Below, piece by piece: positions 1 through 37,750 of a stretch of DNA of 37,750 nucleotides. The translations under genes and the position numbers were made by a program. Source of the DNA: Candidatus Saccharicenans sp. GTDB taxonomy: Bacteria > Acidobacteriota > Aminicenantia > Aminicenantales > Saccharicenantaceae. Every line of letters starts with the position of its first letter. The stretch's first letter is position 1. Under the pieces are notes generated by a model, which was not told the DNA's origin, did no database searches, and saw nothing but the letters and a program-made list of their open reading frames with translations. Location of the stretch: assembly GCA_030018265.1 (NCBI GenBank), contig JASEFX010000017.1, forward strand, positions 12,304-50,053, read 5' to 3'.

Positions 1-3000
1 AATTATTTTCTTTATTAATTGTTTTCATTTCCTTAATCTTCATCCCGGTTGAAATTTTAAGCCAGAATCTCAGTCTATTCCGGCTGTATCAACCCGGGAC
101 GATTCTGCTGGATGAGGACGAAGATGGATTCCCGGAGAGAATCGAGCTGACCATCATTCTGCCTGACGACCCCCTGCCCGAAGAAATTGCTCTGGCCGCT
201 GAGATAGCTGCCCGGGTCAACCTGGAAAGTCTCGCGCTGAACTTTGACCTGGTGGTCAGAGAATCAGAAATAAGTAATTTTCAGGAACTTAAAAACCCGA
301 TCCTCATCGGCGCGAGAACCGGAATTGCCAGGAAAATCATTCAGGCGGAAAAGCTGAACTCCGTCAGTCTCAAGGCAAACCAGGGGTTGATCGCTGTTTT
401 TCGGCTCCGGACAAAGACGGGAATAATCTGTCTCGGCGGCACTCCGGAAACCCTCCTCCGAACCGGGCGGGCTTTTTTCCTGCGCTGGCCCTATTTCTGG
501 GAAATCTGGGGACGACAGTCCGGCCATACCTTCGAAAAACTCGAAAAGGATCTGATGGCTTTCCTGACAGAGAGGAATCTTCATCCGGAAATGGTTGAGG
601 TCAGGAGATTGCTTTACACCTTTCCTCCAGAACCTTCGAGCCAGCCGGGGCTCGAGTCTCTCAACTTCGAATCTCTGGGAGAAATTTCAGTCATGACCCT
701 TGAATTGAACTTCAGGGAAGATAAAGATATAGAAATCGCCGGAAGCGCTCTTGAGCAGCTGGCTTCAGAAAGAAAAGCAGGCCAAAATACTGAGACCCTG
801 GCCTACCCCGGATGCGGTCAGCTTGAGTTCATACTCAGGACACCTTCGAAACTGAGGAGAGCGCTTATCCCGAGACCGGGTTCCAGCCGGAGGCTTTTAA
901 CTCCAGGCTTCAAGGAAATTCCGCGGATGCCGGAGAAGCCGGTAGAATTCGACCTGACAGAAATATTGACTGTCCGCGGCCTTTATGTTGACCGCAACAG
1001 CGACGGTATTGTTGACGGCCTTGAAACTTCCATCATCATTCCGGAGAATTTCAGGCATCCGGCCCTCTCCTTACTGACAACCAGGCTTGTGCTCGACACC
1101 GCTGGCAACTCTTTTCCTCTGGTTTATATTGATAAAGAAATCGAAAAGCCTGAGACCCTGCTGGCTCCGATCTACATCGGAGAGAACTCTGCCGTCCAGA
1201 GCCTGATAAAAAGCGGCAGGCTGAAAATTCCTGAACTGAAACCAGGTCAGGGTTTGCTCAGGACCATCCCTTCGCCTGGAGGCCGTTCTGATTCTCTTTT
1301 TCTTACAGCCTCTTCCCCGGAGTCGCTGGCTGCCACCATCAAATATTTCAGCCAGCGGTTTCCCTACCTGACCGAGTTCAAAAAGGGAGAACCGGAAATT
1401 TCCAGCGTAAAGGAAGAGATAGAAAAATTTCTTGAAGGCCGAAACGGTGCGGCTGAAGCCTTCTTTTTTGACAGGCTGATGGAAGAGTTGAAAAAACTTA
1501 ACCGGCGGCAGCCGGAAAGTCTGGAAATAAACCTGGTGCTGCCCGATGACAATGCGTCTTTTGCCGCGCTGGTCGAGTCGACCCTGAAAAAAGAACTGCC
1601 CTCGACCGAAATCAAAATCAGCGTCAGCTCGCTGCGTCAGCCGGTCCCGGTTCTGAGCGGAAAGGGCGAATGGTCCTGGGAAGGAGATGATATAGTCAAC
1701 CTCATCAGGCAGAAGCTGGAAACCATAGACTCTGAAGAAGCGGTCACCATAAGCGTGGGCGTCAGCGAATCTCCATCCGTCCGTGAAAAAATAAAACGGC
1801 AGATTGAAAGACTGGTTGAGGATAAAAAACTCAAAGCCCGAATTGAGGTTCTCTCGGCCTACAAACCCGGTTTCTTCTGGCTGACTGAAAACATTCTTCC
1901 GCAGCTTAAGAATAAACCGGTCAGCCGACTTCTGATCAAATTCTCCGAGGTTGAGGATTCTCCGGAAAAACAGGCGAAAAGATTTTACAGCGACCCGCAC
2001 CGCTGGCTGCAGGAACTCTATCCGGTAGATGAAATTTTAGCCGCGAATCTGAACCTGCCGGTGGAAAGCATCATGTTTGAAAAGAAGCCAGCTGGAGGCG
2101 AAATTTACGAAGTGGAAGCTTTTGATAGTTCGGGCAGATCTATTCTTAAAAGTCATTTTTCTCCCCGCACTCGAGAGATTCCATTCATCAAATTTCTCCC
2201 GGGCTGGGGACAGGTGACGGTGACCACCGGCTGGTGCCGTATCAGTCAGGGAAATAAGGTTCTTCTTGATACCGAGGTAAAGACCGACCTGGAAAAATTC
2301 TGGGACTATTACCAGGAGGAGATTCTCCAGCCGCTTTACGAGTTCGTCCTCAAAAAGACCTCTTTCGAACCGACCTTCTCGAAGCAGCCATATTTTAGGA
2401 GGCTGTCGGTAGAGCTGTGGCTGAGTGAACCTGATTATCGTCTTGGTCTGGACGAGGAAATAATCAGTTCGCTTGAATCTCTCCACGATGAAATCTATTT
2501 TGACACGCTCGATTTCCTCAGGTCTATAACCGGCTGGTCGGAGGAAGACCTGAATCTGCCGGCCGACGCTTCCCGTTCTTCCGCTCCAGGGAACGTCACT
2601 CCGATCATTCATCCTTCCAGCGAAGGGAAAGCCCCGAGAGTCATTTTTTCTCTCGAAGATTTTCCGGCCAGAAAACCGGTGATGACCCTGCGCTGGAAAA
2701 TTCCCGGACAGCCACCGGCTCAGAAATCCTGGGAATTCAACAGCATTAAACCTAAAAAACTGCGGCTGGATGAACTTCTTTTTGATTCCATCAACGACAG
2801 GCTGAATTCGGCCGGAATCTGGATTCAGCTGGAAAAAGAGGCAGACTGCAGGCAGCTGGCTTCATTGCTCGAAGTCTATCAGCAACTCCGGCAGAAAAAC
2901 ATAAACCGTCAGTATTTCTCCTTTCCAGGAGTGGATAATCTGAAAATAAAAATTCAATATCAGGATCTGTCGCTGGAGAAAAACATAAGCGTAACTCCAG

Positions 3001-4124
3001 AAGAAAAAACACTTCCCCGGGCGAAAAGTGAGAAAGCCACTCTTAAAATCCCTGATGACAGAATAATAGGCCCGGAAGAATGTCTCCTTATAACCGAAAG
3101 CCTCAGCCGCTATCCTGAAATCAGAAGCTACATAGCCGGTCATTCATACGAAGGCCGGCCGGTGCCCGTGCTGGAAATCTACCTCCCGCGGGGCCGCTAT
3201 GTCTCGATTCCCAGGCTGATCACCCACAAACCGGTGCTTCATCTTACAGCCAGGCAGCACGCCAACGAGGTGTCTTCAACCAACTATTCGCTTCTCTTCG
3301 CTGAACTTCTGGTCTCAGACAGCCGCGCCCGGGAATGGCTGAAAAAGTTCTCAGTGGTGATTCAACCGATGGAAAATCCGGACGGCGCTGCCCTGGCGCT
3401 GGAACTATGGAAGAACGAACCGTTTCACTGTCTCCATGCTGGAAGGTATAGTTCTCCTGGAGTGGATATAGGTTATCAGGTTGGCCTGTCCCGACCGCTT
3501 CTTCCTGAAGCCCGGGTAAGGAGCAGAATTAACCGTGAATGGGTCCCGGACCTCTATCTGAATCTCCACGGTTACCCTTCGCACGAGTGGGTCCAGATAT
3601 TCTCGGGATACACGCCGTATCTTTTCCGCGATTACTGGATACCAAAAGGCTGGTTCACTTATTATCGCCAGCTCAGCCTGAATATTTACCGTCCTTACCG
3701 GGAAGCGGCCGAAGAGCTGAAAAAGATTCTGATCGAAGAAATGAACGCTTCTCCGGAAATAAAGGAGTCCAACTCCAGGTTTTATTCGAGATACGACCGG
3801 TGGGCCAGACGCTGGTCGCCCTTTGTGGCACCGCTGGAAATTTACGACGGATTGAATATTTTCGCGAGGAGACAGTCCCCCAGCGAAAATCGCCTGAACC
3901 AGAGGAGCCAGATGACGCTGGTGGAACAGACGCCTGAAGTGATGGACGAAACGGCTGTCGGACCGTGGCTGGAATTTCTCTGCCGGCAGGGACTTACCTA
4001 CCTTCGGGCTCATGCCCGCTATTTATCCGGATTAAACTTTGACCGCGATGTGATTGAGGAGGAAGTCCAGAACAGGATAAGGATTGAATTCCACAGAAGA
4101 CGCCCCGGGAGTTTCAAACAGTAA
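1..4124 (+). CDS. Secreted M14-type zinc carboxypeptidase-like protein, 5' end outside the window
   Basis: The frame is open from the window edge (first full codon at nt 3), so the true start lies upstream. The first visible residues are strongly hydrophobic and then polar, like the end of a signal peptide. The C-terminal domain (nt about 3090-4050) is M14-like: a HANE motif supplies zinc ligands His (nt 3258-3260) and Glu (nt 3267-3269), the third ligand is probably His at nt 3567-3569 in LNLHGYPSHEW, and Glu at nt 3837-3839 (PLEIYDG) is a candidate catalytic base. The first kilobase and more carries two copies of a module: a DEDEDG or DRNSDG acidic loop, then an ILIG or IYIG strand, then a GLI...LGGTPETL segment. 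I do not recognise the middle (nt about 1450-3000). The product probably acts outside the cytoplasm on peptides or peptidoglycan-like substrates; the substrate is unknown. It converges on the next gene with an 8-nt gap. Confidence 0.8.
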   Translation, partial: LFSLLIVFISLIFIPVEILSQNLSLFRLYQPGTILLDEDEDGFPERIELTIILPDDPLPEEIALAAEIAARVNLESLALNFDLVVRESEISNFQELKNPILIGARTGIARKIIQAEKLNSVSLKANQGLIAVFRLRTKTGIICLGGTPETLLRTGRAFFLRWPYFWEIWGRQSGHTFEKLEKDLMAFLTERNLHPEMVEVRRLLYTFPPEPSSQPGLESLNFESLGEISVMTLELNFREDKDIEIAGSALEQLASERKAGQNTETLAYPGCGQLEFILRTPSKLRRALIPRPGSSRRLLTPGFKEIPRMPEKPVEFDLTEILTVRGLYVDRNSDGIVDGLETSIIIPENFRHPALSLLTTRLVLDTAGNSFPLVYIDKEIEKPETLLAPIYIGENSAVQSLIKSGRLKIPELKPGQGLLRTIPSPGGRSDSLFLTASSPESLAATIKYFSQRFPYLTEFKKGEPEISSVKEEIEKFLEGRNGAAEAFFFDRLMEELKKLNRRQPESLEINLVLPDDNASFAALVESTLKKELPSTEIKISVSSLRQPVPVLSGKGEWSWEGDDIVNLIRQKLETIDSEEAVTISVGVSESPSVREKIKRQIERLVEDKKLKARIEVLSAYKPGFFWLTENILPQLKNKPVSRLLIKFSEVEDSPEKQAKRFYSDPHRWLQELYPVDEILAANLNLPVESIMFEKKPAGGEIYEVEAFDSSGRSILKSHFSPRTREIPFIKFLPGWGQVTVTTGWCRISQGNKVLLDTEVKTDLEKFWDYYQEEILQPLYEFVLKKTSFEPTFSKQPYFRRLSVELWLSEPDYRLGLDEEIISSLESLHDEIYFDTLDFLRSITGWSEEDLNLPADASRSSAPGNVTPIIHPSSEGKAPRVIFSLEDFPARKPVMTLRWKIPGQPPAQKSWEFNSIKPKKLRLDELLFDSINDRLNSAGIWIQLEKEADCRQLASLLEVYQQLRQKNINRQYFSFPGVDNLKIKIQYQDLSLEKNISVTPEEKTLPRAKSEKATLKIPDDRIIGPEECLLITESLSRYPEIRSYIAGHSYEGRPVPVLEIYLPRGRYVSIPRLITHKPVLHLTARQHANEVSSTNYSLLFAELLVSDSRAREWLKKFSVVIQPMENPDGAALALELWKNEPFHCLHAGRYSSPGVDIGYQVGLSRPLLPEARVRSRINREWVPDLYLNLHGYPSHEWVQIFSGYTPYLFRDYWIPKGWFTYYRQLSLNIYRPYREAAEELKKILIEEMNASPEIKESNSRFYSRYDRWARRWSPFVAPLEIYDGLNIFARRQSPSENRLNQRSQMTLVEQTPEVMDETAVGPWLEFLCRQGLTYLRAHARYLSGLNFDRDVIEEEVQNRIRIEFHRRRPGSFKQ

Positions 4125-4132
4125 AACCGCCT

Positions 4133-4765
4133 TCAGAACTTATACCCAACCAGCGCCAGAAAATTTTTGTTTCTCAGATCGGCCTCGGGCTCGGTGACCA
4201 CCGATTTAAGGCCATGACTGTAACGGGCTTCAAGAATAATCGCTCCGGGTTTCACCGGGAAAGAGAGGCCGGCTCCAGCATTCAGCAAGAAGTCCATCCC
4301 CCTCAGATTATCAACCTCGACTGTCTCTTCCAGGTCGTCCAGAGTCACTTTGAGTCTGGCTTTAAGATTGAAAGCTGCTGAAAGACCGGCATAAAAATAT
4401 ATTTCAGGCATCAGGTTACGCCTGAGATAATATCTGGCCAGGACCGGTATTTCCAGATAATCGAGAATGTACTTCTCGCTGTATTCCAGACCATCGGAAT
4501 TAAGACGGTAGGTGGAACCCTTCCTTAAAAAATTGAGCTCTGCCTGAAGAGACAGACGGCCGATGATAAAACGTTCTAAAGAGACCCCGGCTCCCCAGCC
4601 TGCCTGCCATTTCTGTTCAAAAGTGTCCTGCCCGAAAACTGTCGCCTGCCCGAACCCGAGTTTCACACCCGGGATAAAGGGCCTGGCTGCCTGCAGGCTG
4701 AGGCTGATCACCGGAAGCAGCAGCAGAAAAACTGAAATTCTCAGATGAAACCTTGCAAATTTCAT
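4133..4765 (-). CDS. PorT/OmpX-type outer-membrane beta-barrel protein
   Basis: This is a 210-residue protein with a clear signal peptide (MKFARFHLRISVFLLLLP..., cleavage near SLQA-A). Alternating hydrophobic strands follow, with aromatic and glycine-rich turns such as PGVKLGFGQ, LARYYL and FYAGLSAAFNLKA, and it ends in VGYKF, a terminal-aromatic barrel signature. This fits the small PorT-family outer-membrane proteins; the specific function is unknown. An in-frame ATG exists at 4795. I prefer 4765 because an AAGAGGT ribosome-binding site lies about 10 nt upstream and because a perfect TATAAT (4787-4792) would otherwise fall inside the coding region. Confidence 0.75.
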   Translation of the reverse strand: MKFARFHLRISVFLLLLPVISLSLQAARPFIPGVKLGFGQATVFGQDTFEQKWQAGWGAGVSLERFIIGRLSLQAELNFLRKGSTYRLNSDGLEYSEKYILDYLEIPVLARYYLRRNLMPEIYFYAGLSAAFNLKARLKVTLDDLEETVEVDNLRGMDFLLNAGAGLSFPVKPGAIILEARYSHGLKSVVTEPEADLRNKNFLALVGYKF

Positions 4766-4786
4766 CTCAGGGAAACCTCTTGGATA

Positions 4787-4792
4787 ATTATA
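4787..4792 (-). promoter_or_regulatory. Candidate -10 box for the barrel gene
   Basis: TATAAT on the minus strand lies 21 nt before the preferred ATG at 4765. No good -35 hexamer is visible 16-18 nt further upstream. The position supports the 4765 start over 4795. Confidence 0.4.
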
Positions 4793-4843
4793 CAAAAAGC
4801 AACTAACGGAATAAAATCAGCTGATATCAGGAGCGGGATTCAC

Positions 4844-4863
4844 CCGGGCTTCGCCCGGTTTTT
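4844..4863 (+). terminator. Intrinsic terminator oriented on the + strand
   Basis: CCGGGC-TTC-GCCCGG forms a 6-bp GC stem followed directly by TTTTT. The T-tract lies on the + side only, although both flanking genes are on the minus strand. It would therefore stop transcription coming from the peptidase side, antisense to the barrel gene, before it enters the diguanylate cyclase gene. Confidence 0.5.
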
Positions 4864-6212
4864 CATTCGTAAATAACATAGCGATTTCCACCCTGCTCTT
4901 TTGCCCGGTACATCGCTGTGTCAGCCCTCGACACAATGATTTCCATATCTTCCTGCCCGTTGATCATGGAGATGCCAATGCTCAGGTACAGGTTGAATGA
5001 TTTATCGGGCGAATCCGGAATGACAAAACTGCACTGTGAGACCGCCTCCAGGAGTCTGCTGGCGATGATTTCTGCTTCTCTTCTGCCAACTCCGTCCAGG
5101 ATCACCGCAAATTCATCCCCTCCCAGACGTATCAGGCGATCGCTCGAACGAAGCTGCTTTTGAATGATCTTGCCCAGTCTGATTAACAGATTGTCTCCTA
5201 TCTGATGGCCAAAATTATCGTTAACCAGCTTGAAATTGTCGAGGTCGATAAAAAAAAGAGCGCTGGATTTGCCTTCCCGGCTTTCCTGAATCAGCCTGGG
5301 GAGGATGACCTCTAACATCCTTCGGTTGGGCAGTCCGGTCAGCGGGTCGTGAAGCGCCTGAAAAGCCAGCTGCTCCTCATAATTTTTACGTTCTGTGATG
5401 TCGTAGCAGGAACCGATGAGTCCGCCGAACCGGCCCTCCATATCCTGAAACGGTCTTCCCACACACAGCATCCAGCGATACTGGCCGTCACGGTGTCTGA
5501 GGCGGAATTCAACTTCAAACGGTTCCATCCTTTTAAGAGCTCTTTCAAAAATAGCTGTGAATCTTTCCCGGTCCTCTTCCGGAAGAAGCTCAACCCAGCC
5601 CCTTCCTTTTTCTTCGTTCAGCGACCTTCCGGTAAAATTCAGCCAGGCGCGGTTAAAGTAGTCAAACTGACCGTCTGTACGGGCTCTCCAGATCATCGCC
5701 GGGAACTCTTCGAACAGGGTGAGATAAAAGTCATGAGCTTTTTTAATGGTCTTCTCCGCTTCGACGATGGTGGTGATGTCATTCATAATGACCAGAGTGC
5801 TGCGGTGGTTTTCAAAAGGATCCAGGATTTTTTTGATCCGGACCTGAAGCACAACCCGCCCTCTTGCGGATTCAATTTCCCTCGTGAAAATAGTTTCAGG
5901 AGCTGACCCTGAAACCAGTTCCTGAAGAGGTTTAGTCAGCCAGTCGAACACTCTGGAGACCGGCACCTTCATTCCGTAGAACATATCACCAAAGCCAGGA
6001 TGGGGAAAATATTCAAAACAGGCATCATTATAGTCTTCTATGTTGTTATCGAGGTCAAGCAAAAGGGCGGGCGCGGGAACCGAATTGAATATAATCTTGA
6101 ACTTATCTTCTTCTCTCGACCAATCCGGGGTTTTAGATCTGGTGTTGCTGGCAGACCCGGAGGGCTGGCTGAAAATGTTTTTAAATCTTTCCCCCTCGTT
6201 ATCCCAGTACAT
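4863..6212 (-). CDS. PAS-domain diguanylate cyclase (GGDEF)
   Basis: A 449-residue cytoplasmic signalling protein predicted to make cyclic di-GMP from two GTP. Residues about 35-150 form a first PAS-like domain (FNSVPAPALLLDLDNN) and residues about 160-280 a second PAS/PAC (FPAMIWRARTDGQFDYFNRAW ending SCYDITERK). Residues 285-449 are a GGDEF domain with an intact GGDEF motif at 364-368 and an RSSD inhibitory I-site at 355-358, exactly five residues upstream, so product inhibition is expected. There is no transmembrane segment and no EAL domain. The PAS ligand is unknown. It is divergently transcribed from the envelope gene at 6375 and has its own promoter. Confidence 0.93.
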   Translation of the reverse strand: MYWDNEGERFKNIFSQPSGSASNTRSKTPDWSREEDKFKIIFNSVPAPALLLDLDNNIEDYNDACFEYFPHPGFGDMFYGMKVPVSRVFDWLTKPLQELVSGSAPETIFTREIESARGRVVLQVRIKKILDPFENHRSTLVIMNDITTIVEAEKTIKKAHDFYLTLFEEFPAMIWRARTDGQFDYFNRAWLNFTGRSLNEEKGRGWVELLPEEDRERFTAIFERALKRMEPFEVEFRLRHRDGQYRWMLCVGRPFQDMEGRFGGLIGSCYDITERKNYEEQLAFQALHDPLTGLPNRRMLEVILPRLIQESREGKSSALFFIDLDNFKLVNDNFGHQIGDNLLIRLGKIIQKQLRSSDRLIRLGGDEFAVILDGVGRREAEIIASRLLEAVSQCSFVIPDSPDKSFNLYLSIGISMINGQEDMEIIVSRADTAMYRAKEQGGNRYVIYE

Positions 6213-6235
6213 AATTTTACGCCCTGGCTGCTATT

Positions 6236-6264
6236 AAAATAAGAAAAGATTGCCCTGCTGACAA
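6236..6264 (-). promoter_or_regulatory. Sigma-70-like promoter of the diguanylate cyclase gene
   Basis: On the minus strand TTGTCA (6259-6264), a 17-nt spacer and TATTTT (6236-6241) precede the ATG at 6212 by about 24 nt. Confidence 0.45.
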
Positions 6265-6280
6265 TCACCTTCGGAGGTGA
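6265..6280. promoter_or_regulatory. Dyad/operator-like palindrome in a divergent promoter region
   Basis: TCACCT-TCGG-AGGTGA is a perfect 6-bp inverted repeat with a 4-nt centre. It abuts the -35 box of the diguanylate cyclase promoter and lies about 95 nt before the divergent gene at 6375. It could be an operator; as a terminator it would be weak. Confidence 0.35.
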
Positions 6281-6338
6281 ATTTTAAGGTCAAAACTCAC
6301 CCCCGGGCCGGTAACCAAACCATTTGTTTCTTCATCCG

Positions 6339-6355
6339 TATAATTTTTATATAAT
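6339..6355 (+). promoter_or_regulatory. AT-rich promoter region of the LolA-like gene
   Basis: Two perfect TATAAT hexamers (6339-6344 and 6350-6355) lie 20-36 nt before the ATG at 6375. Neither has a convincing -35 at 17 nt, so the assignment rests on the -10 alone. Confidence 0.35.
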
Positions 6356-6374
6356 TGTTAAAAAGGAGGCTGGT

Positions 6375-7106
6375 ATGAAAAACAAAAAGTTACTCATGGC
6401 TGCCCTGACCCTATTTTTAATGGCGATTCTTACTCTGTCGGCGAGTGCTCAGACGGAAAAAGAAATCTTAGAAAACATGATAAAAGCTATGGGTGGAAGA
6501 GAGGCTCTAGCCGCCGTAAAAGACATGAGGGGCACCGGCACCATCGAAATCATTCAATTCGGGATGACCGCTCCTTTCACCTATTACCAGAAAGAACCCA
6601 ACAAATACCGGATGGAATTTGAAGTGATGGGCATGAGTGTGGTCCAGACCTATGACGGAGAAAAAGGGATGTGGATAAATCCCCAGACAGGAGAGATAAG
6701 CGAACTTCCGCCTGATCAGGCCAGACAGATAGCCAAACAGTCCTGGGGAAATGACATTTTTCTCAACCCTGATAAACACGGCGTGACCCACACCTACAAA
6801 GGCAAAGAAGAGGTAAACGGAAAATCCTGCCATGTTCTTGAACAGAAATTCCCTGATGGCGACCGGATCATTTACTACCTGGATTCCAGCAATTATCTCA
6901 TCTACAAAACACGAACTACAGCCACCAGCCCGACCGGCGGAGAACTGGAAGTAGAGATGGTCTTCTCAGATTACAGAAAAATCAACAGGGTGGTGACCGC
7001 TTTTTCCTGGACGATGTTTCAGGGCGGCGCAGAATACGCCAGATTTACTTTGAATGAAGTGGTTTACAACACCGGACTGGATGATTCTCTCTTCGTCCTG
7101 AAATAA
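6375..7106 (+). CDS. LolA-like / outer-membrane lipoprotein-sorting-like secreted protein
   Basis: 243 residues when started at the ATG at 6375, which has an AAGGAGG site 5 nt upstream. A longer in-frame start at 6324 lacks such a site and would bury the signal peptide. MKNKKLLMAALTLFLMA...SASA-QT is a signal peptide with AxA cleavage and no lipobox cysteine. The mature part begins ILENMIKAMGGREALAAVKD, as in many periplasmic LolA/LolB-fold proteins, followed by strands typical of this fold (YRMEFEVMGMSVVQTYDGEKGMW split by turns). Periplasmic lipid or lipoprotein binding is inferred from the fold only. It is monocistronic, with a terminator 31 nt after the stop. Confidence 0.65.
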   Translation: MKNKKLLMAALTLFLMAILTLSASAQTEKEILENMIKAMGGREALAAVKDMRGTGTIEIIQFGMTAPFTYYQKEPNKYRMEFEVMGMSVVQTYDGEKGMWINPQTGEISELPPDQARQIAKQSWGNDIFLNPDKHGVTHTYKGKEEVNGKSCHVLEQKFPDGDRIIYYLDSSNYLIYKTRTTATSPTGGELEVEMVFSDYRKINRVVTAFSWTMFQGGAEYARFTLNEVVYNTGLDDSLFVLK

Positions 7107-7137
7107 CCCTGAAAAATCTTTAAGGAAGGAAAGGAAA

Positions 7138-7170
7138 AACTGGATGAGGGTTATTTACCCTCATCCAGTT
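7138..7170. terminator. Bidirectional intrinsic terminator between convergent genes
   Basis: A perfect 14-bp inverted repeat (AACTGGATGAGGGT / ACCCTCATCCAGTT) has a 5-nt loop. The + strand side continues into TTTTTT and the minus side into TTTTT, so it can serve both the LolA-like gene and fabZ. The stop codon of fabZ lies at the loop. Confidence 0.8.
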
Positions 7171-7600
7171 CATCTTTTTTCATCAGACCGGCCATCAGGC
7201 GGGCTTCGGCAACAACCTTATCTTCAACCAATGCCTCTCCATAAAAATAATAAAAGCCCGCTTTCTGCTTCAGAAGCCGAACTGAAAGCTTCAATTGATC
7301 GCCCGGCACCACCGGTTTCTTGAACCTGGCTTCTTCCACCTTGCTCAACACCAGAAAGACACTTTCCGGGTCCGGCAGCGAATGATAAAGAAGAATTCCC
7401 CCGGCCTGAGCCAGAGCTTCAATGATCAACACTCCGGGCATCAGTTTTACCCGGGGAAAATGGCCGGTAAAGAACGGTTCGTTGTAGGTAACGTTTTTAA
7501 GGGCGAGGATACTCTCACCCGGTTTCAGTTCCAGGACTCTGTCCACCAGAAGAAAAGGGAACCTGTGGGGCAACCACTTTTCGATCTGTTCACTTCTCAT
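7151..7600 (-). CDS. fabZ: 3-hydroxyacyl-[ACP] dehydratase FabZ
   Basis: A 149-residue hot-dog-fold enzyme that dehydrates (3R)-hydroxyacyl-ACP in fatty-acid synthesis. The start matches the family (LPHRFPFLLVDRV). The catalytic His47 lies in GHFPRVKLMPG and the catalytic Glu61 in EALAQAGG. It is the last gene of the lolC-lolD-bamA-skp-fabZ block and begins 11 nt after the skp stop. Its usual partners lpxD and lpxA are absent next to it. I see no strong ribosome-binding site, so coupling to skp translation is likely. Confidence 0.95.
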   Translation of the reverse strand: MRSEQIEKWLPHRFPFLLVDRVLELKPGESILALKNVTYNEPFFTGHFPRVKLMPGVLIIEALAQAGGILLYHSLPDPESVFLVLSKVEEARFKKPVVPGDQLKLSVRLLKQKAGFYYFYGEALVEDKVVAEARLMAGLMKKDELDEGK

Positions 7601-7610
7601 GGCTTTTTAT

Positions 7611-8147
7611 TTATTTAGCCGGAGCCTTGCTGGCATCGTACCTTTTGATAACTTCCTGGGTCAGGTCTACCGCAGGCGAAAAATAAAGCACTCCAGCCTC
7701 CCTCAGGTCCAGGATAAGGTCGAGCCCTTTCTCCTGTCCGAGTTTGTTGATGATCGGCATGACCTCGCTCTGAATCCTCATATAAAGCCTCTGGGTTAGC
7801 TCCTGCATATCTCTCTGGGCATCTTCAGCCATTCTCTGTCTCTCTGTTCTTTTTCGGTCAAGGTCAGCGCTTAGAGAAAGGATGGCTTCCTGAGTCATGG
7901 TAAGCTGCTGGGTGCTGAGCCGGCTTTCCAGCTGACGGATCTGATCATCGAGTTTGGCCAGGTCCTGCTGGATCTTGCGATTTTTTTCTTCCAGCTGGGC
8001 AATAGCTTTTTTGCCCTCAGCCGACTTTTCCAGAATTTCCTGGGAATTAATTACCCCGATCTTAATAGTTTGCTGAGCGCGAGCCATCAGACTGAAGCCA
8101 AGCATCACGGTGACCAGAAGAATAACGATGGTCCATCTTCTGTTCAT
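7611..8147 (-). CDS. skp: OmpH/Skp-family periplasmic chaperone
   Basis: 178 residues with a signal peptide (MNRRWTIVILLVTVMLGFSL, ARA-QQ cleavage). The start of the mature domain, IKIGVINSQEILEKSAEGKKA, is typical of OmpH. A long charged alpha-helical tentacle region spans about residues 45-125, and a C-terminal strand segment (GLDLILDLREAGVLYFSPAVDLT) closes the core. Skp keeps unfolded outer-membrane proteins soluble in the periplasm before BamA inserts them. An AGGAGG site lies 9-10 nt before the ATG. It directly follows bamA. Confidence 0.92.
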   Translation of the reverse strand: MNRRWTIVILLVTVMLGFSLMARAQQTIKIGVINSQEILEKSAEGKKAIAQLEEKNRKIQQDLAKLDDQIRQLESRLSTQQLTMTQEAILSLSADLDRKRTERQRMAEDAQRDMQELTQRLYMRIQSEVMPIINKLGQEKGLDLILDLREAGVLYFSPAVDLTQEVIKRYDASKAPAK

Positions 8148-8220
8148 ATCTCAATTCCTCCTTTTAATTATTGAGTGCTAATTTTACACTTTTCACTGCA
8201 AAATATAAAGACTTGATTCC

Positions 8221-10557
8221 TCAGAAAGTGGTGCCGACCGCGAAGCGGAAGGCGAAGTTGGAATCATCAGCATATATCTTTCTGTTATTATAGGCGAATA
8301 TCAGACGGAACGGCACTCTCAGGGCCGGAACGAACACTCTGAACTCCAGTCCGGCCGAGCTGTACATATTCTTTGGAGAGAACTTATCTCCTTTGAGCAG
8401 CGCATTTCCCACATCATAGAAGAAAATTCCGTAGAGAGGACCGCCCAGCGGGATGATGTATTCAGCATTGATCACCAGGGATTTCACTCCGCCAATCAGG
8501 AAATTCCTTTCGTCACGAGGACCGACGGTGAAATATTCATAACCGCGGATAGATTGCTCACCGCCCAAAAAGAACCTTTCCCAGTAAGGAACCTCCTGGT
8601 TTCTGAGTGGATTTATAAACTGATATTCCACATGAAAACCTAAAACATGGTTGGAAAATAAAGGCTGGTAGCGGGCAAATTCAAAAGCCGGGCGGTAAAG
8701 ATGGACATCGCCTCCGAGAAATGTTCCGGCATAGCGGAAAGAGACTCTGTACATCGTCCCTCTGCTCGGAGTCAGAGGGCTATCTATGGTCGAACTGTAA
8801 AGAATCGGTTCTACCGCGCTCACAAAATATTTTCCCGGATAGAAGTAAGGATTGTAGAAATACACATTGCCCTGTTCATCTTCATAGGTGGGCACCTCCA
8901 GGATCTGTCTCTGGAAGGTGTAATTAAGGTTGAACCTCAGATAGCCGTAAACTCTGGTGCCGTACATCAGGCGGATACCCTTTGCCTGTTGATTGTAAAG
9001 ATAAGGGATGTTATCCTTCCGGTCGAACACGTTGAAACCCAGAGTCATCGGTTTGTCAAAAACGTAGGGCTGACTCATCCCGAAACTGTAATTCTTAACC
9101 CTCTTTCCGTGCTGAAGCGTCAGGTCGAGAGTTTCTCCGCCACCGAGAAAATTCACCGTCGAATAGGTGAAAGCGACAAAGGTTCCCTCATATCCGCTGT
9201 ATCCGGCAGTAAACTGGATGTTGTTCCGCTGCAACTCTCTTACCGTCAGGTTGACATCTATCTGACTAGGATTCTCCGGGTCAGGTTTGATATCAGGCTC
9301 TTTTTCCACGTCGACCAGACCGAGCTGTTTCAGGCGCAGAATGCTGTCCTTGAAGACGGCCAGGCTGAACCGGTCTCCCTCGCGCAGCAGAAATTCTCTC
9401 CTTAAAACTCTGTCCTTGGTGAAAGTATTACCCTTAAACTCAAGCCTCCGCAGATAGGCAACCTCACCCTCATTTACGTTGAAGGTGACGTTAACCACTT
9501 TATTTTTTGGGTCAAGGTTTTCCACCGGAATTATCTGGGCATAAAGAAAGGCAAAATTCCGGTAACTCTCTCCCATCGACTCGACTGTTTTTTCCCGCTT
9601 CTTTGAGCTGTAAATTTCTCCCGGTTGCAGCTTTACCAGGCTCTGCAGGTATCTGGAGGTAAAGAATTTATTGCCCTCTATCTTTATCTCCCCGGTGCGG
9701 TAAACATGGCCCGGCTCGACCGGAATTATTATCCTCATCATCTTTTGCTTGCTGAAAAGAGCGTTCCTCCGGGTTATCTCCTCAAACCGGGGTTCGCCGA
9801 CTGTAGCTTCCATGTAACCGTATTCCTGGAGCTTCTTTTTGATCTGAGCCAGGTTTTCCTCGATCTTACTCTTCTTGAACACGTCCTTATTGGCAATCAT
9901 GTTGAACAGGCTGTGCTGACGGTTCTCTTTCATCGCTTCTATAAGAAAGCTATCCGGGATCTTCGTCCGACCGACAAACACCACCTCACCCACCCTTAAC
10001 CTGGACCCTTCTTCGATCCTGAAAACCAGGTCAACCTCGTTGTTGGGTCTGCTGACCAGCTGGGCTTCTATGCGTTCGGCCTGCAGTCCCTTATCTTCCA
10101 GAAGTTCCTTGATAATTCTCCTGGCTTTCTGAACGCGGTAAGGATTGTAATAGGAGTGAGGGGCAATGTATTCGTCTTTTTCCTTGAGCTTGCTTACGAT
10201 ATCGCTTTCTTTTACTTTCTTACCGGTCCTGAAGACAACACTCTTAATCACCGGATTTTCTTCGACATAGATTTTGACGATTTTGCCGCGGACCCCATTC
10301 TCCTCTTCAATCCTGAGGTTGGCAAAAAATCCGGTCGACCAGAGAACCTTAAAATCTCTTTTCAGAAGGGCTTCGTTATAGTAATCACCCTCCCGCGAAG
10401 ACAGGTAATAAATTATGGTTTCACGGGAGATGCGGTCGTTGCCGTATACTTCAATCCTCTCAATAATTTCCTGAGCGGCAAGAGTACCGACCAGGCTCAG
10501 GATAAAACAAACTGAAAAAAGTACAGGGGCTAAACGTCTTTGTTTTCTCATGGACAT
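8221..10557 (-). CDS. bamA: Outer-membrane protein assembly factor BamA
   Basis: 778 residues, the normal BamA length. A signal peptide ends near LAA-QE (residue 28). Residues about 30-420 hold five POTRA repeats, starting at IIERIEVYGNDRISRETI. Residues about 430-778 form the Omp85 barrel, with the loop-6 motif IRGY at 670-673 and a terminal Phe (VGTTF). BamA folds and inserts beta-barrel proteins into the outer membrane. ATG codons at 10557 and 10551 are both possible starts. Neither has a ribosome-binding site, and a strong promoter ends 3 nt before the first, so the mRNA may be leaderless. Confidence 0.95.
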   Translation of the reverse strand: MSMRKQRRLAPVLFSVCFILSLVGTLAAQEIIERIEVYGNDRISRETIIYYLSSREGDYYNEALLKRDFKVLWSTGFFANLRIEEENGVRGKIVKIYVEENPVIKSVVFRTGKKVKESDIVSKLKEKDEYIAPHSYYNPYRVQKARRIIKELLEDKGLQAERIEAQLVSRPNNEVDLVFRIEEGSRLRVGEVVFVGRTKIPDSFLIEAMKENRQHSLFNMIANKDVFKKSKIEENLAQIKKKLQEYGYMEATVGEPRFEEITRRNALFSKQKMMRIIIPVEPGHVYRTGEIKIEGNKFFTSRYLQSLVKLQPGEIYSSKKREKTVESMGESYRNFAFLYAQIIPVENLDPKNKVVNVTFNVNEGEVAYLRRLEFKGNTFTKDRVLRREFLLREGDRFSLAVFKDSILRLKQLGLVDVEKEPDIKPDPENPSQIDVNLTVRELQRNNIQFTAGYSGYEGTFVAFTYSTVNFLGGGETLDLTLQHGKRVKNYSFGMSQPYVFDKPMTLGFNVFDRKDNIPYLYNQQAKGIRLMYGTRVYGYLRFNLNYTFQRQILEVPTYEDEQGNVYFYNPYFYPGKYFVSAVEPILYSSTIDSPLTPSRGTMYRVSFRYAGTFLGGDVHLYRPAFEFARYQPLFSNHVLGFHVEYQFINPLRNQEVPYWERFFLGGEQSIRGYEYFTVGPRDERNFLIGGVKSLVINAEYIIPLGGPLYGIFFYDVGNALLKGDKFSPKNMYSSAGLEFRVFVPALRVPFRLIFAYNNRKIYADDSNFAFRFAVGTTF

Positions 10558-10560
10558 AAC

Positions 10561-10589
10561 TTTATATCATATATGGCGTCTGTTTTCAA
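10561..10589 (-). promoter_or_regulatory. Sigma-70-like promoter abutting bamA
   Basis: TTGAAA (10584-10589), a 17-nt spacer and TATAAA (10561-10566) read on the minus strand. The -10 ends 3 nt before the bamA ATG, so the predicted transcription start falls at or within the first codons. Confidence 0.55.
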
Positions 10590-10643
10590 AGAGTCCGGGA
10601 ACATGATGTTATTATCCGCACCTGACCGGGTTTCATTAATTTA

Positions 10644-11384
10644 TTAACCTGTGAGAACTTCAAAAAGTTTCATCTGCCCGGCCTCAAGAAGATAAACTTT
10701 ATGGCAGAACCGAGCGATTTTTTCGTTATGGGTAGCGATGATCGAGGAGAGTCCCCTCTTACGGTGTATTTCCACGATCAGGTTGATGATCATCTCGCCC
10801 GTTTTCCAGTCGAGATTGCCGGTGGGTTCATCAGCCAGAAGCAGGACCGGCCGGGTTACCAGCGCCCGGGCCACAGCCACCCGTTGCTGTTCGCCGCCAG
10901 AGAGTTCGGCCGGACGAGCTCCGGACCGATGTCTAATCCCAACCTCTTCCAGCGCCCTGTAAGCCAGTTCCATGGCCTCCTCTCGATTTTTGCCACCGAT
11001 AAGTAACGGAATGGCCACATTCTCCAGCGCCGAAAATTCGGGAAGCAGATGGTAAAACTGAAAAACAAAACCTATATGTCTGTTTCTGAGAAGCGCAACT
11101 TCCTCAGGGGTTTTCGCGGCCAGGTCCTGGCCAAAAAGAAAAACCCGGCCCTCGCTCGGTCGGTCAAGGCCGCCGACAATATTCAGGAAGGTGGTTTTGC
11201 CCACTCCGGAAACCCCCATGATGGCCACCAGCTCTCCTGGTTTCAGCTGGAAATCGATTCCCTCAAAGATTTTCAGTCGTCCGCCGTCCGGCAATGGATA
11301 AGCTTTGCTGAGCTTTTCAGCTCTCAGTATAGGCCCCTCAGCCAGGCCTTCCATTTTTAATGGGTCGTTCATTGCCTGCCTCAT
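10644..11384 (-). CDS. lolD: Lipoprotein-releasing ABC transporter ATPase LolD
   Basis: A 246-residue ATPase with Walker A GVSGVGKT at 57-64, signature LSGGEQQR at 161-168, Walker B LLLADEP at 181-187 and H-loop His219. The MacB/LolD-type [15 protein letters not shown] segment follows the Q-loop. Its ATG overlaps the TGA of the permease gene by 4 nt, so the two are translationally coupled. It should power extraction of lipoproteins from the inner membrane through the LolC/E permease. Other members of the family work with MacB or FtsE-type systems, but the neighbour here is LolC/E-like. Confidence 0.92.
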
Positions 11385-12598
11385 TCGTATTTTAGAGCCT
11401 GAACCGGGTCAATTTTAGCTGCCCGGCGCGAAGGAAAGATGGTGGAAACGAAAGTAATGGCCAGGGTCACAGCGACAATCAGAGCCATATCCAGCGGCTT
11501 CGGATGAAAAGGAACGTAGGAAATTTGATAGATATCCACGGGAACTTTGATCAGCTTAAAAACATTCGCCAGCCAGCACCAGAGGAGCCCGAGTGCCATT
11601 CCCAGGGCGGTGCCGATTACCCCGATCAGCGCTCCCTGCAGAAAGAAAATCTTTCTGATGCTGGCCGCCGTCGCTCCGAGAGCCATGAGCACACCGATAT
11701 CCCGGGTTTTTTCCATGACCATCAGCACCAGACTGGCCACAATGTTCAGAGCCGCCACCAGAACGATCAGCGAAATCGTCAGGAAAAGGAGCGTCTTTTC
11801 CAGTTTGAGCGCGGAAAAAAGAGAACGGTTGAGTTCCATCCAGGTGGTCACATAAATACCGGTGCCGCCTGTCCGGTAAATCTTTTCGGCCACCCGTTCA
11901 GCCTTAAAAATGTCTTTTATCCTGACCTGAAGGTAAGAAACCATTCCGGGAAGGTTGAACAGCTTCTGAGCCACCGGCATAGAAATAAGCGCGGTGGAAG
12001 AGTCAAACTCATAGAGCCCCGACCGGAAAACTCCGCTTACCCTGAAGGTTTTCGTCCGTGGCAGCAGACCGACCGGCGTCAGGCGGGCGACCGGGATTAT
12101 GACTTCAACCTGATCCCCTGCGCCCACTCCGAGGCTGGCCGCCAGGTCCCTTCCGAGCATTATTTCTTCATGACCTTCCTCAGCCGGCAGACGCCCGGCT
12201 TCAAGGTTTTTCAACCAGAGCGCAACCTCGACTTCTTCCTGGAAATTCAAACCCTTCAGAATCGCACCGGAACTTCTGCCCGGACTCAGAACCAGCACCG
12301 TGTTGTAAATCACCGGGGTGACCGATTCCACCCCTGGCAATTGACGGATGTCCGCGGCGAGTTTTTCGAAATCTCTCAGCCCTTCTCCCCCGAGGCTGGA
12401 AACCATTAGATGGGAGGTGGCGCCGAGAATTTTATCCTGAACGTCTTCCTGAAAACCGGTAATCAACGACAGAGCGATCACCAGCGCCATCACTCCGATG
12501 GTGACTCCGAGAATCGAGACAAAGGTAATTACCGAAATAAATGCCTGTTTTCTGCGGGCAGTCAGATATCGCCGGGCCAGAAAAAGTTCAAACTTCAT
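11381..12598 (-). CDS. lolC: Lipoprotein-releasing system permease, LolC/LolE family
   Basis: 405 residues with FtsX-superfamily topology: one N-terminal membrane helix (about 22-50), a large periplasmic domain, then three helices near 270-300, 318-345 and 372-392. The family-typical WMELNRSLFSALKLEK segment and the C-terminal [17 protein letters not shown] are present. Only one LolC/E gene is present, so a homodimer (LolF-like) is plausible. It is coupled to lolD by a 4-nt overlap and follows lysS by 36 nt. Confidence 0.9.
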   Translation of the reverse strand: MKFELFLARRYLTARRKQAFISVITFVSILGVTIGVMALVIALSLITGFQEDVQDKILGATSHLMVSSLGGEGLRDFEKLAADIRQLPGVESVTPVIYNTVLVLSPGRSSGAILKGLNFQEEVEVALWLKNLEAGRLPAEEGHEEIMLGRDLAASLGVGAGDQVEVIIPVARLTPVGLLPRTKTFRVSGVFRSGLYEFDSSTALISMPVAQKLFNLPGMVSYLQVRIKDIFKAERVAEKIYRTGGTGIYVTTWMELNRSLFSALKLEKTLLFLTISLIVLVAALNIVASLVLMVMEKTRDIGVLMALGATAASIRKIFFLQGALIGVIGTALGMALGLLWCWLANVFKLIKVPVDIYQISYVPFHPKPLDMALIVAVTLAITFVSTIFPSRRAAKIDPVQALKYE

Positions 12599-12634
12599 CG
12601 CGCTTTCACTCTGCCAGTAACTCCATCTCCCTCA

Positions 12635-14155
12635 TCACCGGGGCTTGAGAAGCGGAAAGAGGATGACCTCCCTGATCGATTGCCTGTTGGCTAAAATCAT
12701 CGTCAACCGGTCAATTCCGATACCCTCGCCTCCGGTCGGCGGAAGTCCGTATTCCAGAGCTTCCACATAATCAAGGTCAACCAGGTGTGATTCCTCATCG
12801 CCGGTTTTCCTCATCGCCGCCTGTTCTTCAAAACGCTGGCGCTGTTCGAAAGGATCGGTCAGCTCGGAAAAAGCGTTGGCTATTTCCATGCCGGCAATCA
12901 CCAGCTCAAACCGACAGGCTTCATCCCGGTTGCTCGGGTCGGCTTTGGCCAGCGGAGAGATTTCCCGCGGTGGATTTATGATAAAAGTCGGTTGAACAAT
13001 CCTGTCCTTCACCAGTTTATCAAAGATAACGTCAAGCGCTTTAGCGTAGGTGGTGGGTTTTTTATCAGGGGTGAGCGTCCCGGCAAACTCAATCAGACCT
13101 TTCGGGTCGTCAAAGCGCGAAGGGGCCAGACCGCTGAATTCTTTTACGGCGTCAATAAATCTCAGCCTCTTCCACGGCCTCTTAAAAGAAATTATATGTT
13201 CGCCGTAAGGACACTCCTCTTTTCCGTGAATTTCTCGCACCAGATATAAAAACAGCTCCTCTGTCAGGTCCATCAGCTGATGGTAGTCTATGTAAGCCTG
13301 ATAGAACTCGAGCATGGTAAATTCGGGATTATGCTGGGAATCCACCCCCTCGTTGCGGAAGTTGCGGTTGATTTCATAAACCTTTTCCAGTCCGCCGACC
13401 ACCAGCCTTTTCAGGTAAAGCTCGGGAGCAATCCGGAGATAGAGATCTATTCCGAGAGCATTGTGAAAAGTTTTGAAGGGTCTGGCCAGAGCTCCTCCCG
13501 GAATTACCTGCATCATCGGGGTTTCCACTTCCATAAAACCGCGTTCGTCAAAAAACTTCCTGATAAGGCCGATGACCTGGCTTCTTATCCTGAAAGTTTC
13601 GGAAGTTTCAGGGTTCATAATCAGGTCAAGATAACGTTTGCGATAGCGAAGCTCAACATCCTGAAGTCCATGCCATTTCTCAGGAAGCGGATGGAAAGAT
13701 TTTGCCAGCAGACTGAACTTTTCTGCCAGCACCGTCAGTTCATCAGTCTTCGTCCGGAAAAGCCTGCCATCAACCAGAATGACATCACCGATGTCGAACA
13801 GGTCAAAAAGTTCATAATTTTCAGGGCCAACCACATCCTGCCTGAGGTAAACCTGAAGGCGCGAGCGGCAGTTGGCGATATGGAAAAAGGTGGCCCGTCC
13901 CATTTTTCTTATGGTCATTATCCGTCCGGGAACTTTAACCCGGTATACCTTCGCCTCGAGTTCTTCCCGGCTGAGACCGGAAAAATCCCTGACCACCTCA
14001 TAAACCGAATGAGTGATCTCAGCCCGATGCGGGAAAACTTCTATTCCTTTTTCCTGAAGCTTTTTCCACTTCTCGAGCCTTACCAGCTCCTGGTCGCTCA
14101 ATTCTTCCTGAACGAGTTTTAATTCACGATTATTTCTGTTTTGCTGCTCGCTCAT
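12635..14155 (-). CDS. lysS: Lysyl-tRNA synthetase, class II
   Basis: 506 residues, the usual length for LysS. The N-terminal OB-fold anticodon-binding domain (about 65-170) includes [19 protein letters not shown]. The class II core follows, with motif 2 around [18 protein letters not shown] and motif 3 [10 protein letters not shown] at 475-484. It charges tRNA-Lys in the cytoplasm. A GAGGTGAT site precedes the ATG. It is far too long to be an EpmA-type EF-P ligase, which lacks the OB domain. Confidence 0.97.
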
Positions 14156-14200
14156 GGTATCACCTCGCGAAAATAAAGAGCTATAAGGGCGAGTCCGGAT

Positions 14201-14623
14201 TCAACCCGGAGGATTCTCTCCCTGGAGCCGGCGGCGAACACCGTCAAGAACGCCGTTGACGAAATGGGCCGCCTCCTCACCGGAATACTTTTTAGCAATC
14301 TCAATCGCTTCATCTATGATGATTGGCGGATCAAGATTCTTTTCAAAAAGCATCTCAAAAACCGCCAGCCGCAGAATGTTGCGGTCAACTATGGCCATCC
14401 TTTCCAGCTTCCAGTTTCTGGACACCTGCTGGATTAAGCTGTCAATCTCAGCCTGATGATCCTGAATACCCTTTACCAGCCATTCGGAATATTCCCTAGT
14501 CTCTGCCGGAACAGTCTGTCTTGACCAGTAATCCTGCAAAATTACCGATAGTTCATCACCGGTGATTTCCTTCTGGAAAAGGATCTGCAGGGCGCACTCT
14601 CTCGCTTTTCTTCTTTTTCCCAT
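14201..14623 (-). CDS. nusB: Transcription antitermination factor NusB
   Basis: A 140-residue all-helical protein that begins KRRKARECALQILFQKEI, the NusB signature, and ends VNGVLDGVRRRL, also family-typical. NusB with NusE binds boxA RNA and supports antitermination on rRNA operons. It lies 25 nt after ribH, a very common pairing, and 45 nt before lysS. Confidence 0.95.
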   Translation of the reverse strand: MGKRRKARECALQILFQKEITGDELSVILQDYWSRQTVPAETREYSEWLVKGIQDHQAEIDSLIQQVSRNWKLERMAIVDRNILRLAVFEMLFEKNLDPPIIIDEAIEIAKKYSGEEAAHFVNGVLDGVRRRLQGENPPG

Positions 14624-14648
14624 TATCTGAAATCTCTTCTTGTACCGG

Positions 14649-15116
14649 TCAGAGTTTAGAGTCCCGCAGAAGGTTCAGCGTTTCCACCAGAGCCATCGCC
14701 GCCTCATAGCCTTTGTTGCCTGCTTTGGTCCCGGCTCTTTCGATACCCTGCTCGATCGTTTCCACGGTCAGAATACCGTAAGCCACCGGGATTCCGTCTT
14801 CCAGAGCCACCTGGGCCAGTCCTTTGGTGACCTCGGCGCTGAGATAGTCAAAGTGGGGAGTATCTCCGCGGATGAGAACTCCCAGGCAAAGAATACCGTC
14901 CACCTGTTTTTTCCGGGCGATTTTTCTGGCCACCTGAGGAATTTCAAAAGCTCCGGGCACCTTGTACACGGAAATGTTAGCCTCATCGGCCCCCAGCTTT
15001 TTCAGAGCCTCAAGAGCCCCGTCGAGCAGATGGCTGGAAATAAACTGGTTGAAACGGCTGAGGACGATGCCTATTCTGAAACCCTTCGCCTGAAGTTTGC
15101 CTTCATAAACGTTCAT
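14649..15116 (-). CDS. ribH: 6,7-dimethyl-8-ribityllumazine synthase
   Basis: 155 residues. RIGIVLSRFNQFISSHLLDGA is the substrate-binding start, VPGAFEIP follows at 53-60, and GDTPHFDYLSAEVTKGL carries the catalytic His88. It condenses the pyrimidine and the 4-carbon precursors in the penultimate step of riboflavin synthesis and assembles as pentamers or 60-mers. AAAGGAGTGAAGG precedes the ATG. The other rib genes are not in this window. Confidence 0.96.
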   Translation of the reverse strand: MNVYEGKLQAKGFRIGIVLSRFNQFISSHLLDGALEALKKLGADEANISVYKVPGAFEIPQVARKIARKKQVDGILCLGVLIRGDTPHFDYLSAEVTKGLAQVALEDGIPVAYGILTVETIEQGIERAGTKAGNKGYEAAMALVETLNLLRDSKL

Positions 15117-15135
15117 CCTTCACTCCTTTGGCCGA

Positions 15136-16257
15136 TCAAATCGGTCGCTTTTCATAAATCCGGTATTTTTTGTATATTCTACCACCGATCGAAGTCGTAA
15201 ATCTATTGATGGCTTCATTGTCTTCAAGCTGCCAGGAGGTTTCAGCCCACTGATAGCCTTTAGCTTTCGCCCTTCTCTCCAGCTCATCATACAGCAGATA
15301 GGCGAGCCCGGTGTGCTGAACCTGCGGCAGGACTCCGAAAACTGTAGCCCTCATCCCCTTTATTCTCTTCCTGTTAAAAAGAAGCTTGAATATTCCAAAG
15401 GGAAAAAGTCGCCCGTTTAAATCTTTGATTATTTCATTATAATTGGGCAGCCCCAAAGCAAAGCCCACTTCCCGTCCTTCATGCAGCGCAAAAATCACCA
15501 GCTCAGGATCGGCAAAAGCCTTCAACCTGCGGGCCATAAAATCCATTTCTTTTTCCGTCCAGGGAACAAAACCCCAGTTTTTTGACCATGCCTGATTGTA
15601 AATGTAGGCAATCTTCCTGGTTTCTTCATAAACCTTTTTCATATTAACCGTGCGCAAACTGAAACTGGTCGACTGCCTTACTTTTTCTATTACAGCCTGA
15701 ACCTTTTCCATCGTCTCATGATCCCTGGTCATAAGGAAAGCATAAAGGTCCTTGGCTTTGGTGAGTCCGGATTTTTCCATCAGCTCGTTGTAGTAAGGCG
15801 GGTTGTAGGGCATCATGATGACCGGCGGTCGGTCAAAACCTTCCAGCAGAAAGGCGCATTCGTCGTTCATCGAGAGGTTCATGGGCCCTCGCAGAGTATC
15901 CATACCACGCTCTTTTCCCCAGGCCGCCACCGTTTCGAGAAGCGCGCGGGCCACTTCCGGGTCGTTAACGCTCTCGTAAAGCCCGAAGAACACCACTTTT
16001 TCCCGGTGATATTCGTTGTGGCGGTGGTCAATGATGGCGGCAATCCGGCCGACCTTTTCCTCTCCTTCCCTCGCGAGAAATAGTTCCATTTCAGCATGCT
16101 CAAAAAACGGGTTTTTCCGGCGGTTGAGCTTTTCCTTCATCTCGATCAAAAGGGGCGGAACCCAGTTCGGGTCGTTTTCGTAAATTTTCCAGGGAAAAAG
16201 CAAAAAGGCCTTAAAATCCTTATTATTCCTTACCTGGGAGACCTCAATTTGTGCCAT
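15136..16257 (-). CDS. GNAT-fold acyltransferase-like protein, YghO type
   Basis: 373 residues from the ATG at 16257. The family-typical start is FPWKIYENDPNWVPPLL, followed by NPFFEHAEMELFLAREG, RGPMNLSMNDECAFLLEGF and MMPYNPPYYNELMEKSGL. A C-terminal GNAT-like half contains VFGVLPQVQHTGLAYLLYDE, the likely acetyl-CoA loop. The family resembles E. coli YghO; the substrate is unknown. An upstream ATG at 16314 would add 19 lysine-rich residues, but the likely promoter (16283-16291) lies inside that stretch, so I reject it. It is the first gene of the block that continues to fabZ. Confidence 0.8.
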   Translation of the reverse strand: MAQIEVSQVRNNKDFKAFLLFPWKIYENDPNWVPPLLIEMKEKLNRRKNPFFEHAEMELFLAREGEEKVGRIAAIIDHRHNEYHREKVVFFGLYESVNDPEVARALLETVAAWGKERGMDTLRGPMNLSMNDECAFLLEGFDRPPVIMMPYNPPYYNELMEKSGLTKAKDLYAFLMTRDHETMEKVQAVIEKVRQSTSFSLRTVNMKKVYEETRKIAYIYNQAWSKNWGFVPWTEKEMDFMARRLKAFADPELVIFALHEGREVGFALGLPNYNEIIKDLNGRLFPFGIFKLLFNRKRIKGMRATVFGVLPQVQHTGLAYLLYDELERRAKAKGYQWAETSWQLEDNEAINRFTTSIGGRIYKKYRIYEKRPI

Positions 16258-16282
16258 TTTTGTTCGCTTCTTTTTTTTGTAA

Positions 16283-16291
16283 ATTTTAACA
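16283..16291 (-). promoter_or_regulatory. Extended -10 promoter of the GNAT-ribH-nusB-lysS block
   Basis: TGTTAAAAT on the minus strand (TGnTATAAT class) lies 26 nt before the ATG at 16257. No clear -35 is present. Confidence 0.45.
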
Positions 16292-16335
16292 GAAGTCGTC
16301 TCTTTTTTCAGCAATATTTTTTAATTAGCCTTCAT

Positions 16336-16365
16336 TTGCCAGCGCGGGCTGAAAAGTGATAAAAG
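16336..16365 (+). promoter_or_regulatory. Candidate promoter of the Lon-like gene
   Basis: TTGCCA (16336-16341), an 18-nt spacer ending in TGA, and TAAAAG (16360-16365). The AAGGAG ribosome-binding site follows at 16371-16376. Confidence 0.4.
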
Positions 16366-16383
16366 AATATAAGGAGAAATAAA

Positions 16384-18849
16384 ATGAAAGAAGCAAAAAC
16401 ATTCAGGGAACTTAAACCGGAAGAACTTTACTGGCGCTGTCCCCTCGAAGCCATCCCTTACAACTCCACGGAGGAATGTCCGGCCTGCGAGGACATCATC
16501 GGTCAGGACCGGGCGCTGAAGTCGCTCAAAACCGGTCTGGAAATCAGGAGCCGGGGCTATAACATTTTCATCACCGGTATGGTCGGAACAGGTCGCACCA
16601 CCACCATCAAAAAATTTCTGGAAAAAATACGGACCACCTCGGAAACACCGGACGACCTGCTGTATGTCAACAATTTCAGCAAACCTGACGAACCGCTTCT
16701 CCTGAGTCTTCCTGCTGGAAATGGCCGGATTCTGGCCGAAGGTATGGATAAGCTGATCGAAATGCTCAGAACCAACATTCCCGAGCTTCTGAAAAGCCAG
16801 TACTTCCAGGAGCGAAAACAGGAGATTCTCGAAGCCCAGCAGCGCAAACAGAGAGAAATCCTGCAGAAATTTGAAGAACTGGTGGCCGCAGAAGGTTTTA
16901 CCGTCATCCAGGTTCCGATGGGAATATTCACCAGACCGGACCTGATCCCGTTGATTGACGGTCAGCCCACTCCGTTCCAGAAACTGGAGGCCCTGGTGAG
17001 AGAGGAAAAAATGCCCAGAGCCCGGCTGGAAGAACTGAAAAAGAAATACGAAAAGCTCACGGAAAAGCTGGAAAAATTGATATCCACCCTTAAAGAAATA
17101 GACGAAGAAACCAGAGGACTTCTGAAAAATATCGAGACTGAAGCCTGCACCCCGCTGATCAAGGGCGCGCTGAACGACCTGAGGCAGAAGCTGCCGCATC
17201 CTTCGGTCGGACGCTATCTGGACCAGGTGGAAAAGAGTCTTATCGATAACCTGGAATTGTTCAAGGCGGCACCAGGGGAAGAAGCGGAAAGGGACGGACT
17301 GGACCCCTATCTTCCCTACCGGGTGAATCTTCTGGTCGACAATTCGGAAACCAGGGGCGCCCCGGTGATCATGGAAATCTCCCCCACCTATCCGAACCTG
17401 TTCGGCACGATAGAATTTTCCTACAGTAGATTCGGTGTGGCTCAGACTGACTTCACCAAGATAAAGGCCGGTTCATTCATCAAAGCCAACGGCGGTTACC
17501 TGGTGCTTAACGCCCTTGACGTTCTCAGAGAACCCGGGGTCTGGACCACCCTGCTGCGCACCCTCCGCTACCAGATTTTTGAAATTCAGAACCCCATTTC
17601 TCTTTTCATTTTCTCCACCGCACGCCTGAAGCCGGAACCGATAAAATGTCAGGTGAAAGTGATAATGATCGGAGACGACTATCTCTACAACCTGCTGTAT
17701 TTCTACGACGAGGATTTTAAGAAGATCTTCAAAATCAAAGTCGAATTTGACTCCGAGATGGAAAAAAATTCCAGCACGATCAACGATTATGTGCGTTTCA
17801 TCCGGAAGATCTGCGATGAGGACGGTCTGCGTCCGGTTGACCGGGAAGGCATCGCGGCCATCGTCGAGTTCGGAGTAAGACAGGCTGGCAGGCAGAAAAA
17901 ACTCTCCACCCGTTTCCACCTGATCGCCGACATCATTCGCGAAGCCGATTACTGGGCAAAAACCGGCGGCCGTGAGTTCATTTCGAGAGAAGACGTAAGA
18001 AAAGCCATCGAAGAAAGGGCGGAAAGAGTCAACCTGATAGAAAGAAAAATTCAGGAAATGATAGAAGAAGGAACGATTCTCATTTCCACCGATGGCCGGG
18101 AAGTCGGACAGGTTAACGGTCTGGCCGTTTACGACACCGGCGAGCTGACTTTCGGCAAACCAACCAGGATAACCGCCAGAACTTCGACCGGCCGGGCCGG
18201 GGTGATAAACATCGAACGGGAAGCCGAGCTCAGCGGCCGCACTCACAACAAAGCCGTGCTTATCCTGGCTGGATATCTGAGGGGCAAATACGCTCAGGAC
18301 AAACCTTTTGCGCTCTCAGCCAGCCTGGCTTTCGAACAATCGTATTCCTGGGTCGACGGCGACAGCGCCTCGGCGGCTGAAGTTTACGCCATTCTCTCTA
18401 GCCTTTCCGGTCTGCCGCTCAGGCAGGACATCGCGGTGACCGGCTCGATCAACCAGCGGGGAGAAATTCAGCCGATCGGAGCGGTCAACGAAAAGATCGA
18501 GGGCTTCTTCCGGGTTTGCAGGGCTCGCGGGCTCACCGGAACTCAGGGAGTGATCATACCCCGCCAGAACGTTAAGAACCTTATGCTTCACGAAGACGTG
18601 GTCAGGGCGGTGGCTGAGGGGAAATTTCACATCTACCCGATAAAAACCGTGGACGAAGGAATGGAAATACTGACCGGAGTGAAGGCTGGAGAAAGGCTTG
18701 AGGACGGTTCTTACGAAGAAGGAACGGTTAATTATCTGGTCGATACCGGAATAAGAAGATTGGCCGTCGCCTGGCAGAAATTTGAAGCCGAAACTGAAAC
18801 CAGAGGTGGGGAAAAAGAACCGTCTGAAAAAGGGCAGGAACCCGGATGA
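16384..18849 (+). CDS. Lon-like ATP-dependent serine protease (AAA_32 / S16, YcbZ type)
   Basis: An 821-residue protein. It begins RELKPEELYWRCP, typical of the Lon-like family that lacks the classic Lon N-domain. The P-loop at 65-73 is GMVGTGRTT, with Arg in place of the usual Lys; I recall this as common in the family. A long charged coiled-coil insertion spans about 130-260. The C-terminal S16 peptidase domain has the catalytic Ser661 in DGDSAS and Lys704 in NEKIEG, 43 residues apart as in Lon. It should degrade unfolded or regulatory proteins in the cytoplasm; whether ATP is hydrolysed is less certain. AAGGAGAAATAAA precedes the ATG. It is probably monocistronic. Confidence 0.9.
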   Translation: MKEAKTFRELKPEELYWRCPLEAIPYNSTEECPACEDIIGQDRALKSLKTGLEIRSRGYNIFITGMVGTGRTTTIKKFLEKIRTTSETPDDLLYVNNFSKPDEPLLLSLPAGNGRILAEGMDKLIEMLRTNIPELLKSQYFQERKQEILEAQQRKQREILQKFEELVAAEGFTVIQVPMGIFTRPDLIPLIDGQPTPFQKLEALVREEKMPRARLEELKKKYEKLTEKLEKLISTLKEIDEETRGLLKNIETEACTPLIKGALNDLRQKLPHPSVGRYLDQVEKSLIDNLELFKAAPGEEAERDGLDPYLPYRVNLLVDNSETRGAPVIMEISPTYPNLFGTIEFSYSRFGVAQTDFTKIKAGSFIKANGGYLVLNALDVLREPGVWTTLLRTLRYQIFEIQNPISLFIFSTARLKPEPIKCQVKVIMIGDDYLYNLLYFYDEDFKKIFKIKVEFDSEMEKNSSTINDYVRFIRKICDEDGLRPVDREGIAAIVEFGVRQAGRQKKLSTRFHLIADIIREADYWAKTGGREFISREDVRKAIEERAERVNLIERKIQEMIEEGTILISTDGREVGQVNGLAVYDTGELTFGKPTRITARTSTGRAGVINIEREAELSGRTHNKAVLILAGYLRGKYAQDKPFALSASLAFEQSYSWVDGDSASAAEVYAILSSLSGLPLRQDIAVTGSINQRGEIQPIGAVNEKIEGFFRVCRARGLTGTQGVIIPRQNVKNLMLHEDVVRAVAEGKFHIYPIKTVDEGMEILTGVKAGERLEDGSYEEGTVNYLVDTGIRRLAVAWQKFEAETETRGGEKEPSEKGQEPG

Positions 18850-18911
18850 TACTGGCTTAAGCAAGTTAGATTCAGGAACGAACTGCTAGCGGTTATTTGC
18901 TGAAAAGAACT

Positions 18912-19637
18912 TTATTTTAAGAGACCTGTACACTCCCTTAGATTTTCAATCTCTTCCAGGGTGAGATATCGCCAGAATCCGCGGCGAAGTCCCTTTACGG
19001 TCAGACCGGCATAACAGACGCGGCGGACTTTTTTCACCTTTAAACCCAGAGATAACATCATTCTGCGAACATCATATTTTCGCCACTCATGAAGTTTCAG
19101 GGTAAAAAGAGAGCGCTCTCTGTTCCGGTAAACCAGCCGTACTTCCTCCGGGACAATCCGGCGTCCATCGACAAAGGCGCCTTTTTCCAGCTTCTGAAGC
19201 TCCTCATCCTCCAGATAACCTTTAACCCTGATTTCGTAAACTTTTTTTACCTCATAACGGGGATGGGTAAGACGATGAGTCAGCTCGCCGTCGTTGGTGA
19301 AAAGAAGCAACCCCTCGGTTTCAGAATCCATATGGCCAACCGGATAAATTCTGACCGGAAGACGCGGCAGCAGCTCGAATACGCTTCTGTACTTACCCGC
19401 GCTCTTTTGAGCCACCCGGTAACCTTCAGGCTTATTAAGAATGAGGTAAACTTTCTCCTGAGACAGCCTTACCGGACGGTCATCCACCTCCACCCGGTCT
19501 TTATTTTCGTCAACCTTAACTCCGAGCTGCGTAACCACCTGGCCGTTGACCTTAACCCTCCCCTGCTCGATCAGACGATCAGCTTCGCGGCGGGAGGCCA
19601 CTCCAGCCATCGATAGAAGTTTGTTAAGTCTTATAAT
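18912..19637 (-). CDS. RsuA/RluB-family pseudouridine synthase, apparently with an ATT start codon
   Basis: An rRNA pseudouridine synthase of about 241 residues. The N-terminal S4 RNA-binding domain (RLNKLLS-MAGVASRREADRLI, VKVNGQVV) is followed by the catalytic domain with GHMDSETEGLLLFTNDG; its Asp (residue 104 in this numbering) is the nucleophile. The first in-frame ATG (19610) would remove the conserved RLNKLLS segment. In-frame sequence upstream of that ATG contains no ATG, GTG or TTG before the stop at 19668-19670. A strong GGAAGGAG site lies exactly 8 nt before ATT at 19637; ATA at 19634 is the alternative. RluB or RsuA specificity cannot be read from sequence alone. Confidence 0.85.
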   Translation of the reverse strand: MIRLNKLLSMAGVASRREADRLIEQGRVKVNGQVVTQLGVKVDENKDRVEVDDRPVRLSQEKVYLILNKPEGYRVAQKSAGKYRSVFELLPRLPVRIYPVGHMDSETEGLLLFTNDGELTHRLTHPRYEVKKVYEIRVKGYLEDEELQKLEKGAFVDGRRIVPEEVRLVYRNRERSLFTLKLHEWRKYDVRRMMLSLGLKVKKVRRVCYAGLTVKGLRRGFWRYLTLEEIENLRECTGLLK

Positions 19638-19672
19638 GGCTTTTTCTCCTTCCGAAAGGATGATTTGTTATA

Positions 19673-19681
19673 ATTTTACCA
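19673..19681 (-). promoter_or_regulatory. Extended -10 promoter of the pseudouridine synthase gene
   Basis: TGGTAAAAT on the minus strand lies 36 nt before the proposed ATT start. A transcript from here begins close to 19666 and carries the GGAAGGAG site at 19646-19652. Confidence 0.4.
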
Positions 19682-19769
19682 GATTTTGAAGCCAGAGATT
19701 AGAGAACCAGGAAATTTCTTTTTAATTAAAAAATCTCCGGGCGTCACGCCTTCCCGCCGAACCTCAGGC

Positions 19770-20387
19770 TTAATCGCTGGAATCTTCCTGCTGATAGAAC
19801 CCTGGCTTGGCCAGAATCTCCATGATTCTCAGGTCAAAGAAATTCTGGGCGTTAACAGGCTTCAGCAGAATGGCTGTATCCGCTCCTTTTTCCGTTCCAC
19901 CTATGGCTATGCATGGTTCCCCGGTTCTGATGAGACCGGCATCGGCGGCCATCAGGCTGACCTCAATCGCCACCTTCACCCCTTCGCCGAAAGTTCTCAA
20001 AGCATAAGCTATGATTTCATCCAGCTGATAGCTGCCGAGCTTTTTCCGTACCGCCCGATTTACGCCCCCTAAAGCGTGCTGACAGGTAAGGACTTTCACC
20101 CCCAGCTGTTCGAGTCTGGCTCTAACCTCATCAGACATCTCCTGATAGTTCGGACGGTAAAACCCGGTGGAGTGGGTCACCGCCACCAGCCGGCAGCCAC
20201 GGAAAATCGAAGCCGCCTTCAGCGCGGTTTCGCCAGAAGCCGAGGCCACCACCACCTGTTTGATTTTAAGCTCTTCAGCCCTCAGCGCAGCCCTTTTCAG
20301 GGTGGCTTCGGTATTTTCGGCTCCCGGCCGGTCAAAGTAAAGGCAGGGAACACTCTGTCCTTCAGCTTTAAGGTCAAACTCGCACAT
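19770..20387 (-). CDS. Stand-alone pyruvate kinase C-terminal (alpha/beta) domain protein
   Basis: A 205-residue protein homologous to the regulatory C-terminal domain of pyruvate kinase, without the catalytic barrel. Typical segments are YFDRPGAENTEATLKRAALRAEE split by the phosphate-binding-like VVVASASGETALKAA, then RLVAVTHSTGF and ALGGVNRA. Free-standing members occur in many bacteria and archaea, and their role is unknown. The start is well supported by GGAGGT 7 nt before the ATG. It lies 132 nt upstream of the pseudouridine synthase gene on the same strand. Confidence 0.75.
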   Translation of the reverse strand: MCEFDLKAEGQSVPCLYFDRPGAENTEATLKRAALRAEELKIKQVVVASASGETALKAASIFRGCRLVAVTHSTGFYRPNYQEMSDEVRARLEQLGVKVLTCQHALGGVNRAVRKKLGSYQLDEIIAYALRTFGEGVKVAIEVSLMAADAGLIRTGEPCIAIGGTEKGADTAILLKPVNAQNFFDLRIMEILAKPGFYQQEDSSD

Positions 20388-20426
20388 CAGACGTACCTCC
20401 GCCTGAACTGATTTTAATTATTTTTA

Positions 20427-20455
20427 ATTATCCGCCAGGCTTTCTCCGGGGTCAA
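20427..20455 (-). promoter_or_regulatory. Sigma-70-like promoter of the pyruvate-kinase-domain gene
   Basis: TTGACC (20450-20455), a 17-nt spacer and GATAAT (20427-20432) read on the minus strand, 40 nt before the ATG; both hexamers match 5/6. Confidence 0.55.
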
Positions 20456-20519
20456 GGACAGATGGACCGGAATTTACTTTTGCCAGCCGTGACAGATAAG
20501 ACAGATACTTTTTGACCAT

Positions 20520-20567
20520 CCAGGTTCAATGCCCGGAAACCACCACCCTTCACCCGGATGAACCTGG
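20520..20567. repeat. Inverted repeat upstream of the permease pair
   Basis: CCAGGTTCA (20520-20528) and TGAACCTGG (20559-20567) are perfect 9-bp inverted arms. An inner CCGG/CCGG pairing is also possible. The right arm covers the -35 position relative to TATAAA at 20582-20587, so it may be an operator, or an RNA hairpin if transcription starts further upstream. No T-tract follows, which argues against a terminator. Confidence 0.4.
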
Positions 20568-20614
20568 CGTTTATCATTTCGTATAAAATAATGTAAACTT
20601 AATCGTTGAAGAAA

Positions 20615-21856
20615 ATGAAAAGAAGCATTCTTTACTTCCGCGAATCGCTCGATATGGCCCTGGATTCTCTCTGGCATAATAAACTTCGCACCTTTCTCAC
20701 CCTGCTTGGCGTGATCATCGGCGTGCTGACCATCATCGCCGTAGTTTCCGTAATTCAGGGACTTAACAACTATGTTTACACAAAAATGTCCTTTTACGGT
20801 GCCAACGATTTTTCTGTTTCGAAATTCTCGCCGTTCATCACCACCCTGAAAGAATACCAGGAGCAGATGAAACGGAAAGATTTAATCCTGGAAGACATGA
20901 GAATCCTGCGGCAGCTCTGTAGTTCCTGCGAACTGGTCGGGGCCTCGGTCAACACCTCCAGAACAGTAAAGTACGGCAGTCGCACCATCAAGGATGTTTC
21001 GATCCGCGGGGTCACAGCGGTCGACCATCTGATCGGCTCGGTGCTGGAACTGGAAAGAGGACGCTATTTTACCCAGGATGATGAGGACCGCTCGCGCTTT
21101 GTCTGTATCATCGGAGCAGACGTGGCCGAAAACCTCTTTCCCGGTGTTGACCCACTCGGTCGCTGGATAAAAATCGGCAACCAGAATTTCGAAGTCATCG
21201 GGCTGGGCAAAAAAAAGGGGAAACTTCTGGGCTTCAGCCAGGACAACTACGCCTGGATTCCGATTACCACCTTCCTGAAGATTTTCGGAAGCCGGCAGAC
21301 GATAAACATTAACGTGCATACCTCATCCCAGGAAGCGATGGCCCGGGCGATGGAAGAGGTAAGAACGATTTTAAGGTCCATCCGCAAGAGAACCTTCAAC
21401 CAGCCTGACGATTTTGCTTTCGTTACCTCTGACACTTTCATTCAGTTTTACAAATCGGTGACTTCCGGAATTTATTTCGCCATGATTGCCATTTCGGCCA
21501 TCGCCCTGCTGGTCGGTGGAATAGTGATCATGAACATAATGCTGGTGTCGGTGACCGAAAGAACAAAGGAAATCGGGATCAAAATGGCTGTCGGCGCCAG
21601 ACGTCGTGATGTTCTGTTTCAATTTCTGATCGAATCCGCGATCATTTCAGGAGTCGGGGGGTTCATCGGTATAATCCTTGGTTACCTCATCGCGGCGATC
21701 ATCACCGCCACTACCTCCCTGCCTTCTAAGGTGGACCCGGTATCGATACTGGTGGCTCTGGTCATGTCGACCATGGTCGGACTTTTCTTCGGCATATATC
21801 CTGCAAACCGGGCCGCCAGGCTGAACCCGGTCGAAGCGCTGAGGTCAGAACAATGA
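20615..21856 (+). CDS. MacB/FtsX-family ABC transporter permease, first of a tandem pair
   Basis: 413 residues from the ATG at 20615; a TTG at 20606 would add three residues. One N-terminal membrane helix (LRTFLTLLGVIIGVLTIIAV), a periplasmic MacB core domain (about 50-270) and three C-terminal helices with the FtsX signature NIMLVSVTERTKEIGIKMAVGARR. It ends AARLNPVEALRSE. It should form an inner-membrane MacB-type transporter or mechanotransmitter with a separate ATPase. No ATPase gene is adjacent. The stop overlaps the ATG of the second permease by 4 nt. Confidence 0.88.
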   Translation: MKRSILYFRESLDMALDSLWHNKLRTFLTLLGVIIGVLTIIAVVSVIQGLNNYVYTKMSFYGANDFSVSKFSPFITTLKEYQEQMKRKDLILEDMRILRQLCSSCELVGASVNTSRTVKYGSRTIKDVSIRGVTAVDHLIGSVLELERGRYFTQDDEDRSRFVCIIGADVAENLFPGVDPLGRWIKIGNQNFEVIGLGKKKGKLLGFSQDNYAWIPITTFLKIFGSRQTININVHTSSQEAMARAMEEVRTILRSIRKRTFNQPDDFAFVTSDTFIQFYKSVTSGIYFAMIAISAIALLVGGIVIMNIMLVSVTERTKEIGIKMAVGARRRDVLFQFLIESAIISGVGGFIGIILGYLIAAIITATTSLPSKVDPVSILVALVMSTMVGLFFGIYPANRAARLNPVEALRSEQ

Positions 21857-23103
21857 AAGCCAGAACCGGTCTTTTTCTGGAAACCTTCAGGATGGCCATG
21901 GAATCCATCCGCGCCCACAAGATGCGCTCGTTTCTGACCACGCTGGGAATAGTCATCGGGGTTATGACCGTCATCGCGATGGTCTCGGTGATACAGGGGC
22001 TTAACAGAAGTATCGCCGGAGAAATAGAAAAAATAGGAAGCAGCCTGATCATCGTTCAGAAACACGAACCGGTGAGAATGGGCACTCTGTCAGAAGAGGA
22101 GCGACAGAGAAAAAACCTCTCAATCGAAGACGCCGAAGCCATCATCAACGAATGTCCGCTGGTCGGAGCTTTAACCATCCAGCTGACACCGGATCTGATG
22201 AAACTTCCCGAAGTTAAATACCAGAATCAGAAAAGCGAAAACGCGGTGATTTTCGGCACGGATGAAAATTTCTTCCGCGTTTACTCGATTTACCTGCCAA
22301 AGGAAGGCCGCGGTTTCACCCCGGCTGACATCAAACATAAAGCCCGCGTCTGCCTGCTCGGCGCGGAAGTGGTGGAAGCTCTCTTCCCGCACTCCAGAGC
22401 GGTCGGCAAAGAAATACGCATCGGAGGAGAAACTTTTACCGTGATCGGAATTCTGAGCCGGCGGGGACAGATGTTCGGTCAGAGCCAGGACAACATCGTC
22501 ATCATTCCCTACACCAGCCTTATGAAATATTTTCCTTACGACATGAGCTCACTTCAGTTCACGCTCATTCCGAAAGACCCGGCGAAGGTGGATGAAACTA
22601 TAGAACAGGTAACCAATCTGCTGCGAGTCAGGAGAAAGGTCCCTCCATCCAGACCTAACGATTTTTCGATATATACCCAGGAAACCCTGCTCAACCTTTA
22701 CAACCAGATCACCGGCGCGGCTTACATAGTGATGATTGTCATCTCTTCGATCGGACTTCTGGTCGGCGGCATCGGGGTGATGAACATCATGCTGGTGGCG
22801 GTCAGGGAAAGAACCAGAGAGATCGGAATTCGCAAAGCGATAGGAGCCAGACCGGCGGACATCATCAAGCAGTTCCTGCTGGAAGCGGTGGTGTTGACCG
22901 GTTTTGGAGGGTTGATCGGAATACTTGGCGGGTTTTCCGTAGCGCTGGTCATCAGAGCGGCCACGCCTCTGCCCGCAGCTATTTCCTGGTGGTCGGTTTT
23001 TCTGGGAATTTTTGTCTCCACGGCGGTAGGCCTGTTTTTCGGTATCTTCCCGGCACAAAAAGCTGCCCGGATGGACCCGGTAGTGTGTCTTCGTTACGAG
23101 TGA
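21853..23103 (+). CDS. MacB/FtsX-family ABC transporter permease, second of a tandem pair
   Basis: A 416-residue paralogue of the preceding gene with the same layout: N-terminal helix (MRSFLTTLGIVIGVMTVIAM), periplasmic core, then NIMLVAVRERTREIGIRKAIGARP and C-terminal AARMDPVVCLRYE. The pair probably arose by duplication and may form a heterodimer. ATGA overlap implies coupled translation. The stop is 1 nt from the stop of the convergent alaX-like gene. Confidence 0.88.
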   Translation: MKARTGLFLETFRMAMESIRAHKMRSFLTTLGIVIGVMTVIAMVSVIQGLNRSIAGEIEKIGSSLIIVQKHEPVRMGTLSEEERQRKNLSIEDAEAIINECPLVGALTIQLTPDLMKLPEVKYQNQKSENAVIFGTDENFFRVYSIYLPKEGRGFTPADIKHKARVCLLGAEVVEALFPHSRAVGKEIRIGGETFTVIGILSRRGQMFGQSQDNIVIIPYTSLMKYFPYDMSSLQFTLIPKDPAKVDETIEQVTNLLRVRRKVPPSRPNDFSIYTQETLLNLYNQITGAAYIVMIVISSIGLLVGGIGVMNIMLVAVRERTREIGIRKAIGARPADIIKQFLLEAVVLTGFGGLIGILGGFSVALVIRAATPLPAAISWWSVFLGIFVSTAVGLFFGIFPAQKAARMDPVVCLRYE

Positions 23104-23104
23104 T

Positions 23105-24322
23105 TCAGCTGCCTGACACTTTTCTTTCAAAAAATTCGACCGCGGTTTTAACCGCTTCCTGAGCTCTATCTTTTTCCGGGCTCACCAGCTCAACCAGCGT
23201 CGAGCTCCCCCCGCCCTTAAGCGGCATTTTCGCCTGAAGAACAGGCATTACCTCTCTGACATCAACCTTCAGAGCATCAGCCGAAGCCAGCACCAGATGA
23301 AACCCCCCTTCACGGTCAGCCGCCAGGGCGGCCATAACATCCGCCTGGTGAACAAGATTCAACGCCAGAAACTTTATTTCTTCCGGCGATTTATCCTTGA
23401 AATAGCCAGAAATAATACGGGAGCGATTTTGAGCGAGAATCTCTCTGGCTTCGTAAAAAGAGAGTTTTTCCTCCAGCTTTTTGACTCTTTTTTTCAGATT
23501 CCTGAGCTCGTTCAGGTTTTTCTCAGCGCAGGCGAACGTCTCCGATTCTTCCGCTGAAAACAGGCGCGCGGTCGCCTGGAGCCAGCGCCGGCGATTTTCA
23601 AACTCCCTGAGCGCCCGGAAGCCGCAGACAAAGGAAAAACGAACGTTCCCGCGAATTTTTTCCTGTCTGAGAATTTTAATCAGCCCGACCTCGCCGGTTC
23701 TCCGGCAGTGGGTGCCGCCGCAGGCCGAATAGTCAAAACCGTCCACCTCGACCACCCGGATCATTCCTGATTTTTTCGGCAGTTTCCGCAGAGGAATAGA
23801 GTCGGTTTCCTCCTCTGACAGGAAATAACTTTTCACTTCAAGGTCGGAAAAAACGATGCGGTTGGCCAGCTCTTCCACCTCCTGCAGAACCTCATCTTTT
23901 ATCGAGGGAATCCCTATTTCCACGGTTGATTCTGCCTGACCGAGATGGAAAGAAAGGGTCTCTCCCCTGACCAGTTCGTAAAAGGCCTGAGAAAGAATGT
24001 GCTGTCCGGTATGCTGCTGCATATGGTCAAACCGTCTCTCCCAGTCAATCTTTCCGTATACCTCGTCGTCCGGAAGTTCCCTTTCCAGAAAATGCAGGAT
24101 ACATCCATTCTCCTCTTCCACTCTTATTACCCTGACTTCATTCAACCAGCCGAGGTCATGCGGCTGACCGCCGGACTCAGGATAAAAAGCAGTCCGGTCT
24201 AAAACCACCACGGGGAAACCTTCCCTAATCTTCCGCTCGACCACCCTGGCCTTAAATTCCTGAAGGTAGGCATCTTCAAAATAAAGTGGCCGGGTTTCGC
24301 CTTCCGAATTATTTATCGTCAT
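23105..24322 (-). CDS. Alanyl-tRNA editing protein, AlaX-L type with DHHA1 domain
   Basis: A 405-residue trans-editing hydrolase that clears mischarged tRNA-Ala. The N-terminal AlaRS-like second-additional domain has YPESGGQP, zinc ligands H100xxxH104 in HMQQHTGQH and C201xxxH205 in CGGTHC. A coiled-coil (about 255-300) links to a C-terminal DHHA1/C-Ala domain with KGGGSSTLVELV. There is no synthetase catalytic core. GGAGATGAAAA precedes the ATG. It lies 65 nt after rnhC on the same strand. Confidence 0.9.
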   Translation of the reverse strand: MTINNSEGETRPLYFEDAYLQEFKARVVERKIREGFPVVVLDRTAFYPESGGQPHDLGWLNEVRVIRVEEENGCILHFLERELPDDEVYGKIDWERRFDHMQQHTGQHILSQAFYELVRGETLSFHLGQAESTVEIGIPSIKDEVLQEVEELANRIVFSDLEVKSYFLSEEETDSIPLRKLPKKSGMIRVVEVDGFDYSACGGTHCRRTGEVGLIKILRQEKIRGNVRFSFVCGFRALREFENRRRWLQATARLFSAEESETFACAEKNLNELRNLKKRVKKLEEKLSFYEAREILAQNRSRIISGYFKDKSPEEIKFLALNLVHQADVMAALAADREGGFHLVLASADALKVDVREVMPVLQAKMPLKGGGSSTLVELVSPEKDRAQEAVKTAVEFFERKVSGS

Positions 24323-24387
24323 TTTTCATCTCCGTTCAGAATATTTTTCTTTAATATACCACAGGAATACATTGCAGGTGGGACGCT

Positions 24388-25062
24388 TCAGGTTTTAACA
24401 CCGGTTACCCGCAAAATTCTCTCAGCGGTCTTGAAATGGAGCTTGGCCACTTTTTCCAGGACCTCCGGTCCGTATTGCCGGATAAGTTTCACCCCGGCTT
24501 CCTCCACCAGCGGCGAAGCCCCTTTGGGAAGCTCAATTCCGTATTCCTCAGAAAGGTCTTTTAATTTGTACAGAAAGTGAGCCCGGGCCAGGATCGAAGC
24601 CGCAGCCACCGCCAGGTCCTCTTCGGCTTTTGTTTTCTGAACCAGCCTGATGTTTTTGCCCTTTTTCATCAGAGCTTCACGCACGAAACGTTCATCTCCA
24701 AACTGGTCGGTCAGGGCTTCGGCACAGTTAACCTTCTCTAAGATATTTTCAATCGCCCGGGCGTGCCCCCAGGCTAAAAGCCGGTTGAGGTTGCGCAGAT
24801 TTCTGTAAAGCGCGTTGTAACGTTCAGGACCTATGGAGACGACAGAACTCACATATCCCTGTCTCAGACTCCGGGCTATTTCCAGCACCCGGTTGTCGGA
24901 AAGCTTCTTCGAATCGCGGACACCGAGTTCCTGAAGAACAGGCTCCTGGCCGGCCGGCAGAAAAAATCCGGCCACCACCAGCGGACCGAAAAAATCTCCC
25001 TTCCCGGACTCGTCGGTCCCGATATGACCCTTTTCTGGCGGTATCAATTCCTGCTGAATCAT
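24388..25062 (-). CDS. rnhC: Ribonuclease HIII-like enzyme lacking the N-terminal TBP-like domain
   Basis: A 224-residue endonuclease for the RNA strand of RNA-DNA hybrids. DESGKGDFFGPLVVAG carries Asp17 and Glu18; Asp119 lies in ALTDQFGDE and Glu147 in TKAEEDLAVAAASILAR. This DEDE set and the GKGDFFGP form are those of RNase HIII rather than HII. Typical HIII proteins are about 300 residues with an N-terminal substrate-binding domain; here the catalytic domain starts almost at once. No in-frame extension is evident. RNase HII is the alternative call. Confidence 0.8.
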   Translation of the reverse strand: MIQQELIPPEKGHIGTDESGKGDFFGPLVVAGFFLPAGQEPVLQELGVRDSKKLSDNRVLEIARSLRQGYVSSVVSIGPERYNALYRNLRNLNRLLAWGHARAIENILEKVNCAEALTDQFGDERFVREALMKKGKNIRLVQKTKAEEDLAVAAASILARAHFLYKLKDLSEEYGIELPKGASPLVEEAGVKLIRQYGPEVLEKVAKLHFKTAERILRVTGVKT

Positions 25063-25196
25063 GTTCTCCGGTTCTTTCCTGATAAATCATTCACAGCTTT
25101 TCTATTTTACTTCAATCGACGGGGAGGCTGAACTGCCAGCAGAAACAAAATTACTGGATCAATTTTTATCAAAAAACCTGTAATTCCGGTAATTTC

Positions 25197-26711
25197 TCAA
25201 CACTGGAGATTTTTCAGATAATTATCGATGGCCAGGGCCGCTCTTCGACCATCTCCCATCGCCAGGATGACCGTCGCTCCTCCCCTAACAGCGTCGCCGC
25301 CGGCATAAACGCCATCCAGAGAAGTAGCCATCGTCCGGTAATCCACCTCGACATTGCCCCAGCGGCCGAGTTTCAAACCAGAAAGCTGTTTTATCAGCAG
25401 GGGATTCGGACTCTGACCGATGGCCACCACCGCCAGGTCAACCTCCACTTCAAACTCAGAGCCAGGGATCGGCACCGGTCTCGGCCTTCCTGATGAGTCA
25501 GGCTCTCCCAGAGCCAGCCTCTGGAGAACCATCCCGGCCAGTCTTCCCCGCCCGTCGTCTATGAACCTTACCGGCACCACCAGAAAATTGAATTTTACTC
25601 CCTCTTCTTCCGCGTGTTTGATTTCCTCCGCCCGGGCCGGCATTTCTGCCCTTGTCCGGCGGTAAAAAATCCCGGCGATTTGGGCGCCAAGCCGGACTGC
25701 AGTTCTGACGGCGTCCATCGCCACATTACCGCCTCCGATCACCGCCACCCGGCGCCCGCGGGGAACCGGCGTGTCATAATCAGGGAAGGCATAACCTTTC
25801 ATCAGGTTTACCCGGGTCAGATATTCGTTGGCAGAATAAACTCCGGTTAGATTTTCTCCGGGAACATTCATAAAAGAGGGCAGCCCGGCTCCGGTACCCA
25901 GGAAAAAAGACCTGTATCCAGCTTCCCTGAGATCATCCAGTGAGGCAGTCTTTCCGACAATGAAATTTGCCCTGATTTCTACCCCGAGCGACCTGACATA
26001 GTTTATCTCGGCCTGAAGAATTTCCCTGGGCAGGCGAAACTCCGGAATCCCGTAAGCCAGAACTCCACCCGGAAGATGCAGCGCTTCAAAAATGGTTACC
26101 CGGTATCCCAGCCGGGCAAGGTCTGAAGCCGCGGTCAACCCTGCAGGTCCCGAACCTATCACAGCTATTTTCTCGCCGCCAGCACAAACTTCATTCACCT
26201 GTCTTTCCTGGAAATTGCGGTCTTCGCGCAGGCAGAGATAATCCGCGACAAACCTTTCTAGATTTCCGATGGCCACAGGCGGTTTTCCGGCCCGGCCCAG
26301 GTTGCAGTTTTTCTCGCACTGGACCTCCTGCGGACAGACTCGCCCGCAGATGGCCGGAAGGCTGTTTGTCTCCCTTATCTTTTCCAGCGCTTTCTCCAGC
26401 TCTCCGACCTCAATATATTTTATGAAGGTTGGAATATCGATGGCGACCGGGCATCCGGAGACGCAACCGGGGTTACCGCAATCAAGGCAGCGTCTGGCTT
26501 CAGCCATGGCAAGCTCGAAAGAATAACCGAGATTTACTTCCCGGAAATTTTTTATTCTTTCTTCTGGCGGCTGTTCGGGCATCGGCTGCCTCTCAATGGT
26601 AAGCCTCTTCTGCACCGAAAGCTGGCGCCGGAGGGCTTTTCTCCACTCCTTCTCCCTTTCCGCCTGCCACCTGGCCGCCAGCCCAGGTTCGATTTTCTCG
26701 CCCTTTTTCAT
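25197..26711 (-). CDS. nfnB: NfnB-like large subunit of NADH-dependent ferredoxin:NADP+ oxidoreductase
   Basis: 504 residues. An N-terminal two-[4Fe-4S] domain has C75, C78, C83, C87 and C122, C126, C132, C136 (CGRVCPQEVQCEKNC). FAD binding follows (GSGPAG 186-191), then GGVLAYGIPEFRLP, the NAD(P)-binding GGGNVAMD (326-333) and RRTRAEMPAR (351-360). This fold is shared with the glutamate synthase small subunit (GltD). The NfnB call rests on the adjacent nfnA (4-nt overlap) and the absence of a GltB gene. In characterised NfnAB the large-subunit FAD is the bifurcating site and NADPH binds here. The roughly 40-residue N-terminal extension is longer than I expect for NfnB. Confidence 0.88.
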   Translation of the reverse strand: MKKGEKIEPGLAARWQAEREKEWRKALRRQLSVQKRLTIERQPMPEQPPEERIKNFREVNLGYSFELAMAEARRCLDCGNPGCVSGCPVAIDIPTFIKYIEVGELEKALEKIRETNSLPAICGRVCPQEVQCEKNCNLGRAGKPPVAIGNLERFVADYLCLREDRNFQERQVNEVCAGGEKIAVIGSGPAGLTAASDLARLGYRVTIFEALHLPGGVLAYGIPEFRLPREILQAEINYVRSLGVEIRANFIVGKTASLDDLREAGYRSFFLGTGAGLPSFMNVPGENLTGVYSANEYLTRVNLMKGYAFPDYDTPVPRGRRVAVIGGGNVAMDAVRTAVRLGAQIAGIFYRRTRAEMPARAEEIKHAEEEGVKFNFLVVPVRFIDDGRGRLAGMVLQRLALGEPDSSGRPRPVPIPGSEFEVEVDLAVVAIGQSPNPLLIKQLSGLKLGRWGNVEVDYRTMATSLDGVYAGGDAVRGGATVILAMGDGRRAALAIDNYLKNLQC

Positions 26712-27559
26712 CTCCGCTCACCCCGCTTTATCCAGAATTCGCTCTCCACTCTAGCCAGTGCTTTTTCTTCTTCGCGCAAAAAAGCTTTCCGGCGATCGAA
26801 ATACTCAACCCAGTCGAGTTCTCTTCCGTCAAACCAGGGTCCGTCGACGCAGGCAAAAAACGTCCGGCCGCCGACAGAAACCCGGCAGGCGCCGCACATT
26901 CCGGTTCCGTCAACCATGATCGGGTTAAGGTTCACCATGGTTTTAAGCCCGAGGCGGGCGCCGGCTTCAGAGATCCTGAAAAGAAGATAGCTGCAGCCGA
27001 TAACCAGAATTGCGGAAATCTCTGCCTGCTCACGTTTTATCCTCGCCATCAACCCGCCAAGTTCTTCTCCCGCTTCCAGGCAGTCCTGCCGGAAAAACTC
27101 CACAAATCCATCGGAATATCTCTTGATTCTTTCCACCCAGTAAAGAAAAGCCGGGCTCCTGGCTTCAGCTAAAAAAATTACCCGGTTGCCTCTTTCTTTA
27201 AGTTCTCTGGCCAGCGGATAAAGTCCGCCGATTCCATAACAACCTCCGACCAGAAGGACGGTTCCAGAAACCGGCAAATCCGGCGAACGGCCGAGCGGAC
27301 CGGCCACACCCTCCACCAGATCTCCTTCCCGCAGGCTGGCAAGCTTTCTGGTGCTTGCGCCCAGATTAAGAAAAACTACCTCAACCGTTCCTCTTTCCCG
27401 GTCCCAGTCAGCGACGTTCAACGGAATTCTTTCTCCCCGGCTGTCAGGAATGACCATCAAAAACTGTCCGGCTCTGGCCGAAACGGCCACCTCCGGCGCT
27501 TCCAGCACCAGCCGGTAAACATTCGGGACGAGCCTTTCGGAAACCAGCACCCTGTTCAT
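26708..27559 (-). CDS. nfnA: NfnA-like small subunit, FAD/[2Fe-2S] NAD(H)-binding protein
   Basis: A 283-residue ferredoxin-NADP-reductase-fold protein of the NfnA / sulfide dehydrogenase / PyrK group. It has an FAD-binding region ERIPLNVADWD, NAD-binding GGCYGIGGLYPLARE and a C-terminal [2Fe-2S] site VDGTGMCGACR...FFACVDGP with C222, C225 and C237. An upstream Asp (217) is the probable fourth ligand; one Asp plus three Cys is known for Nfn. Its ATG overlaps the stop of the NuoG-like gene by 4 nt, and its stop overlaps the nfnB ATG by 4 nt. Confidence 0.88.
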   Translation of the reverse strand: MNRVLVSERLVPNVYRLVLEAPEVAVSARAGQFLMVIPDSRGERIPLNVADWDRERGTVEVVFLNLGASTRKLASLREGDLVEGVAGPLGRSPDLPVSGTVLLVGGCYGIGGLYPLARELKERGNRVIFLAEARSPAFLYWVERIKRYSDGFVEFFRQDCLEAGEELGGLMARIKREQAEISAILVIGCSYLLFRISEAGARLGLKTMVNLNPIMVDGTGMCGACRVSVGGRTFFACVDGPWFDGRELDWVEYFDRRKAFLREEEKALARVESEFWIKRGERR

Positions 27560-30036
27560 TGTTTAACCTTAATCGTAGCGCTAATACTTCCTTGATTGTA
27601 TAGTTTCACCTTAACCGAATCATCAAGAATGGGGAAAATCACCCCGCATCCGGGAAAGAGCTCCGGACTTAACCTGACTTCCAGCTCGAGCCTGCAGTCC
27701 CCAGTTTCGAGAAAAACCTTCTGCCCTTCCTCAAACCCGAGAGAACGAGCCTGAGCTTCATTCAGCCAGAGCCAGTCAGGATCGCTGATTGCCCGGAAAC
27801 TCTCCATCTCACGAGCAAAACTCACCCCGGAATAAACGTCGAGGTTGCGACCGACGATAATCGTAATACTGCCAGAATCGGTAGCCGGGAAACCACCTTT
27901 TTCCGGCTCTTCCGCCGCCGGCGGAAACGGCAGATAGGAAGCGGTAAATTCTTTTTCCGTCATTTCTTCTTTTAAGTAAAATTCCGGATGGGATGCGGTC
28001 TCGCTCAACCTGACCGGGATTCTCTCTGCCAGATTGTTTAATATTTCCTCATTCGTCATATTCCTCTGCCTTAATTCCTGTTTGCCGGAATCAATTTTCT
28101 TAAACCTTCCTGTCGCATCTACAACCAGGGTATTTTCCTCGATAAACGTGGCTGATGGTAGATAGACGTCAGCGAGCCCGACTTCTGCTGTCTGAAATGG
28201 TTTCTGCACCACCAGAAATTCCGGCTTTCTCCTCAGCGCAAGATCTCCAAGAACATAGAGGAATTTAATCTTTCCCGCCTCTATCATCCGGTCAATTTCT
28301 TCCAGGCTTTCCAGCACTCTTAACTTAAATTTCTTTTTAAGCCTTTCGGCCAGAAAGCCACCGGCTGCTGCCTGAACCGGCAAAAGCCTGGCTTCAAGTT
28401 TTAAGGCGAGATTCCAGAGAGCGGTTAAATTTTCTCCCGCGGCCGGCTGACGGAGGAACCTTTCTCCAAAAAGAAAGAGCGACGGACTGGAAGAGAGAAG
28501 CAGGTCGGCGGCCTTTTTTACTTTTTCCGGCTGAAGACCAGCTTCCCTGACCGCCCGGTCAACAGAAATTTCTTTGAGCCTTTCTAAAAATTCAGGATAA
28601 CCGCGATAAAAACTCAGCCCGGGCGCCGCCGTCAGCACCGTCCTGGTTATCGCCAGAAGCGCCAGGGCTTTTTTCTCCGGATGACATTTAAGATAAACGT
28701 CAGCCGTCCGGGCTGATCGGTTGAGCCCGGAATCCAGCACCAGCAATCTGGCTCCGCTGTTCAGGGATTTCTTAATCTCCAGCCAGAGGGTCAGACCTTC
28801 CGAAAGAATATCCAGATCAACCAGGAAGAAGCTCTGAAACTTCGGCAACTCTTCCAGGTTGAGCCGGCGAACGATGCTTATTCCCAGCCGCTCTTCTAAA
28901 TCAGACAGCTTTCCATAAAAATCTCCGGGAGCCAGGTAAAAAAGATTTTTCACTCCGAGAGCTTCAGCCAGCGAATAAAAAGCCAGAAGGCTTCGAGCCG
29001 CGGCCAGGCCGGCAGAAACAAAAGCTATCTCTTCTGGCTTATACTTTCTGATTGCCTCAACCACAGCCGCCAGCGCCCGTTCCCGGGAAGAGTGGCTCTG
29101 CCGGCCGTTCTGCCGGAGGAGAGGGCTGGATGGTGGAAGCCGCCGGTTGAATACTTCCCTAAAGCCAAAACGTCCACGGGCGCAGGCCGCCCCGGGGGAA
29201 GCTGGCTTTATCCTTCTTATCGAGCCATCTTCGTAGAATTCCGCTCGAAGCTCACAGGCCGAGCTGCATAGCTGACATATGAATGATTGTTCATATATTG
29301 AGTCTGCGGCAGCGGGGTAAACTCCCCTTTCGCTGAAGGCCGCCACCGGACAGACATCAAGGCAGGCGCCGCAGAAGCTGCATCCGGATTCCCGCAAACC
29401 GCGGTGGAAGAAGGTGTCAACAGCGATATTTTCTCCCCGTCCGGAAAAGGTCAGAACGTTTTCTCCCCGGAGCTCGGCGCAAGCTCTAAGGCATCTTCCG
29501 CAGGTAATGCAGAGATTCGGGTTGTGAATTATAAAGGGGTCGGATAACCACAGCTGGCGGTTTCTGTCTTTATAATCATAGGGAATTCTTTTTATCTTCA
29601 AATACTCAACCACTTTCTGCAGCTCGCAGTCTCCGTCGCGCGGGCAGAAAACGCAGCCGCCAGTCTCCAGGGCTCTGGCCATGGTCACTTTAAGTTCCTT
29701 ACAGACGTTCTTTTCCTGGCAGGCAAGACAGAAATAAGGATGTTCGCTCAGTATCAGTTCCAGGATAGCTCTTCTGAGTTCTTCCAGCTCGGGTGAACTG
29801 GTGATTATCTCCAGGCCTTCTTCCACCTTAACCTGACAGGCGGGCAAAGGCTGCGGTTTACCGTAAATCTCCACCAGACATAACCGGCAGGCAGTCCGGA
29901 CCGGAAGTCCTTCCAGATAGCAGAGCGCCGGGATATAAATTCCGTTCTTTCTGGCGCACTCCAGCACGGTCATCCCGGGCTTCGCTTCCAACATCCGGTT
30001 GTTGATTTTAATCCTGACTTTATCCACCGAACTCAT
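27556..30036 (-). CDS. NuoG / formate-dehydrogenase-like iron-sulfur molybdopterin-fold subunit, no visible catalytic residue
   Basis: 826 residues from the ATG at 30036; a GTG at 30045 overlaps the nuoF-like stop. Numbered from that GTG: [2Fe-2S] C42, C53, C56, C70; HPYFCLACQEKNVC (H102, C106, C109, C115) and CVFCPRDGDCELQ (C131, C134, C140); two [4Fe-4S] sets at 179-189 and 222-232; a molybdopterin-type [4Fe-4S] with C257, C260, C264, C288. Residues 300-829 have the molybdopterin oxidoreductase fold, with ADVYLPSATFIEE and a C-terminal dinucleotide-binding-like domain. I see no Cys/Sec-His active-site pair and no hydrogenase H-cluster motifs. It probably relays electrons as NuoG does, or binds an unknown partner. 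Confidence 0.85.
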   Translation of the reverse strand: MSSVDKVRIKINNRMLEAKPGMTVLECARKNGIYIPALCYLEGLPVRTACRLCLVEIYGKPQPLPACQVKVEEGLEIITSSPELEELRRAILELILSEHPYFCLACQEKNVCKELKVTMARALETGGCVFCPRDGDCELQKVVEYLKIKRIPYDYKDRNRQLWLSDPFIIHNPNLCITCGRCLRACAELRGENVLTFSGRGENIAVDTFFHRGLRESGCSFCGACLDVCPVAAFSERGVYPAAADSIYEQSFICQLCSSACELRAEFYEDGSIRRIKPASPGAACARGRFGFREVFNRRLPPSSPLLRQNGRQSHSSRERALAAVVEAIRKYKPEEIAFVSAGLAAARSLLAFYSLAEALGVKNLFYLAPGDFYGKLSDLEERLGISIVRRLNLEELPKFQSFFLVDLDILSEGLTLWLEIKKSLNSGARLLVLDSGLNRSARTADVYLKCHPEKKALALLAITRTVLTAAPGLSFYRGYPEFLERLKEISVDRAVREAGLQPEKVKKAADLLLSSSPSLFLFGERFLRQPAAGENLTALWNLALKLEARLLPVQAAAGGFLAERLKKKFKLRVLESLEEIDRMIEAGKIKFLYVLGDLALRRKPEFLVVQKPFQTAEVGLADVYLPSATFIEENTLVVDATGRFKKIDSGKQELRQRNMTNEEILNNLAERIPVRLSETASHPEFYLKEEMTEKEFTASYLPFPPAAEEPEKGGFPATDSGSITIIVGRNLDVYSGVSFAREMESFRAISDPDWLWLNEAQARSLGFEEGQKVFLETGDCRLELEVRLSPELFPGCGVIFPILDDSVKVKLYNQGSISATIKVKQ

Positions 30037-30041
30037 CAACC

Positions 30042-31934
30042 TCACTCACCCTGGACTTTAACTTTTTTCCGGGGAATCTTCCTCACCGCTGAAAACATGT
30101 CCTGACAGACAGAGTAACAGACTCCGCAACCGGTGCAGATATTCACATCAATCTTCAGGTAACCATCTTCCATCTCCACGATGCCATCCGCCGGGCAGGA
30201 TTCCAGGCAGAGCCGGCAGAGAGCGCATTTAGAGCTGTCTATCTCGTAGGAGACAAGTGCCCGGCATACCCCCGCCGGACATTCGTTTTCGATCAGATGT
30301 TTTTCAAGTTCTTCCCTGAAATACCGGAGAGCGCTCAGAACAGGATTGGGCGCGGTGCGGCCGAGACCGCAGAGCGAAGCTTCCTTCATCGTCCGGCCGA
30401 TCCTTTCCAGCAGGTTCAGGTCTTCTATATCGCCACGACCATCCACCATCTTTTCCAGTATGTCCACCATTCTGGCCGTCCCGAGCCGGCAGGGAGCGCA
30501 CTGACCGCATGACTCATCCCGGGCGAATTTCAGATAATAAAGAGCCAGGTCAACGATGCAGGTGGAATCGTCGATGACGATCAACCCGCCGGAGCCCATT
30601 ATCGTTCCCGCTTGCTGCAGGCTTTCGTAGTCAATCGGCAGGTCAAAGCGGGAAGCCGGCAGAAGACCGCCGGAAGGTCCGCCCGTCTGAACCGCTTTTA
30701 TTATTTTCCCGCTGGCCGGGCCGCCGCCGATTTCCTCCACCACCTCGCTCATCCTGATTCCAAGAGGAACTTCCACCAGACCGGTCCGTCGAACCTGACC
30801 CACGAGCGAAAAAATCTTTGTCCCACGGCCGGTTGGACTTCCCACCCTGGCAAACCAGGCCGGGCCTTCTTTGATGATCGGGGGAATGTTCGCCCAGGTT
30901 TCCACATTGTTGATCACTGTCGGCCGTCCCCACAACCCCTTAACCACCGGGAATGGCGGTCTCTGGCGGGGAAAAGGCCTTCTTCCTTCGATGGAGGCAA
31001 TCAGGGCGGTCTCCTCGCCGCAGACAAAAGCGCCGGCGCCTCTGACCAGTTCGAGCTGAAAAGAAAAACCGCTGCCGAGAATGTTCTCGCCGAGCAAGCC
31101 CGCCTCCCTGGCTGAAATCAGCGCTTTTTCCATCCTTTCGATCGCCAGCGGATATTCTTCTCTTACATAGACAAAACCTCTGGTTGCGCCGACGGCGTAA
31201 CCGCCGATGATCATCCCTTCCACTATGCTGAAGGGGTTGCTTTCCATAAGTCCTCGATCCATGTAAGCGCCTGGATCCCCTTCGTCTCCGTTGCAGATAA
31301 GATACTTTTCCTCCCCCGGCGCTTCTCTGGCCAGCCGCCACTTCAACCCGGTGGGGAACCCGGCTCCTCCGCGTCCTCTGAGACCGGAAGCCAGAACGAG
31401 ATTTACTACTTCTTCAGGAGATATTTCAAAAAGCGCTTTCTCCAGCGCCCGGAAGCCATCATGTTGAACATAACCATCAAGACTCTCAGGGTCGAGGGTA
31501 AAATGCCTGTCAAGGAGGCGTCGAACCTGCTTCTTAAGAAAAGGAAGATCCTCCAGGTAAGGAAATATTTTCCCGTCAGCATCTTCGGAATAAACCAGCC
31601 CGGGAACAATTTTCCCGCCGATGAGGGTATCTTCCACCACCCGAGGAACTTTTTCCGGAGTGAGATTCGGGTAGAAGATTTTCTCGGGGAAAATTACTGC
31701 GTCCGGCTCAAACTGACAGAAACCATGGCAGCCGGTCACCCGAAGCTCGACGGAATCTTCAAGCCCGCGCTTTTCTATCTCACGCTCGAAAGCCTCAATC
31801 ACTTCCACCGCGCCGGCCGCCCGACCGCAGCTGGCAGCGGAAACGCTCACCAGATGTCTTTTCCGGCTCGAGGAGAGAAGATGTTCACGGTAGTTTCTAA
31901 GATCAGGAAGCGAGCGGAACCTTCTTTTATTCAT
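30042..31934 (-). CDS. NuoF/HydB-like NADH-binding flavoprotein subunit
   Basis: 630 residues from the ATG at 31934, which overlaps the nuoE-like stop by 8 nt (TTG at 31961 is less likely). Domains: thioredoxin-like [2Fe-2S] (C36, C69, C73; only three Cys visible), FMN/NADH domain (GRGGAGFPTGLKW 187-199, CNGDEGDPGAY), SLBB, [4Fe-4S] N3-type C476, C479, C482, C522, a CPAGVC motif (552-557) resembling the HydB zinc hinge, and a C-terminal two-[4Fe-4S] ferredoxin domain (570-580, 600-610). This layout equals HydB of trimeric electron-bifurcating hydrogenases rather than complex I NuoF, which lacks the C-terminal ferredoxin domain. Confidence 0.92.
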   Translation of the reverse strand: MNKRRFRSLPDLRNYREHLLSSSRKRHLVSVSAASCGRAAGAVEVIEAFEREIEKRGLEDSVELRVTGCHGFCQFEPDAVIFPEKIFYPNLTPEKVPRVVEDTLIGGKIVPGLVYSEDADGKIFPYLEDLPFLKKQVRRLLDRHFTLDPESLDGYVQHDGFRALEKALFEISPEEVVNLVLASGLRGRGGAGFPTGLKWRLAREAPGEEKYLICNGDEGDPGAYMDRGLMESNPFSIVEGMIIGGYAVGATRGFVYVREEYPLAIERMEKALISAREAGLLGENILGSGFSFQLELVRGAGAFVCGEETALIASIEGRRPFPRQRPPFPVVKGLWGRPTVINNVETWANIPPIIKEGPAWFARVGSPTGRGTKIFSLVGQVRRTGLVEVPLGIRMSEVVEEIGGGPASGKIIKAVQTGGPSGGLLPASRFDLPIDYESLQQAGTIMGSGGLIVIDDSTCIVDLALYYLKFARDESCGQCAPCRLGTARMVDILEKMVDGRGDIEDLNLLERIGRTMKEASLCGLGRTAPNPVLSALRYFREELEKHLIENECPAGVCRALVSYEIDSSKCALCRLCLESCPADGIVEMEDGYLKIDVNICTGCGVCYSVCQDMFSAVRKIPRKKVKVQGE

Positions 31935-32409
31935 CGTTTCTGGTCTGTAGTTTTCCTGCAATTTCCGACAGCTGATCAGCTCTGACCCGGCCGAAATACT
32001 TTCCGTTGACCACCACCACCGGAGCCAGCGCGCAGCAACCGAGGCAGCTAACCGTCTTCAAACTCACCCCTTTTTCCGGCTTTTCCTGACCTGACTTCAT
32101 TCCCAGAAGCCTGGTCAATTCCTCCACCAGCCGGGATGAACCGCGCAGATGGCAGGCCGTGCCCTGACAGACTGTTATCTCATTTTTAGAGCCCGGCTCT
32201 GTTCTGAAAGCCGAATAAAAAGTCACCAGACCATAGATCTCGGACACCGGAACGGCAAAATATTCCGCCGCCATCCTCTGAGCTTCTTCCGTCACCCAGC
32301 CAGTTTCCCGCTGCACCCGATGCAGGAAAAGCATCAGGTATCTTTTCTCTGGCGGCAGGACACTCAGAAGAGCTCTGACTTTTTCTCTTTCCTCTTCCTT
32401 ATCTTTCAT
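31927..32409 (-). CDS. NuoE/HydC-like [2Fe-2S] thioredoxin-fold subunit
   Basis: 160 residues from the ATG at 32409. The N-terminal helical bundle (YLMLFLHRVQRETGWVTEEA, IYGLVTFYSAF) and the [2Fe-2S] ligands C81, C86 (CQGTAC) and C122, C126 (CLGCC) are canonical for NuoE, HydC and HndA. It partners the NuoF/HydB-like subunit. The start overlaps the amidohydrolase gene by 11 nt; a start at 32439 would deepen the overlap. No strong ribosome-binding site is visible, so translation may depend on the upstream gene. Confidence 0.92.
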   Translation of the reverse strand: MKDKEEEREKVRALLSVLPPEKRYLMLFLHRVQRETGWVTEEAQRMAAEYFAVPVSEIYGLVTFYSAFRTEPGSKNEITVCQGTACHLRGSSRLVEELTRLLGMKSGQEKPEKGVSLKTVSCLGCCALAPVVVVNGKYFGRVRADQLSEIAGKLQTRNDE

Positions 32410-34177
32410 GGCTGAGAAAATCCATATGGTTAAAGACAATTTTTCCGTCGACCATAGTCAGCAAAACTTTTGCCTTCATTATTTCCGCCTGAGGTATCCG
32501 GAAAATATCGCGGTCGAGCACCACCAGGTCGGCCAGCCGTCCGGGCTCGAGCGTGCCTTTTTCCTTCTCAGAAAATTCAGCCAGAGCGGCATTGATGGTA
32601 TAAGCCTTTACCGCCTGCTCGACAGAAATTTTTTCTTCCGGTATCCACCCTTCAGGATTTCTGCCGTCAAGAGTCTCTCGGGTGACGGCGGCATAAATTC
32701 CGGCCAGAGGGCTGAGAGGGGCTACCGTCCAGTCAGAACCGAAAACAAGAATTGCTCCGGCCTTCTGAAGCGAATTGAAGGCGTAAGTGGTCCTGGCTCT
32801 TTCCGCACCTATTTTTTTCTCCGCCCAGCAGCCATCGTCTATCGCATGGTAGGGTTGAACGGAAGCCAGAATCTTCAGCCGCCCGAATCGCTCTATGTCG
32901 CTCTTTCTCAGGTGCTGACAGTGTTCGATCCGCCAGCGCCGGTCCCGGGAAGGATTTTCAGAAATTATTTTCTCCATAATCTCAAGGATGATGGCGTTAG
33001 CCCTGTCTCCGATGGCGTGGATGGCCACCTGAAGATCGGCCTGATCAGCCTGACGCAGTCTCTTTTCCATGATGCCTTCCGGAAACATATGGGAAGCCAG
33101 CAACCCGTAAGCCTGCGGATTGTCTGAATACGGCTCAAAGAAAAGAGCGGTGCTCGAACCGAGAGAACCGTCGACAAAACCTTTCAGCCCGGCCAGCCGC
33201 AGAAAAGGATGACCGAAACCGGATTTAATCTTAAGACGCAGAAAATTCTCAATCTCCGTAATCGGGAAATAAACATACAGCCTGGCCGTCAACTCTCCAG
33301 CACGCAGAAGCTCCTGATAAATTTCAAAACTCGAGGCATCCGACATATCATGAATGGAGGTGACTCCATTTGCGGCCGCTTCCCGGAGAGCTGCCCTGAC
33401 CGCCTCTTTCTTTTCTGCCAGCGAAGGTTCAGGAATTACCCGGTAAACCAGGTCGGCCGCAGCGTCTTTCAAAATCCCCGTTGGCTCGCCGGTGACCGGA
33501 TCCCTGACTATTTCTCCGCCAGGAGGCGAAGGAGTCTTGCGGTCTATTCCGGCCAGCCTAAGGGCCAGGCTGTTTACCAGCACCATGTGCCCGTCAAAGC
33601 GGTTGACGCAGACCGGATGTTCCGGGGTTACCGGGTCTATCCAGTCCCTGGAAGGGAGAACGGGCGGGGAGAACTGTTCATGATCCCAGTCACCGTTAAG
33701 AATCCAGGAGCCCGGCGGAAGTTCTTTCGCTCTGGCCTCAATCCGGCTGACAAACTCTTCCCGGCTCCGGCAATCGCGAAGTTTGACCGAGCGCAGGGCC
33801 AGACCACCGTTCAGAAAATGAGTGTGACCGTCGATAAATCCCGGCAGCACTCTTCTTCCTTCCAGATCTATGAACCTGGTTTCCGGACCTGCCAGTTTTT
33901 TAATCTCATCGTTACGACCCGATTTGATTATTCTGTTCTGGACTATCGCCACAGCCTCCAATTCAGGAGACGAAGACGAACCAGTCCAGATTTTTCCGTT
34001 TATCAGGATTAATTCTGCCATTTTTCCTCCGGATTGACTGCAGGCGGTGAAAACAAGAATTCCGCCTGTTATTATTAAAGCGATGAAAAGGAATTTTTTT
34101 ATGGTCCTTAATTTCAGATGCTTTTCTCCTTTAACTTCAACTTTAATTTTATCATCTGCCTTTCCAGACGATGTCAT
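32399..34177 (-). CDS. Lipoprotein amidohydrolase (Amidohydro_3, YtcJ-like)
   Basis: 592 residues from the ATG at 34177, or 572 if the CTG at 34117 is used. The CTG start gives an ideal lipoprotein signal (KLRTIKKFLFIALII... FTAC, lipid Cys26) and has AGGAG exactly 8 nt upstream; the ATG start has no ribosome-binding site and adds 20 mostly charged residues. The metal-dependent hydrolase domain begins AELILINGKIW and has PGFIDGHTH (zinc ligands), GDWDHEQF, AIHAIGDRAN, RIEHCQHL and FGSDWTVAPLSP, the Amidohydro_3 pattern. The protein should be membrane-anchored and extracytoplasmic; the substrate is unknown. It overlaps the nuoE-like gene by 11 nt, but a functional link is doubtful. Confidence 0.85.
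   Translation of the reverse strand: MTSSGKADDKIKVEVKGEKHLKLRTIKKFLFIALIITGGILVFTACSQSGGKMAELILINGKIWTGSSSSPELEAVAIVQNRIIKSGRNDEIKKLAGPETRFIDLEGRRVLPGFIDGHTHFLNGGLALRSVKLRDCRSREEFVSRIEARAKELPPGSWILNGDWDHEQFSPPVLPSRDWIDPVTPEHPVCVNRFDGHMVLVNSLALRLAGIDRKTPSPPGGEIVRDPVTGEPTGILKDAAADLVYRVIPEPSLAEKKEAVRAALREAAANGVTSIHDMSDASSFEIYQELLRAGELTARLYVYFPITEIENFLRLKIKSGFGHPFLRLAGLKGFVDGSLGSSTALFFEPYSDNPQAYGLLASHMFPEGIMEKRLRQADQADLQVAIHAIGDRANAIILEIMEKIISENPSRDRRWRIEHCQHLRKSDIERFGRLKILASVQPYHAIDDGCWAEKKIGAERARTTYAFNSLQKAGAILVFGSDWTVAPLSPLAGIYAAVTRETLDGRNPEGWIPEEKISVEQAVKAYTINAALAEFSEKEKGTLEPGRLADLVVLDRDIFRIPQAEIMKAKVLLTMVDGKIVFNHMDFLSHER
34146..34154 (-). promoter_or_regulatory. Extended -10 promoter candidate before the amidohydrolase CTG start
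   Basis: TGATAAAAT on the minus strand. The predicted transcription start near 34139 is downstream of the ATG at 34177 and 22 nt upstream of the CTG at 34117. It could be the start of the whole amidohydrolase-nuoEFG-nfnAB transcript. Confidence 0.4.
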
Positions 34178-34219
34178 CTTACGCACTTAGTAACATCATA
34201 TCTCTTAACCAGGTTGTTT

Positions 34220-35017
34220 TCATCCTCTTCCTTCAGCCTCAGGCTGGACCTTGAGCTCGACTGCCGACAGGTCTTCCGGAATAAAAAGGCGGCCCGAGTA
34301 ATTTTTTCTGATTTCCGCTTCAATTTCAGAGACGCTGAAACCGAGGTCGCTGAAAAAATGGCAGGGAATGAGAAATTTAATTCCCGATTTTTCTGCCGCC
34401 TCTCCCAGCTCCAGGGAATGGCTGTGCATGGTTTTCAGAAACGGCATGACTTCAAAATAGCGAGCAGGAGTGCTGCAATCATGGATCAGAAAACCTGTTC
34501 CGCCGGCCATTTCCAGCAGCGGCTGATGGACCGGCGTGTCTCCGGAATAAATTATCTTCCCTTCGGGTGTCTCCAGCCGGAAAGCGAGTGAAGAGGAATG
34601 ATGCGGCACCGCCATCCCGGTAACGCTGATTTCTGGAAACAGCTCGACGGTCTTCCCGGATTCCAGAGGAAAAGGCTGCAGCCGGAACCTGATCTTCTCC
34701 TTTCTTAACCCGAATAAATCCAGAAGCCGCAGGCAGAATTCCACCGTCTCCGCCGACCCGACCAGGGGAATGGTTTTAGCCTCGAGCATCAGGCTGTGGA
34801 CCAGAGCCGGCAGACCGTAAACATGGTCAGCATGAACATGGCTTATGAAAACAGCGGTAAGTTCTTCCGGCCGGTAACCGGTACTTAATATCTTGCGGGT
34901 GAGAGAGCCAGGAGAATCAAAAAGGAAAAGCTGCCCGACAGTTTCCACCAGAAAACTGGTGTTGTCGCGCGAAGCAGTCGGCACTGCCCCGCCGGTTCCA
35001 AGAAAAGTTATCTTCAT
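34220..35017 (-). CDS. RNase Z-like metallo-beta-lactamase-fold hydrolase
   Basis: 265 residues. The start ITFLGTGGAVPTASRDNTSFL is typical of the ElaC/RNase Z group, with the metal motif SHVHADH (H60, H62, D64, H65), H140, D160 in IYSGD, and MHSHSLELGEAAEKSG in the RNase Z-like position. It may process tRNA 3' ends. It is shorter than bacterial RNase Z (about 305) and lacks an obvious exosite arm, so another phosphodiesterase role is possible. GAGGAAAATT precedes the ATG. Confidence 0.8.
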   Translation of the reverse strand: MKITFLGTGGAVPTASRDNTSFLVETVGQLFLFDSPGSLTRKILSTGYRPEELTAVFISHVHADHVYGLPALVHSLMLEAKTIPLVGSAETVEFCLRLLDLFGLRKEKIRFRLQPFPLESGKTVELFPEISVTGMAVPHHSSSLAFRLETPEGKIIYSGDTPVHQPLLEMAGGTGFLIHDCSTPARYFEVMPFLKTMHSHSLELGEAAEKSGIKFLIPCHFFSDLGFSVSEIEAEIRKNYSGRLFIPEDLSAVELKVQPEAEGRG

Positions 35018-35046
35018 AATTTTCCTCAGGAAATTTAGAAAGACTT

Positions 35047-35075
35047 TTTATAAAAAATTTTTTCGAATAAATCAA
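35047..35075 (-). promoter_or_regulatory. Sigma-70-like promoter of the MBL hydrolase gene
   Basis: TTGATT (35070-35075), a 17-nt spacer containing an A6T6 tract, and TATAAA (35047-35052) on the minus strand, 30 nt before the ATG. Confidence 0.5.
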
Positions 35076-35124
35076 CCTGACAGAAAAACCCGGGGCAAGA
35101 AATTTCGGTGAAATTAACCTCAAT

Positions 35125-35322
35125 AAAAACAAGGCTAATGAAAGACAGCGCTTCATTATCTGCCGGGAGTGAAGTAAGACCCTGTTGCGGTGAAATCCAG
35201 AACAGAAAAATTTAGGCAAAGTCAGACAGCGAGTTTCCCGGCGATTGTTCCCGTAAATGATTTTTCAGACAGAATGAAATTGACAGCCTGAGTGGCCTGA
35301 GGTAAATTTTAGCCTTGTTTTT
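35125..35322. mobile_element. Candidate 198-bp MITE-like element with 14-bp terminal inverted repeats
   Basis: AAAAACAAGGCTAA (35125-35138) and TTAGCCTTGTTTTT (35309-35322) are perfect 14-bp inverted repeats. Both are flanked on the outside by the direct repeat CAAT (35121-35124 and 35323-35326), which would be a 4-bp target duplication. Inside, GCCGGGA and TCCCGGC form a second inverted pair. There is no coding sequence. This accounts for most of the 331-bp gap 35018-35348; the remainder holds the two promoters listed. No second copy was found in the window, so mobility is inference. Confidence 0.4.
35280..35308 (+). promoter_or_regulatory. Sigma-70-like promoter of the GHMP kinase gene
   Basis: TTGACA (35280-35285, consensus), a 17-nt spacer and TAAATT (35303-35308). 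It lies inside the right end of the candidate MITE, 40 nt before the ATG at 35349. Confidence 0.5.
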
Positions 35323-35348
35323 CAATAAATTTTTCAAGCCAGGATAAA

Positions 35349-36437
35349 ATGGAAACCAGAAAACTCCGGGTATCTTCCCCCGGCCGAATTTGCCTTTTCG
35401 GAGAACATCAGGATTACCTTGACCTGGATGTTATGGCCGCTGCCATCAGCCTCAGGTTCCAGGTGGAAGGCAAACCCCGTCCTGACCGCAAATTTCGCCT
35501 GAACCTGCCTGATACCGGAGAACAGGAAGAGTTCATTCCGGAAGGCGAGCTCCCCTACTTAAAGCCGAGACATTATTTGAGGAGCGCGGTGAATTTGATT
35601 CTCCGCCTGGGAGGCCGTTTTCCCCACGGCTGGGAGGTAGATATGCACGGCGAGATACCCATCAACGCCGGAACCTCAAGTTCCTCAGCTATGGTGGTGG
35701 CCTGGATGGGGTTTCTGCTCGAAGTTAGCGGACAGCAGAAACTCGCGGCTGATCCGGAAAAAGTGGCCGAGCTCGCCCACCGGGCTGAAGTTCTGGAATT
35801 TCGTGAACCCGGGGGGAAAATGGACCATTACACTTCAGCCCTCGGCGGCACCCTCTGGATACAATTTTCCGGTGGGCTCAAGATAACCAGGCTGAGTTCA
35901 CCCCCGGGAACGTTTGTCCTCGGCGATTCCCTGGAAAAAAAGGACACGACCGGGACTCTGGGTTCGGTGAGGGAAAGGGTGACCGCCGGGATCAGGATAC
36001 TCCGCGAGGAAAACCCGGAGGTTGACCTGAAAACCATCACCGAGGCTGAATTCCTGCAACTCAGCCGGAAACTGCCTCCGGAAATAAGAAACCCGCTTCA
36101 CGGCGCCATTCTCAACCGTGACCTGACAAAAGAGGGGCTGAGAATTTTTCAGGCTGAAACCTTTGATCAGGAAGAATTCGGCCGGCTGCTGAACGAACAT
36201 CAGAAGGTTCTCAGGGAGCTTGTGGGTATTTCCACTCCAAAGATTGACCGGATGCTCCGGGCAGCTCTGGAGCAAGGAGCGCTCGGCGGTAAAATCAACG
36301 GTTCGGGCGGCGGCGGCTGCATGTTCGTCTATGCCCCTGTGAATCCAGAAAAAGTCGCCCGGGCCATCGAAGAATGCGGAGGCCGACCTTACCTTGTCAG
36401 GATCGATTCAGGACTGCGGATGGAACAATTCTCCTGA
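35349..36437 (+). CDS. Galactokinase-like GHMP sugar kinase
   Basis: 362 residues. The galactokinase signature SPGRICLFGEHQDYL is at 10-24 (sugar-contacting E19, H20, D22). The ATP loop INAGTSSSSA is at 105-114, the catalytic Asp159 in GGKMDHYTSALGG, and GHMP motif 3 KINGSGGGGCMF lies near 315. It should phosphorylate a hexose, galactose or a related sugar, at C1. The signature is altered from canonical GEHTDYNGG, so the sugar is not certain. AGGATAAA precedes the ATG. No Leloir-pathway partner is adjacent. Confidence 0.85.
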   Translation: METRKLRVSSPGRICLFGEHQDYLDLDVMAAAISLRFQVEGKPRPDRKFRLNLPDTGEQEEFIPEGELPYLKPRHYLRSAVNLILRLGGRFPHGWEVDMHGEIPINAGTSSSSAMVVAWMGFLLEVSGQQKLAADPEKVAELAHRAEVLEFREPGGKMDHYTSALGGTLWIQFSGGLKITRLSSPPGTFVLGDSLEKKDTTGTLGSVRERVTAGIRILREENPEVDLKTITEAEFLQLSRKLPPEIRNPLHGAILNRDLTKEGLRIFQAETFDQEEFGRLLNEHQKVLRELVGISTPKIDRMLRAALEQGALGGKINGSGGGGCMFVYAPVNPEKVARAIEECGGRPYLVRIDSGLRMEQFS

Positions 36438-36447
36438 GCCCGTTAAA

Positions 36448-36475
36448 TAGACAAATCATTAATTTTTTGTAAAAT
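36448..36475 (+). promoter_or_regulatory. Sigma-70-like promoter of efp
   Basis: TAGACA (36448-36453), a 16-nt spacer and TAAAAT (36470-36475); each matches 5/6. This leaves an untranslated leader of about 70 nt. Confidence 0.45.
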
Positions 36476-36551
36476 ATTTATTGAAATAGCTGGTTTTTAC
36501 TCAATTTGATTCTTAGCAGCGGAGATTTTTATCAGAAAGTGAGGAGGACAG

Positions 36552-37118
36552 ATGATTGAAGCCACCAGAATAAGAAAAGGAATGATCATAAAACATGAAG
36601 GCCAGCTCTACCGGGTCCTTGATTATCAGCTCATCACACCGGGTCGCTGGAAAGCCATGGTGCAGACAAAACTGAGAAACCTGAAAGATGGTACCCAGAC
36701 AGAATATCGCTTCCGTTCGGAAGAAAAAGTGGAACAGGCCTACCTGGAAGAAGTCGAAGTCGTTTATCTGTACCGGAGCGGAGACGAATTCTATTTTATG
36801 AACCTCCAGACCTATGAACAGATCAAGCTCGACCTGGAGGCCATCGGCGAAGGTGTAAATTACCTGCTTCCAGACATGACTCTGACCATTGAATTTTACG
36901 AAGGCCAGCCGGTCGGAATACATCTGCCGAACACGGTTGATCTCAAGGTCATAGAAACCGAACCGGTGTTGAAAGGAGCTACCCAGACAGCCACCACGAA
37001 GCCGGCAAAACTGGAGACCGGTCTGGTCATTCAGGTGCCACAATTCATAAAGGAAGGCGACGTCATCCGGGTGGATACCCGCGAGGAAAAATACCTGGAA
37101 AGAGTCAAAACCGGATAA
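36552..37118 (+). CDS. efp: Elongation factor P
   Basis: A 188-residue three-domain EF-P. The N-terminal KOW-like domain begins ATRIRKGMIIKHEGQLYRVL, an OB domain follows, and the C-terminal domain has the family pattern TGLVIQVPQFIKEGDVIRVDT. EF-P relieves ribosome stalling at polyproline. The loop residue that is lysylated in E. coli (K34 in PGKG) is Arg32 here, in TPGRWKAM. GGAGG lies 5 nt before the ATG. It follows the kinase gene by 114 nt with its own promoter. Confidence 0.96.
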   Translation: MIEATRIRKGMIIKHEGQLYRVLDYQLITPGRWKAMVQTKLRNLKDGTQTEYRFRSEEKVEQAYLEEVEVVYLYRSGDEFYFMNLQTYEQIKLDLEAIGEGVNYLLPDMTLTIEFYEGQPVGIHLPNTVDLKVIETEPVLKGATQTATTKPAKLETGLVIQVPQFIKEGDVIRVDTREEKYLERVKTG

Positions 37119-37166
37119 AGCAGCAATCCATCGCCATCGGCGACTTCAAGCGGTGATTTATCTATA

Positions 37167-37198
37167 GCAAATTTTAATTTTTCTACAGGAAAATTTGC
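37167..37198. repeat. Inverted repeat between convergent genes
   Basis: GCAAATTTT (37167-37175) and AAAATTTGC (37190-37198) are perfect 9-bp arms with a 14-nt loop. The stem is AT-rich and has no T-tract, so it would be at best a weak terminator after efp. Confidence 0.35.
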
Positions 37199-37267
37199 CT
37201 GCTCAGAACAACCAGCCGCCTCTCTTAAACCCGGATAGCTTCCTGTGGTAAAAGCCCAAAATCCCGG

Positions 37268-37750
37268 CTAAAACCGGTGCTGGTAAATCCCAACATTGCC
37301 AAAGCTGTCCTTAACTCTGAACACCAGCAGATTGTCCGAACCGGCAGGAACTTTAACTGTGAAGCGGAAGCTTTCACTGCGAGAATCACAGATACCGTCC
37401 ACCGGAAAAACCACCTGCCAGTCTCCGGGTTTTATCAGATATTTAACCTCTTCGATGTAGGAATAAGAATCTTCAGCCAGAAAACTTACCTCAAGGCCGT
37501 CGCGCACCGCGGTCGCCTGAAAATTTTTTACCTGCGGAGGAGCATTATCTATCACCAGCGGCGGACTGACCTTTTCGGTTTTCTTTTCAGTTCCCGAAGG
37601 ATTTGAGGGCAGGTCGGAAGCCTCCATCTTCAACCAGTAAGTACCATCCGGAAAATTTCTGGTGTCAAAAGAAAAGATTTTGCCGCTGGTTTTTTCCCGC
37701 AAAAGCCGCCAGACATTATCGCCCTCTCTTTGAACATAAACATTAAAAAT
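37268..37750 (-). CDS. C-terminal end of a secreted beta-rich (Ig/FN3-like) protein, 5' end outside the window
   Basis: The frame stays open from 37702 back to the window edge, with 16 further codons reading IFNVYVQREGDNVWRLL. At least 160 residues are visible. Segments such as DTRNFPDGTYWLKMEASDLP, VIDNAPPQVKNFQATAV and LVFRVKDSFGNVGIYQHRF are typical of Ig- or FN3-like modules at the C-terminus of long extracellular propeller or repeat proteins. No enzymatic motif is visible. It is convergent with efp. Confidence 0.6.
   Translation of the reverse strand: MFNVYVQREGDNVWRLLREKTSGKIFSFDTRNFPDGTYWLKMEASDLPSNPSGTEKKTEKVSPPLVIDNAPPQVKNFQATAVRDGLEVSFLAEDSYSYIEEVKYLIKPGDWQVVFPVDGICDSRSESFRFTVKVPAGSDNLLVFRVKDSFGNVGIYQHRF

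Follow-up and report, generated by a model that had tools for sequence, protein, structure and literature searches.

A five-gene operon of Candidatus Saccharicenans that joins Bfu-type subunits to NfnB and an altered NfnA

Introduction

Enzymes of the Nfn-Bfu/Stn kind have been described without NfnA (Schut 2022; Kumar 2023), and the latter study stresses that Stn is devoid of NfnA and Nfn of HydBC. In StnC, the NfnB-like domain holds a non-bifurcating FAD (PMC10482914). P. furiosus NfnII has lost NAD(H) activity and may use another acceptor (PMC6405883). Within the Bfu family, the C476 site is variable, being Thr in about two thirds, and the B2 residues (His and Cys) are absent from non-bifurcating homologues (PMC9304861).

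Here we analyse a 37,750-nucleotide stretch of DNA from Candidatus Saccharicenans sp. (the window), in which an operon unites NfnA and HydBC-type subunits, a combination that recurs under many lineage labels. It raises the questions of whether two mechanistically different bifurcation sites can share one enzyme, and of how an NADH-binding flavoprotein becomes an internal electron relay. The original prediction knew of no characterised enzyme of such composition, and no description of the five-subunit form turned up in the literature searched; StnABC/Nfn-Bfu is a close characterised relative, and a prior listing of such operons is possible in supplementary tables, which lay outside that search. 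Given the gene content, synteny, gene fusions and residue changes observed, we lean slightly towards the reading that the products of the five genes assemble into a single soluble complex, an electron-bifurcating transhydrogenase of the Bfu family in which NfnA would bridge BfuA and NfnB instead of using NADH. For such a complex we propose the name 'Type 3 Nfn-Bfu'.

Results

The five genes occupy positions 25197-32409 of the window on the minus strand, in the order BfuC, BfuB, BfuA, NfnA, NfnB. Three of the operon junctions are 4-nt overlaps; BfuC and BfuB overlap by 8 nt if BfuB begins at its ATG (31934) and by 35 nt with the upstream TTG, and an alternative BfuA start is an ATG 5 nt past the end of BfuB, in agreement with the 4-8 nt overlaps or 5-nt gap of the original prediction. 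RNase HII and an AlaX-like gene flank the operon downstream, an amidohydrolase upstream. On either side, the neighbouring genes searched in the window have no redox function and include no complex I membrane-arm subunits, as had been predicted; together with the ferredoxin tail of BfuB, this led us to reject a complex I N-module. The NfnA and NfnB of the operon are the only ones found in the window genome (90.6% complete), NQR2/RnfD/RnfE (Rnf-type) gave no match there, and the operon is the only Nfn-type link between NADPH, NADH and ferredoxin found in it.

Conserved synteny across genomes was a check set beforehand, and it came out strongly in favour of a lasting association. Among 396 genomes of the phylum, 39 BfuA matches besides the window were fetched; 34 of these 39 loci contain the complete set of five, and each of the remaining five is located at the end of a contig. 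A second scan, of named genomes, placed a BfuA-like subunit directly upstream of NfnA in 16 of 80 NfnA loci, under eleven further lineage labels. Three loci were fetched twice (L180/L229, L147/L231 and L156/L225), and L145 of the named scan and L040 of the phylum set, whose contigs are equally long and which are joined by zero-length branches in the BfuB tree, are probably one contig. In six loci (L070, L155, L162, L163, L175 and L236) BfuA and NfnA are fused into one protein. The predicted fold of the L155 fusion divides into two halves, one NuoG-like and one NfnA, with a TM score of 0.91 to 5jca_S (on target); confidence in the model is low around the FeS clusters (pLDDT <50 for residues 97-102 and 109-127), and pTM is 0.63. 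The genes are still together after rearrangement in L180 and L068. Partial arrangements also occur: L156/L225 has BfuCBA-NfnA with no NfnB behind, and L064 has BfuA but no BfuB or BfuC within the preceding 6.9 kb.

Synteny and fusions together rule against chance neighbours. It had been left open whether the genes form one supercomplex or two co-expressed machines; one complex is favoured over two independent machines because of the natural BfuA-NfnA fusions. That BfuABC and NfnAB are separate enzymes which are only co-transcribed seems to us very improbable. Standalone NfnAB is common, it is true (156 of the 396 phylum genomes have an NfnA match, linked or unlinked), and BfuABC is known with other partners, but a mere co-transcription is hard to square with the fusions, with an association kept through rearrangement and with the NfnA residues, described below, that co-segregate with linkage.

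BfuC (31927..32409, minus strand; 160 aa) is NuoE-like, with one thioredoxin-like [2Fe-2S] domain (PF01257, 2Fe-2S_thioredx, 3.3e-42) whose Cys 91, 96, 132 and 136, numbered from the upstream TTG (ORF P0005), are present in 37/37 aligned linked BfuC. BfuB (30042..31961, minus strand; TTG at 31961, likely start ATG 31934) is HydB-like by its domain matches and by its best solved relative, 7t2r_B (7e-215). It comprises an N-terminal thioredoxin-like domain, a 51K FMN/NAD(H) domain, SLBB (scoring slightly below the Pfam cut-off), NADH_4Fe-4S and a C-terminal tail of two [4Fe-4S] ferredoxin clusters, which bears out the HydB layout predicted for the NuoF-like subunit. The Pfam domains found are those that we take to correspond to the InterPro entries that PMC9304861 names for Bfu. 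Of the B2-cluster ligands, C468, H555, C561 and C566 are kept and the equivalent of C476 is V506; the N-terminal [2Fe-2S] (B5) region has three Cys (45, 78, 82) with the first shifted, like T. sibiricus 9n5u_B. The domain set of BfuB, the thioredoxin-like [2Fe-2S] domain of BfuC and the B2 residues thus agree in placing the pair in the Bfu family. L146 and L150 were omitted from the BfuB alignment and tree for their split frames; in this quick tree, the linked BfuB do not all fall in one clade, and a single origin is not resolved.

BfuA (27556..30045, minus strand; 829 aa) is NuoG-like, with Fer2, NADH-G, Fer4 clusters and a degenerate molybdopterin domain. Its motifs correspond to a [2Fe-2S] cluster, a His-Cys3 cluster (A3/N5), an extra CxxCx5C, two ferredoxin-type [4Fe-4S] clusters and an N7-type cluster. 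Residues 102-140 (29626..29742, minus strand) read as A3 (H102-C106-C109-C115) followed by the extra C131-C134-C140, and the A3 and extra cysteines are present in 40/40 linked BfuA from the phylum (the window's own among them) and in 56/56 once the genome-contig set is added (47 by pattern, 9 by eye). Equally constant in the phylum (40/40) are C106, C109 and C115 of A3 and C257, C260, C264 and C288 of A5, His102 having been read in the window; these BfuA counts leave out L073, which is a second Bfu in its own genome, and L064. With A3 and A5, as we assign them by motif, and the adjoining NfnAB subunits, the operon falls under Type 3 Bfu.

The partner subunit had been predicted to lack an H-cluster, and Fe_hyd_lg_C (PF02906) indeed has no match in BfuA, nor any in the window genome; a bifurcating hydrogenase (HydABC) is rejected on this ground. 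The NCBIfam FeFe-hydrogenase models match the N-terminal Fe-S part of BfuA only, far below their cut-offs. A formate dehydrogenase identity of the window BfuA is likewise rejected (TIGR01591, 80 bits where the cut-off is 666). The predicted absence of a hydrogenase holds for the window and needs qualifying beyond it: in 10/56 loci, all of one subgroup, an Fe-only-hydrogenase-like protein (PF02906, Fe_hyd_lg_C plus Fe-S) and a CBS/HATPase protein adjoin the operon, and H2, or else a redox sensor, could be involved there.

None of the three solved NuoG-like chains aligned, 7t2r_A included, has the extra CxxCx5C motif. In alignments to solved chains, its place is the one at which an NfnB-like domain is inserted in StnC-type chains; BfuA itself has no match to Pyr_redox_2 or Fer4_20, and the NfnB domain is not fused within it. 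This shared position, and the precedent of the non-bifurcating FAD in StnC, suit a complex with a single bifurcation site, in which NfnAB would be an NADP(H) input/output module only, like StnABC with its NADP module in separate subunits. We consider this rather unlikely, since StnC has Lys for Glu and no NfnA, whereas linked NfnB invariably keeps both bifurcation residues, almost no site separates it from other Nfn, and NfnA is present with its [2Fe-2S] motif retained.

NfnB (25197..26711, minus strand; 504 aa) is canonical, with two [4Fe-4S] clusters, FAD and an NADP(H) site (Fer4_20 and Pyr_redox_2 domains; TIGR01316, 588 bits against a cut-off of 472; 4ylf_B, 5e-166). Both motifs, GRVCPQExQC and EFRLP with its Arg, are present. 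Glu129, at the proximal-cluster ligand position (GRVCPQE; 26325..26327, minus strand), is Glu in 52/52 linked NfnB, so that the Lys characteristic of Stn is nowhere seen among them, and Arg226 (EFRLP; 26034..26036, minus strand), which corresponds to the flavin-N5 residue R201 of P. furiosus, is Arg in the same 52/52. Compared with 43 unlinked NfnB, linked NfnB (L160 left out) differ at one weak site only. Because NfnB keeps these bifurcation hallmarks, two active flavin bifurcation sites are possible.

NfnA (26708..27559, minus strand; 283 aa) belongs to its family by PRK06222 (276 bits, cut-off 220) and has FAD and a DHODB-type Fe-S domain with an Asp/Cys3 [2Fe-2S] motif (DGTGMCGxCR...CV with the Asp ligand). 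Judged by its residues, it is a non-standard NfnA with an altered NAD(H) site. In the alignment, Cys107 (27239..27241, minus strand) stands where the GGGxG nucleotide loop has its third Gly and Cys189 (26993..26995, minus strand) where the VGP loop has its Pro, and Arg157 breaks TDDGS; the ERxPxT strand, with its Thr at FAD N5, reads ERIPLN here and has T, S or N in the other linked rows. Cys107 and Cys189 are found in 39/39 linked NfnA of the phylum set (window included) and 0/39 unlinked, and outside that set in 15/16 linked against 0/64 other NfnA, always in the same rows and never singly. The phylum counts leave out L050, a fragment of <200 aa, and L064, which has no NfnA at its contig end. 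In the tree, 54/55 linked NfnA rows form one clade (SH-aLRT 99). The outlier in residues is L160 (a Chloroflexi MAG): the NfnA of its operon keeps a canonical NAD site, and its A subunit scores as a true formate dehydrogenase. Since all linked NfnA of the main clade that were examined have a rebuilt NAD(H) site, NfnAB here is probably unable to run the ordinary Nfn reaction alone. The last two genes had been predicted to be NfnAB: for NfnB this stands, whereas the picture of a complete second bifurcating enzyme has to change on account of NfnA.

What might the paired cysteines do? The idea that an NfnA cysteine is the fourth ligand of the extra BfuA cluster is weakened by L062 and L146, in which the BfuA insert has a further Cys alongside the NfnA pair. 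A second candidate is a reaction of NfnA with another substrate at the rebuilt site, for instance a disulphide via the Cys pair, so that the complex would link NADP(H), NAD(H), ferredoxin and this substrate. Two ever-paired cysteines could make a redox dithiol, NfnII, too, is without NAD(H) activity and may use another acceptor, and the cysteine-type NfnA of L226 has no A-subunit gene within 7 kb of it. Nonetheless we deem it unlikely, because the fusions of A subunit and NfnA and their near-constant adjacency point to an internal partner, and the recurrent neighbours over the 56 loci (RNase HII in 20, acetyl-CoA hydrolase/transferase in 10, an alanine dehydrogenase/PNT-like gene in 9, and the hydrogenase-like and CBS proteins noted above in 10) include no general operon neighbour and no obvious disulphide partner. 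The neighbour comparison was swamped by antisense frames, and these counts come from the readable clusters.

Discussion

How might electrons move through a Bfu-family complex bridged by NfnA? We envisage that NAD(H) would react at the BfuB FMN and ferredoxin at the BfuB tail, with BfuA serving as an iron-sulphur wire whose entry port carries the extra cluster motif. The third substrate, NADP(H), would enter via the separate NfnAB module. NfnA would have lost hydride exchange with NAD(H), its FAD and the Cys pair at the nicotinamide place relaying electrons between BfuA and NfnB, and NfnB would bind NADP(H) at its flavin, where the hallmarks of bifurcation are preserved. The likely physiological direction would be the joint use of NADH and reduced ferredoxin to reduce NADP+. 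If NfnB also took ferredoxin electrons, two confurcation steps might run in series, consuming about 1 NADH plus 6 ferredoxin electrons for every 4 NADPH formed.

A tentative extension, which we hold to be possible though not the likelier outcome, is that one enzyme holds two bifurcation centres of different type in series, the Bfu FMN/Fe-S centre and the Nfn FAD, with NfnA as a FAD/Cys-pair bridge. Bifurcation at both flavin sites, and the role of the NfnA cysteines, are inferred. Were this so, a ferredoxin-rich mix would drive NADP+ reduction, with a mean donor potential of about -445 mV versus -390 mV, and elsewhere, in other organisms, formate dehydrogenases would have been coupled to this NfnAB module. 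In L227, a full formate dehydrogenase alpha is paired with a cysteine-type NfnA and NfnB; the A subunits of L160 and L227 pass the TIGR01591 cut-off. We further predict that NfnAB-like annotations in anaerobes include a recognisable class without NADH use at NfnA, for which the NADH:NADPH:ferredoxin stoichiometries of metabolic models may consequently be wrong.

Among known systems, StnABC/Nfn-Bfu Type 1 (Sporomusa ovata; Thermococcus sibiricus) shares the BfuBC core, a NuoG-like A subunit and an NfnB-like NADP(H)-FAD module, and likewise connects NADH, NADPH and ferredoxin. It differs in that the NfnB-like domain lies inside the A subunit, with Lys for Glu in StnC, and that an NfnA homologue is missing (PMC10482914), whereas the window operon has a separate, canonical NfnB and an NfnA. 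NfnAB (Thermotoga maritima, P. furiosus NfnI) shares both protein families, the cluster motifs and the Glu and Arg of NfnB; by comparison, the GGGxG, TDDGS and VGP loops of the window NfnA are changed, and nearly all cysteine-type copies are tied to a Bfu operon or another A subunit. P. furiosus NfnII/Xfn (5vj7) is an NfnA relative whose NAD-binding region is likewise altered and which shows no NAD-dependent activity, yet it keeps the Pro of VGP, lacks the Cys pair and, in the part of its description consulted, has no Bfu partner (PMC6405883). In NiFe-Bfu (HydABCSL, 7t2r) and other Type 3 Bfu, extra catalytic subunits similarly feed BfuABC via A3; those of NiFe-Bfu are a NiFe hydrogenase rather than NfnAB, and its A chain is without the extra motif. 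Bam-Bfu, finally, has been proposed to unite a BfuABC module and another bifurcation module in a single complex (PMC9304861), although that module is of the HdrA type and the substrate is benzoyl-CoA.

A Contiguous Bfu-Nfn Operon

On the reverse strand of the window, 25197-32409 is occupied by five open reading frames that follow one another without gaps: BfuC (NuoE-like), BfuB (HydB/NuoF-like, with a ferredoxin tail carrying two clusters), BfuA (NuoG-like) and the Nfn-type subunits NfnA and NfnB. These identities are consistent between Pfam and NCBIfam, and the five-gene BfuCBA-NfnAB operon of the original prediction is borne out. Among solved structures, BfuB is nearest to 7t2r_B (7e-215), NfnA to 5jca_S and 4ylf_A, and NfnB to 4ylf_B (5e-166). 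Upstream, a predicted amidohydrolase gene (PF07969; 32399-34186) ends shortly before BfuC begins; the genes downstream of the operon encode RNase HII and an AlaX-like protein. In the window genome (assembly 90.6% complete), no further copy of NfnA was found at E 1e-20 or of NfnB at 1e-15, and neither PF03116 (NQR2/RnfD/RnfE) nor PF02906, the FeFe hydrogenase domain, had a match; PF00374, for the large subunit of NiFe hydrogenase, matched above cut-off over two partial regions about 70 positions long. Judging by gene content, the host may be an Aminicenantes-like member of the Acidobacteriota.

Conservation of Gene Order

With BfuA as query (E 1e-60), 37 of 396 genomes of the phylum gave matches at 40 places including the window, and the other 39 were retrieved with their flanks. 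NfnA follows BfuA in 38 of these 39 loci, the exception being L064, whose BfuA reaches the contig end. The complete set is found in 34 of the 39, which answers the call for a synteny check across genomes. All five incomplete loci (L040, L050, L051, L057 and L064) lie at contig ends, and this accounts for their missing genes save BfuB and BfuC of L064, which are also absent from the 6.9 kb preceding BfuA. An additional locus with all five genes, L104, was reached via the NfnA search. When named genomes were scanned with NfnA, a BfuA-like subunit lay immediately upstream of NfnA, or was fused to it, in 16 of the best 80 loci (from at least 594 pattern rows), one of them probably the L040 contig again. 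Their labels comprise Desulfobacteraceae, Desulfocapsaceae, Desulfobulbaceae, WOR-3, Bacteroidales, Planctomycetota/Phycisphaerales, Hydrogenedentes, Opitutales, Chloroflexi, Thorarchaeota and Methanothrix. Gene order is rearranged within the cluster in L180 and in L068, where BfuCB follows NfnAB, and the NfnA of L156 (Methanothrix label) has no NfnB behind it.

A Rebuilt NAD(H) Site in NfnA

NfnA proteins encoded next to a Bfu-type A subunit (linked) are distinct at the NAD(H) site. Relative to P. furiosus NfnI (5jca_S), Cys107 of the window protein replaces the third Gly of GGGxG and Cys189 the Pro of VGP; we take these loops, from the FNR fold, to lie side by side above the flavin. Both cysteines are present in all 38 aligned linked NfnA of the phylum (window included) and in L104, and neither in 39 unlinked ones; 39/39 linked proteins have Arg in place of the TDDGS Asp, and Trp52 is invariant among them versus 0.03 in the unlinked. 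Within the named set (best 80 of at least 594), both cysteines occur in 15 of the 16 linked rows, L160 excepted, and the pair in none of the remaining 64 (63 unlinked, and L220 with an NfnAB close to a Stn-type cluster); the 15 have also lost the TDDGS Asp, with varied replacements. Either cysteine on its own was found in none of these phylum and named rows. A single clade of a quick tree (SH-aLRT 99) holds 54 of 55 linked rows, with L160 outside.

NfnA matches at 1e-40 were found in 186 of 241 sampled genomes of the class of L144. Fourteen of these loci were chosen non-randomly, among the first entries listed and on large contigs: five (L233-L236, L247) are linked and have the cysteine pair, and nine (L237-L245) are unlinked with a canonical site. 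A cysteine-type NfnA is also encoded at L226 7138-8070, in a Methanothrix-labelled MAG, with no NfnB or Bfu gene in 16 kb of sequence.

According to passages of PMC6405883, NAD(H) binds at the NfnA FAD, and NfnII, whose NAD domain is altered, lacks NAD-dependent activity. A less likely alternative to the rebuilt NfnA site serving as a passage for electrons from BfuA would be that it accepts another substrate instead of NAD(H).

BfuA and NfnA form a single reading frame in L070, L155, L162, L163, L175 and L236. The L070 fusion, from the window's own phylum, has a full-length BfuA, and those of L155, L162, L163 and L175 have a short one of about 555 residues; in L155 and L070, Pfam places Fer2, Fer4, molybdopterin and DHODB Fe-S domains within one protein. 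Because the NfnA tree groups L070 with L065 and L068, which are unfused, and places the short fusions elsewhere, fusion likely arose in at least two events. An AlphaFold2 model of the natural L155 fusion (mean pLDDT 79.6, pTM 0.63) has a poorly modelled FeS insert and an unreliable mutual placement of its halves; in Foldseek, its NfnA half is matched by 5jca_S (TM 0.91 on target) and the remainder by NuoG/HydA/FDH chains.

Conserved NfnB and an Extra Motif in BfuA

Linked NfnB retains both the GRVCPQE Glu and the EFRLP Arg in 52/52 cases, and one site was found that discriminates these, weakly, from 43 unlinked rows. StnC differs, according to parts of PMC10482914, in having Lys at the Glu position and an Arg shifted away from flavin N5, and its FAD is considered non-bifurcating. 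A Stn-like version of the complex with a single bifurcation site would be a less likely rival, and this retention speaks against it.

BfuA carries C106-C109-C115 and then C131-C134-C140 in 40/40 aligned linked proteins of the phylum, and the extra motif is found in 56/56 linked BfuA of the phylum and named sets (47 by a pattern including His, nine by eye). Alignment of the solved chains 7t2r_A, 9bov_A and 8oh5_C to BfuA is interrupted exactly at this motif, where the two Stn-type chains among the three have an inserted NfnB-like domain. In the Schut 2022 scheme, Type 3 enzymes have their entry port at A3 (PMC9304861, in part). We infer that the extra motif would extend the wire in the direction of NfnAB.

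How Might Electrons Reach NADP+?

In BfuBC, NAD(H) is coupled to ferredoxin and to a third couple; NfnB connects NADP(H) with two branches, one of low potential leading to ferredoxin and one of high potential running via NfnA. Because the NfnA NAD(H) site is rebuilt, NfnA can be fused to BfuA and NfnB is ordinary, we envision that the simplest arrangement would pass electrons from BfuA through NfnA to NfnB. From in vivo potentials of -280 mV (NADH), -380 mV (NADPH) and -500 mV (ferredoxin) given in part of PMC9304861, our own arithmetic yields a mean donor potential of -390 mV for a single Bfu or Nfn step and -445 mV for two in series; owing to the latter value, two serial steps would favour NADP+ reduction and make the reverse unlikely.

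Variant Loci and Recurrent Neighbours

At L227 6274-12498, in a Methanothrix-labelled MAG, a formate transporter, a true alpha subunit of formate dehydrogenase (850 bits on TIGR01591, cut-off 666) that also carries the extra BfuA-type motif, a cysteine-type NfnA and NfnB stand in series, with no BfuBC near the cluster; this is possibly a formate-linked Nfn complex. A Chloroflexi MAG has the operon's gene order at L160 2767-10252, but its A subunit is a true formate dehydrogenase alpha, and its NfnA, outside the main clade, keeps the canonical NAD site. L073 (G000:C50:88000-103000) 5192-9886 is the second Bfu set of its genome, comprising BfuC, a 680-aa BfuB, a short 227-aa BfuA and a 525-aa protein resembling glutamate synthase (PF01645), a composition suggesting a Bfu enzyme with glutamate/2-oxoglutarate as third substrate, a pair absent from those named in the sections of PMC9304861 covered here. 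In some five-gene operons BfuB has an added GltD/NfnB-like domain of about 400 aa (L047 3726-6992; L151 925-4062; L154 3155-6292; L163 3097-6333, confirmed by Pfam; L236 1454-4684), which may give these complexes a second NAD(P)H-FAD site.

Among 56 loci compared for neighbours, 20 have an RNase HII gene near the operon and 10 have one for an acetyl-CoA hydrolase/transferase, and in nine an alanine dehydrogenase/PNT-like gene recurs near BfuC (L041 11392-12552; relatives in L042-L044, L046, L048-L050 and L058). A subgroup of 10/56 has an Fe-only-hydrogenase-like protein (Fe_hyd_lg_C and Fe-S domains) with a CBS/HATPase protein beside the operon (L104 855-2950; also L053, L063, L065-L070 and L072), in several cases immediately before BfuC. 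The pair, a feature of relatives and not of the window, may represent hydrogenase-type redox regulation, and a role in hydrogen or redox sensing is possible.

Relation to Known Bifurcating Complexes

No BfuABC+NfnAB complex is described in the paper listings and openings of abstracts searched, or in passages of PMC11406978, PMC5736913, PMC7483475 and PMC8965080. Within this coverage the combination would be new relative to the described Nfn-Bfu/Stn forms. In Schut 2022, Nfn-Bfu belongs to Type 1 and has the NfnB-like domain fused in BfuA (PMC9304861, in part), whereas the operon has NfnB as a separate gene. It also brings together NfnA and BfuBC, whereas Stn is without an NfnA homologue and Nfn without a HydBC homologue in the account of Kumar 2023 (PMC10482914, in part).
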